Source: Protula sp. h YS-2021 (taxonomy: Eukaryota; Annelida; Polychaeta; Sabellida; Serpulidae). Taken from it: DNA of 64,000 nt. Below the pieces are notes generated by a model. The model had not been told where the DNA came from, made no database searches, and worked only from the letters and a program-made list of their open reading frames with translations. Shown one piece after another: positions 1-64,000 of this stretch (position 1 is its first letter; every line of letters begins with the position of its first letter). A program made the translations under genes and the position numbers. The DNA lies in NCBI GenBank assembly GCA_949752745.1, contig OX457024.1:110598219-110662218 (forward strand). The letters run 5' to 3'.

Positions 1-2574
1 TTCAGATATTGAAACTAAATAAACGATGACCACAGATATTGCGGGGACTAACTCGTATAAAACTGAACCCTGTCATCTAATTGGGGTGTTATCAACATAT
101 GATTGCAGCAATATCCACAGTTCTATGTAAAAATCCTAGAAAATCGAAAATTGTTTAGCTGTAAGGATGGAAAGTGGCGCAAAAAGATTCCACTATTAAT
201 AAAAAGATGAAGATCAGGAACGCCCAATTTTACGACGTCATGATGTTGCAGAAACGTCTAATAAGTATAAGCGTAGTTTGAAACCTAGTTAGAAAATCAG
301 GTTTGAACATCTAGCTAGAGCACCTAGGTAGAACATCTAACAGGGTCTCTGTGCAAAACATTGCTTATGCAATGAGAGAGAACCGAGGGAACCCATCTAA
401 CGAGAAAATTCTGAACTACGATTTTACTCATAAAAAGCATTCGATTTCACTAACAAAACTCGGGACACGTAGAACCATGATCACTTTGACGAGGAAGCGT
501 TTGGAAGTGTGAGCAAACGTTTCAGACATTGTGCGAATGTATCATCAGCACTGCCCGGTTATTACCAACAAAAAGAAGGAAATAAATAGATTAGTCAGGG
601 ATAGGTCCGGGTTTAGTATCGTGACCCATTTACTGAATAGAGGTAAAGATGGATAAGAACGGTATCATAACAATTAATCTAGCCTTAAAATATCCAACTA
701 CCCTTTATCTAATTGCCTAAACAATCTAATTTCTTCTCAATGGTTTTATTTTTAATGATAAATGATATAATTTCTCAATTTATAAATTCTCTGGTTTGTA
801 AGATCTTTTATAGATCTTTCTATAAGCGATTAACAGGGTCACCAGTTAGTCGCCTAGTGTACCGAGGTGCTTCAACAGAACGAGACGCGATAATATGTCC
901 ACTGACGGGCTGATTTTGTTAACGGGACATACCAGAGATGCGTTAATCCTTTCTTGTCTATTTTCATTAAGTGGCATGCCAATGTAAATATAATCAAGCT
1001 TGAACTCCAGCACATTTACAGAAACACAGAAGAAATTCAAACAATATACGCAGTATTTTGAACTTCAATGAAATCCTTTACATGCTACATGAAACGTAGT
1101 TTCAATGATGTTTATTTATACCCCTCAAGCTGCAGGTCACAATCTTTCAAACATAGAAAAGTATAAAATTAAAATATTTTTGTTGAACATCAAAATTTTA
1201 TTCGGAATGCAATTAAAATTTATATATGCATGCCACTATTGATATAACCTACCTTGAACTCCAACACGCTTAAAGAAACACAGAAGAAATTCTAAAAATA
1301 TACGCAATATTTTGAATTTCAATGAAATCCTTCACATGCTACATGAAACGTAATTTCAAGGATGTTTATTTATACCCCTCAAGCTGCAGGATACAACCTT
1401 TCAAACATAAATAGTATAGAATTAAAGTATTGTGTTCAACAGCAAATATGCATTATTCGGAATGCAATTAAAATTTATATATTTATATAAGACGTTCTTT
1501 GGTCCATTTTGTTCATGAAATGCTTTTCAGGTTACTGTTTTTATTTTTTTATAAACAGATGACAGTAAAATCGCATAATGCTAAATTGAGCGAAAGTTTT
1601 TAATTGTTATTTCCGACTTGCTGTGAGCCATTGTCGATGGGCTATTCCGATTACTTGTATCGGTAATCCATCGCTTTAACAAATGATGATACTTTAACGG
1701 ATTAAATATATTCCTTTCTGTTAATTAATCAAACTTACTGTTTTGAAACGTTCAGAATGTGACAATTTAACTTAGACAAGCACAAAAACAGGCAAAGAAA
1801 GCCAAATACTCTTTTATCTGAGAACTTCCACATTTTCTTTCAAACAAACAGAACTTACAGATCCGTACGATTACACTGGAAGTAAAACCGTTTCTTAATT
1901 AATTTCTCGATTAAAATATTTGGAGATATTCTCCAACCTAGTAAACCAAATTATAGGGAAACGACTACTGAATTCTTAAGCAAACACGGAGAAAACTTTA
2001 ATGGTTTCAAAATGGTTTCATAAAAAGAATCTATATTGTTAACTTCGGTTTCGTCTGTGGCTTAAAATTAGCATATATAATTCTGGGGTTTAAGAAACTG
2101 GTGATGTTGAAACTATATATTCCAAGTGTGACTATCTTGAAGTGGGTAGTAGTAATCTCAAACTTTAGGCCATGAGTGGTGAGCAGTGCATTGACAGTCC
2201 CTCCCACTGTCTCGGCTTGGCGAATGTAATAGGGCAAGTCACCTATCACCCAATTTACAACGGCGTTCATTTTATTTCTTTACTGTCATTTTTCTATGTA
2301 ATTTCAACAATCTCTCCGTATAAATAACGTAACGCTTTCGACATCTATTCAACGTCGAGCTCTGGTGCCTAACCCATTCAGAGAAAAGACATATGCAGCA
2401 TAATATCAAGGTTGATGCATCGTCGAATCGAGAAGTCTATCTAATGTATCTCGAACGCCACCTTATACTCTTTCAAATGTGTAAAATCATTCATTATATG
2501 TTCAAACTGGTTTTACTTAGAAATATGGCACGTAGGATGAAGCCTTTTAGGCGTCACGTTACTAACTATTTTTG
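1..2574. other. Non-coding left part of copy A
   Basis: I see no gene here. Short ORFs (for example at 713-913 and 2031-2270) show no recognisable domain and are not preserved as such in copy B. The stretch is AT-rich and contains the two-unit 258-bp tandem repeat described separately. Confidence 0.6.
996..1505 (+). repeat. Two tandem units of about 258 bp
   Basis: Unit 1 starts near 996 and unit 2 near 1254. Both contain the run 'acacagaagaaattc', then 'caatgaaatcct', 'acatgctacatgaaacgta', 'cccctcaagctgcagg' and 'ttcggaatgcaattaaaatt'. Copy B has only one unit (40740-41005); its start resembles unit 1 and its end unit 2, as expected after unequal crossing-over or slippage. A diverged array of the same family lies at 36205-36905. 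Confidence 0.85.
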
Positions 2575-2579
2575 AGAAG

Positions 2580-4562
2580 TACCGCCCGTAACATTAGCCG
2601 CGCTTCTTCCCCACTCCTTCTCCCACTCCTTCCCTTAAAAAGGCATTTAGAACGGCGCTGGAAGCGTTCTAAGAAAAAAAGTCATCTTGCGAACTTTTTG
2701 GAACGGCGAGGAGTCTTCAATTCCTTACTGAACAGCAAGAAGTCGCTATATTTTCAATGCCTGGCAAATGATAGCTGTGGAATCAAAGGGAACATTTCCG
2801 AATATTTAAACGCGTAACAAGACTTCTGAAGTTCAACTTCCTGAACATGAGTCACCAGAGAAGCTTGCTGATGATTTTGCAACATTCTGTGAAGATAAGA
2901 TATCAACAATTAATATATGGAATTCACACCGGATAATCAACATGCCTTTTCTTGATTGCTCCTTTTGAATTCGAAAAAAAATCACCGATGATATAACCCG
3001 CGCAGTTATAAGGAACTCACCTGATAAGACCTGTCTCTTAGACCCTAGTCCGGCGTCTGTATTGAAAATGTGCCTTGATGAGGTTGTACCAGTTATTAAA
3101 GCAATATTTTATCGAACGCTCAGTGAGGGAATCGTTCCTTCATTATTCAAAGAGGCAATAATCACACCACTAATAAAAAAAGCCAAATGGTGGAACATCA
3201 TTGTCAAATTACCGTCCAGTGTCAAATCTTTCATTTTTTTTTGAGCGAAGCGTTAGAACGGGTCGTATTAAAGCGACTAAATGACCATTGTTTGAATAAC
3301 AACCTAATAGACCCATGTCAATCGGCATATAGAAAGGGACATTCTACAGAGACTACACTACTGGAAATATTTGACGACTTGCTCGCGAGTATGGATAGTC
3401 AGAAGGTATCAATTTTAACATTATTAGATCTAAGTGCAGCATTTGGCACAGTGAATCATAATATACTGCTGGATAGATTACACTCATTTTTCAGTATAGA
3501 GGGGACTGCACTTACATGCTTTACAGTTACCTAGAAAATCGTTGTCATTGTGTCAAAACGGAGCAATCTCTGTCAAGGGCGCAAATGCTTTTAACCGAAG
3601 TTCTACAAGGATCAGGACTAGGTCCAAGGGCCTATACTTCATACACACGAGAACTAGGATTTATCATATTGATGATGTCAATTCAGTACCAATCTTTTGC
3701 AGATGTCACATAAATTCAAAAATGTATGTATGTATCTTCCCTCGGGCAACAACTACAAGCAAAGCAAGCTATTGAAAACTGCATAACCAAGGTCTCAAAG
3801 TGGATAAACGCCAACAAACTCAAACTTAATAGTGACAAAACGGAGGTGATTTCGATTGGGCCTCCGCACCAGTTAAAGAAAGTGACATTTAGTGCTTTGA
3901 CCGTGGATACAGTGATGTAACAACAAAGTCAACAGTTAAAAATTTGGGTGTGTTTATTGATTCAAAACTGAAGATGAAATCACAAGTCAATAATGTTGTA
4001 GGAACCTGTTGCAAAAAAACATCCACATGCTAAAAAAAGTTACAGAAATATGTTAGCAGATCGGTACTTCATACCCTTGTTCAAGCCTTTGTAATCTCTC
4101 GCCTCGACTATGCAAACTCGTTATATTTCGGAATACCAGAGTACTTGACCGATAAATTGCAACGTGTTGTAAAACATGACAGTTCGCCTCATATACGATA
4201 TTGGTCACTGTGATCATATTACTCCCGCGCTAGTCGATCTCCATTGGCTTCCAGTACTACAACGCATATGCTTCAAGATAGCTGTGTTGACATACAAATG
4301 CCTCCATGACATGGCGCCGGAATATCTCAAGGCTTTACTGTCTTGGAAAGATCAACCTCGAACATTTCATTCAAGTGAGGCGCTAACACTTCAAGTACCG
4401 CGAACTCGATTAAAGTACGGTGGTGACAGATCATTTCATGCAGCAGCACCAGAAATCTGGAACAATCTTCCATGCCACATGCAAAAAGCCACATCGTTAG
4501 CTGTTTTAAAATCAAAACTAAAATTTTATCTTTTTAAACAAGCATACAGTATTAGCAACTAG
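2580..4562 (+). pseudogene. Reverse transcriptase of L2/CR1-like LINE (broken)
   Basis: In order: a basic linker region (2580-2817, about LERRWKRSKKK), a pre-RT region 'ADDFATFCEDKIS' (near 2865), palm and finger motifs 'GIVPSLFKEAIITPLIKKAK' (3128-3187), 'NYRPVSNLSF' (near 3211), 'QSAYRKGHSTETTLLE' (3320-3367), 'LLDLSAAF', and the C-terminal domain 'HITPALVDLHWLP' through 'LPCHMQKATSLAVLKSKL' (4176-4562). Lesions: a poly-T frameshift at about 3232-3243 just after the NYRPVSNL motif; the catalytic box reads FADV, not FADD; and there are several more frame breaks between 3516 and 4176. In an active element this enzyme copies the element RNA at a nicked chromosomal target; this copy cannot. Confidence 0.85.
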
Positions 4563-4682
4563 TCATTAATTGTACTGTGCATGTTCTTATTTCCTTTTAC
4601 TTTAATTTATATTTTACTTTATTGTTCTATTTAGTATGTACAGCGCATAGATCAATGTGTATTTGCGCTATATAAGAAATAC

Positions 4683-4683
<1 letters not shown>

Positions 4684-4760
<77 letters not shown>

Positions 4761-4761
4761 T
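4684..4761 (+). repeat. (AAT)n microsatellite at LINE 3' end
   Basis: About 26 AAT units form the LINE tail. Copy B has only about 12 units at 44117-44155, so the tract length changed after duplication. Confidence 0.95.
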
Positions 4762-4999
4762 ATGCAGACAAGTTTGAGAATGCTGACAAATGTCAAACTC
4801 TTTCCACTATCAATAAATAAACCTGATGAGGAATGCGTGGAGAACTTCTAAGGTTAAAGGTTTAAAATGGAAGCGTTTCATTCCTTACAGTATCGGGAGA
4901 AGGGTGACGTCAAGTGGTGAGAGCGAAAGCGCAATTATTAAAGTTCGTAAAGATTGCTTACAAAGTCATTTTAATAAAATGGTAGAGCTTTCCTTTTGT

Positions 5000-7900
5000 A
5001 TGCAAGAAAGGAACGAATAATCACGTCACACAAATAAAGACCTACTCCTCTGCTAAAAAAAACTATTTTATTAACTTGTCCGGGTCCCTCTGATACCCAT
5101 TTTAATTATGAGGAATGTATTCCACTTGACAAGAAGGAAACTGGTGTTGTTTCAACCCTTAATAATTGTTCCATACTGTATAAGAACAATCAATCAATCG
5201 CGTGTTTCATTTACCAGGTGTATAAACTACTCAAATGGTAAGGTTCCGAGTAGTTTCCCCTAATGTTTAACGCCAAAACCTTTAACTCCCAATACAGAAA
5301 CAATTGATTAAGCTAGTTGCATGAATTGCCTACAAGGGACTATGGGAGGCCGCACTAAAATTCAGTATCCAGACCAAACACCCACTATATTCAACTTCTC
5401 CCAAACAGTTTTGGCCCAAAATTGAAGAGACGTAGATTTTCTGACATTGTTTAGACAAAGCTGTTTGACTGCAGCCGAACTCCAACTTTCTGTCGATGTC
5501 TAATGTCAGCAATGTTAGGATACGTGGAGCCGTTATGAAAATATTGTATTGATGTTGTATATCAGGTGCACACCAAACCCTGGCATTTTCAAAAATAGGC
5601 TAAAACAAGAACAAAGATGTGAGAATTTAAAGAGCTCGAAAGCTTTTTCCATCTACTTTTAAAAAATTGTTTTTACCGAATGACCGAATTGCGAGGTTAC
5701 TTTGACGAAGGGTGACCATGCAATCTTATGATTATTCCTGTTGGGATAATAATCATAGACTTTCTCGATATCTGTTGCAATGAAGACTGCTACAGCAGTA
5801 ATTGGGAACGCAAATTTTAATTCTCAGTTGCCAGAGAAGTTTGTTTTAGAAAAGCTGCACGTCTGTAGTTCCAGCTGGTGCGAGGCCCAATTCTGTTTTC
5901 CCTATACACTGCACCAACTGTTGAGTCATTGGCTATGTCACTGTCACCTGGTTTCCAGCTCCATCACTCGTTGCATATATCGACTCGCTGAAGCGCGTAT
6001 AGGCGATGATAGACAATTGTAGAGGAGTACTCATTTGTGCTGAGTAAATGTTTCATTAAACTAGTTCTAGGAATTTGAACAATCTTTTAAACAAATGAGG
6101 ATTTAAAATTTAAAAAAATAAAATAAATAGTTTTTTTAGAAAATTTGGGCTTTATTGGTAATCAATGAGTAACTGTTGAAAATGAGGGTAAAATAAACTA
6201 CAGTATGTTTTGGAATTTTTGTTTTTATTTTTTTAATTTGTTTAAAAATAAAGTAAATAGTTTTTTTACAAAAATGTTGGCTTTATTGGTAATTATTAAG
6301 TAAAGATGGAAAAGTAAATTAGAGTATGTTTTGGAATTTTATTTTCAATTTTAAGGTTAAAGTTTTATAGTTAATGCAGGAAAATATTGGCAGTTAAGAG
6401 TCCGTGGGGTCAGGGAATGATTTCCAAGTTAGTCCCATATGTTAAACTCTTATACAGCTAAGTAAAACCAAAAATCAGAGGAATGTAAGTTGGATTTCAT
6501 GGACAATGACCATTTTAGCTTTTTAATATAGCCTAATTTGCTGCAAAGGTGTTCCAGAGTTGTCCTGTGGTTCTGTTTTAAAATTATTTATAAAAACTTT
6601 TTGGCAATGTTAAAGTACCAGTGAATCTTTAAAAATGATAGAATGAATCTCTGTATTACAGCGTTTTTCAACAGCATATTTCTGTAGATTCTAGAGTGAA
6701 TTAAAGCCCATATCCTATCCATGCAACAAAAATGAGGGCTCAAAACTGGTACACAACCACTTCTCAATATATGTGTGCATGGAGCCAATTTGTATGTGAG
6801 TAACCCCGTCTCGCCCTATAAAGATAATTAAGGGACTTGTAACGTTTAATTCAGTTACAGCTGTTTTCTTTGAACAGGTCCCAAAAGGAATACAAGGTGT
6901 AGGTGCAGGAGGTTACCGTTGTAAAAATTACTCCAAAAAATAATTCCGAAATAACGCAGAGAGGAACACTCACAGACAAATTGGTCAATACACATGTCCA
7001 TAACTTTATAAAACAAAAATAGTCCCCTTTATTGCAAATAACAAAGATGGATAGACACTTACATTTAAATGTTGTGTGCATGATGTTTGGGACCCGTTTT
7101 GTTGGACACAGAGTACAGAAGGAACCAACCTTTATTGTAGAAAACAAGCAGTGCTAAATAAACGTTGGTCCCTGTTAACAAAATTGAAATTTCACGCAGC
7201 CCGCGTCGGACCTCCTACATTACACTTCACTTTTTGTTTTCTTTAAATTAAAAACTTAAGGAAGCAAGTAGTCCTTGCTGCAGCATGTTAATAATGCCAT
7301 TGTTTCTATGAAATGAATAAGTCCCGCTCCTTAGTCAGGGTAGCCGCGCCCCTGCTCCGCTCCCTTCCCCACTCCTTCTCTTTACATACAGACAAGTTCG
7401 TTTGAAAAATTCCTAGGATTACAGGAGCGAAAAAATGTTAACAGCTTTATGATGAAAAGAGAAAAGCATTGCTTCAAGCACATATAAAACGCATATCACT
7501 CTCCTCCATAAAACAATAAAAAGAAAAACTATATCTCAAACAAACAAGTGAACACTTCTTCCGACTTATCATAGTTCCTTTGATTCCCCTCTTACTAATG
7601 AGACATCCTAAGGACTCAGTTACGCTTGACAAAAAAACTGGTGTTGTTTCGACCATCATTTAGTTTATCTACGTGGTATATGAACAATCAACCGATTCAA
7701 TTTTGTTTACAAGGTACAGCCACACGGTGTGAGAACTTCATCTAGCTTTCCGTAATGTCCTAACGCCTTGCCTTTAACATTCAATGCCGAAACAATTGAT
7801 TAAGCGAGCGTCCGGGTCAATAAAATGAGAGCGCCCCGGCATTAAAAATGCAGCATCTTGACCCAACACCCACTATTCTCAACTTCTCCCGAATGGCTTT

Positions 7901-8320
7901 GCCCCAAAATTAAACAGACGTAAAATTCCTGATATTATTTAAAGCAGCTCTTCGGCTGTGGCCAAACTCCAACCTTCCCCGGCCTCTAATATCAGCGTTG
8001 TTGGTTTGCGATGAGTAAACGTCGAAAAATCGCACATTCTTAAAATACTCGTGACATATCAGTTGTACAGATCTTGGGGTCACACCAAATAATATCATAC
8101 TGATTTATCAATCACAATCACTGGAAACACAGGAGCCAAAACGAGAGTGAAAATGTGAGAATTTAAGATTCACGGAGGTTTTTGTATTCTATTTATGAAA
8201 AATATGCTTGAAAATTTTCTTTACCTTATAATCAAATTGCGAGGTCATTTTGACGAATGGGTGCCGTATGATTATCACCGTTGGGATAATAATTATATTC
8301 TTTACCGATATCTTTTCAAC
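5000..8320 (+). repeat. Pair of diverged direct repeats about 2.49 kb apart
   Basis: 5120-5780 and 7610-8310 share many runs, such as 'ctggtgttgtttc', 'gaaacaattgattaag', 'acacccactat', 'ttcaacttctcc', 'aatgtgagaatttaa' and 'gttgggataataat'. They do not look coding: stops are frequent and the ORFs (5330-5512, 7910-8098) do not agree. The 5112-9005 block holding both is absent from copy B. Copy C keeps its right end, so loss in B is the simpler reading. Confidence 0.75.
6105..6345 (+). repeat. Two tandem AT-rich units of about 127 bp
   Basis: Both units contain 'aataaatagtttttttaga' or a close variant, 'ggctttattggtaat' and 'agtatgttttggaatttt'. The rest of 5780-7450 shows no gene that I recognise, including the 80-codon ORF at 5780-6022. 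Confidence 0.8.
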
Positions 8321-8639
8321 ATTGCTCCGCAATATCTATTCAATGCCACTCCAGGCTTCTGTCTTACATAAAAACCATAATCGAATAAAATCCGACGTTT
8401 ACCTGACGTTTAGTCCCAACGTCTATCCACGCCCTATCTAACGTCGTATCTTTACTTGGATCCAGCTATCCAGCAAATATTCTGACGTTTATCTGACGTC
8501 GATCTGAGGCTGCTATGTCAACCCAACCAAAGCGTAACATTAAACCTGGTAGTAATTTGCTTGCGATCATAGATTAACATCTTATGAACGTTTTACACAC
8601 GATGCTTACGTCTTGGATAAGCAACATGCTATAAAGTTG

Positions 8640-9195
8640 ACTTTGATCTAAATCAAAATCCTACTTTCTCCGACGCTTAATGAACGTCCTTGGTTTAATG
8701 TTATATCTAACATCATGGTCAATAAAATGGAAATTGAACAGCCTGACTTGACTGAAGAGGCTTGTGCACAGTAATAAACAAGAGACAGAACAGCTGTGTT
8801 AAATAACCAATTCTTCCCAGTCCAGTGAAAATGTGATGTTGGATAAACGTTGGATAGACTCACGACCAAACATTGAATAAAAATTTCAATTTAGTTGTAT
8901 ATGAATTTCGAAACAATGTCTTTCCCCCAAAGTTAAATAGAAGTTTGGGCACTGCCTTAGAGAGATGTCGGCAGAGCGAGATGGCATAGAGGTGGGGTAG
9001 GACCGTTACCGTGGTCGTGGAGGAATTAACGTTCCGAAGATATAATAACTTTTCAAGTACCCTCTAGCCATTTGGTCATCTCATGTGTCATTCCATTATG
9101 TAAGAAGTCATCTTTCATGTATATTTGCCAAAAGAAGACGATAAATCCTGCCAATAACCCAAATTCTTACATTTTATATCTTTACTTTGACATAT
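8640..9195 (+). repeat. Three-copy non-coding block (A, B, inverted C)
   Basis: The right half (9005-9195) recurs at 44510-44697, and the whole block recurs inverted at 33395-33990. Runs such as 'ggaggaattaacgttccgaag' and 'agccatttggtcatct' are shared. No coding sequence is recognised. It is useful because its presence in C shows that B lost 8640-9005. Confidence 0.8.
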
Positions 9196-9623
9196 TCAGA
9201 TTCAGATTTAAAGTTTTATTTTCTGTACTACAAATATAAATAACTTTACAATTGCCAAAAAAGGTAAAGATTCTCATACATACATAAATAGACAGAAAAG
9301 GGATCAAGCAAAAGCAGAGCTTGATAAACACTTGCCCGATTAAAATAAATAGTGTACATCTTTACCACTGTCTTATAATGATTCGTTCATAATTAGGTAA
9401 ATTTTTTAGTAACTGTAATCAAAGAAAACACTTTGGCTACGACACAGATTAATATTCAAGATTTCAAGGAAAATAGTTATCCACTCGAAAAATTTAACAT
9501 ACTATCACCAAATAGGTGTTATTGACTACGTGTTAAGTAAGATTTTCCTAAACAATATCGTCATAGTTCAAAAGGAGAAATTGCTTCAATTTAGACTTAA
9601 AGTGACACATTCACTCAATATTT

Positions 9624-9917
9624 TTAAAATCTCTTGGTAAGGAGTTGCACAACTGAACACCTGCAATACTTATGCTTTGGTTCTTGAAAGTTGTTCTCGA
9701 AAAAATTACATTGGAAATTACCATGCTGCCTTGTTTTCCTTTTTCCACCAACAGTTTGAAATAAAAGCTGTAATTTACTTGGAAGTGCATTTTGCTTAGC
9801 CTTGAACATAATTAATAAAGTTTTGAATTTAACTAGGTCATAAAAGTCTAATAAGCACAAATTACTGAAAATACCTTTAGTATGCGCTAATCTATCCGCA
9901 CCGTATATTAATCGCAC
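9624..9917 (-). pseudogene. C-terminal region of the Jockey/CR1-like LINE
   Basis: The 97-residue frame 'RLIYGADRLAHTKGIFSNL...' corresponds to the conserved region after the RT thumb in this LINE group. It is out of frame with the RT core; 9918-10095 joins the two but contains breaks. Bases 9196-9623 are 3' UTR. Confidence 0.65.
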
Positions 9918-10095
9918 AGCTCTTTTTGCATCACAAGAAGTGATTTAGTGATGCTTTTATAGGCGCTACCCCATACTTCTGGACAATATGACATGTATGG
10001 CAAGAACAGTGTGTAATATATTAATAACAATGCTTTCCTCTTTAAGACGAAGCTTGCTTTATACAATATTGAATTACATTTTGATAATTTAGTTC

Positions 10096-10833
10096 TTACT
10101 TTACATACCTGATTTTTAGGTTTAATTTTTCATCGATAATTACTCCAAGAAATTTAGTCGACAGTACTCTTGAAAGCGCTTCATTACCAAATAAAATGTT
10201 GGGTTGATACCTGCTTTTTAGTTTTCCAAACACCATGAAGTTGGTTTTCGAAATATTTAAAGAAAGCTTATTCAATTTGAACCACCTGTTTAATTTTGTT
10301 AATTCTTTGCTTATTATTTCACACATGTTAACCGGGTCTCTACCTGTATAGAAAATATTTGTATCATCAGCAAATACAATAAATTTGAGGAAAGACGAAA
10401 CATTCACAATATCATTTATATATAATATAAAGAGTTTGGGTCCCAAAATTGACCCTTGTGGGACACCACAGGAAACATTTAAGGTATCAGAGACAAAATT
10501 ATCGATCTGTATATACTGCTGCCAATCACATAAATAACTATTTAGCCAACTGTTTGAGACACCCCTAATGCCATAAAAATTTAGCTTTTGCAAAAGTAAC
10601 TTGTGGTCAATCGTATCGAATGCTTTCTTTAAGTCTATGAACACTCCAATGGTAATAAGTTTTTTGCCTATAGATGAGGTTATTTCCTCCACAAGTTCTA
10701 ATAGAGCTGTTGCGGTAGATCTCCCACTACGAAAACCGTATTGACTATCACTTAACAATGTATACTTATCAATAAATTTATTTAAGCGAAATTCAAATAA
10801 TTTTTCCAAAATTTTAGAAAACTGGGGTAACAA
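10096..10833 (-). pseudogene. Reverse transcriptase core of Jockey/CR1-like LINE
   Basis: A 245-residue open frame with intact RT motifs in order: 'SQYGFRSGRSTATALLEL', 'GVFIDLKKAFDTIDHKLL', 'VSCGVPQGSILGP', 'FIVFADDTNIF' (catalytic FADD preserved) and 'KTNFMVFG...FLGVIIDEKL'. Upstream, 10859-11335 (minus) is the pre-RT region, which ends 'FPNIMKRAKVIPLYKSGEK'. It is separated from the core only by a short frame break in an A-rich tract. Downstream, 9624-9917 (minus) is the C-terminal region starting 'RLIYGADRLAHTKGIF'. This is the best-preserved RT in the window, although no endonuclease domain remains. Confidence 0.85.
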
Positions 10834-10858
10834 TGATACAGGTCGATAGTTATTGAAC

Positions 10859-11335
10859 TTATTTTTTTTCTCCTGATTTATACAAAGGGATAACTTTTGC
10901 TCTTTTCATAATGTTCGGAAAAACACCCGCTGTAAACGACAGGTTACATATAAACGTAAAAGGCTTGACAATACTTGAGATAACGTTCTTAACAGTTGTC
11001 ATTTCTAAGTGATAACAATCTAACGACACCTTGTTATGAAAGGCTTTAACAATTTTTTCAACTTCAATTTCTTCCATAGGAGTTAAGAAAAAGGAATTTA
11101 TATTTTGATTTCCCATATAATCTAATACATTTCCATCAACTATTGATTCAATGTTTTCTGCTAAGTCTGGGCCAACATTAACAAAAAACCTGTTGAAACC
11201 ATTCACAATGCCATTAAAGCCTTTGTAACCCTTTGAATCAATAAAGGAATCTGGAAATTTTGACTTAATTTTTTCCCGTCTGAGGTTATCCATAGGGGGG
11301 GGGGGGGAAGCGCCAGGGGGGAGACCGCCCGTTCC
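10859..11335 (-). pseudogene. Pre-RT region of the Jockey/CR1-like LINE
   Basis: About 150 residues upstream of the RT core, including 'GFNGIVNGFNRFFVNVGPDLA' (the usual region where the element protein ends its linker and begins the RT fingers) and 'NLSFTAGVFPNIMKRAKVI'. The frame opens into a proline/glycine stretch coded by the poly-G tract at the right junction, which is not native LINE sequence. Confidence 0.7.
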
Positions 11336-11699
11336 CTTTAAACTAATCCGAATCTTCGGTTCGTTGGTAAACAGACTGGACATAATTCTGTTCACTTACT
11401 CACGCACAGAATATTCGCCCACCTTCTTGAAGATGGCCAACTGCAACACACCACATAAACAATGTAATTTGTTCATGGAATGGCTTTCTTATCCAATTTT
11501 TTTCTGTTTTTATACTGAAGAAAAAAGTCTAAAAGCTACCATTTCTATTACAAAATCCGACCACATTGTACAGATTCGTCTTATTGTTTTCTTTAAAATG
11601 CAACTAATTTGTGCGCTGTTTTGCTTATTATTACTTTACATATGTGTGCAATTGTTTTAAAAAAAAAGCCGCTCTAAGGTCACTCTTTTGCTTAAACTA

Positions 11700-12720
11700 T
11701 CTTGACACAAAATGTTTAATGTGCGATGGATATCGCCCAAAAAAGAAAAAAATAAGACGGATGGACACGAGACACATTGAACCCTCCGTTGCACATCAAA
11801 ACTATATATACAACCTTCCTGTAAGATTTGGTGAAAATTCAATGAATTGTACTCGAGATTTCGTCCGGACAAAAAACGAATACGGACAGCCATACGGACC
11901 AGGGGAAAGACCGATAGCAAAGTCTTTAGGCAATATTGGCTGAGGGCTGAAAATTAAAAATAACCCTTCGTTGCACAGCTCTACCACTTGATCCTTCTAT
12001 GTGCAAAAGGGAATTGAATCGGTTGAATGATGCCGCAGATATGTCGTCTTCAAATTTCTTATACTTAAATCAAGTGCAAAAAAGTTTAAAATTTTTTACA
12101 AGTTTTCCAAAAAAAATCCAGAAATAATCCCTCGTTACACAGCTCTACCTATTGATCTTTCTTTGTGGTAAAGGAAGTTGAAATCGGTAGAACGGTGACG
12201 ATATATATCACGGAAAAACTCGTTATGGTTAAGTGAAGTAGAAAATTTTAAAAGTTTGATTATTTTTGCAATTTTCCCCGAAAATATCTAAAAAAATCAT
12301 CCTTCTTTGCACAGCTCCATCATGTAACCATTCTGTGTGAAAGAAAGAAACAGAAATTGGTTTAATTGTGCCATAGATATAGCGTGCACGAAAATTGGAC
12401 AGACGGACAAACGGGATAACACGTAACAAATTAAACCCCTCAATGCACATTTTACAATATCTATACTTTGTTTCTGTAAGGTTTGGTAAGGATTTGACGA
12501 GTAGTTTGTTAGATAACGTCCGGACAGAAAAGTTTAAAGTGAGGCGGACGGACAGGCGAATACGTAATAAAATGAGCTCCCCCGTTGCACATCTACATTA
12601 TATATGCTTTCTTCCTGTAAGGTTTGGCGAAGCTTTAATATATAGTTTTCGAGATATCGTCCGGACGTTATAATTTTACGGATAGACGAGCTGACTTACG
12701 GGCAGACCGATAGCATCCCG
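11700..12720 (+). repeat. Composite array of two short repeat families
   Basis: Family 1 has three units of about 165-175 bp starting near 11955, 12126 and 12296. Each opens with a variant of 'ccctcgttgcacagctcta' and is followed by 'gatctttctttgtg..aaag'. Family 2 has units near 11780, 12430 and 12575 with 'ttcctgtaaggtttggtgaag', 'gagatatcgtccggac' and '(ac)ggacagacgga'. ORFs across it (11657-11920, 12229-12450, 12395-12673) have no recognisable domain. It is repeated in copy B at 45470-46500 and absent from copy C. Confidence 0.75.
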
Positions 12721-12734
12721 ACAAAATTTTAGCG

Positions 12735-12915
12735 GATATTACACGTGTAAAATACGTGAGCAAAATGGGCAAGTTAGGTGTAATATTACGTGTATTTTGG
12801 CCATTTTGTTCATCGATAATGCGCGTAAAATACGCATATTTTCACACGTAAAAGTTTATACGCAGTTTACACGTAATTCTCAATAATTATTAAAGGCCTT
12901 TTACACGTGTTCTTT
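12735..12915 (+). repeat. ACACGTGT-rich inverted-repeat element
   Basis: Holds the perfect 12-bp palindrome TTACACGTGTAA (12740-12751). It also has an imperfect stem, TGAGCAAAATGG (12757-12768) against CCATTTTGTTCA (12801-12812), and several further ACACGT and ACGTGT boxes up to 12910. The same element in B (46510-46690) has the stem perfect. It may be the end of a small non-autonomous DNA transposon; no clear outer terminal repeats or target duplication were found. Confidence 0.5.
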
Positions 12916-12939
12916 CCAATGGATATTAAACGGACCTTT

Positions 12940-14290
12940 TGCATTTAATAACATTTAAACATGTAACCCTCTATGATGATTTCACTTTCACTCAATTGCT
13001 ATAATTAAAATATAAGAATCGAAAAATTTCAGTGTTTCATGAAAGAAGTACATAAAATGAAAAAAATGCAACAGCTATTTGAAGACTTTCATCTAACCTA
13101 TTTGCTTGTTTTGTTGTATGATGTTTACTGCGAATCTTACGATAGATATACCAGTGGAGGCATTGGGAATGTGAAGAAAATTTAGGGCAGAATGTTTTAG
13201 TTTTAAGCACAGTGCTAACAAAGCTTTTACTGTTGTTGTAGCTGTTCAGCACTTCTTTGCATTGATCTGCATATTAAGTATGCATAAAAAGTATGCAGAT
13301 TTTTATTCATTTTTAGAATGGGACTACGAAAATATGCACTGTTTGCAGGTAGTATTATTTACTTCAATAAATGCCTCGAGAAAATTTTAAGAATGTTGTC
13401 CTATTTGTGAAGTGCATCATTAAAAACAGTACCACGAGGACACTTTACGAATGTTGTGATATTGTTGCATGTGAGTGGTTCTTGATCAGTAAAACTCATA
13501 AGTTATCTTTTGGGATAAAACCTTAAATTTTAAGAAAAAATATACTATTTAAATAATTATTTTCTAATACACTTTATTTATTATTTGTTTTTTCTTCTGA
13601 GATGCTTTATAAATTCAGTGTTGATACATATCAAATATTTATATGTAGAGATCGCTTAAAGTATTAGCAAAACTTTTATTCACTAAGCTGTATGAATGGA
13701 TGCAAAATGTTTGACTGTAAAATGGCAGTTATTTTTAAATAAGCTTTAGGCTGCAACGATTGTTTATCAGTTGTCATCAACAAACTATTTCTAAAGTTGA
13801 TGACATTAATTTCAAGACATTATATGGTTTAAAAGCGGCCTCTCACAATTTGTCTGTATTTTATTGTTATCGGAATATAGACAATTGATCAACAGTTCTA
13901 ATTAAGAGTTTTTAAATGTCGGAAATAATTGTTGATATAAATTGTACATTAAAAAGATTAAATCTTGAATAATAATATAAATTTAAGTTATTCTGATTTA
14001 TATTTTATTTTCAAAATCAAATTTACGTAAATTTTTCAGATAATTTTTATAATTATTACTTTATGTCCATGAAAGGGCGTTTCCATTATCCTATGCTGAC
14101 CCCCTCCCATCCAGTCAGCAAATGGTTTATGTCTCAATTTGCAACGTACATAAATATTTTTTGTTCTCTGGGCTTTCGTTTCAAATACCATCTGACATAC
14201 AACTTACTTGTCTTCTTCTTATAATAGTGTGACACACATTTAAATGTTATATTTGCATTTATTTACATACTTACGTTAATTTTTCCTTCG
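12940..14290 (+). other. Upstream region of the Cys-rich gene, copy A
   Basis: No ORF of note. The block is shared with B (48905-50080) and, inverted and more diverged, with C (about 31180-32350). Its end at 14290-14307 is a pyrimidine-rich run ending in AG just before an ATG. It may contain an intron or promoter of the gene that follows; I cannot place an upstream exon. Confidence 0.5.
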
Positions 14291-14310
14291 TTCACTTGTT
14301 TCATTAGGAC
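14290..14310 (+). other. Probable 3' splice site before the Cys-rich gene
   Basis: A pyrimidine-rich run 'ttcacttgtttcattag' ends in AG at 14306-14307, four bases before ATG. The unrelated-by-spacing copy C has 'ttattgcttctttcag' at the same place, so the acceptor is conserved although the flanking bases changed. This suggests an intron in the 5' UTR. Confidence 0.5.
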
Positions 14311-14645
14311 ATGCTGTTTGCCAGGGCCCACACGATTACCATTCTGCTGTTAGTGGTTTGCCTCTACACTGTGGCCCTAGGGGCCTCGAATTCCCTACAA
14401 GAAGAAAAATATATATTGAACTCCTTGCAAAGCATGGCGGTCGAAATGGTAGTCGACCTCTTTACTACGCCTCTAGTCCGAAGGAGGGGAGGCATCCTTG
14501 AAAATGGAAGCAAAATGATGATCCCAATAAAATAGACAACCATGCGAAAAGCTTGTCAGAGCAGCCAGTTATGTGATTACTATGGGTATTCGTATTAATG
14601 TTGTTATAAAGAGGCCGGAAGCTGGGACTACTGCTGTAGTGGGGA
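14311..14645 (+). pseudogene. Secreted Cys-rich peptide, broken copy A
   Basis: Opens with a clear signal peptide (hydrophobic run TITILLLVVCLYTVALGA) nearly identical to the intact copy at 30746-31141. After about 35 codons the frame is lost and the ORF ends at 14535. Beyond that, relic coding for the first Cys repeat can still be aligned in another frame (14560-14645), ending at the CCSGD motif, where the polymerase element begins. The start at 14311 follows a probable 3' splice site (AG at 14306-14307). Confidence 0.75.
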
Positions 14646-14698
14646 TATTGAGAATATTGAGCCGCGGCAAAGAGAACGGCAACCAGGAGCCAAGCTCC

Positions 14699-15140
14699 TT
14701 ACTGGTTTAGGCAGCGAATATCAGCCAGTCCTGCAGCGGTCTGAGTTGTTGCGACATCTGCCTTCCGCTTAGCAGGATATACTTTGTTGCTGCACCACAT
14801 GTGATGCAGTCCAGGCAGTATTCGTGGCGCATAGCAGCTAGGTAGGCGTAATGGCATACACAGAAGATGCAGCTTTGGTGATTGCACACTGTAGAAGTTG
14901 CCCGATCATTGCCCAGGAAGGTGTTTCAGCCAAATAAGTCGTCAATATCATGAAATAAGAAGTACTGGCTCCATTCCGGGTACTCCTTCTCCTCCAGAGT
15001 CAACGGTACTTCGTCACCAAGCAGTCAAATGCTTATCTATGTCAAAGGTGACTTCCATTTGGACTGTGGATAGCAGTGAAGCGAAGTTTTCCATATACAT
15101 ATGTCGCCCCTGCCCCTTAGGAGAGGAATATATAGCAAAG
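14699..15140 (-). pseudogene. Small Cys-rich minus-strand ORF, copy A (broken)
   Basis: The 3' half (14707-14889) codes for 'CNHQSCIFCVCHYAYLAAM...CITCGAATKYI', with paired CxxC motifs that suggest a zinc-binding fold. The N-terminal half seen in B (50577-50870) is mostly deleted here. I do not recognise the family. It is divergent from the plus-strand ORF that begins near 15227. Confidence 0.4.
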
Positions 15141-15226
15141 TTTAGCTTCGTATTCATATTACATGATATGTCGGACCTCTCCCCCCAGGAGAGGAAAGCA
15201 AAGCAAAATTTACCTTTCTATACATA

Positions 15227-15580
15227 TTGCATGATACTATTGACAATGGTGTAGAAATAGGAGGTAAACACCCATTTACAACATTCCAATACGACCAACA
15301 AATGGCTTCAACTGACAAGAAAATCACAGTGCTGAGGCACGGCCGTCCAGCAACACTGATAGCAACGTGTTACAAGTGCTGGGTGTGGCTAGAATATGCA
15401 GGGTACAAGTTTGCAGCGACGTTGCCTGGGCCGGAGTGTACAGACTGCTGATGGTGTGGCGCGACACTCGAAAGCATGACTTATTACAACCGCCACCCCT
15501 TCAAGTGTGCAGGAAGGCCGCTCACCATACAACAGTACTACAGGCACCAATGCGATTGTGGGAACCCAACATGTTGGTGA
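15227..15580 (+). pseudogene. Cys/Trp-rich small protein, copy A (nonsense)
   Basis: Same protein as B 50876-51298. It has a TGA at 15449-15451 where B has TGG, within the CTDCWWC cluster, and then reads on in frame to the shared end 'GNPTCW' at 15580. Amino acids differ from B at several places (for example R/P, F/S, L/F, D/H), so neither copy looks under strong constraint now. Family unknown. Confidence 0.5.
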
Positions 15581-15744
15581 AGAGCCAACTACTAAAAGTT
15601 TTGGCCCTTCTAAGGACCACCCCTCTTACGAAATAACGCTAGTCAGTCTATGTATGTCTTTGTGTGTGTCTCTGTGTGTGGGTGTATAAAAAGACGTCTG
15701 AGAACACATTTCAGCATATCAGTTCAAGCAATTGATGCGACAAC

Positions 15745-16090
15745 AATGGCAGCTAGTTCAATATGAGATACACCAGTCCCCTGCCATGAATGCAATGTGG
15801 ATTTTCCATCAATGGAATTGTTTGAAGCACATACATACATATATACAAGCTGAGATGAAAACTGTAGTGAAACGTGCTCATGAAGAGCTTGCTCAGGAGA
15901 AGGAAGCAAAAAGATGAAAGGCGCAACAAGATGGCAGAACGATGGCAGCCAGTTCAGACACACCAGTCCTCGGACTGAAGGTTTAGTCTCGACGAAAACG
16001 CGCAGGAAAAACGGTTTGAGACAATGGAACGGATTTTCTGCCTGAAATACGACAGCAAGAGAACCGTAGTAAGACACATTTGTTGGAGAC
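15745..16090 (+). pseudogene. Zinc-finger N-terminal region of the polymerase gene, copy A
   Basis: Relic of 'CHECNVDFPS' followed by a His pair, a C2H2-type finger, then a charged helix-like region and 'AQEKRFETMERI'. C2H2 fingers before polymerase B are common in Polinton-type proteins. Most of the second repeat present in B (51670-51800) is missing here. Several stops break the frame. Confidence 0.45.
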
Positions 16091-16329
16091 CTTAAACCAT
16101 GGAATGAAATGGTACATTGTAGTACATGCTCGCTTCAAGACAATGACGGCGTGTCATGACAGAACAAGTGAATAGTGCATTTATCAGCAGTCCAACATAT
16201 GCAGCATACAATCCAGCTGATATTGAAAAGGACTTGTCAGCCTATAAAATGTGTTTACTAAGTTTGACGAACATGAATGACAAGGCTCTAGCTGGATGCT
16301 TGATAATATATACTGTACATTGAAGTACA

Positions 16330-18728
16330 GCGCCTCTGGAAGCAAGCAGTTTAATCCCACTGCAGAAGAAAGTGAGGAATACGAAGGGTGTGTTAAACAT
16401 TAAGAATAAAAGTAACAAGTGTTCCTTATGGTCAGTACTGGCTCACCTTCACCCTCTTCAGAACAACCCACAACTCGCGAATCAATACAAACCATTTGAG
16501 AAGGAATTAAAAGTAAAGGGCATGACATTTCCCACACCGATTACCGACATTCCAAAGTTTGAAAAGGAGAACGAGGTGTCCATCAACGTGTTTGGATATG
16601 AACAAGATGTGGTTGTTTCGATACAACTCAGTCGAAACGTCAGTGCGAGAGAAATCAACTTACATCTGATTAGCAATGCCAAGAAAAAGCATTACTGCTT
16701 CATCAAGAATTTCAGCAGACTTATGTCTTATCGTACCAAGCATAAGACTACAGTTTTTTATTATTTCAACTGTCTTCACGGGATTATACGACAAGATCTT
16801 TTAGATGAGGATCGTGAAGTGTGTGGCAGGCATGGAGCATGTTTATCATTCCCCAAGGAACCTAGCATTAAGTTCAAGAATGTATCCAAAAAACAACGAG
16901 CACCTTTTGTGATTTATGCTGGCATTGAATGGTTCACGCAAAAGCATGAAGGGGATAGGTATCAGCATCATCGCCCAAACAGATTTGCCTATGTGGTTGT
17001 CAGCCAGTATTACACATACGCACCAGTCGTGTATCTGAAACACAGTGCTCTGACAGTCTTTTAGACCATATGGTCAACGAGCGTGATCGTATTGTGCGTG
17101 GTTTAGAGCAACCAAATGATATGGTGATGACTTGTGAGGACCGAGAGACTTTTAAGAATGCTGTCGATTGCTACATTTGTCATGAGCCTCTAGGAGCGGA
17201 TCATGTCAGAGATCATGATCATATCAATTGCAAATACCACAGAACAGCGCATAATAAATGCAACTTGCAATTTCAACTTAGAAAGTATCGGCAGGGGGAT
17301 AAAGATTCTTTTATCATTCCTGTGTTTTTCTACAATTTACGAGGCTATGACGTTCATCTGATCATGGAGGAAATTGGTAAATTCAAAGATGAAACAATTA
17401 TGGTCTTTGAGAAATATATTGCTTTTACCATGAGCAATCTGAAATTTACGGACATGACTTCTCACATTACGATGGTGACCAACAAGATTTGCTGCTGAAA
17501 GGGAGTGTACCCCTATGATTACGTGGACCAACCATCCAAGTTTGCTGAAACGCAGCTACCGTTAGAGGACGCGTTTTACAGTCAGTTCATCGAAGAGGTC
17601 ATTAACGATGAAGATTATGCTCACGCGCTGAAGGTGTGGGATACATTCAACTGTATCACATTCGGTGAATACGGATGTACTACTGCTGGCCGACGTGTTT
17701 GAAAATTGTCGTCAAGTATGCCTCAACAAGTGTGAATTGGATCCTTCTCATTTATGTACAGCGCCAGGACTGTCGTGGAATGCTATGTTAAAAGCAACAA
17801 AGTTGAAGTTGAAATTAATCGCAGACATTGATATGTACCAAATGGTTGAACAAGGCATACGTGGAGTAATATCTGTGATCACGCACAAGTATGCGAAAGC
17901 AAATAGCCCCCACGTAACAGCTTACAATTCTGATATACCAAACAACTACCTGATGTACCTGACGCAAACAGCCTGTATGGCTGGACCATGTCGCAAAGCA
18001 TGCTACAAAGAGGAATTATGTGGGTGAGAATGCCTAGATTTCATGGATGTGGCTGAAGATGAGGAGGTTTGATTTATTTTGGAAGTGTATTTAGAATACT
18101 CACATTCAATCCATGATCGTCATATTCACTACACAGTGGCTTCAGAAAGGAAATGTGTCAAAGTTGGAAAATTGTCAGGGCACAGTCAGAAGCTACGGAA
18201 AAATCTGAATATGAAAGGCAAACCTAGTGTAAAGCTCATTACTAACCTATGTAATAAGAAGAAATATGTGCGACATTATAGGAATTTGCAGCAGTACGTC
18301 TCACCGGGGTTGAAAGTCACCAAAGTGCATCATGCCATCATGTTTGAACTGAGAAAATGGTTGGAGAAATACAATACCTTGAACACGGAAAAGAGAAAAT
18401 TAGCTAAGAACATGTTTGAGAAGACTTCTTCAAACTCATGAACAACTCTGTGTTTAGCAACACCATGGGAAATGTGAGAAAGCGAACCAATGTTGAATTT
18501 GTTCACAAGGAAGAGCGGTTTAAGAAACTCGTGGCCAAAACCTTCTTTCCACAAATTCAGAATTTTCAACGAAGATTTGACTGCCGTACATTTCGTAAAG
18601 TGGATTTGCTTCTGGATAAACCCATTCAAGTCGACTTCACCATTCCCGACTTGAGCGAAGTGCTTATGTTTACAATTACATCATGGCTGAGTATAAATAC
18701 AAAGTTGTTTCTCAGCGACACAGACAGT
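16330..18728 (+). pseudogene. Protein-primed DNA polymerase B (Polinton type), copy A main part
   Basis: Fragments in order: 16372-17064 ('SLWSVLAHLHP', 'ITDIPKFEKENEVSINVFGYE', 'FVIYAGIEWF', where the usual exonuclease Asp is Gly); 17070-17498 (zinc-binding 'CYICHEPLGADHVRDHDH', 'HNKCNLQFQLR', then ExoII-like 'FFYNLRGYDVHLI'); 17505-17702; 17665-18027 ('LLLADVFENCRQVCL', 'APGLSWNAMLKAT', 'GIRGVISVITHKYAKAN'); 18079-18441; and 18438-18728 ('NNSVFSNTMGNVRKR', then DTDS at 18717-18728). Lesions include a lost T at about 17058, a 1-nt shift near 17498 shared with B, about 23 bp deleted near 17672, and a lost base in motif A near 17955. The protein would replicate a linear element genome. Confidence 0.85.
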
Positions 18729-18904
18729 ACCTATAAATACTGTCTTGATACAGCAAACCCCTTTGGTTCTTCAGGCACCGACCAGACTTCAACACGCGTT
18801 TTGACGATTAGAGTGCTACGCGCTCTGTCTGGCTAGGGTGATCATTCCTAACTACCTCCGGCGTGGCACGCTATATCTAACTATCTGTCCACGCTGATCT
18901 ATCT

Positions 18905-19540
18905 TCACTAGCAAAATTCCGTCGTATTCGTTTGATTTCGTCTCTTAGTTCCATGTGTTTTCCCCCGGCCAATGCTCATCCTGGCCCAGACAATCTGCTC
19001 TTTGGAGAGCCCACTAGACCAGTAGATGTCTCCTGGGACTGCCTCCGCAATTACAGTTCTTGCCTCTAGGAGTATACGTTTATATGCGGGTACGTCTCTT
19101 TCTTTCGCTCTAATTATTTCCCTCATGACGTCTAGCTTCTCATTATCCCAGGATTGCTCAGCAGGTAATCTCTTCCCTAGTCTCTTGGCAGCACATGCTC
19201 TCGTCTGCTTACATATATTCTCTGCAAGCCGGTCTCGGCCGTAGAACTTCTGCTTAATGAACTGGTACGCGTGTTCAGAGGACCGGAATCTGCGTTCAAA
19301 CACTGTCACTTGGCATGGGTAGAAATTACTTAGGACGTCGTCTTTGCCTTTAAATGGTGTTACGTCGGTTAATGGTGTGGTTAGGCGCATCGGACATCTT
19401 TCTGCTAGCGTCTGATGTTCGGTTGATCTGCAGACTTTGCACATCTGACTCTCCCGAGCATCAGAAATCACGGGATGAAGCAGCTGTGTGGCTTCAGGGG
19501 AGTTTGTTGCTACTTCTGCTGTCGATCTTTCGCCTTTCTT
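18905..19540 (-). pseudogene. NADAR (YbiA-like) domain at the C-terminus of the R2-type LINE
   Basis: The frame continues from the endonuclease region across one TGA (19541-19543). First comes a knuckle-like 'CKVCRSTEHQTLAERC' (C-x2-C-x4-H-x6-C). Then, by residue number in the 187-residue ORF ending at 18908: 'PFKGKDDVLSNFYPC' (39-53), 'FRSSEHAYQFIKQKF' (62-76), 'AAKRLGKRLP' (94-103), 'W..EKLDVMREIIRAK' (108-123), 'ARTVIAEAVPGDIYWSSGL' (137-155). The closing NADAR signature WPGEN and 'MELRDEIKRIR' follow but are split between frames near 18960. These are the conserved NADAR blocks. Known NADAR enzymes cleave the N-glycosidic bond of ADP-ribosylated guanine or related riboflavin/NAD metabolites. 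The role in a LINE is inference. Confidence 0.8.
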
Positions 19541-20510
19541 TCACCATATCCATAGCGATGCAGATTCCGCTCTTTTCCCGGCTTCGTTAATCACGTTACG
19601 CCTTTCTTTGCCAACGATGCCTAATGTCTTCCACGCTCTCCATAGCGAATTTCATTGGTAACCTCGGCAGCCTACTTCAACGGGAAAGCATCATGTCTTC
19701 CAACCGTTTGCTAGGCACTGGTCGGTTAGCTCTGTGTACTTTCTCTCGTAGGCCTCCTCTATCCTGTCTTCCCATGGAATGGTTAGCTCTATAATGACGC
19801 AAATTCGCTGCTTACTGGAGAAGATTACGACATCTGGTCTTAAATTCGTCACAGCAATTTCTTCAGGGAACCTTAGCTGCCATTTGAGGTCAGTTAGCAG
19901 CTTTCAGTAGTCCGCCATGGTGAGTATCCCATTTGCTGTTTTGTATGTACTTGCTCGTATCATCTGAGAGCTCCTCTGGTTACCCCTGACATATGTGATG
20001 AATCTCGGCTTAGAACTGGCGGGCTTTCTCTGTCGCGCTATCTCCAGACTTCCTACTAATACCTCCAGCACCTGATCATGACGCCATTTATATTTTCCTA
20101 ATGTATGAGCTTTGCTGCATGAGCTCAGAATGTGCTCTAGAGTCGCTCGACGTCCACATGCGTCACATGCTGGGTCATCTTTCAGTCCACATATTGCTAG
20201 GTTACTTGGCGTAGGCAACACGTCCCTGTGCCCTTAGGCTCACAGCTTTTGCTTTCCTTGCTTCCTCTTCCTGGTTCCTTATTTGGGGTTGCACCATTCC
20301 TCTTCGCTGGTCGTTCGATGCTTTGCTCCATTGGGAGCGAGTAATGCATCCTAGGCCCAAGCGGTTCCTAGTTGCCATCCCCACAATGTCACTATGTCTC
20401 AAACATGACTCAGCTTCCTCCAGGGCTTCCTGAGCTTGCCAATTCTTTCCTGTCCTTACTTCCACCCCTGCCTCACAGACTTTCTTGTCCCTGTAGTCTC
20501 TGACGGTCAT
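19541..20510 (-). pseudogene. CCHC knuckle and restriction-like endonuclease of the R2-type LINE
   Basis: 20202-20510 holds the post-thumb region ('GVEVRTGKNWQAQEALEEAE'). 19904-20221 holds the knuckle 'CDACGRRATLEHILSSC', that is C-x2-C-x7-H-x4-C, followed by 'KWRHDQVL'. Past a frame break the endonuclease core follows: RPD at 19832-19840, then 14 residues, then ELTIPWEDRIEEAYERKYTE (Glu codon 19787-19789), and later 'PVEVGCRG'. PD-x(12-14)-E is the metal-binding pattern of the R2-family endonuclease, which nicks the target DNA for target-primed reverse transcription. TGA codons at 19691-19693 and 19541-19543 interrupt it. Confidence 0.85.
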
Positions 20511-22365
20511 GGCTGCATACTTTTGTCACCTTGAATTCTTCCACCAGAGACGTCACGGGTGGCTGGAGCACGCTTCCTGTGCTGTACAATGCTATACTTG
20601 TAAGCCTACGGAGAACATTAAGCCACTTTAGGAGGTAGGTGCTTATCCTTCTTTCTATTTTCTCAACGGTAGATAGCGGGAAGTCATACACAAAGAGTGG
20701 CCATATTAGTCTCGGCAATATTCCGTGTTGGTAACACCACGCTTTGTATGTGCCATGTAGTCCACTTTTCTCGACTTCCTTTATCCACTTCTCTGTCTGC
20801 CGAACGGTCTCATCTATACTATCCTTGTCTTTTCCCGTGTTGTTGAACAATTTGCCTAAACATTTGATGCCTAAACGTTTTTCCTTCACGGTGGGTATCG
20901 CGTGGCCGTTTATCTTGAATGTAATTTGCTTCGGCTTGCCGTTCTTAATGACGAGACTTCTGGACTTAGTCGGCTTAAACTTCATCCGTGCCCAAGTAAA
21001 GATGGCTACCAGGCCGTCTAGCATCCAACGTCCTTGATGAATAGTACGTGTCATTATGGTCATGTCGTCCATGAAGGCTCTGGTGGGCGGCTGGACAGTT
21101 CCTGAAGCTGAGACAGCGCCCCTTGACCTGTTCTCTTTACTCTTTGCAAGAAGGTTAACGGCCGCTGCAAATACAATCACCGATATAGTGCATCCGGTTA
21201 TGATCCCTATTTCAAGGTTTTGCCACTAGGTTGTATAATTCCAGACAGAGAAACGCATTATGAAGTTCTCGTAGTACTTGTTTAGCATATTCCTTATCTT
21301 CGGAGGAACGTGGTAACGCTCGAGGGTCAACTCAACCAGTTTATTGGGTATGGTTCCATGGGCATTTGTGAGATCTAGCCAAATAACTGCTAGCTCACCG
21401 TGGTTGGTCCTTGCTTCTTTGATAATTTGTGTAACAACGCTTATGTGTTCGATGCATCCGGAAACTCCAGGTATGCCTCCTTTCTGCACAGAAGTGTCAA
21501 TGGAGCCGTTGATTAAGAGGTATTTTGTCATTCGCTTAGCAAGTATTGACAAAAATAACTTGCCCTCGACGTTTAACAGCGAGATTGTTCTGAATTGCTT
21601 GATTTCTGTCGACTTCTCTTCCTTAAGAGCGAAATTTCCTTCGGATGTTAACCAGCTTTTTGACATCCTTCCCCTTCGCTAAATCATCTTAATCATGTGG
21701 AAAAGTCGTTACTGAAGCTTGGGGCAGTTCTTATAGACCCGGTAAGGGATTCCGTTCGGACCAGGGGATATGCCCGCCCTGGCCTTCTTTAACACATCCT
21801 GTAACTCTCTGAACTTTAGAAGTCCGTCATCGAACAGGTCGCGAGGTTCAGCAGGTCTCAACAGAGTATCATTTTCTTCTAGATCTTGTGCTCTTTGAGG
21901 GCCACTTTAGGTGAGTCGAAGGTATTCCTCAACTTCTTCCCGAGGTTTCTCTAGGTTACCACTTCGTTTATCACCGAGCATCTTTGACATGTAATGGAAG
22001 GGGTTTGATGTGAAGCGTGCGCGCTTCGTCTCCTCTCCCTTCTCTTCCGTCTATGGTTTTTTCTGCGAGCTTGAGTGACCTTAGTTTTACTCTGTTAAGC
22101 AGCGTTAGCTCTGCAAATGCTATCCTTTCCTGCGGTGAGGCGGACTTATTGCGCTTACGGAGGTTTTTCAAGTCGCTACGAAGCTGTCTCATGTCGTTTT
22201 CTCTTCTATTTGGTGTTGGAGCAGTAGCACCAGGCTTTGCTTGTTTGACACCAAAGATATCTTTGAAGACACTGTATGCCATCTTGCGGTCTACGTCCCC
22301 CTTCAATGAGGCCTCCAGGATACCTTCTAATTGGTCGTCTAGATTGGACCACCACATCTTGTCAC
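20473..22365 (-). pseudogene. Reverse transcriptase of the R2-type LINE
   Basis: N-terminal linker '[20 protein letters not shown]' (ORF ending 21971), then 'KKARAGISPGPNGIPYRVYK' (about 21760), then an ORF 21226-21666 with 'FRTISLLNVEGKLFLSILAKR', 'VQKGGIPGVSGCIEH' and 'VIWLDLTNAHGTIP', then 20473-21180 with 'RAFMDDMTIMTRT' (catalytic FMDD intact), 'WARMKFKPTKSRSLVI' and the thumb region 'YQHGILPRLIWPLFVYDFPL'. These are the signatures of a widespread animal LINE family whose polymerase is followed by a restriction-like endonuclease. Frame breaks lie near 21970-21670, 21225-21180 and 20500. Confidence 0.85.
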
Positions 22366-22822
22366 TTATGACATAGAAATGGAAGATATCTACAATGATA
22401 TACAGCAAGCTGCTGATCTGTTCGACACAAGTGAGTATCCGACAGATCATTTCCTACTTTCCAAAGTGAACAAAAAAGTGCTTGGAAAAATAAAGAATGA
22501 GAGGGCAGGCATCCCAATTTAAGAGTTTGTTGGATTCAGACCAAAAATATACAGTTTAATGTGGGAAAGAAAAACATACGGCTAAAGGCATCACTCGAGC
22601 TTGTCAAAGACGCTTGAAAAATATGCAGTAGAGACAGTTTGCTCAACCAAACTCAAACGATGGCTACAGGGCACATTATTCGAAGTCATGACCACCAGTT
22701 TTCTCCCAGAAGTTGAGAAAGTAGCCCTCTCGACATATGACGACAAGCAATACGTGTTGAATGATTGCTATTCCACCTTGGCACATGGACATTACAAGAC
22801 GACGGGAACACGCCGGCCCTAA
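22366..22822 (+). pseudogene. Polymerase B C-terminal part, copy A
   Basis: Resumes after the R2-type LINE with '[21 protein letters not shown]', '[18 protein letters not shown]', 'EFVGFRPKIYSLMW' and the final 'STYDDKQYVLNDCYSTLAHGHY' (22729-22794). This is the usual C-terminal end of Polinton-type polymerase B. A stop after AGIPI (near 22520) and another near 22580 break it; the first is shared with B. Confidence 0.8.
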
Positions 22823-24157
22823 TCCCCGGTCAAATCCTCAGCTATTCAGTGAATAATGAAGTCCGACCTCACTTTGATTGAACGAAAACCTACTAACATC
22901 ACAGTGTTTACAAAGTATGGATAATGTAGTAGTTAGTATAACAACCTAAACATCGGCCAAATTGTGGAACATCCCAACAGAATATCATTACAAACCAAAG
23001 CATTCGCATTTTGTCAGTGCACATTTTTTTAACGTCATTATATTTAAAGATACTTTTTTAAACTTACTTTTTTATATCAGCACTCTTAAGTACTCTTAAT
23101 AGTTTTAATGATTTTATATAGCATTCCAGAAATAGGTATATTATAGCTAAAATTTTTTTGTTGTCGATCGGCCTTGACTTTGTTAATTGAAAAACGTAAG
23201 AACTATTTTGTAAGTACTTACTTAGAATTGCGTCATTAAATCTTAATGGTTAATATCATTGTAGTTCCACACCAGGAAAACTAACTGTTCTGCTCATCCT
23301 CGATTGATCATTTAAAATGTACCAAAACGAGTAAAATGATGTAATACTGTGTATCTTATAAGTCAAAACAGGTTTGGTTTTACTCTGGCTGTGCATTTTT
23401 TAATCGTCGATATGGTATATTTTAAATTTTGGATGTGATCAAAAGCTATTGGTAGTCTTTGTGTGACTCCACAGGTATAATTGCGTAAGTGAACTTCATA
23501 AGCGTACTTCCATATGTGTAACTGAGAAGTGGACTATAAGTGTTGTTTTACCTATTTGATAGCAGCATACGTTATATCCACAGCAATGAAGGCGAATTAC
23601 AATGTCATTATACATACGGTATTTAAATCCATAATGGGCTAAGACAGTTGCAGTCAATAAAAATTAAAAGAAGTTTCAGAAAATGAATTAAAGCTATTGT
23701 AAGTTTTTTTTGTTTATTAATTTAGGTGTTTGTTGCACAAATGACTGCACCTAAAATAGTTTTAGGCAACTCTATATTTTCACCAAGCACAGTTAAAACA
23801 GCATGTTAAAATTAGAATCTTGAGCAAAAATAAAGTATGTTATGGTGTGTGAAGAATGTATGAGTATTCCCGGATGTAAATAAAGCCAATATGTATAGTT
23901 TTTACCACAGCAGTTAAATTGAAACGGTTTAATGTCGTTTTTTCTTCAAATAGCATAGCTTATGTACAGAATGCGATAAATATTGAAAGTTGGTAATTCA
24001 CAATTTTCTTCACAAAAATAATGGAAAATATCCCATTAAGTCATATTTCTATAAGTCTACAAGCTATAAATATTACCATGAGTAACATACCCTTAATATT
24101 TTGAGAATATTTCGGCATATTAAATTCCTTTTTATAAGAAGTGTTTCTGACCATATT
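22823..24157 (+). other. Downstream non-coding block, copy A
   Basis: No gene recognised. Shared with B 59050-60389 at high identity and, for the left 0.8 kb, with inverted copy C (29920-30640). In C this block lies directly downstream of the intact Cys-rich gene, so it is the original 3' flank of that gene. Confidence 0.6.
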
Positions 24158-24559
24158 ATTGGCTAGTGTATCCTTGATTTGATCTCTCATTGCATAAGCC
24201 TCAATCCACATGTCAGAGGAGGTTAAAACATAAACATACGGCTTGTTTCTGGTTGAGATTGTTTATCATTTAAAGAGACCGACTCAACTGGCAGTCTCCT
24301 TAAATATCTCTGCAATAGATTGCAGGAAGACCTTCGTAGACTTTTCTTCTTTAAAAAGATACAAGTTCAAAACTTTAAAGTTCCACATTCTTATGCATTT
24401 CAAAAAATATCTGCTGAATATATATCAGGCCAAAAATATCTGAATCCAGGAGTAAGATTTATCTTCTTATCACAAGGAATCCGAAAAAAGATCTCCACCC
24501 TGAATTTAACATAATGGAAGTTGTTTTTCTTGAAATTATTCAAGAGTTGGGTCCTAGCA

Positions 24560-25490
24560 AAAATATCCACACAACCATCGCCTGCCGCCACATGGAATTC
24601 TGATCATTGAATTTTTTCATCCTGGCCCCCAAGTTGAATGCCAAAGTTAAATTCTGAAAATGCATTGATCCATCTGGCAATTTGGCCTGCAGGTTTTTGA
24701 ATGACACCAACTTCCATAAATACGCATAATCTGTCCTGACAGTGAAATGGTTTCTTTAAAAAAAACAACGCCAAGGCATTATGTGATAGGATATAGACAG
24801 CGATTCCTGTCTATTAAAACAGCAGTTGCGTTCGGCCTTACTTATCCCCTTTGAAGAGTATCCAAGGACGGCCAGGTTACCATCTGATGAAGCAGCAATA
24901 TCTTCAGCACTGCTATCAGTGTCTAAGACACAGTTGTCTTCATCTCTTGGTAACGCAAGAATAGGTGCTTAGATTAACATAAATTTCAGCAATTCGAATG
25001 CATGTTTGCATTCGCGATTCCAGTTAAAAATTGGTTTATTTCTTGCTCGTCTGACTGCCAAACGCAAATTTCGCATATTCCTTTATAAACTTACGACAGT
25101 ATTTGGTTAAATACAAAATTCTCCGAATCTCTTACACACTAAGTGGGCTGGCTAAAAATTCCTCGAATGCATCTTTACAGTATTTGTGTACCCCACATAA
25201 AGCTCTTCTAAAAGCTTGAGTTGTAATCCTACGCTTAGAGGACACAGAAAAGCTAACTCTAGTCTACCCAAGAGCTCTTAAAAAGTAGTCCTAAAAGATT
25301 GGAATGTCACCAAGGAAATCCATATGTATGAGTGCTACACCGTTGAGCACATTCTCCACCATCCATTGAAATGTAGCTGGGGCCTTGGTAAAACCCAAAT
25401 CCATCACATTCCAATTATGATAATACTGAAAAATTTCTTCGTCAGTAAAGTTTGTAATGAAGAACAAGGTCAATGAAAACAATGTTCATG
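24560..25490 (-). pseudogene. Ty3/gypsy retrotransposon relic (RT-RNase H)
   Basis: On the minus strand, in scattered frames: 'MDLGFTKAPATFQWMVENVL' (25410-25351) and 'IHMDFLGDIPIF' (the YLDD box altered to FLGD), then 'YLTKYCRKFIKEYAKFA' (about 25110-25060), RNase H-like 'LDTDSS' and 'YSSKGISKAERNCCF' (about 24930-24820), and near 24640 'ARMKKFNDQNSMWR', equivalent to the usual GKKHxNADALSR end. No LTRs or integrase were found. The copy is strongly decayed. Bases 24158-24559 hold nothing that I recognise. Confidence 0.7.
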
Positions 25491-28200
25491 TTTTTTTATT
25501 TTTGTTGATAAATGTCTTTATTTTGGACGCACCACTAACTTACGTCTGATCTATGGCATTAATTGATCTCATGCTTTGTTAAGATCCATATCGTACTACT
25601 TAAATTGGTATCCAACACTATCACAGAACGATATATGAACATTATTTCATTGGCATTCTTCATCTCGCCTGTATGGAATGTGTAGTAAATTGCAAGTTAA
25701 AAAGAGGAAAAACGTTATGGAATATCCATTGACTTTTAATCGTACCTATCAAATCAAACGTATCCCACAGTTTGTATTTTATTACTCGTAAACGTAATAA
25801 AGGCAGTTTAGAGGAGAAATTGTTGTTTGTGAGCTTAACTTGTGAGATACACAAGAGCAGAAGTATGATTATAAATTCAACGTAACAAATAAAAACTAGG
25901 TCACAGAAATAAAATGTATTTATATGCATGTTGTTTTGATGGGCGTTGAAGTGATTCGAGGTCCGCATTTAGTCATTTGAAGCCTGGTAAAAGGTATTTT
26001 AGGCCCGGGTGTACGATTACCTGAAATGAGATATGAAAGACTTCGCATGTGAAAATAAGGGGTTCCATGGAAAACTACAGCCTTGAAGACTGTAAACCAA
26101 AATGTGGTTTACACATGGACACATGGAAGTGATCGACAACTGTGTGCGTTATGGTACTGCATTAATTTAGGACATTAATTTTGTTTGCGTGGTCGTGTGT
26201 TTTTACGCCTTCAAGTCAGCTTTCGATGAAGTGTGGTCAAAGTCAGTGAAACGATAAATGTTGCCTAGCACACATATCACTTGTGCTGTATTGTGTGCTT
26301 CGAGCTGAGTCAATATTTGGTTATATACACTCTGTGTTTCCATAAATAACCATTTACAGGTGTCGGTTGTTTTCGCCTAATGAAGGTGTTTGTTTCATGA
26401 TAAAAACTGCGTGTTGGGCTTAGTGAAAAATTTTTAAGCCATCAAAATATTTAACTATGACCCATGAAATACCATGCTGCATGCCTCGCATGAATTTGCT
26501 TGCTGTCTTCTATACTATTACCAGTTAAGGTCTATTATGTTTCAGTGAATACATAGATCTTAACACAGATTGTCTTCCGCTTCTGGTTGCAGTTATTGTT
26601 TTTTTTTCACTTATGCTTTGTCGTATTTAAGTGAAAAAGAGATTTCATTTCCAAGTTGAAGTGGGTAAAAATAGTTTTTCGTTGCTTGTTTAGGATCCAC
26701 CTATGATATCTCTTTCTTAGGAGTTGAGGAGTTGGTGGTGTTGGATTTGCTTGTTTTTAATAATTTTGAACTCAAGCTCGGAGTATTAAAACACCAGTCT
26801 TAAGATCTTAAATTAAGAAAGATTTTCTGAGATGGGGTTCTGATCGAGTACGAACAAGTTTCGTCTCTTATCTATAATTTATAATGTTTTATAAATTTAT
26901 TTGTGATTAAGTGTATCACTGCGCATTTAGCTACGCAAAATTAAACCCTAAAACACTAGTTCTTATAGGAGTTCTCTGTCGTCTCTCCTCTAATCTTCCA
27001 TGTTTAAAACTCCATTAGCCCCCCCCCCCTTTGGTGGCAGTCACACTGGCTTGGAAATTCTACGGTAAATGAAAGTAGGCCAAGAAACGAGTTGTTTCTG
27101 TGACAATTGCGTCAGAAGGCGGCTCGCAGATTCTATAGCAATGGATCTAGAATGCTCCCTCAATACAAAAAAAAAGAATAGATTGTAAATAAACACAAAC
27201 TATATTCGGTGGCAAAAACGGCAGCAAAAATGCAGAGACAAATTTAGCCTGTCTCGCGCTTTCTCTAGAATCCTCAATCAGGGAAGATTAATCATCTGTA
27301 GTGTTAATCATCTCCCGCTCCTCTCACATACCACCCCATGATTGCAACCTTAGATCCAAACCTCCATCAAAGAGAGAAAAATGACAAAATGTTGGGTTAT
27401 ATTCTTTAACACTGAACAAAAAGTAAAACAGAATGCATATAGAATTCATTCCAATATTCCAAAGAGAGCAATTGGCAGCGCACATGGGATCCATTTAAAT
27501 TAATCCAAAATTACAATACATAAAATATTTATAAATTTAAAAATGTAAAACAAACTTATTTCTTTGAATTCAGTCTTAAAATTCCATGGTCTTTAAAAAC
27601 CTTTGGAAACATCTCATCTAAAGCAAACAAGTGTGCATTTATCGTGAAAGAATTTACGTTTTCCATTATAATCCTCTTCAATGTTTGCGTGCAATCAGCC
27701 CCTACTGCATCGCGATTAAAGGCTAACAAGGGAAACAAGTTACTGAAAAATTTCCCACGTGCTTCATACGTGTTTGACAAATTGATTTTTGCATCATAGT
27801 GTGATTAGCTAGGACATTACATATTTTGCCTAAATAAGAGGATTTGATAATATTTAATGTATTTAACATTAAATAATATATTTCATCTGAAAAAATTGAA
27901 ACTTTAATAAGTAGACATTTTTTACTCTTTTATCAATTGCACATTTTGAAGCGAGAGTGAATGCATTACCTTCCTTCTCGCTGGTTTGAAGGGAGGGGAA
28001 ATAAAAGGTCGCATCCATGGTATAGTGTGGAAGGGGGGCGTAAATGGTAAACATTACAAACAGATGTTTTTTCCTGATTGCAAAATTGCAAAAAGCAAAA
28101 CTACGGCCACCAGCAGCTATCGAGCTCTGAAATTTGAAAATGTACACAAAAACATTATGTTAACTAAAGAAGCATGGCGTTTTAAGCTAGTCAGTTTATA
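25491..28200. other. No recognisable gene
   Basis: AT-rich, with a poly-C run at 27020-27032. ORFs at 25660-25968, 27556-27780 and 27869-28147 have no recognisable domain. The 27556-27780 minus frame (about 78 residues, ending 'HGILRLNSKK') is compositionally protein-like but lacks a good start or splice site, so I do not call it. Confidence 0.4.
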
Positions 28201-28204
28201 CAAA

Positions 28205-28285
28205 TTAAAAATAGAAAGAAGGACAGAAAGAAAGAAGGAAAAAAAGAAAGAAAAAAAGAAAGAAAGAAAGAAAGAAAGACTGTAG
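28205..28285 (+). repeat. GAAA-rich microsatellite
   Basis: Irregular purine tract of GAAA and GAAAA units ('aaagaaagaaagaaagaaag' at its right end), following a short non-repetitive stretch. Confidence 0.9.
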
Positions 28286-28289
28286 TTTG

Positions 28290-29919
28290 CGTAACAGTAA
28301 ACGTCAGGATTCTTTAGAGCACACATAAATCAATCCACCAAATAAAATCTTTATTAGAACACTTTGCATAACTTGCACATGCAATAACTTTTGATTTTGG
28401 GAAATGCATTTTAGAATCCAGCGTCTAATTTCATTGCTCAGGTAAACAAAAGGCATGTATGTTTTACGATAACATAAAAAAGCAATACGCACAGAGTATT
28501 GCAGAACAGGATTTTCGAATTTTTACTTATAAAATGTTCTGCCTTCGCCCAAATTCAACAACAAACTTGAAATCTGGCGGCATTTCGTAGATAGTTCACT
28601 TATTTTTATGAATATCAGGCCGATATATACTGTAGGACCAAAGAAAGTCCGCATATAAAAACCGTAATGCCTCCAAAACTAATGAATATTTTTTTAAATT
28701 TTTTAGCACCATATTGTAATTCCAAGTTGCAACCATCGTTATTTTTTCATGCGGTTGTGGTTATTTTTTAGGAGTTTGTAGGCATTCAAGCCCGGTACCA
28801 TATTAATCCACATAAGTCAGTACCAGCTCAATGTTGAAAAATCATGAAATTCCACACGTGGTCATCCAATATACAATATAATATATATATATTCATTGCG
28901 ATATCATTTTTTTAGGATCGCTATAGCATCGAATTCAATTGTGAGCCGGACTGTTGGTGTTTTCCTAAAACCAACTTACTAGAATACTTCTACTGAAATT
29001 TAGTACGAGGTAGCATTAGCACGTATGGGCTATGCCATTGTTGATCAAAACGACTGAATTGAACTCTAAGAGCTGGTATTGTTTTCAGGCTAATATTGCA
29101 ACATCAAAAAATAATGTGATAATTATGTTTAAGACGGTTAGAGATCTGACAAGCTAATCTTAGCTCATTTTCGACCCTTTTGGCTCACAAGATGTTACAT
29201 AAGTGATTTCTCGGTGATTATATATGAGGTATTTTGGTGACCTCCTCGGTCATGGTCAAGGTACAAAAACCAGAAGTTCACCATTATATCAAAAATGGTA
29301 GATTCGATTTTGAATTTATCTTGATCATTTGTGCCCAAAAGAGATTGCGCTATATTTACTTCGGTGAACTTCAATTATCTCCAAACAGTTAGACATTTGT
29401 TTTTGACCAAATATATTGTGCCTACTATCATTGCAAGTGGTTGCCGTTTTAATATGTTTAGCGAAATTTGGTCTAACTGCTTATCCGTGATTCACACACC
29501 ATTACACACACATTATTATTGAACATTCTTCTCTTTTTGCTTTAACAGTGTTTGTTAAAATGATAAAATTGTCTAAAACTGATTTTTTTTTTCATATGTG
29601 CATCAATGATTTTCGTGCCTGTATTACTGTTCTGTTGTTTGATAGGGGAGAAAGTATAACGGCCAAGGCAACATACCATTTTGGTTGAAAATAGCATGAT
29701 GATATAAGACTAAGTAGAAAAAGTCAAGTTTTAAAGCAATGAAAATTTTACCCCTTCAGGTCGGGATTTGAATGTGATAACTGTTCAACAGGCTTCCGGC
29801 AGTAAATGTTTCAATATGCATGTTTTACAAATAAAAACACAAAATTAGTTACTATAACGTTTATTAAATTTGATAACTTTTATAAGTTGCAATTATGGAA
29901 ATATTAGGGACATGTTATT
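28290..29919. other. No recognisable gene
   Basis: AT-rich DNA with a short TA run at 28878-28890. The only ORF over 60 codons (29331-29522) has no domain. It may be the diverged left extension of copy C, but I could not align it. Confidence 0.4.
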
Positions 29920-30745
29920 TTGTTATAATCCGAATTGCTATAAGAAACATTGACGTCAACTGTCTAAGCGCATTATGGGGATATGAAGTTCACTTAAACA
30001 GATATACAAAGGGCAGTATGAGAAATAGCTTTGGATCTCATCCATAATTAGAAACATATTATGTCGGCAATAAAAATGCCACTCAGTGCAAAATCACTGT
30101 TTAAGCTCAGAAGATATATCGTATAGCGCCGTTTTGTTCGTTTTTTATATTTTTAATTTAATGATATTATCCAGGATGAGAAACAAAGTTCTTGTAAATT
30201 TTACAAGACCCACAATTATATTAACCATTAAGAGCTAATAAAGCAAATCTAAGCAAGCATAAATTAAATACAAAATTGTTCTTGCGTTTTCCAGTGATCA
30301 TAGTCAAGGCCGGTCGATAAGAAAACTTTCAACTATTAACCTTAGAAAATTTTAAATTTTTATATATGATATGGTTCTTTTTGTGGATAGAGTACTTTAG
30401 AATGCTTATATGTAAAAGTAACTTGAAATATAAAATCGACACTCTATACACTTTATCCTATGGATTAATGACGTGAAAATACGGAGTGGTGTAAAAACAG
30501 AATATGGCTCATAATGTGTTTCTGCTGGGGTATTCCACAATTTTGTCGATATTAAGGTTAATGTACTTAATCGTCAAAACTCTATACACGCTTTCATGAG
30601 GTTTTCTTTGTGTCAAAGTGAGGCCAAACTTCATTATTCATTAAACTGATACCTCCAAAAAAGGGATTCTTGAATTCCATGCCATTTTGGCTAAAACTAT
30701 AAACATCAACAATTTATAGAACAGCTCAAATTAGATTTTAAAAAA

Positions 30746-31141
30746 TTAATTCAATTTGCAATAGTCCCAAGTTGTACCAGATTCGCACCAGGTATATGAC
30801 TCGCCATGATAATCACAGTCCCCACTGCAGCAGTAGTCCCAGGTACCGGCCTCCAAGTAACACCAGTAATAGGGATACCCACTGTAATCACAAAGCTGGC
30901 CTCTCTGGCACGGTAACCGCATGGCTGTTTGGTTCCTTGGGATAATTACTCTTGCTTCCAATTCTAAAAGTTGCTTCTCCTCCATCGGATTGGAGGCGTG
31001 ATGAAGCGGTCGACCACCGTTTCGTCCGCGATTCCTTGCAAGGAGCTCAATATATTCCTCTTTGTAGGGAGAATTTGAGGCCCACAGGGCCACAGTGTAG
31101 AGACAAAGCACTAACAGGAGAATGGTGATCGTGTGGGCCAT
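30746..31141 (-). CDS. Secreted Cys-rich two-repeat peptide (intact)
   Basis: 131 residues. Residues 1-21 are a signal peptide (TITILLLVLCLYTVALWA). 22-77 are a charged, Cys-free pro-region with an Arg-rich patch near 36-44. 78-131 hold eight cysteines: 78, 84, 94, 104, 105, 109, 119 and 128. Two repeats are evident: C84-x9-C94-x9-C104 and C109-x9-C119-x8-C128. Each begins C-D-Y-x-G, has W before the middle Cys, and ends W-D-Y-C. The WC...WDYC ending faintly recalls fibronectin type II domains, but I assign no family. An N-glycosylation site is possible at N70. The layout of secreted precursor plus disulfide-rich tail is typical of defence or signalling peptides; that is inference. The start follows a probable 3' splice site. 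Broken relatives are at 14311 and 58823. Confidence 0.75.
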   Translation of the reverse strand: MAHTITILLLVLCLYTVALWASNSPYKEEYIELLARNRGRNGGRPLHHASNPMEEKQLLELEARVIIPRNQTAMRLPCQRGQLCDYSGYPYYWCYLEAGTWDYCCSGDCDYHGESYTWCESGTTWDYCKLN

Positions 31142-31157
31142 GGCAAACGGGATATCC

Positions 31158-31180
31158 TACTGAAAGAAGCAATAAAAAGT
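31158..31180 (-). other. Probable 3' splice site, copy C
   Basis: On the minus strand a pyrimidine-rich 'ttattgcttctttcag' ends in AG (plus-strand 'ct' at 31160-31161), 18 bases before the ATG at 31139-31141. It is conserved in position with 14306-14307 in copy A. Bases 31180-32350 beyond it match A 13400-14290 inverted and hold no ORF apart from the TA repeat. Confidence 0.5.
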
Positions 31181-31793
31181 GATTAAATAGATGTTAACAT
31201 GTGAATGTGTGCCACGCAATGATAAGAGTGATAAACAAGACACAGTGCAAAAGTTTCCAAGCCAGTTGAATGTAGAATTGTATTTGAAATGAAGCACAGA
31301 GAATTAAAAGAATTATTTATGTACGTTGCAAATTGAGATAAAATTATTTTTTATTTTCCAAATTGAGGCATAAAACATTTACTGACTGGATGGGAGAGGG
31401 GTCAACATAGGACAATGGAACCACCCTTTGATGGACCTATAGTAATAATTCGAAAAAAATGATATTTTAGCTATATTTGATTTTGATAATAAACTATAAA
31501 TAATAATAACTTTAATTTATATTTTAACTCAAGATTTATCTTTTTAATGTACAAGAATTTATATCCACAATTATTTCCGATTAAAAAAACTTACTAAAAC
31601 TGTTGATTAGGTGCTTATATTTACAATATTTAGATAACAATAAAATACATACAGATTGAGTATCCGCTTTTAAACAATGTAATATCTTGAAATTAATGTC
31701 ATCAACTTTAAAAAAGTTTGTTAATGACAACTGAATAAAAATCGCTTAACACCTTAAAATAACTGCAATTTTACAGTCAAACATTTTGCACCG

Positions 31794-31912
<119 letters not shown>

Positions 31913-32349
31913 AAAGAGAGATATTACTGGGTGTGTCATTTCGAAACACACACAGATATAAAGGCCCCGAAAACAGATTTACTTTAGTTCACTTCAATTC
32001 CACCGGTAGCACGGATCTTTCAAGATATATAAATTTCATTTAAAGATTTGTATGAATAAATTAAAGACATGTTTACTATACCTGACTATATTAAACATTT
32101 AAACGTTTCTCTGAATAACTTGACATTTAGCTTACGGAAAAGATGATTTTGCTAATCCTTTAGCGGAATTTATAACAAATTATATCTGATAAAATATAAA
32201 ATATAAATAAAGTTTGTTAGAAATAACTTTTTCAAATAGTACAGCTGTGTCATAAATGAAATTTTTTATCCTAGAAGATAATTTATGAGCTTGACTGATC
32301 AAGATCCGCTCATATGCAACAATATGACAACATTCGTAAAATTTTCTCG

Positions 32350-33394
32350 TGGTACTGTTTTTTAATGATACACTTCACAAATAGTAAAACATTCATAAAG
32401 GTTATCGTAGCATTTATTCAAGTAAATGATACCATCCAACAACCAACAAACTGTTCCAGATTGTCGTTTTCCTGTTGTTCTCTTTGGAGGAATTTGATAA
32501 TGGAAACATAAAAAATTAAAAGTATCGCAATTCGACCACTGCACTAAAATCATACATTGCCGACCTCAAATTATTAACGAGACAGTCCATACTCTAAACA
32601 TTAGCATTTATAGTACTTGTAGCCAAATGCGAAATAAAAGACGCGAAAGGAACAGCAACTGCCTCTGTTTACATATTGAATGCCATTGACTATTGATATA
32701 TTATGTCTTGCCTGTTGGTATTACATATGCATCGCGATGTCCTTGCGTGTACTTGTATGCAGTTCTTTGTTTCAACTCAGTGAGAAAATTTCAATTCCTT
32801 TAATGCTTAGAGTTTTCGCTTACCTGATCCGCATTCTGTGCTTTTCAGGTTGTTAACTTGCCAGAAAATATTTTGGTTTGGTGCGTTTAGTCTTCTCCCG
32901 TTTGTTAAACCGGATACCGTCTTTGCCTTCACTTTATCTTTGCCACTGTCTAAGAGTGTGACGAAACTAAACGTGTGAACTGCGCTTACCTCAAAACGAT
33001 CAAACAACAAACTGATCTTCACTGGTGTTATTCTCGTCTAAATTGGGTAGAGTTCTAACTTGCTTTCAAGGCGCAACCTCGTTATATAACTAAGGCTCTT
33101 CCATCTCTTGTTCTTTGATACACGCAAGGCTTTTCCATCTATTGCTTACTCGAATACTTTGGGCCATTACTCTTTGGTATATGCAACCCAGTAAGCGTTA
33201 CAACGTCTGTCTTATCGACGCATTTTTGTCACGAATAAATCGAAACGCCTATCCAATACGTTTGCCACGGCATTTGATATACATCGATTATGATTCTATA
33301 CAAAACTCGCCTTTTTGGCAAGATTTGTGCAGAAGTCGGATACATGACAAAGAAAAACAACCTATTCATATTAGTACTCACTAAAAACGTAGCC
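32350..33394. other. Copy C middle section
   Basis: 32560-32830 matches B 44700-44945 inverted. 32830-33394 matches nothing in A or B that I can find, and ORFs there (32807-33022, 33115-33384) have no domain. Confidence 0.4.
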
Positions 33395-33990
33395 ATAAAG
33401 GTGTTTTAGAAAATATGTCAAAGTAACGATTTAAATTTAGATGTGAAAGCTGACTTCGTAAATAATGGGATGACACATAAGATGACCAAATGGCTAGAGG
33501 GTACTTGGAAAGCTGTTGTATCTTTGGAATGTTAATTCCTCCACATCCACCACAAAAACACCACCCCACGCCTATGCTGTGTCGCTCTAGAAACATCTCT
33601 CTAAGGCGATGCCCAAACTTCTATTTAACTTCTTGGGAAAGACATTTTATTTAAATTCATATACAAGTAAATTCCAATTTTTATTCAATGTTTGGTCATG
33701 AATCTATCCAACGTTTATCCAACAACACACTTTCACTTTTATTTATTATTTAACGCAGTTGTTCTGTCTCTTCTTTATTACTGTGCCCAAGCCTCTTCAG
33801 CCTATTTTAGCCTACTATGTACTACTGCTATTATTGGAATTGGCTGATTGAACAAGTCAGGCTGTTCCTTTTTTGTGTCAGTGTGACCACGATGCCAGAT
33901 CCAGCATTGCACCGAAGACGTTCATTAAACGTAGGAGAAAGTAGGATTTTCATTTGGGGAATGAACATCGTCTATAGCATGGCACATTCA

Positions 33991-35890
33991 AAATGATACC
34001 CAAAGGAATGGTAGAATTTCCCTGGTGACTGCAAACCTATTGTCCGTTCATTTTGTATCATGATCGACCGATTTCATTTAAGCAATATAAGTTTTAATAG
34101 TGTTTGAGCTCAATTAAGGACATATGTTTAAGATATGACTCTCATTTTATACAAAATAAAAAATTTTGCGAACAAAAATTCGAAAAATTCAATCATTTTA
34201 TTTCATCGAAGACGTACTTAACTTCTAATTGGTCCCATTGTATTCAGGACTGCCATAAGTGTCGTAACGTGACTGTTTTGAATAAAAACACTTTAACCTT
34301 TTCTAGTCTAGCTGCCTTTTGTCTCTGGACTATTTCCACATGTACACACACACACACACTAACCCAACCACACAGACCTCTACACCCATCCACACCCACC
34401 AACACAGACAAAACACACAAAACACGCACACATAGACACTCACACTATCAAGAGAAGAATTGTCAGAGGAGTATCATCTTGAAAAGGTTTACACGCACAT
34501 AAATATCGACAGCGGAAAAGTAATCACAATAGCCTATCGATTTTAGCTGACTGCTGTTGCAAGAGGAAAAAATTACCAGCGTTACAAACTTTTGCAAGTG
34601 TAGCATGTATTAATACCAGCATCACCAGATGCATGCTATATCGGCAGTACCAGTACACTGCTGCTTCTTCTTATGCTTACAAGTAAATTTTAAATAAATA
34701 CAATCAACAAGTTTAGGCAGTTGTACTTTCTGAACCATTCCAACCGAAACAACACTTGATAGGTTTAGCAGGGAGGATAAAGTTAGGCTCAACGCAGTAT
34801 ACAAATGTTTTCATTGTAATCTTTTCATATTGTAATCTCTTCATATTAAATAAAGAGCAGAACAACACAATTCAGTCACATATTTCTTCATTTATTATAT
34901 TTGCCAGATACAACATTCATTTGTTCAGCAGAGCAATTTAAACTTAAAATGTTATTTTCGAAGCATTTGCACCTGTTATTCCCATATATTACTCTGCATG
35001 AGCCATTTTACCAGAAAGTTCACCTATTTTTGCAACACGGGGAGCTATTCCATCGATTTGAGCACTTAATTTTATTTTTGAAGCTCTTGCATCTGTTGCC
35101 CTCACAGCGTTTGTTACTGATTTGATTTGCTTCGTTTTATAGTGCTAAAGATCACTCCGCACCAGTAAAAAGTTATCTTAACTGCTAAGGAGTATGCTAG
35201 ATAACTGTCCATTGGCTAGTCAAATCTCTGGTCAAAATTACAATTAAAGAGAGGTGGGGTCTTTGGGAGTATATGCTAATTACATTTAAGGCAGACTTGT
35301 TGACAAGCCACTTACAACGCACGGCCTGTTAATCATATTCCGCAGCTAGTATAATATCAGGTTAATTGCAATTTAGTTCTTCGTTCACGTAGCATGTATT
35401 TATATTTTGGCAAACATCACATTTAAATGTTTCACAGATTGCCTAAAATGTGTCTAGGCATTCTATGTTATGGAGTACCCTAAATTTCACTCACTTCGGG
35501 AAATAACTGAAAATTTTAGCCATTTCATATAATGCCTGGCACCCACAGTCATTTCACGAAATGACTGAAAATTTTAGGCGTTTCACGAAATGACTGATGT
35601 CACAGACTGACTGCAACAAATATATATACATATTTCACCCCAATGGTGGTTAAACCATGGGACACCTTACAAAAATTCCTTGTTAAAGCAAATTGTATAT
35701 ATTATGGCCCATATTTGCTTATTAGTCAGCTGTCTTTAGTGATTGTTACTCCGAAAGAACATGCTTTCTGTTCTAATACTGCTTAATATCTTGTAGAGGC
35801 GTCTGTGTCTTACACACGACCAAAAGGAATGGATGGTTTAGTGATCAGACGGGTTAGTAATCAGCTGTAGTTTATCATCAGTCCCAGTTA
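33991..35890. other. No recognisable gene; two low-complexity tracts
   Basis: 34340-34440 is a CA-rich tract (cacacacac then CAC-rich pyrimidine-poor sequence). 35490-35600 holds two to three copies of 'cgaaatgactgaaaatttta' or close variants. ORFs at 34104-34502 and 34622-34804 are low-complexity or lack domains. Confidence 0.5.
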
Positions 35891-35907
35891 ATTGCAAAGA
35901 GGACGGA

Positions 35908-36125
35908 ATATGATAATCTGCAAAACGGACAAAGTGAATGTGAAGGAGATGAGAACCACGTTTTTGCCTTGCAAGAAGGACATATCAGCATTTCGAGACT
36001 CAATAGTGCGCTGGCTGACAGGAACTGATCGTCAGTTTTATATGCGCGATGTGTTCTTGGGGCACACAAGTCTTCCCCACACTGAGACGATTAAAGAAGT
36101 AATCGATAATTTGCTTAATAGATAA
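35908..36125 (+). CDS. Unrecognised small ORF, 72 codons
   Basis: Starts at ATG 35908 and ends at TAA 36123-36125. It encodes a balanced-composition protein with 'FLPCKKDISAFRDSIVRWL' in the middle and an acidic/hydrophobic end 'TIKEVIDNLL'. No signal peptide, Cys motif or family is recognised. A pyrimidine-rich acceptor before it is weak. It could be a terminal exon or chance; there is no second copy in the window to test constraint. Confidence 0.2.
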
Positions 36126-36204
36126 TGAAATGTATGGTAGAAATGTTATTAATTTCATTTGGAATATTAAGTTGATTGTCACTGTTACATTAATTTAATT
36201 TTAA

Positions 36205-36905
36205 CTCTAGTGCATTTAAAGAAATACATGCATATTTTTTTAGAACTATGCAGCTATCTGAATTACAATTAAATCCTTTACATACTGCATTAAGCATAGG
36301 ATTATTTGTGTTCATTTTTCCACTTTATGCTCAACAACTTATTAATAAGAAAATAAATTAAAGTGTTGTTCTTCAACCGCAAATATGCAGTTATTTGGTC
36401 CAGTTACATGGGTCAGCTATTTCAGTCAATTGATATATTTCCTCGTAAAGTTATTTGTAAGCGCGAATAAATCAGGTTTTTTGTTACTGCAGATTGTAAT
36501 GAATTTTAACAAATAAATGAATTACAATGAAATCCTTTCCAGGGTGCATTCAGCATAGCTTTAACTGTGTTTAATTTTACAACTGATTAAATAGAAAACC
36601 AATAAAACTGTTGTTGTTAACTTGCAAGTATACAATTATTCGGTACAGCTACATAGGTCAGCTATTTTAGTTGGTTAATTAATTTTCTTTCCAAAGTTTT
36701 TTGTAAGCGTGATACTGCAAATTCTAGTGTATTTAAACAATTATGTGAATTACAAAATGAAATACAATGAAATACTTTCCTTGCTGCATTAAGCACGGCT
36801 TGAATTGTGTTTATTATCCCACTTTGCACTAAGCAACTGATTAAATATTAACTTTTGTTGTTTAACCGGAAATATGTAATTATTCGGTACAGTTACATAG
36901 TTGAA
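36205..36905 (+). repeat. Three diverged tandem units of about 230 bp
   Basis: Units begin near 36205, 36490 and 36716. Each has 'ttacaatgaaatcctttcc'-like, 'gcattaagcat'-like and 'attattcggtacagttacat'-like blocks. The same blocks in the same order occur in the units at 996-1505 and 40740-41005, so this is one repeat family at two ages. Confidence 0.7.
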
Positions 36906-36934
36906 CTTTTCCGTTTGGGTGGCTGTAGTTATTA

Positions 36935-36969
36935 GCTCCCAACAGGGGCCTTATGCCCCGGAGGGGAGC
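36935..36969 (+). repeat. Nested hairpin
   Basis: Outer stem GCTCCC (36935-36940) pairs with GGGAGC (36964-36969). Inner stem GGGGC (36945-36949) pairs with GCCCC (36955-36959) around a 5-base loop. It is conspicuously GC-rich in AT-rich surroundings and followed by 'ttatggattgggatctgtc'. It may belong to a dispersed repeat. Confidence 0.6.
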
Positions 36970-38554
36970 TTATGGATTGGGATCTGTCCGACTCTGTTAC
37001 CACACATTCCTCTTAAACGTGTAGGTCATGTTGTCTGATAGTTTATAGGACTCACTCCCATGGTCGTAGCTTGATGCATTTTTTTTACTCTCCGATAATA
37101 ATTGTTTGTTTTTAAATTTTGGTGCTTTTAGTGCTGTTTTTAGACTTTGTTTATGGGATATCTCAAAACAGCTCATTAGCTGTTTATCATACCTTGCAGA
37201 AAATAGACCATATAGTGCAAATTTGCATTGAGATATTATTTTGATTTTTGTTAAAAATTGAATTTTTGACGAATTTTTGAAATTTTTACTTAGGTGTTTT
37301 TAACTCTTTTGGATTTTGTTTTGCGATATCTCTAAAACATTTTATCAGATCATCAAACCTATCAGAAAGAAAGATCATACAGTGGCAATCATCACTAAAG
37401 CGTAATTTTTCTATTTTATCAGAAAAAACTGTCAGGTAAAATGAAAATGTCAGATAAATATTTCATTTTGACCTTTTACTAAAGTCACATTATCGCACAT
37501 TTAGAGCGCTAATTTTAGCATTCTTTACATGACATAAAAAGCAAACACATCAAATCATTTATATTAAAGACAGTAATAAGTTTTACCTTTTAAATTGACA
37601 TTTTAGTCCCAAGTCCTTTAAAAATAACGCAAAATTTGAATCTATGCTGTCGGTACTAACCGCCTTGTGCAAACTGAAAAGGAAAGGCCGTTTTCAGATA
37701 TAATTGAAATGATCGATATGCCCCATTTGTTTTCATGATTAATTTTATAAAACGTTTTTGAGAAAGGTTTAAATAATTTTTTATACATTTGTGTGTCTCC
37801 TGTTGCATTTTATATATAAAATTTAGTTAAATCGACTACTCCTGCTTAAATTTTATGGTAACTTTTAAAATATATATATATTTTTATATTAAAAAATTCA
37901 AAAATTATATCCTTAGACATTTATAATAAGTTTATTGCAAGTTAAATTACTAAATTTCATTTTTGTGTGTGTTTATTGTTCAGACATATGCGATAATAGA
38001 GAATTTTAATTGGGAAATTTATACGTTTGCGAAATATATTAATTTACGGAACTAATTTGCTTTTCTACGATTAATATGAACAAAAATCTTTGTGGAAAGT
38101 ACCTCTTATAAATCAATTTTAGGTGAGAATGTGAGAATGCGGGAAGCGGGGGTAGATATCAAGTACATATCTTACGTAATGTATATTCACGACATAGACT
38201 ATACCGTAAACACGACATAGACTATACCGTAAGCAACTGGATATAGCACTTAGGGAGACCATTTGGATATTGTATAATGTATCTTTTTTTAGAAAAAAAG
38301 ACCTGTATGCGGTGTTAAATTATCTTTTTCTTCAAATTCGTGCAAGACCATGTTTAAGCATTTTGAACAGTTAAGGAAAAAATAGTTGTTGCTTTAAATC
38401 TTTAATACATAATATATAGAGGATTTTAAATAAAAACAGATCTCCTTAAAGCTAATGTTTTGGCACTTGTATTAATACACGGCATAAAGTCTAGGATCAT
38501 ATTTAAAGTTTGTTATCAAGTGGCAAGAGTAGGTAAAAAACGACAGTTCTGGAT
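36970..38554. other. No gene; one 23-bp tandem pair
   Basis: AT-rich, no ORF of note. 38188-38210 and 38211-38232 are adjacent copies of 'cacgacatagactataccgt' plus two or three bases. Confidence 0.6.
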
Positions 38555-38785
38555 CACTTGTCAATCATTGTGACGTCAGACCCCCAGGCGGCTTAACTCT
38601 AACCCTAATCTTAGACCATACTATGTGAGGACCCCTCCCCAGGCGACAAGAGATCTACCACACTCAGTCCATGTGACGTCATCAATCACATGACCTACTA
38701 ATACAATCTGTCTATCATCTGTCAATCATCGTGACGTCAGACCCCCCCCCCCCTTAGGACATGCTATGTGAGGACCCCCCTAGCA
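38555..38785 (+). repeat. CRE-containing direct repeats
   Basis: TGACGTCA occurs at 38571-38578, 38674-38681 and 38732-38739. The first and third sit in copies of 'tgtcaatcatcgtgacgtca' followed by a C-run, and 'ctatgtgaggacccc' follows each. Two units of about 160 bp are present. The motif is the CREB/ATF palindrome; whether it acts here is unknown. Confidence 0.7.
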
Positions 38786-38914
38786 CATAATTCATCAGCC
38801 TTCTTCTTTATAAGGACATTATGTGTGTATGTGCAAGAGGAAAGTAGTAGTGTTATTGGAGAGACAGGGAGGTGGAAATTCTTTTTTTGTTGGTTATGTG
38901 ACAAGGAAGAGCAC

Positions 38915-39124
38915 ACCATTCAAAGGCGTGTTCGAATGGCACGCACCATTCAAAGATGTGCTCGAATGGCCAGCCCATTCCAAGACGTGTTCGAATGGAC
39001 AAACATGTTTTCGAATGATAAGCTCTCCATTCACAAGATGTGCTCGAATGGGCCAGCTCCCCATTCACAAGATGTGCTCGATTGGGCCAGCCCGTTCAAA
39101 GATGTGATCGAATTCCCAGCCCAT
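38915..39124 (+). repeat. 30-bp minisatellite with internal inverted repeat
   Basis: Seven imperfect units based on 'ccattcaaagatgtgctcg' plus 'aatggccagc'. Each unit is bounded by CCATTC and GAATGG, so it can fold on itself. Because the unit length is near 30, frames stay open (38768-39157, 38823-39107), but the resulting repeat protein has no signal, domain or clear start. Confidence 0.85.
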
Positions 39125-39180
39125 ACATTTCCCTCTAGGAAACTTTATAACATCTAATTTTAGACATCTCTTAAGAACTT

Positions 39181-39420
39181 GGAAATCACAATTTTGGTGG
39201 GAAATCGAAATTTTGCGGGAAATCAAAATTTTGACGGGAAATCAACACTTTGATTGATTGTTAGTCATGTAATAGCGTAGCAGAGCTTTGGTGTTCGGTG
39301 TCCTGAGCTGGATGGTCTGCTGACATATCCACGGATGAGGCTGAGTGTTGGCTACATAATGGTGTAGCAGAGCCTAAATGTTCAGTGTCACGAACTGAGG
39401 TTAACACTAACATATTGTTC
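39181..39420 (+). repeat. Short tandem repeats before copy B
   Basis: 39181-39251 has four units of about 19 bp like 'gggaaatcaaaattttgac'. Next, 39265-39330 and 39350-39415 are diverged copies with 'gtagcagagc' and 'gttcagtgtc' blocks. Nothing coding. 39421-39741 holds no recognised feature. Confidence 0.7.
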
Positions 39421-39741
39421 TGGAACAGCTTCAGTTTCCGACTGTGGATATTTTGTGCCTTTGTCTGTTAATTTTTTCATTTATTTTAGATATGTGATCT
39501 AAAACCTCCCTGCATAGTGCAGAAATAGTCGTTGTCCTTTAAACTTTGACCCACAACGCTCATATCTCAACATGATAGGAGTGACATCCCTGGAGCATAC
39601 AATCAAAGAGTTATTAAATAGAGTAGTTTTACTGCTGTTTTTGGTACAGACAGCTGGATCAAGAAGCAAAGTGTAAAATTAAAAGAGCTTTGGTGTAAAA
39701 GCATTCCCGCCAGAAGTTTATTCCTGATAATTCGCAACGCG

Positions 39742-42049
39742 TTCAGATATTGAAACTAAATAAACGATGACCACAGATATAGCGGGGACTAACTCGTATA
39801 AATCCGAACCCTTTCATCTAATAGGGGTGTTATCAACATCTGATTGCAGCAATATCCACAGCTCTATGTAAAAATCCTAGAAAATCGTGCAAAATTGTTT
39901 AGCTGCAAGGATGGAAAGTGGCGCAAAAAGATTCCACTATTAATAAAGAGATGAAGATCAGGAACGCCCAATTTTACGACGTCACGATGTTGCAGAAACG
40001 TCTAATAAGTATAAGCGTAGGTTGAAACCTAGTTAGAACATCACTTTTGAACATCTAGCTAGAGCACTTAGGTAAACGTGTAACAGGGTCTCTGTGCAAA
40101 ACATTGCTTATGCAGTGAGAGAGAACCGAGGGAACCCATCTAGCGAGAAAATTCTGAACTACGATTTTACTCATAAAAAGCATTCGATTTCACTAACAAA
40201 ACTCGGGACACGTAGAACCATGATCACTTTGACGAGGAAGCGTTTTGAAGTGTGAGCAAACGTTTCAGACATTGTGCGAATGTATCATCAGCACTGCCCG
40301 CTTATTACCAACAAAAAGAAGGAAATAAATAGATTAGTCAGGGATAGGTCCGGGTCTACTATCGTGACCCATGTACTGAATAGAGGTAAAGATGGATAAG
40401 AACGGTATCATAACAATTAATCTAGCCTTAAAATATCCAGCAACCGTTTATCTAATTGCCTAAATAATCTAATTTCTTCTTAATGGGTTTATTTTTAATG
40501 ATAAATGATATAATTTCTCAATTTATAAATTCTCTGGTTTGTAAGATCTTTTATAGATCTTTCTAAAAGCGATTAACAGGGTCACCAGTTAGTCGCCTAG
40601 TGCACCGAGGTGCTTCAACAGAGCGAGACGCGATAATATGTCCAATGAAAGGCTGATTTTGTTAACGGGACATACCATAGATGTGTTAATCATTTCTTGT
40701 CTATTTTTATTAAGTGGCATGCCAGTGTAAATATGATCAAGCTTGAACTCTAGCACATTTACAGAAACACAGAAGAAATTCTAAAAATATACGCAATATT
40801 TTGAATTTCAATGAAATCCTTCACATGCTACATGAAACGTAATTTCAATGATGTTTATTTATACCCCTCAAGCTGCAGGATACAACCTTTCAAACATAAA
40901 GAGTATAGAATTAAAGTATTGTGTTCAACAGCAAATATACCATTATTCGGAATGCAATTAAAATTTATATATTTATATAAGACGTTCTTTGGTCCATTTT
41001 GTTCATGAAATGCTTTTCAGGTTACTGTTTTTATTTATTTATAAACAGATGACAATAAAATCGCATAATGCTACATTGAGCAAAAGTTTTTAATTGTTAT
41101 TTCCGACTTGTTGTGACCCATTGTCGATGGGCTATTCCGATAACTTGTATCGGTAGTCCATCGCTTTAACAAATGATGATACTTTAACGGATTAAAGATA
41201 TTCCTTTCTGTCAATTAATCAAACTTACTGTTTTGAAACGTTCAGAATGTGACAATTTAACTTAGACAAGCACAAAAACAGGCAAAGAAAGCCAAATACT
41301 CTTTTATCTGAGAACTTCCACATTTTCTTTCAAAGAAACAGAACTTACAGATCCGTACGATTACACTGGAAGTAAAACCGTTTCGTAATTAATTTCTCGA
41401 TTAAAACATTTGGAGCTATTCTTCAACCTAGTTAACCAAATTATAGAGAAACGACTACTGAATTATTAAGCAAACACGGAGAAAACTTTAATGGTTTCAA
41501 AATGGTTTCATAAAAAGAATCTATATTGTTAACTTCGGTTTCGTCTGTGGCTTAAAATTAGCATATATAATTCTGGAGTTTAAGAAACTGGTGATGTTGA
41601 AACTATATATTCCAAGTGTGACTTTCTTGAAGTGGGTAGTAGTAATCTCAAACTTTAGGCCATGAGTGGTGAGCAGTGCATTGTCTCGGCTTGGCGAATG
41701 TAATAGGGCAAGTCACCTATCACCCAATTTACAACGGCGTTCATTTTATTTCTTTACTGTCATTTTTCTATGTAATTTCAACAATCTCGCCGTATAAATA
41801 ACGTAACGCTTTCAACATCTATTCAACGTCGAGCTCTTGTGCCTAACCCATTCAGAGAAAAGACATATGCAGTATAATATCAAGGTTGATGCATCGTCGA
41901 ATCGAGAAGTCTATCTAATGTATCTCGAACGCCACCTTTTACTCTTTCAAATGTGTAAAACCATTCATTATATGTTCAAACTGGTTTTACTTAGAAATAT
42001 GGCGCGTAGGATGAAGCCTTTACGGCATCACATTACTTACTCTTTTTGA
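39742..42049. other. Non-coding left part of copy B
   Basis: Matches A 1-2570 with about one difference per 30-40 bases by eye, and has one 258-bp unit instead of two (40740-41005). A 13-bp stretch near 41683 present in A ('acagtccctccca') is missing. No gene is recognised. Confidence 0.6.
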
Positions 42050-44115
42050 GAAGTACCGCCCGTAACTTTAGCCGCGCTTCTTCTCCACTCCTTCTCCCAC
42101 TCCTTCCCTTAAAAGGCATTTAGAACGGCGCTGGAAGCGTTCTAAGAAACAAATTCATCTTGCGAACTTTTCGGAACGGCGAGGAGTCTTCAATTCCTTA
42201 CTGAACAGCAAGAAGTCGCAATATTTTCAATGCCTGGCAAATGATAGCTGTGGAATCAAAGGGAACTTTTCCGAATATTTAAACGGGTAACAAGACTTCT
42301 GAAGTTCAACTTCCTGAACATGAGTCACCAGAGAAGCTTGCTGATGATTTTGCAACATTCTGTGAAGACAAGATATCAACAATTAATATATGGAATTCAC
42401 ACCGGATAATCAACATGCCTATACTTGATTGCTCCTTTTGAATTCGAAAAAAATCACCGATGATATAACCCGCGCAGTTATAAGGAACTCACCTGATAAG
42501 ACCTGTCTCTTAGACCCTAGTCCGGCGTCTTTATTGAAAATATGCCTTGATGAGGTTGTACCAGTTATTAAAGCAATATTTTATCGAACGCTCAGTGAGG
42601 GAATCGTTCCTTCATTATTCAAAGAGGCAATAATCACACCACTAATAAAAAAAGCCAAATGGTGGAACATCATTGTCAAATTACCGTCCAGTGTCAAATC
42701 TTTCATTTTTTTTTGAGCGAAGCGTTAGAACGGGTCGTATTAAAGCGACTAAATGACCATTGTTTGAATAACAACCTAATAGACCCATGTCAATCGGCAT
42801 ATAGAAAGGGACATTCTACAGAGACTACACTACTGGAAATATTTGACGACTTGCTCGCGAGTATGGATAGTCAGAAGGTATCAATTTTAACATTATTAGA
42901 TCTAAGTGCAGCATTTGACACAGTGAATCATAATATACTGCTGGATAGATTACACTCATTTTTCAGTATAGAGGGGACTGCACTTACATGCTTTACATGT
43001 TACCTAGAAAATCGTTGTCAATGTGTCAAAACGGAGCAATCTCTGTCAAGGGCGCAAATGCTTTTAACCGAAGTTCTACAAGGATCAGGACTAGGTCCAT
43101 GGGCCTATACTTCATACACACGAGAACTAGGATTTATCATATTGATGATGTCAATTCAGTACCAACTTTTTGCAGATGTCACATAAATTCAAAAATGTAT
43201 GTATGTATCTTCCCTCGAGCAGCAATTACAAGCGAAGCAAGCTATTGAAAACTGCATAACCAAGGTCTCAATGTGGATAAACGCCAACAAACTCAAACTT
43301 AATAGTGACAAAACGGAGGTGATTTTGATTGGGCCTCCGCACCAGTTAAAGAAAGTGACATTTAGTGCTTTTACCGTGGATACAGTGATGTAACAACAAA
43401 GTCAACAGTTAAAAATTTGCGTGTGTTTATTGATTCAAATCTGAAGATGAAATCACAAGTCAATAGTGTTGTAGGAACCTGTTACAAAAACATCCACATG
43501 CTAAAAAAGTTACTGAATTATGTTGGCAGATCGGCACTTCATACCCTTGTTCAAGCCTTTGTAATCTCTCGCCTCGACTATGCAAACTCGTTATATTTTG
43601 GAATACGAGAGTACTTGACCGATAAGTTGCAACGTGTTCAAAACATGGCAGCTCGCCTCATGTACGATATTGGTCACTATGATCATATTACTCCCGCGCT
43701 CGTCGATCTCCATTGGCTTCCAGTACGACAACGCATATGCTTCAAGATAGCTGTGTTGACATACAAATGCCTCCATGACATGTCGCCGGAATATCTCAAG
43801 GCTTTACTATCTTGATCAACCTCGAAGACTTCATCCAAGTGAGGCGCGAACACTTCAAGTACCGCGAACTCGATTAAAGTACCAAAAATCTGGAACAATC
43901 TTCCATGCCACATGCAAAAAGCTACATCGTTAGCTGTTTTTAAATCAAAACTAAAATTTTATCTTTTTAAACAAGCATACAGTATTAGCCACTAGTCATT
44001 AATTGTACTGTGCATGTTCTTATTTCCTTTTATTTTAATTTATATTTTACTTTATTGTTTTATTTAGTATGTACAGCGCATAGATCAATGTGTATTTGCG
44101 CTATATAAGAAATAC

Positions 44116-44154
<39 letters not shown>

Positions 44155-44155
44155 T
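42050..44155 (+). mobile_element. L2/CR1-like LINE, dead, copy B
   Basis: Same element as 2575-4761. The tail is a shorter (AAT)n at 44117-44155. It shares with A the missing endonuclease, the poly-T frameshift and the FADV active site, so these lesions precede the duplication. Confidence 0.85.
42429..43998 (+). pseudogene. Reverse transcriptase of L2/CR1-like LINE, copy B
   Basis: Better preserved than copy A. 42429-42716 carries the pre-RT and finger region. The poly-T frameshift lies at 42705-42714. 42659-43186 carries 'QSAYRKGHSTETTLLE', 'LLDLSAAFDTVNHNILLDRL' (A has FGTVNH) and a catalytic box reading FADV. 43199-43393 and 43417-43815 carry the thumb and C-terminal domain ('RVQNMAARLMYDIGHYDHIT'). 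After 43815 a 27-bp deletion relative to A and a frame change lead to 'IWNNLPCHMQKATSLAVFKSKL', ending near 43998. Confidence 0.85.
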
Positions 44156-44159
44156 ATGC

Positions 44160-45469
44160 AGACAAGTTTGAGAATGCTGGCAAGTGTCAAACTCTTTCCA
44201 CTATCAATAAATAGACCAGATGAGGAATGCGTTGAGAAATTCTAAGGTTAAAGGTTTAAAATGGAAGCGTTTTATTCCTTACAGTATCGGGAGAAGGGTG
44301 GCGTCACGTGGTGTGAGCGAAAGCGCAATTATTAAAGTTCGTAAAGATTGCTTACAAAGTCATTTTAAAAAATGGTAGAGCTTTCCTTTTGTATGCAAGA
44401 AAGGAACGAATAATCACGTCACACAAATAAAGACATATTCCTCTGCTAAAAAACTATGTTATTAACTTGTCCGGGTCCCTCTGATACCCATTTTAATTAT
44501 GAGGAATGTGGTCGTGGAGGAATTAACGTTCCGAAGATACAACAGCTTTCCAAGTACTCTCTAGCCATTTGGTCATCTCATGTGTCATCCCATTATGTAA
44601 GAAGTCTGCTTCATGTCTATTTGCCAAAAGAAGACGATAAATCCTGCTCACAACCCAAATTCTTACATTTTAAATCTTTACCTTGACATATTTTCTAAAA
44701 GATAAGCTTAGACTGCCCAAGTATTCAAAGAACTGAAATTTACTCACTGAGTTGAAATGAAGAATTGCATACAAATACACGGAAGGACACCAAGATACAT
44801 ATGTAATACCAGGAAAGACATAATATATCAATATTATGGCATTTAAGATATAAATAGAGGCAGTTGGTTATTTCTTTTTCGTCTGTTATTTTGCATTTGG
44901 CAACAAATACTATTCATGCTAATGTTTAGAGTATTGACTGTTTCGTTAATAATTTGATTGTCAATATTTCAAACTTTGCAAATACCGTGCTCCACCGCCG
45001 AAACGCCCATCTCCAGTCAAACGCCCACATAACGTTTCGCAAGAAATACAAGAAAGTATGGCCGATTCTGGCACATTTTGATGAAACTTGTTTTGATTAC
45101 GCCGTTTTAAACAAATCCGAATCTTCGGTTCGTGGGTAAACGGACTGGACATCATTCTGCTCACTTGCTCACGCACAGAATATTCGCCCACCTTCTTGAA
45201 GATGGCTGACTGCAACACACCACATAAACAAATTTTTAGTGTTTGAGCAATGCAATTTGTTCATGGAATGGCTCTCTTATCCATTTGTTTCTGTTTTTAT
45301 ACTGAAGAAAAAAGTCTAAAAGCTAACATTTCTATTACGAAATCGGACCACTTTGTACAGATTTGTCTTATTGTTTTCTTAAAAATGCAACTAATTTGTG
45401 AGCTGTTTTGCTTATTGTGCAATTGTTTTTAAAAAAGCCGCTCTGAGGTCACTCTTTTGCTAAAACTGT
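44160..45469 (+). other. Copy B linker with ancestral segment
   Basis: 44510-44697 matches A 9005-9195. 44700-45110 has no counterpart in A (replaced there by a LINE), but its left part matches copy C 32560-32830 inverted. 45112-45469 matches A 11336-11700. ORFs have no domains. Confidence 0.6.
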
Positions 45470-46500
45470 CTTGACACAAAATGTTTAAAGTGCGATGGAT
45501 ATCGCCCCAAAAAAGAAAATAAAATTAAGACGGATGGACACGAGACACATTGAACCCTCTGTTGCACATCTAAACTATGTATACAACCTTCCCTGTAAAA
45601 TTTGGTGAAAATTCAAAGAATTGTTTTCGAGATATCGTCCGGACAAAAAACGTATACGGACAGACAGACAGACCAAGGGAAAGACCGATAGCAATAGTCT
45701 TTAGGCAATATTGGCTGAGGGCTGAAAATTAAAAATAACCCTTCGTTGCACAGCTCAGCCACTTGATTCTTCTATGTGCAAAAGGGAACTGAATCGGTTT
45801 AATGATGCCGCAGATATGTCGTCTTCAAATTTCTTATACTTAAAATCAAGTGCAAAAAAGTTTAAGCATTTTTACAAGTTTTCCAAAAAAAATCTAGAAA
45901 TGATCCCTCGTTACACAACTCTACCTATTGATCTTTCTTTGTGGTAAAGGAAGTTGAAGTCGGTAGAACGGTGCCGATATATATCACGCACAAACTCCTT
46001 ATGATTAAGTCAAGTAGAAAATTTTAAAAGTTTAATTAGTTTTGCAATTTTCATCGAAAATGTCCCAAAAAATCATCCTTCTTTGCACAGCTCCATCATG
46101 TAACTATTCTGTGTGAAAAAAAGAAACTGAAATCGCTTTAATTGTGCCATAGATATAGCGTGCACGAAAATTGGACAGACGGACAAACGGGGTAACACGT
46201 AACAAATTAAACCCCTCAATGCACATTTTACAATATCTATACTTTGTTTCTGTAAGGTTTGGTGAAGATTTGACGAGTAAATTTTTAGATATCGTCCGGA
46301 CAAAAAAGTTTAAAGTGAGGCGGACGGACAGGCGAATACGTAATAAAATGAGCTCCCCGTTGCACATCTACACTATATATGCTTTCTTCCTGTAAGGTTT
46401 GGTGAAGCTCCAATATATAGTTTTCGAGATATCGTCCGGACGTCATAATTTTACGGATAGACGAACTGACTTACGGGTAGACCGATAGCATCCCGACAAA
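45470..46500 (+). repeat. Composite repeat array, copy B
   Basis: Counterpart of 11700-12720, with the same two families of units ('ccctcgttacacaactcta' type and 'gagatatcgtccggaca' type). Short indels distinguish it from A. Confidence 0.75.
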
Positions 46501-46509
46501 ATTTGAGCG

Positions 46510-46690
46510 GATATTACACGTGTAAAATACGTGAGCAAAATGGGCAAGTTAGGTGTAATATACGTGTATTTTTGCCATTTTGCTCATCGATAATGCGCGT
46601 AAAATACACATATTTCGACACGTAAAAAATTATACGCATTTTACACGTAATTATCAATAATCGTTAAACGCCTTTTACACGTGTTCTTTC
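46510..46690 (+). repeat. ACACGTGT-rich inverted-repeat element, copy B
   Basis: Stem TGAGCAAAATGG (46532-46543) pairs perfectly with CCATTTTGCTCA (46575-46586). Flanking ACACGT boxes are as in A 12735-12915. Confidence 0.5.
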
Positions 46691-46719
46691 CAACGGATAT
46701 TAAACGGACCTTTGGCATT

Positions 46720-48904
46720 TTAAAACTTATTTTATATGTATTTCAGAGTTTGCCCACCAGTTTGATCGACGTATTACAATGGTGTAAAATACATCTTTCC
46801 CCACCTTTTCCCAAAAAACAAAACAAAACAAAACAAATAGAGAAATCGGTGTCGGGGAGAGGTGATGGAGAGTGGAGATATAGATTCAATACTTATGTCA
46901 CAATGCTCAGCTTCGCACTAAGTTATTGTTTAAGTAACAAAAAAATCAACAACACTCGGTGCCGGTGGTGGGGGAGTGGAAGTATAGATTTAATACTTAA
47001 ATCTCATCAACGCACAACTTCTCAAAAAATCGAAAAAAAGATCAATGAATGGCACAGTACACAAAGAAATAAATAAAATACCAAGGATCGTCATTTAAGG
47101 AAACAACACAGCGTAATAAAAGCTATTTGACCCGTCAGTAAAAATAGACTTGTCCGAATGAAGCGCCGTCTAGCGTAAGAGAAGAGAGTATAAAGGAGCA
47201 CTGTTTGTTTTTAGTGTTTTTAGAAGTTGAAATGCACGAATCTGACCTCTACTCATACTCCCTTCTTTGCTGAGAGTTGATGTGCTAGTTATTTAAATAA
47301 AGTTGGCGAAACCATTTTTATTTGCTTTAAAATAGGGGTGAACACTTAATCCGTTATTTTACGCCGAAAAATGCAACGTCACATGAGCGATAATCAAATT
47401 TCTCTTAGAAAACAGCTTTTAAACCGTCGCTCAGAGAATGCTGAATACGAAAAATGTTAGTAATGTTTGTTTTTCCTATAAATTAGACATATAGTGTTGA
47501 ACTTTTTGTGCTTTCTGACAAGTGTACCTTGCTGGCGGTCTCTGTTCTAGTGGTTTGTTTGGAAGCTTTTATCAACGAGACTCTGCAGAAGCAGAAGGAC
47601 CACAATGTTTTAGGGGGGTTGTGCTTTTACAAGCCTTATGTACGTCTATTCTATTCGTTTCGAAACATTCACAAAATGTAGTCAGAAACCGTTTTTATTG
47701 GCGTGTGACGATACACTTCACAGGTTTGTATTAATTAGACTATTAATTTGCACAATAAGCTCAAGTGTAATTTACACATTAAAATATGAAGATTTTGCAA
47801 ATTGCTACCTATCAAATATTGTGGATTATGTCAAAATCATGCACAATAAAGCGATTTACCTTTGTATATCTCAAACCATTTACTTTTGTTTATATTTTCC
47901 CGAAAAAGGTAGTCGAGCTGCACATGCGCATGTTTGTCTCTTGTCCATTATGTCCTTTTACAGAGTACTTACTGTCCATTATGCACCCATATATGCTTAT
48001 GCTGATTGTATGTTGATTTTGGGTAAGAACAACAAAACAACCTAATTTCAACAATGTTTTGTTTGCTCGTGGTTGATTTTAGTTGTGACAGAAATACAAC
48101 TTTTTAGCAACAGTTTTCAGCCACTTTTGCACAACACAAGGTCGGAAATGTATAATTGTAGTAGTCGAATTACTGTATTTTTAATTTTCATATTTCCATT
48201 ATCAAATTCCTTCAAAGAGAGCAACGGGAAAACTAGAGTCTCGAACAGGTGTTATTATATTTCTTAGAAGAGTTAAATCATATAATGTAATACCATAACA
48301 TAATAGCTTAATATAGTAGTATTATATAGCATAATATAATAGTCAAATAATTTCCATGACTGTCTATTACTAATTTGAAATAATTATAGAAGACATTTTG
48401 AAATTTAACGGACTTTCAGAAAAGGGTGTTTGTTTATCGTTTATTTATATAATTATCGTTTTCGTTTATCGTGTATAATATGTTCATTTTATAGAAAAAA
48501 TAAGACATAAGACAAGACATAATTAATTGCAAGTTGAAAATGAGTCATTCAGCTGGTAAAAATAGTTATAATTCCGCTGTAAAACAAGGTTGCATCGTTC
48601 GCGTGCAATCATTTTGCTTGGACTCATAGTGTATTTATACTCCCTGGGAAAAAACGGAAAATCATCAAGCAAAGTTATTTATTAGTCTTGACAAATAATG
48701 TAAATTTCTTGCTTGTCAGTTTTTATTTAGCTTATACGTTGATTTACAATGTGAAATTGTCATCGGTAAGATACAAAAAGCTGGTTTTAGATTAAATGAC
48801 GGGCGAATGGCAGAATTTATTCAGTGTTTTCAAATCATTTATAGACGATCGTCGTTTTATTTTAATTTAATGATATCTTGTACAGTTGTAATGTCTTAGA
48901 AATT
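46720..48904. other. B-only block, no recognisable gene
   Basis: Absent from A (between 12930 and 12940) and not seen in C. 46785-46885 and 46930-47005 are diverged copies ('gagtggagatatagattcaatactta'-like, split here by spacing). 48280-48350 is TA-rich. ORFs at 47522-48045 are not recognised and overlap in several frames. Confidence 0.5.
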
Positions 48905-50080
48905 AAACATTTAATAACATTTAAACATGTGGCCCTCTACGATGATTTCACTTTCACTCAACTGTTATAATTAAAGTATAAGAATCGAAAAATTTCAGTG
49001 TTTCATGAAAGAAGTACATGAAATGAAAAAATGCAACAGCTAATTGAAAACTTTCATCTAACCTATTTGTTTGTTTTGTTGTGTGATGTTTACTGCGAAT
49101 CTTACGATTGATATACCAGTGAAGGCATTGGGAATGTGAAGCAATTTAATATAGAATGTTTTAGTTTTAAGTACAGTGCTAACAAAGCTTTTACTGTTGT
49201 TGTAGTTGTTCAGCACTTCTTTGCATTGATCTGTATATTAAGTATGCATAAAAAGTATGTAGATTTTTATTCATTTTTAAAATGGGACTACGAAAATTTG
49301 CACTGTTTGCGGGTAGCATTATTTACTTCAATAAATGCCTCGAGAAAATTTTAAGAATGTTGTCCTATTTGTGAAGTGTATCATTAAAAACAGTACGACG
49401 AGAACACTTTACGAATGTTGTGATATTGTTGCATATGAGTGGTTCTTGATCAGTAAAGCTCATAAATTATCTTTGGATATAAAAACTTAAATTTTAAGAA
49501 AAAATATACTATTTAAATAATTATTTTCTAACACATTTTATTTATTATTTGTTTTTTTTTCTGAGATGCTTTATAAATTCAGTGTTAATACATATCAAAT
49601 ATTTATATGAGATCGCTGAAAGTATTAGCAAAACTTTTATTCACTAAGCTATATGCATGGATGCAAAATGTTTCACTGTAAAATGGCAGTTATTTTTAAA
49701 TAAACTTTAGTCTGCAGCGATTGTTTATCAGTTGTCAACAACAAACTATTTCTAAAGTTGATGACATTAATTTCAAGACATTACATTTTTTAAAAGCGGC
49801 CTCTCACAATTTGTCTGTATTTTATTGTTATTGGAATATAGGCCAGTGATCAGCAGTTTTAGTTGAGAGTTTTTTAAATGTCTGAAATAATTGTTGATAT
49901 AAATTGTACATAAAAAGATTAAATTTTGTATTATAATATAAATTAAAGTTATTCTGATTTATATTTTATTTTCAAAATCAAATTTACGTAAATTTTTCAG
50001 ATAATTTTATAATTATTACTTTATGTCCATGATAGGGCGTTTCCATTATCCTATGTTGACCCCCTCCCATCCACGGAATG
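48905..50080 (+). other. Upstream region of the Cys-rich gene, copy B
   Basis: Matches A 12940-14110 at high identity. The gene itself is gone in B: similarity stops at 'ccctcccatcca' and is replaced by about 75 bp of low-complexity DNA before the polymerase element. Confidence 0.6.
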
Positions 50081-50097
50081 AACCTTCCATCCTTACT

Positions 50098-50135
50098 CCC
50101 CCCCCCCCCCACACACGCACGCACACACAAACACC
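50098..50135 (+). repeat. Poly-C and CA tract at a deletion junction
   Basis: A run of 14 C (near 50098-50111) is followed by 'acacacgcacgcacacacaaac'. It marks the place where B lost A's 14113-14650, which contains the 5' half of the Cys-rich gene. Confidence 0.8.
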
Positions 50136-50213
50136 ACAGCTCGATTAGCTCATTTTCAGAACATTGAGCGGCCGCAAAGAGAACGACAACCAGGAGCCAA
50201 GCTCCTTACTGGT

Positions 50214-50870
50214 TTAGGCAGCAAATATCAGCCAGTCATGCAGCGGTCTGAGTTGTTGCGACATCTGCTTTCCTCTTAGCGGGATATACTTTGTTGCTGC
50301 ATCACATGTGATGCAGTTCAGGCTGTATTCGTGGCGCATAGCAGCTAGGTAGGCGTACTGGCATACACAGAAGATGCAGCTTTGGTGATTGCACACTGTA
50401 GAAATTGCCCGATCATTGCCCAGGAAGGTGTTGCAGCCAAATACAGTCGTCAATATCATGAAATAGGAAGTACTGGCTCCCTGCCAGGTACTCCCGCTCC
50501 TCCAGAGTCACCGGTGCTTCGTCACCAAGCAACCCCTGTTTCTGATATGTTGGCATGAAGTTTCCAGCCTCAGTGTCTAGAAGTCTCCTTCCCACTGTAA
50601 TATTCCGTTCAAGAAAACCCGGAATACATACTGGCTCGGCATTTGCAGGATCTGGCAATAACTTGAGAAGTACCGGCGATACTGGGAACCGGTAGGTGCA
50701 CGGACCCGAAGACGAACTTGGCGAACTTCGCTCACTCTCAAATGCGTGTCTATGTCAAAGGTGACTTCCACTTGGACTGTGGATAGCAGTGAAGTGAAGT
50801 CTTCCAGATACATATGTCGCCCCTGCCCCCTAGGATAGGAATATCTAGCAAAGTTTAGTTTCGTATACAT
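50214..50870 (-). pseudogene. Small minus-strand protein of the polymerase element, copy B
   Basis: Three minus-strand frames that together span about 220 codons: 50577-50870 (start near 'MYTKLNFARYSYPRGQGRHM', then a beta-rich 'VEVTFDIDTHLRVSEVRQV'), 50413-50658 ('CIPGFLERNITVGRRLLD', 'YFLFHDIDDC') and 50214-50459 ('CNHQSCIFCVCQYAYLAAM', 'CITCDAATKYI'). The overlaps imply two frameshifts in what was one gene. The CxxC pairs suggest zinc binding. Family not recognised. It is transcribed away from the ORF at 50876. Confidence 0.45.
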
Positions 50871-50875
50871 ATTAC

Positions 50876-51298
50876 ATGATATGTGGGACCCCCCCCCCTT
50901 CCCCAGGAGAGGAAAACAAAGCAAAATTTACCTTTATATACATATTGCATGATAGTATTGAAAATGGTGTAGAAATAGGAGGTAAACACCCATTTACAAC
51001 GTTCCAATACGACCAACAAATGGCTTCAACTGACAAGAAAATCACAATGCTGAGGCACGGCCGTCCAGCAACACTGATAGCGGCGTGTTACAAGTGCTGG
51101 GTGTGGCTAGAATATGCAGGGTACAAGTTTGCAGCAACGTTACCTGGGCCGGAGTGTACAGACTGCTGGTGGTGTGGCGCGACACTCGAAAGCATGACTT
51201 ATTACAACCCCCACCCCTCCAAGTGTGCAGGAAGGCCGTTCACCATACAACAGTACTACAGGCACCAATGCCATTGTGGGAACCCGACATGTTGGTGA
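50876..51298 (+). CDS. Cys/Trp-rich small protein of the polymerase element, copy B
   Basis: 140 codons open from 50876; the first 30 run through a poly-C tract and may not be native. The conserved part, shared with A, begins near 'HDSIENGVEIGG' and contains 'CYKCWVWLEYAGYKF', 'CTDCWWCGATL', 'KCAGRPFTIQQYYRHQCHC' and a terminal 'GNPTCW'. Ten Cys plus His suggest two zinc sites. No known Polinton protein is recognised; a late gene or regulator is possible. Starts lie back-to-back with the minus-strand gene, with the direct repeats 'atacatattacatgata' (near 50862) and 'atacatattgcatgata' (near 50938) flanking the gap. Confidence 0.5.
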   Translation: MICGTPPPSPGEENKAKFTFIYILHDSIENGVEIGGKHPFTTFQYDQQMASTDKKITMLRHGRPATLIAACYKCWVWLEYAGYKFAATLPGPECTDCWWCGATLESMTYYNPHPSKCAGRPFTIQQYYRHQCHCGNPTCW

Positions 51299-51459
51299 AG
51301 AGCCAACTACTAAAACTTTCGGCCCTTCTAAGGACCACCCCTCTTACGAAATAACGCTAGTCAGTCTATGTATGTCTTTGTGTGTCTCTGTGTGTGGGTG
51401 TATAAAAAGACGTCTGAGAACACATTTCAGCATATCAGTTCAAGCAATTGATGCGACAA

Positions 51460-51970
51460 CAATGGCAGCTAGTTCAATATGAGATACGCCAGTCCTCTGC
51501 CATGAATGCAATGTGGATTTTCCATCAATGGAATTGTTTGAAGCACATACATACATACATACAAGCTGAGATGAAAAACTGTAGTGAAACGTGCTCATGA
51601 GGAGCTTGCTCAGGAGAAAGAAGCAAAAAGATTAAAGGCGCTACAAGATGGCAGAGCGATGGCAACCAGTTCAGACACACCAGTCCTCGATCTTGCCTTG
51701 AATGCAATGTGAACTTTCCATCTATGGATGTGTTTGAGGCACAAACATGCACACCAGCTGAGATGAAAAGTGTAGTGAAACGTGCTCACGACGAGTTTGT
51801 TGGGGAGAAAGCTGCAAAGAGACAAAAGACGGGACAAATGAGGAGAGGCAGAAGGTTTTGTCTTGGCGAAAACGCGCAGGAAAAACGGTTTGAGACAATG
51901 GAACGGATTTACTGCTTGAAATACGACAGCAAGAGAACCATATTAAGTCACATTTGTTGGAGACCTTAAA
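51460..51970 (+). pseudogene. Zinc-finger N-terminal region of the polymerase gene, copy B
   Basis: Two tandem copies of a block of about 190 bp. The first (from 51494) has 'CHECNVDFPSMELFEAHTYIH', a C2H2 finger. The second (from 51685) has 'ECNVNFPSMDVFEAQTCTP', which has lost one Cys. Each continues into 'VVKRAHDE'-like helices. Copy A retains one and a fragment of the second. An open frame at 51709-51969 covers the second repeat and ends 'SHICWRP'. Confidence 0.5.
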
Positions 51971-51972
51971 CC

Positions 51973-52280
51973 ATGGAAAAGCATGAAGGGAATAGGTATC
52001 AGCATCATCGCCCAAACAGATTTGGCTATGTGGTTGCCAGCCAGTATGACACATACGCACCAGTCGTGTATCTAAAAGACAATGCTCTGACAGTCTTTTT
52101 AGACCATATGGTCAACGAGCGTGATCGTATTGTGCGTAGTTTAGAGCAACCAAATGATATGGTGATGACTCGTGAGGACCGAGAGACTTTCAAGAACGCT
52201 GTGAATTGCTACATTTGTCATGAGCCTCTAGGAGCGGATCGTGTGAGAGATCATGACCATATCAATGGCAAATACCACAG
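51973..52280 (+). pseudogene. Polymerase B fragment, copy B, before the LINE
   Basis: Begins where about 840 bp present in A (16100-16937, including the ExoI region) is missing: 'accatggaa' joins directly to 'aagcatgaaggg'. Continues 'FLDHMVNERDRIV', then the zinc-binding 'CYICHEPLGADRVRDHDH'. It is interrupted by the LINE right after 'GKYHS'. Confidence 0.75.
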
Positions 52281-52338
52281 CGCATCATCATCATCATGGT
52301 TTCGCTTGTATAGCGCTCATTTAGCCTTGCCACATCAG

Positions 52339-53966
52339 TTACAAAATATAATAGGCTTCTCGGAATAAGTGTTTCTTTAAAAGCTTCTTAAATTCTTCTA
52401 CAGACTGTGCTGACTTAATATGCCTCGGTAACGTATTCCAAGGTGAAGGGGCGGCCCTGCTAAATGCCCTGTCACCATATCCTGTGCGAGTCCTTGGAAC
52501 GTGAAGCAAATGCCCGTCGGCAGAACGAAGTGCTCGCGTCGGAGTGTGCATCTCGATCAGTGCAGAGATATATTGCGGGGCTTCATTGTTTAGAGCCTTG
52601 AAAGTGATGAGCAGCACTTTGAACTTTATACGCTGGTGAACGGGGAGCCAGTGTAAAGACATCAAAGTGGACGTGATATGCTCATATTTAGGTACATTTG
52701 CGATTATCCGAGCGGCAGCATTGAGTACGCTTTGTAACTTGTTGATCAGCTTTACAGGAGCATTGATCAGCAGGCTATTACAGTAATCCAGCTTTGAAAC
52801 CACAAGTGCTTGCACCAGCGATTTTGCTGCATCCGTGGTCAAATACCTCCTAATTTTTCTTATCCAGTTGAGGTAGTAAAAACAAGAATTTCTAACTTAG
52901 GCAACCTGGTCTTCAAGAGTTCAACTGCTGTCGATCATGACTCCTAAGTTTCGTGCACACGATGACGCAGACACTGTTTCATTGGAAAGTTCCAACCAAT
53001 TAAAGTCAATTTTGGACAGATTTCTTTTGCTTGGTATTATCAAAAACTCAGTCTTTTCTTCATTCAATTTAAACTTATTGTTTTTCATCCAGGTTGAAAT
53101 CTGGTTGATGCCATTTTCTAACTGATGTATTGCGGACTTTTGATTTTTTTTCGACTTAGGATTAAATACTTTCTTGATTTGGGTATCGTCTGCGTACATA
53201 TGGAATAAAAGTAATAATAATCTGATCAGGACCCCAAGTGGTTGTGTGTAATCACTGTACAGCCTTGGACCTAACCATGATCCTTGGGGCACAGTAGATC
53301 TTCTTTGGAGTAGTGACCATCGACACACACCTTGGCAGTCCTACCATCGAGATATGAGGCAAACCATGATAACGCTGATCCCGAGACCTTCATGGTTTGT
53401 TCAAGGCGTCGTAGCAGAACTGAATGGTTTACCGTATCAAAGGCCGCTGATAAGTCGGGTAGAGCCAGAAAGACTGCATTGTTTTGATCTAGGGCTCTGA
53501 ATAAATCATCAGTGACTTTAAGCAGAGCTGTCTCTGTACTATGGAACTTTTTGTATGCAGACTGGAGATTCTCACACAGATTATGTTCAGTTATATGGGC
53601 TATAAGCTGATTTCCAACTGCATGCTCTACTAACATTGATAGGTAAGGCAGATTCGACACAGGTCAATAGTCCTTTCATTCTCGGGGTAGCGACGGTTTC
53701 TTAATAAGCGGTCTGATCACTGCAGTCTTGAAAGAATGTGGCATTCTGCTGGTTGTGATTGACATATTGACTATTCTTGTTATAATTGGTAGTAATTCAT
53801 CAGTGCACTGCTTGAGTAGCATTGTGAGGATTGGATCAAGCTCACATGAGGTAGTATTCGATTCACTTATCAACTTGCGAACTTCAATCTCCGTAAGGGG
53901 CACAAAGTCGGTCAGGAAAACGTCATCACTATTGGTTTTCCCATCAAATTCAAACGCTGAATTCAA
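52339..53966 (-). pseudogene. Reverse transcriptase of the B-only LINE
   Basis: Frames in order: 53676-53966 ('TTSCELDPILTMLLKQC', 'SRMPHSFKTAVIRPLIKKP'), 53271-53660 ('LQSAYKKFHSTETALLKV', 'LPDLSAAFDTVNHSVLLRRL'), 52921-53328 ('[13 protein letters not shown]', '[10 protein letters not shown]' with YADD intact) and 52339-52842 ('ITSTLMSLHWLPVHQRIKF', 'APSPWNTLPRHIKSAQSVEEFKKLLKKHLF'). Only three to four frame breaks occur, so this is a younger copy than the LINE shared by A and B. Confidence 0.85.
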
Positions 53967-53969
53967 ATC

Positions 53970-56007
53970 CTAGTCAAACTGCTTTTGAATTTTATCCACC
54001 TTGGACCTAAAATAATCACTGAAATCATCAGCTAATTGCATAGGTGATGAATGTTCTGGTAGCGGATTGGTTTGAGTTCGGTGCATAATTTTATTCATTG
54101 TCTTATATAGCGCCTTTTGATCGCGTTTATTTTGAGAAACTGTTTTACAAAGATTATCAGTTTTAGCCTTACTAAGACTATGCTGATAGTCATCACAATG
54201 CTTCCGAAACTCGGTATTATCCTCGTCGCTACGTGTTTTACGATATCGCCGTTCAAAAATACGTGATCGTGTTCTTTTGGCATGCGTTTCTTCATTAAAC
54301 CAAGGCTCCCTTTTGTCACGTTTCGTTTTACTAATCAACGGTGCATGACGTTCAAGTAGACCCTTCATCTCTGTATTGTAGGAGGTAACAAGTGTATCCA
54401 GATCCATTGACTGGTTATTGCTATAAAGATTTGTAGATATTATATCTTTCCTAAAAACATCTACATCAATGTCTTTAAGCTTCCTAAAAGTTACCATTTT
54501 CTTGACAGGTTTGGGTTTGGGGATGTTTAACTTGGTCATCGGAATGTAATGGTCTGATATCAAGTCACCCACTTCGATACCATCAAGCCCAATTGAATCT
54601 GAGTTTCGTGTAATAATATGATCGATGACATTGCCTTTAACATGGGTGGGCATATCGACATGTTGTGTGAGGTTAAAGGTACTGAGAGTCTCAATATATC
54701 TCTGAGCACTATCCTTGTCATAGTGGATATTTAAGTCCCCTGCAATAATAATGGGCTCCCTCCAAGACAAATCTGTTCAAGGAGACTAGCACACTCTTCA
54801 TAAAACTCTGTAAGTGAATACTGAGGAGGGCGGTAGATAACTAAAACCCTTAGAGAGCGTGGTGCAGAATAAAGCTCTACCACACAACATTCGAATGTAG
54901 AAAAATGTGGAAGACTGATTTTCTTCGTTTTAAAAGTGTCTCTACATAGTATGGCCACACCGCCACCACCACTGGACCTATTTTCATGAACAAGGGTAAA
55001 ACAGTTCCTTAAAATTTTTTCTGTTTTATATATAGATTCAGTGTCTTATCGAATGCCCTTTTCACATTTATTAAGGAATTGTTGACATCAAAAAATAATT
55101 TTTGATCTCAAAAATTGATAATTTGATATCAAGAATTCATTTTTAATCTAAAAAAATCCATATTTTGATATCAATAATTAATTTTTGCTATCTATAATTG
55201 TGTTTTTGATATCTCTAAATGTATTCTTGATCTCAAAAAAAACATTTTTTGATATCAATAAACTTTAGAGATATCAAGAAATATTGAGATCAAAAATTCA
55301 ATTCTTGAGAGCAAAAATGAAATATTTGAGATCAAAATATTAATTTTGAGCTCAATAATTCATTTTCCTTTTATTGATATCAAGAATTTATTTCAGATTT
55401 CATTATTTCAGAATGGAACTATTTTAATTTGTATTTTGAAATTTGCAAATGATTTTTTGATCTCAAAAATGGATTTTTGATATCAAAATATCAGTCTATT
55501 TTTTAAATAATAAATTCAGAAGCACACATCTGTAAGTTAATAATGACTGGCCCTTGTATGTAGAATCTTTGTTTAAATTTTTTACTGTACAGAAAGAAGC
55601 AATTCTTGAGATCAAAAATTGTGTTGTTATTATTGATCTCAATAATTCAAGTTTTCATCTCCAAAATATAATTGACGATTCGTTAAATTTTATGTAAATG
55701 TGTATCTTCTTTAAGATTTTTTATGTTTGTAAATTTTATTTTTTGATCTCAAAAATAAATTTTTACCATCTACAATTCAATTATTGATAGCAAAATATAA
55801 ATTATTGAGATCTACATTGATTTCTTGATATCTTTAATTATATTTTGATATCAAAAATAAGCATTAAATGTTAAAACGGCATTCCATAGTGTCTAACCAT
55901 GTCTCTGTAACAGCTAAAATGTCAATGTGTTCTTCATAGATTGTGTGTTTAATCAGATCAAGCTTATTACGCACAGAGCGAGCATTAACTGTAGAAAACA
56001 GGGCCTT
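53970..56007 (-). pseudogene. AP-like endonuclease domain of the B-only LINE (split)
   Basis: Reading right to left: 55866-56007 codes 'STVNARSVRNKLDLIKH' and 'HIDILAVTETWLD', the opening of an APE-type LINE endonuclease. The array at 55060-55865 interrupts. Coding resumes about 55015 with 'LVHENRSSGGGGVAILCRD'. A frameshift near 54765 leads into 53970-54770 with 'IIIAGDLNIHYD', 'HVDMPTHVKGNVIDHIITR', 'SDHYIP' and a basic linker. The domain nicks target DNA in active relatives. A further 5' ORF (56008-56361, with 'KRRGNRGGQRLRR') is separated by a stop. Confidence 0.8.
55060..55865. repeat. AT-rich array of GATATC / GATCTC / GAGATC palindromes
   Basis: About 0.8 kb, almost pure A/T apart from recurring 'ttgatatcaa', 'ttgatctcaaaaat', 'tgagatcaaaa' and variants every 20-40 bp on both strands, with no fixed period. 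It lies inside the LINE endonuclease coding sequence, whose two halves flank it, so it is an insertion or a local expansion. Confidence 0.8.
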
Positions 56008-56270
56008 TCATAGAGAAGTGCCACTACGGTCCACAATAGAAATCAAGTTGCTTTTGTTTACATAAGGTGCACTTCTGTGAATTTTGGACAAAGCAGGCCG
56101 ATTACCCTCGATAACCTTTATTGGTCTACGCAGGCGTTGGCCTCCTCTGTTTCCCCTTCTCTTGCTTGACACATATACATTTGGAATACTAGAGACAGTA
56201 CTTTGGTGAAACACATAGTGTTTATTTAATATCCAAACACTAGAGAGGCATAACCTATATCCTAGACAAG

Positions 56271-58240
56271 TACAGCATAATAAATGAAACTTACAATTTC
56301 GACTTAGAAAGTATCGGCAGGGGGATAAAGATTCTTTTATCATTCCTGTGTTTTTCTTCAACTTACGAATCTATGACGTTCGTCTGATCATGGAGGAAAT
56401 TGGTAAATTCAAAGATGAAACAATTATGATCATTGAGAAATATAATACACGCAATCTGAAATTTACGGACATGACTTCTCACATCACGATGGTGACCAAC
56501 AAGATTTGCTGCTGAAAGGGACTGTACCCCTATGATTACGTGGACCAATCATCCAAGTTTGCTGAAACGCAGCTACCGTCAAAGGACAAGTTTTACAGTC
56601 AGATCAGCGAAGAGGACATTAGCAATGAAGATTACGCTCACGCGCTGAAGGTGTGAGATACATTCAACTGGACCACATTCGGTGAATACCACGACCTGTA
56701 CCTGAAATCGGATCTACTACTGCTGGCCGACGTGTTTGAAAATTGTCGTCAAGTATGCCTCAACAAGTATGAATTGGATCCTGCTCATTATTATACAGCG
56801 CCAGGACTGTCGTGGAATACTATGTTAAAAGCGACAAAGGTGAAGTTGAAATTAATCGCAGACATTGATATGTACCAAATGGTTGAACAAGGCATACGTG
56901 GAGTAATATCTGTGATCACGCACAAGTATGCGAAAGCAAATAACCCCCACGTAGCAACTTACAATTCTGATATACCAAACAACTACCTGATGTACCTCGA
57001 CGCAAACAACCTGTATGGCTGGACCATGTCGCAAAGCATGCCACAAAGAGAAATTATGCGGGTGAGCGAGCCAGAATCCCTAGACCTCATGGAGGTGGCT
57101 GAAGATGTCGAGATTTGATTTATTTTCGAAGTGTATTTAGAATACTGACATTCAATCCATGATCGTCATATTCACTACTCAGTGGCTCCAGAAAGGAAAT
57201 GTGTCAAAATTGGAGAATTGTCAGGGCACAGTCAGAAGCTACGGAAAGATCTGAATATGAGAGGCAAACCTAGTGTAAAGCTCATTCCTAACCTATGTAA
57301 CAAGACGAAATGTGTGCTTCATTATAGGAATTTGCAGCAGTAAGTCTCACCGGGTTGAAAGTCAACAAAGTGCATCGTGCCATCATGTTTGAACAGAGCA
57401 AATGCTTGGAGGAATACATTACCTTGTACACGGAAAAGGGAAAATTAGCTAAGAACCTGTTTCAGAAGACTTCTTCAAACTCATGAACAACTCTGTGTTT
57501 AGCAACACCATGGGAAATGTGAGAAAACGAATCAATGTTGAACTTTTTCACAAGGAAAAGCGATTTAAGAAACTCGTGGCCCAAAACCTTCTTTCCACAA
57601 ATTCATAATTTTCAACGAAGATTTGGCTGCTGTACATTTCGTAAAGTGGATTTGCTTCCGGATAAACCCATTCAAGTCGGCTTCACCATTCTCGACCTGA
57701 GCAAAGTGCTTATGTTTGACTTTCATCACAATTGCATCATGGCTAAGTATAAATGCAAAGTTGTTGCTCAGCGACACAGACAGTCTATGTTATGACATAG
57801 AAATGGAAGATATCTACAATGATATGCAGCAAGCTGCTGACCTGTTCGACACAAGTTCCAACAGATCCTTTCCTACTTTCCAAAGTGAATAAAGTGCTTG
57901 GAAAAATAAAGGATGAAAGGACAGGCATCCCCATTTAAGAGTTTGTTGGATTCAGACCAAAAATATACAGTTTAATGTGGGAAAGAAAAACATACGGCTA
58001 AAGGCATCACTTGAGCTTGTCAAAAACGCTTGAACAATATGCAGTAGAGACAGTTTGCTCAACCAAACTCAAACGATGGCTACAGGGCACATTATTCGAA
58101 GTCACGACCACCAGTTTTTCTCGGAGAAGTTGAGAAAGTAGCCCTCTCGACATATGACGACAAGCAGTACGTGTTGAATGATTGCTATTCCACCTCAGCA
58201 CATGGACATTACAAGACGACGGTAACACGCCGGCCCTAAC
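56271..58240 (+). pseudogene. Polymerase B, copy B, after the LINE
   Basis: Continues 'FRLRKYRQGDKDSFIIPVFF', ExoII-like 'NLRIYDVRL', 'YDYVDQSSKFAETQLP', 'GEYHDLYLKSDLLLLADVF', 'GLSWNTMLKATKVKLKL', 'GIRGVISVITHKYAKAN', motif A 'MYLDANNLYGWTMSQ' (intact here; ORF 56732-57118), motif B region 'NNSVFSNTMGNVRKR' (57484-57528), DTDS at 57773-57784 and the C-terminal 'STYDDKQYVLNDCYST'. The 1-nt shift near 56515 and the stop near 57937 are shared with A; others are private, for example the TGA near 56656. Confidence 0.85.
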
Positions 58241-58822
58241 CCCCGGTCAAAACCTCCCCGACTGAACCCCCCCCCCCCGGCGGCCTAACCCCCCCCCACT
58301 CAACCCTCTCCGTTCTCAAAGAAAATGTGCAATGATAATTAGTTCTGTCGTCTCGTTTCGCACTCGTACGAAACATAGCCATTTGCTAGATTTTTTTGCT
58401 TTACGTACAAATGCCCTTGGTACAATATCTTAGGATTCCCTTTAGCAGATGTGTATTCCATGATGGTAACATGATTTTTCACAGCAACCTGGGTCACTAA
58501 ATTACCCATTCAAGTGAATCACAATGGATATAAGTCACATCTACTGCAAGGAAAATTGTAATTTGTAAACTCGCAACCAGCATATGAATTGCAGTTTTTA
58601 ATGTGTACACACTCATCAATCGTTAGAGCACTTGCAATTTCAAAAACTGAGTGCTGTCATCAATGGATGTATGCAGTTTCTTTTATAAGGATGATCAATT
58701 CCTTCAGTAGTTCAGAAATTGCAATTTTAAACGCCGTGTGATCTCTTCAATGGGCATTTGAAGTGTAATTAACAACGTCGATGTATCACAATTACAAAAT
58801 ATAAAATAGACCTCACAACGAT

Positions 58823-58935
58823 GCGTATTCCTATTACTGGTGTTATTTGGAGGCCGGAAACTGGGACTACTGCTGCAGTGGGGATTGGTTTCCATGGTGT
58901 AACATACCCATAAAGCGAATCTGGTACAAGCTGGG
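58823..58935 (+). pseudogene. 3' fragment of the Cys-rich peptide gene, copy B
   Basis: Codes 'YSYYWCYLEAGNWDYCCSGD', then diverges where the intact gene has its second repeat, retaining 'WC', 'RIWYKLG' and the 3' flank (58935-59045), which aligns to copy C 30640-30745 inverted. It lies right of the polymerase element, while A's fragment of the same gene lies left of it. The first-repeat codons occur in both fragments, so the gene may have had more repeats, or the two losses overlap. 58250-58822 shows no gene, only C-runs (58268-58305). Confidence 0.75.
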
Positions 58936-59045
58936 AGTATTGCAGATTTCATTAATTTTCAAAATCTGGATTTTACTGTTCTATTTGTTTTCATCTGGAT
59001 ACCGATAAGCTTTCCAGTGTTAGCTAAAATGGAAATTCAAGAATC

Positions 59046-60389
59046 CTTTTTACCCAGCTGTTCAGTGAATAATGAAGTCCGACCTCATTTTGACTGAACG
59101 AAAACCTACTAACATCACAGCGTTTACAAAGTATGGATAATGTAGTAGTTAGTATAACAACCTGAACATCGGCCAGATTGTGGAACATCCCAACAGAATA
59201 TCATTACAAACCAAAGCATTCGCGTTTTGTCAGTGCACATGTTTTTAACGTCATTATATTTAAAGATACTTTTTTAAACTTACTTTTTTATATCAGCACT
59301 CTTAAGTACTAGAAAGAAATAGGTACATTATAGTTAAAATATTTTTGTTGTCGATCGGCCTTGACTTTGTTAATTGAAAAACGTCAGAACTATTTTGTAA
59401 GTACTTACTTAGAATTGCGTCATTAACTCTTAATGATTAATATCATTGTAGTTCCATACCGGGGGAACTAACTGTCCTGCTCATCCTCGATTGGATCATT
59501 AAAAAATGTACCAAAAAACGAGTAAAATAATGTAATACTGTGTATCTTATAAGTCAAAACAGGTTTGGTTTTACCCTGGCCGTGCATTCTTTAATCGCCG
59601 ACATGGTATATTTTTAATTTTGGAAGTAATCATAAGCTATTGGTAGTCTTTGTGTGACTCCACAGGTATAATTGCGTAAGTGAACTTCATAAGCGTACCT
59701 CCATATGTGTAACTGAGAAGTGTAATCGCGATCAGTGGACTATAAGTGTTGTTTTACCTATTTGATAGCAGCATATGTTATATTCACAATAAGGAAGGTG
59801 AATTACAATGTCATTATACATACGGTATTTAAATCCATAACGGGCTAAGACAGTTGCAGTCAATGTTTCTTATATGCGTTCTAACAAAAAGTTAAAGGAA
59901 GTTTTAGAAAATTAATAAAAGCTATTGTAAGTTATTTTTTATTTATCAATTTAGGTGTTTGAAGCAAAAACGACTGCACCTAAAATAGTTTTAGGCAACT
60001 CTATATTTTCACCAAGCACAGTTAAAACAGCATGTTAAAATTAGAAGCTTGAACAAAAATAAAGTACGTTGTGGTGTGTGAGGAACGTATGAGTATGTCC
60101 GAATGTAAATAAAGCCAATATTTACAGTTTTTACCACAGCAGTTAAATCGAAACGGTTTACGGTCGTTTTTTTTCTTCAAATAGCATAGCTTATGACAGA
60201 ATGCGATAAATATTGAAGGTTAGTAATTCACATAAATTTTCTTCACAAATATAATGGAAAATATCCCATTAAGTCATATTTCTTTAAGTCTACAAGCTAT
60301 AAATATGACCGTGAGTAACATACCCTTAATATTTTGAGAGTATTTTGGCATATTAAATTCTTTTTTATAAGAAGTGTTTCTAACCATAT
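59046..60389 (+). other. Downstream non-coding block, copy B
   Basis: Matches A 22840-24157 with small indels (A has about 25 bp extra near 23098; B has 14 bp extra near 59722). No gene. It ends at the BEL LTR; the five bases before the LTR are 'catat', the expected target duplication. Confidence 0.6.
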
Positions 60390-60956
60390 TGTTACGCAGT
60401 CATTTAAATAATTTATGTCTCTTATAATTTATTGACATCAGGTCACTGAAAAGTGACACGTATTGATTAATCAGTGCCAGAATGTTTAAGTATTTATGGC
60501 ATGACACTGTACAAGTCACGTGATGTCTGTAGTATATAAACAGTTTCTTTCCGCCTTTTGACAAATAGTTTCAAGTTTCGGACGGTGCGTGATCATATTT
60601 AGGAAAGTTCCGATAAAATTGGTAAGATTCAAATTTCTTGTGATTGTGAATTAAGTAATTTATTTATTTGTGAAATTATTATGACTAAATTCAAGATATA
60701 ACAAGGTAAAATTGATTTAAGAGTTACGTTTAGTGTTTAGATCAGTCGTTAAAGTTTTTTTCTTTTTTCTTTTCTTTTTTTCTTAGAAAACCGGCATTTC
60801 GGCATTACGGCATCTCGGTACGGCATTACGGCTTTACGGTATTATGGCTTTACGGCATTGGCATTTACAAGATCACCGAGATACGAAGCCGCGTTCGCAA
60901 TAAAATATGTTGTAATTAAACAAGGTCTTTGTTTCGTATTCCTTTATCACGCAACA
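60390..60956 (+). repeat. 5' LTR of a BEL/Pao retrotransposon
   Basis: 567 bp beginning TGTTACGC and ending GCAACA. The ends form a short imperfect inverted repeat, as in BEL/Pao LTRs. It contains an E-box CACGTG (60517-60522), a TATA box TATATAAA (60533-60540), a short array of 'tacggcatt' units (60793-60870) and a polyadenylation signal AATAAA (60899-60904). It is followed by the gag leader. The 3' LTR is outside the window. Confidence 0.8.
60517..60540 (+). promoter_or_regulatory. LTR promoter: E-box and TATA box
   Basis: CACGTG at 60517-60522 and TATATAAA at 60533-60540. Transcription would start about 25-35 bp downstream, placing R and U5 (with the AATAAA at 60899) in the right part of the LTR. 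Confidence 0.55.
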
Positions 60957-61005
60957 GTTTGCAATTTTTGGCAAGTTTTTGCTCAGTTTCGCTAATACGG
61001 CTGCC

Positions 61006-62458
61006 ATGAATGACGAGGCCAACGTTGATAGCGTGTCAGTAATGTCAGGAGGCTCAGGTACCTCAGTGTCGTCTGCTATGGCTATGACACGAGCGCGGAA
61101 GGCGGCTCTCCTCGTGAAGGAGAAACACGCTGAGGAACGGGCCCATTTGGAGAGGCTGCAGCTTGAGAAGCAAGCAACAGCTTGACGTGCAGTCAGATAT
61201 TGAGGCCGCAGACGCCGAAGAAAAGGTGCTTGTAGAGGCCGAAGCTGCTATCTCTGGGGCACAGCCTGTGAGTGTAACGTCAGTAGAAGGTGCCACTGCA
61301 ATGCCATCTCAGCCTTTGTCTGCATTCGCCATGCCATTTCAACCAGCAACTGTGAGTACTGAATTTAAATTTGACCACGCTCAAGTTTCCACGATGTCCA
61401 AGTCATTTGATATCAGACCACGTGAAAATCTGCCTCATCTTGACAATGTACCTCCAGTTTGCGCAAAAGATCCGGTGACCTCAAAGCTGTTTGATGTCAA
61501 ACCACCGGAAAATCTTTCTCCTCTGGACAGTGTACCTCCCAATAGCGTTAAAGATCTGGCGCGGTCGAAGCCATTTGATGTCAGACCACGTGACACACTT
61601 CCTTCGATTGACGCTAGTGCAAAGTACAGTCCAGCTTATGACAGGTTTAGTGGTGTGCCTAGTCCTATACACAACGTAGGACAGCATGCATCAGCACTGA
61701 CGGCTGAAACAGTCTCCCCTTTCTCGCATCAACCACGTCAAAGTTGTCATCCAGCATTCTCCACCACATTTCAGTCGCTACCAAATCAGCCCCTACCTGC
61801 TGAAAGCATCCAACAATTAGCTGCCTTGGCTGTTGCTGCTGCATTACCCGAAACTGAAATATTGACATTTGATTCTGATCCAAAGAACTACGTCGAATTC
61901 ATCACTAACTTTAAGATAAATGTGGAATCAAAGGTCTATGAACCATCGGTTTTACTGAACTACTTAATCAGTTACTGTACAGGAGAAGTCAAACACCTAA
62001 TAAAGAACTGTGTTCTTTTAGGAAACCAAGGCTATACACGTGCGCTAGAGCTTCTCAATGAACGCTACGGTCGCAGAAATGAAATCGCTTGTTCAAGTAT
62101 AGATTCTCTTATGAAAGGCCACATCGTCAAAGGAAATGATTCTCGTGGTCTTATCGCGCTGAGCGACGAAATGGAAAGGTGTGCCCTCACGTTACAGTCC
62201 CTAGGGTACGAAAGCGATTTGAACTGCACGCCTACACTGAAGGCAGTAGCCCTGCGTTTGCCCAACTACATTAGAGTTAAATGGGCTGAGTTCGTTTACA
62301 GTTTCTCGCACCTGCGTGACCCAACGTTTAATGATTTGCGTGTTTTTGTAAAGCAGCGTGCAGGTGTCGCAATGTCAACATACGGCGAGATGTTGCGGAG
62401 AGAAGAAATCACAGTTAAAAACCAAAGCACAATACAAGCAAGACAGTATCAACGGTAA
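61006..62458 (+). pseudogene. BEL/Pao gag
   Basis: Starts at ATG 61006 ('MNDEANVDSVSVMSGG') with a charged coiled-coil-like stretch ('KEKHAEERAHLERLQLEKQ'). A frameshift near 61165-61185 moves to the frame that runs to 62458. Three tandem repeats of about 28-29 residues follow (61394-61620: 'SKSFDIRPRENLPHLD', 'SKLFDVKPPENLSPLD', 'SKPFDVRPRDTLPSID'). The conserved core is from about 61840: 'FDSDPKNYVEFITNFKIN', 'LLNYLISYCTGEVKHLIKNC', 'ALELLNERYGRRNEI', the Pao gag domain. It forms the particle that packages element RNA. Confidence 0.85.
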
Positions 62459-63121
62459 TGACGACGCAAGCCAAAAGTCAAGGTGCGAAACAAAAGCTTC
62501 CTGATTGTACACTGTGCGGAGGGCAACATTTCATTGCCAAGTGTGCTTCATTTCTGGAGAAGACGTATGCCAACAGAGTGAAGGTAATCAAAGACAAACG
62601 TTTGTGCTTAAACTGTTTACGACCAGACCACGTTGCTAAAGAGTGCAGAAAAGACTAACAGCTCTCATTGTGAGTCAAAACACCACGAGCTAATTCACGA
62701 CACAAACTATCGCAGACGTTCAGAAGAAAAAAGAAATGAACAACCTCGTGAAAGTACCCCGACTGATTCGTCCTCGGTTAACTGCGTCGCGACCCGCTCC
62801 CCACAAGTTTGTCTTCGCACTGTTCCAGTCGTTATTCCTGGAAACGGAGTTGACGTAGAGACGTACGAGTTACTTGACGAAGGGTCAGACATGACCTTAT
62901 GTACTGAGAGCTTGCTAAAACGCCTAAGGCTTCGAGGCAAAACAGCAAAATTGAATTTAAGTACCGTGACTTCAGCGAATGTGTCCAAACCGTGTACTGA
63001 AGTATCCCTAACTGTAGCATCGCTTGATCGAACAGGCGCTATAGATACTGACAGAGTCTTTTCAGTCAAAAACTTGGCTATATCAATGCGTACTAAGGCT
63101 GATGACGTAGCCTCACAGTAA
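62458..63121 (+). pseudogene. BEL/Pao zinc knuckles and aspartic protease
   Basis: The gag stop and the next ATG overlap as TAATG at 62456-62460. Knuckles: 'CTLCGGQHFIAKC' and 'CLNCLRPDHVAKEC' (ORF 62458-62658). After a frameshift near 62640, 62633-63121 has the third motif 'HCESKHHELIH' and the protease active site 'ELLDEGSDMTLC' (DxGS), followed by a normal-length protease region. The protease would cut the polyprotein. Confidence 0.8.
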
Positions 63122-63138
63122 ATTCCTCACAAGTCGAT

Positions 63139-64000
63139 TTGCTCATCGGAGCTAACGTCCCGGAAGCCTTTTGGAAAGAAGACGAACGTCGAGGAAGTGT
63201 CAAAGAACCCTACGCAGTGAAGTCAGTCCTCGGATGGTCCCTACTAGGGCCGCTTGATAGAACCGTCTCAAACACAAACGCTCACGTAAACTTTCAGCAA
63301 GGTGATTTACAAAGTCAAGTGGAACGAATGTGGAAAACTGACTTTGACGAATCAGTATACAGCAATAAAAGCGGAATGTCTCTTGCTGACAAAGAAGCTC
63401 TGAGTATCTTTGACGAAAGTGTTGAGCACACTGGGGAACGGTACATGCTTTCGCTGCCATGGAGAACTGGTGTCCCGAAGTTAGAAAGCAACTTACCGCT
63501 TGCTGTCACGAGATTGAATTGCCTAGAAGTTTTCCAAGAAAAAATCGCTTCATTAAGCGTACTTTAGTGCGTTGGGTGATTACGTGACAAAAGGTTATGC
63601 ACAAAAGGTTGGTACTCTAGAGGAACACGCTAAGGATGTGAATTGCTGGTACTTATCTCATCATCCAGTCATCAATCCGAATAAACCGGAAAAAATTCGC
63701 ATAATATTTGATTGCGCGGCTAAGTACAGGGGCACTTCATTAAATGACTGCCTGCTGCAAGGCCCAGATCTGGTCAATCCTTTGATCGGAGTGCTACTTC
63801 GCTTTCGGCAAGAGCATATCGCAATTGTTGGTGACATAGAAGCTATGCTCCATCAGGTACAAGTTTTGGAGGGACCGTGACTACATCCGTTTCTTGTGGT
63901 GGCAAGACGCGATGATAGTTCATATCCTCGGCGCAACGTCATCTCCTAGTGCTACTGCGTTTGCTATGCGCAAGACGGCCACTGACAACCAGTGTGAGTT
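63139..64000 (+). pseudogene. BEL/Pao protease end and reverse transcriptase start
   Basis: 63139-63567 has 'LLIGANVPEAFW'-type linker, 'VLGWSLLGPLD' and 'GERYMLSLPW'. 63572-63880 has the RT opening 'IRIIFDCAAKYRGTSLND', 'LLQGPDLVNPLIGVLLRFR' and '[16 protein letters not shown]'. After a frame change near 63870: '[12 protein letters not shown]', then, apparently after an internal loss, '[18 protein letters not shown]'. The YxDD box is beyond the window. Confidence 0.8.

Follow-up and report, generated by a model that had tools for sequence, protein, structure and literature searches.

Positions 18728-22367 (minus strand) of the window, by which we mean the whole 64,000-nucleotide stretch of DNA analysed here, hold an R2-like LINE with a reverse transcriptase (RT), a CCHC motif and a restriction-like endonuclease (RLE). 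This copy has lost its 5' part, is decayed and is dead. The family to which it belongs encodes a NADAR domain, which moves with the LINE and lies C-terminal to the RLE in the same frame. Why would a retroelement end its replication protein in this way? Our answer, held tentatively and at somewhat short of an even chance, is that an RLE LINE family ending in a CCHC knuckle and a YbiA-class NADAR would bring its own ADP-ribosyl-guanine hydrolase, acting in cis.

The decayed copy and its class

The initial annotation had placed the element at 18905-20510. Its parts are all present, namely the CCHC motif, the RPD-x14-ELT endonuclease, the NADAR blocks over 19345-18992 and a WPGEN in another frame. 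The extent was too small, as the whole copy runs over 18728-22367. Relative to siblings, about 102 nt are also missing at about 20223. Where a single TGA (19541-19543) had been counted, the frame 20233-18908 holds four. The features are as follows.

18728..22367, minus: 5'-truncated, decayed RLE LINE, 3' terminus at 18728 (...GACAGTATTTATAGGTA)
21971..22367, minus: region upstream of the RT (ORF list)
20473..21678, minus: RT in two frames, FMDD at the active site (Pfam RVT_1)
20222..20225, minus: deletion junction, about 102 nt missing relative to siblings (blastn gap, oriented position 4777/4778)
20117..20167, minus: CCHC motif between RT and RLE (CDACGRRATLEHILSSC; from the sequence; zf-RVT 0.004, under cut-off)
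19735..19840, minus: RLE motif RPD-x14-ELT...EAYERK (by eye)
19541..19906, minus: four in-frame TGAs (19904-19906, 19691-19693, 19652-19654, 19541-19543)
19394..19441, minus: second CCHC knuckle, C-x2-C-x4-H-x6-C, just before the NADAR (from the sequence)
18992..19345, minus: NADAR, Pfam-matched part (PF08719, 7.3e-17)
18905..18971, minus: frame-shifted NADAR end (WPGEN ... HMELRDEIKRIRR; from the sequence)
18728..18904, minus: 3' untranslated tail, no poly-A (3'-end alignment of 18 rows)

Both ends were placed by blastn: similarity to siblings stops at 18728, or one or two bases off, in most copies, and the 5' truncation point at about 22367 is seen against L024 and L034. In sibling L024, whose frame 5312-5983 corresponds to the region upstream of the RT, a zinc-finger-like motif (C-x-C...H...C, by eye) lies N-terminal to this pre-RT region; the window copy has lost it. 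The two RT pieces of the window match Pfam RVT_1 at 3.3e-6 and 2.4e-4, both under the curated bit cut-off, and the L024 frame that matches them does so at 1.2e-16. The endonuclease region of the window has no Pfam RLE match; the motif was recognised by eye (RPD at 19840-19832, ELT at 19789-19781), and [RK]PD...ELT recurs in the siblings and in the public proteins P0027, P0031 and P0033. WPGEN lies at 18971-18957, out of frame with the rest of the NADAR; in L023 the corresponding stretch stays in frame, with WPGKN at residue 787.

By its sequence the element is R2-like in the wide sense, not R2 proper. The best PDB matches of the L024 RT are R2 proteins (9nl3, 1.8e-21; 9dou, 2.6e-21), the best LINE-1 match reaching 2.4e-13, and L023 has, by eye, a CCHC (residue 385) and then a PD-D/E endonuclease (residues 494 and 510) C-terminal to the RT. 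The ranking of RT matches, the order CCHC then RPD...ELT and the lack of poly-A are shared with R2 and related RLE LINEs (R2Tg, 9dou; R2, 9nl3/9nl2), and the zinc-finger-like motif of L024 is likewise R2-like. R2 proper inserts at a site in 28S rDNA. The present copies are dispersed and do not appear to be R2 proper; a 28S rDNA target is not supported by the 3' flanks of the 18 rows, which differ except for one common to L029 and L035. The label "R2-type" in the initial annotation thus stands in the wide sense, for an RLE LINE with an RT closest to R2 proteins among solved structures, and is not supported for R2 in the strict sense. Beyond dispersed insertion, the difference from R2 and related RLE LINEs is about 200 extra aa, the knuckle and NADAR, past the usual C-terminus. 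PMC10294476 found no R2-superfamily group other than Hero in bivalves.

The LINE sits in a segment of at least 7.5 kb (window 16920-24442) that has a second copy, L021, with about 99% identity and at a distance of about 41 kb along the same chromosome. On the plus strand, window 16324-18727 and the sequence from 22368 on look like what is left of a protein gene into which the LINE seems to have inserted. By eye this gene resembles a DNA polymerase of type B (HNH-like CICHEPL..., SDTDS), as in a Polinton-like element; Pfam gave no match up to E 0.1 on seven plus-strand pieces flanking the LINE on both sides. Other retroelement-like remains lie at 10096-10905 and 53970-54776 (minus) and 61118-62458 (plus), and include a LINE RT (3.5e-37), an AP-endonuclease-like frame (1.8e-4, under cut-off) and a DUF1759 frame (9.4e-14).

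The NADAR is part of the LINE and moves with it

In the 863 Mb genome the NADAR frame has at least 18 matches at 83-100% identity over at least 190 of 210 residues, the window's own included; this is a lower bound because 150 of 1876 candidates were scored. We examined 8-kb regions around the other 17 matches and around L038, a relative that is more diverged. Their similarity to the window spans RT, RLE and NADAR as far as the truncation of each copy allows. Of the 18 rows (window, L022-L038), 17 share a terminus, TATTTATAGG, with at most two changes (L037 lacks it); it lies about 180 bp beyond the end of the NADAR frame, and after it the flanks diverge. A common 3' end with variable 5' truncation, as seen among these copies, is the pattern of RLE-type LINEs. 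The 3' ends of the 18 aligned rows carry no poly-A, and in six copies checked for target-site duplications the longest shared strings were 4-6 bp, none convincing. Two NADAR-LINE copies follow each other in L024, where the 3' end of the first lies just upstream of the second.

The arrangement is uninterrupted in L023, one of the copies elsewhere in the genome that the initial annotation had proposed to count. A single unrepaired frame encodes 824 aa there, extending from the RT end to include the NADAR, with the second knuckle at residue 630 and the NADAR at 663-805. Linkage between RLE and NADAR was counted on 57 of 153 RLE matches (28 loci at ≥66% identity, seven at 53-65% and 22 at ≤52%) against 38 NADAR rows, second pieces of one locus not being counted twice. 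A NADAR lies within 1 kb downstream in 27 of the 28 closest loci, the exception being a partial RLE match. At 53-65% identity it accompanies four of seven; L055 and L056 have a decayed NADAR on reading and only L054 is without, an absent row being no proof of absence where 150 of 1876 candidates were scored. The 22 loci at ≤52% were also compared by eye with the remaining scored NADAR matches.

The same fusion occurs among public predicted proteins, as the initial annotation had envisaged. P0027 (628 aa) is a single protein with thumb, CCHC, RLE, knuckle and NADAR, aligned at 50% identity with 92% of the RLE-NADAR frame of L024, and P0002, P0028 and P0012 combine an RLE tail with a NADAR. P0027 comes from another genome or from an unscored family, because its best matches here, among 70 of 3104 candidates scored, reach 63-68% in the RLE part and 57% in the NADAR part. 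No loci related to P0002 were confirmed in viral contigs.

Relatives that end earlier show where the extension begins. Six of eight NADAR-less proteins (P0030, P0031 from Branchiostoma belcheri, P0033 from Mytilus galloprovincialis, P0034, P0039 and P0045) stop 9-16 aa after a W-x-W motif, beyond which the NADAR families run for about 200 aa; P0032 and P0038 have C-terminal ends unlike the other six. Seven of eight NADAR-less loci examined in the genome stop within 15 aa of W-x-W and L052 after 49, and the 554-1011 bases past the stops of these eight contain no NADAR match. Copies of the NADAR-less L053 family follow one another head to tail in arrays that repeat about every 3.65 kb (G000:C1:96837039/96840679, C1:99363587/99367239/99370887 and C2:5499961/5503607).

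Could the NADAR be flanking host sequence or a chance neighbour, outside the LINE? We regard this as practically eliminated by the 3' end shared beyond the NADAR, the 824-aa open frame, the linkage in 27 of 28 loci and the fusion in other sources. The sole point in its favour is that NADAR-less relatives occur in the same genome, a finding that the initial annotation held would make the domain flanking sequence. Such relatives do exist (L049-L054, L057 and L058, with P0030, P0031 and P0033 among the proteins), but they are diverged families that group outside the NADAR families.

Identity, gain and maintenance of the domain

The window NADAR matches Pfam PF08719 with 62.5 bits against a curated cut-off of 35.1, and the frame of L023 scores 81.2 bits, with the profile matched to its last position. 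Searched against PDB sequences with phmmer, the window domain finds the Phytophthora nicotianae NADAR 8bau (4.8e-10) and Escherichia coli YbiA 2b3w (6.9e-7). An AlphaFold model (pTM 0.63) has pLDDT of 78-97 over residues 31-160 and 58-73 over residues 161-190, and is poorest (58-66) over the strand bearing the last catalytic Glu. With this model Foldseek returned the same two structures (8bau, 7.4e-6; 2b3w, 3.5e-5) and no other match at E<0.001, in loose superpositions (TM 0.48-0.58, rmsd 5.4 and 9.5). The profile match and the predicted fold for which the initial annotation had hoped were thus both obtained, the second with this looseness of fit.

Candidate catalytic residues are the Glu at 19274-19276 and Lys at 19253-19255 (SEHAYQFIK) and the Glu at 19043-19045 (IAEAVPGD), mapped to E88 and K95 of the E. 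coli C7 NADAR and to the YbiA-class Glu by spacing and by alignment to 8bau and 2b3w. These residues appear mostly retained in the NADAR families. They are kept in 16, 13 and 16 of 18 family-A rows, respectively, as well as in P0002 and, by eye, P0027. The Lys is Arg or Gln in three of 18 family-A rows, and L039, of family B and with a frame otherwise open, has Thr in its place. In the second knuckle, none of the 18 family rows has lost any of the four ligand positions. In sequence, fold, catalytic Glu/Lys and YbiA-class Glu, the domain resembles 8bau, YbiA and the DarT1-linked antitoxins. The known guanine-ADP-ribose hydrolases of this superfamily, as presented in PMC11543638 and PMC11125620, are stand-alone or part of toxin-antitoxin systems, whereas here the domain lies within the replication protein of a mobile element.

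At least three diverged NADAR families can be distinguished: A (L022-L038), B (L039, L045-L047) and C (L055 and L056, decayed); L048 is a decayed fourth. In a tree of the CCHC-RLE region, with eight family-A rows selected, 16 NADAR-bearing rows fall on one side of a branch and eight rows without NADAR on the other (support 90/90). In a wider RLE tree, with six family-A rows, without L047, L048 and L050 and rooted by choice on the Branchiostoma row, 14 NADAR rows group together against 15 without, at 77/54, which is not strong; the NADAR rows plus the NADAR-less L054 form a supported group (96/94). Because the NADAR lineages group together in both trees, the domain was probably gained once.

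Has it been maintained since? Copies chosen by NADAR similarity may make the NADAR seem better preserved than RT and RLE, and we therefore compared shared with private changes within the NADAR, leaving out L021 and L038. Family-A variants present in at least three copies are nonsynonymous and synonymous in the ratio 6:11, whereas the singleton ratio is 72:34, which gives a site ratio of 3.36 (Fisher p 0.014); singletons too fall under the neutral expectation (0.63 per site, p 0.03). Median pairwise dN/dS in the family-A NADAR is 0.40 over 134 pairs, below 1 as the initial annotation had anticipated. Thus the lineage is constrained while single copies decay. RT and RLE show the same pattern, with 7:16 shared against 448:197 singleton changes. 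Pairwise dS between families is saturated; between L023 and L039, NADAR dN is 0.29. On these sequence comparisons, the NADAR has been kept under purifying selection at the lineage level, in several diverged families and in proteins from other sources.

Other NADAR retroelements and the proposed function

The capture of NADAR domains by retroelements is already known. PMC12477816 describes NADAR domains at the N-terminus of pol in Ty3/Gypsy elements of Ectocarpus and within the ORF1 of Tx1 LINEs from Crassostrea gigas, and its authors suggest RNA processing. Those elements share with ours the capture of the same superfamily; the position differs, since here it is the C-terminus of an RT-endonuclease protein, behind a second CCHC knuckle, and not the N-terminus of a Gypsy pol or a Tx1 ORF1. 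We found no report of an RLE LINE with a NADAR in the open-licence PMC literature, several topics of which were covered by top-ranked papers only, and the R2-like case appears new in print so far. An m6A demethylase domain in orchid Ty3/Gypsy elements, reported in PMC9289625, is likewise a captured eraser of a nucleic-acid modification in a retroelement, with another enzyme, mark, element class and host.

The present genome holds NADARs in two further element classes.

L041:2962-4500 and L060:3-1601 (G000:C1:98780500-98787300): Ty3/Gypsy pol with an accessory knuckles-NADAR-TatD frame
L044:725-1987 and 3586-4410: Tx1/L1-like LINE, NADAR in the C-terminal part of ORF1, APE in the next frame

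The pol of L041/L060 has the RVT, RNase H and integrase of a Ty3/Gypsy element; the accessory frame behind it encodes two knuckles and a NADAR (2.8e-24) and ends in a TatD DNase domain (3.1e-34). Among the 150 scored NADAR matches, 22 resemble L041/L060 in identity (41-42%) and span, one of which was examined; that so many are alike, often with equal scores, suggests a young family. The same NADAR-TatD pairing occurs in P0018 (738 aa), from another source. L044 has a 421-aa frame with a NADAR (5.9e-31) and then an APE-type endonuclease frame (4.2e-14); at least six of the scored matches have such 421-aa frames. Two further frames, L040 (241 aa) and L042 (1096 aa, with an Arg/Ser-rich N-terminal part), combine a knuckle with a NADAR 6 kb apart at G000:C7:20.89-20.91 Mb. 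They are candidate host genes and may be a source of the knuckle-NADAR module. A NADAR tree (family A represented by the window, L022, L023 and L024; P0012 and P0027-P0047 not included; truncated P0005 and the near-copies P0013, of P0002, and P0015, of P0016, left out) grouped the RLE-LINE domains with P0001, P0003 and P0006 (93/98) and placed the Gypsy domains elsewhere, with L042 (89/92). It did not resolve the source of the LINE's NADAR. The different groups suggest that LINE and Gypsy NADARs are separate captures.

What would such a domain do for the LINE? The NADARs assayed in PMC11543638 and PMC11125620, a eukaryotic one included, hydrolyse ADP-ribose from guanine and not from thymine; the same papers describe the Glu and Lys as largely conserved over the superfamily, and PMC11209040 reports guanine-N2 ADP-ribosylating activity in six clam species. 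On these grounds the domain is best read as an eraser acting in cis. Delivered as an ADP-ribosyl-guanine hydrolase, it would be held by the knuckle on single-stranded RNA or DNA exposed during target nicking and reverse transcription. There it would free guanines in the nucleic acids of the element from ADP-ribose while target-primed reverse transcription proceeds. The ADP-ribose would come from host ADP-ribosyltransferases, in defence or in DNA-damage signalling, and its removal would leave cDNA and second-strand synthesis unblocked. According to PMC11125620, NADARs vary in how far they protect cells from toxic guanine ADP-ribosylation.

Rather less likely, in our judgement, is that the fold and its knuckle form an ORF1-like nucleic-acid-binding or assembly domain, the hydrolase chemistry being irrelevant to the element. 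Knuckle and NADAR do co-occur in several proteins, the domain sits in ORF1 of L044 and of the C. gigas Tx1 elements (PMC12477816), and L039 has lost the catalytic Lys; yet most rows, P0002 and, by eye, P0027 keep Glu, Lys and Glu. A hydrolase with a different N-glycosidic or ADP-ribose substrate, such as ADP-ribosylated protein, RNA ends or NAD-derived metabolites, would be another solution, for example by blunting host PARP signalling at the nick. PMC11125620 calls the physiological roles of NADARs across eukaryotes, animals included, unclear, which leaves room for this, but the preference of the assayed enzymes for guanine-ADPr over thymine-ADPr (PMC11543638, PMC11125620) makes us consider it unlikely. 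Finally, a host exon captured by 3' transduction and carried as a neutral, functionless passenger would sit at the 3' end of the element, as the NADAR does, and L040 and L042 are candidate host genes of the right kind. We think this very improbable for a domain that is in frame, present through several diverged families and other sources, and under lineage-level purifying selection.

Fusion to the replication protein points to the nucleic acid of target-primed reverse transcription as the substrate, and RLE LINEs gain an example of an enzymatic C-terminal extension. A broader and doubtful proposal is that animals of this kind use guanine ADP-ribosylation against retroelements, which might repeatedly have armed themselves with NADAR erasers, in line with the arms-race role that the initial annotation had suggested. 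On the same doubtful footing, the arming would have occurred at the RT-endonuclease end of an R2-like LINE, in the NADAR-TatD accessory frame of Ty3/Gypsy elements and in a Tx1/L1-like ORF1. Were it true, NADAR retroelements would be a eukaryotic counterpart of the DarT1-NADAR conflict in phages and bacteria. NADARs in three element classes of one genome allow the idea of base ADP-ribosylation as a mark against retroelements to be tested.

Of code tables 4, 5 and 9, table 5, which many invertebrates use, suits the mitochondrial COX1 best (407.9 bits; table 9 gives 400.5 and table 4 gives 383.4). Long frames that combine a NADAR with a GDSL-like esterase/lipase were also seen, in L043:2-3289 (0.007) and in P0019 (5.9e-11).
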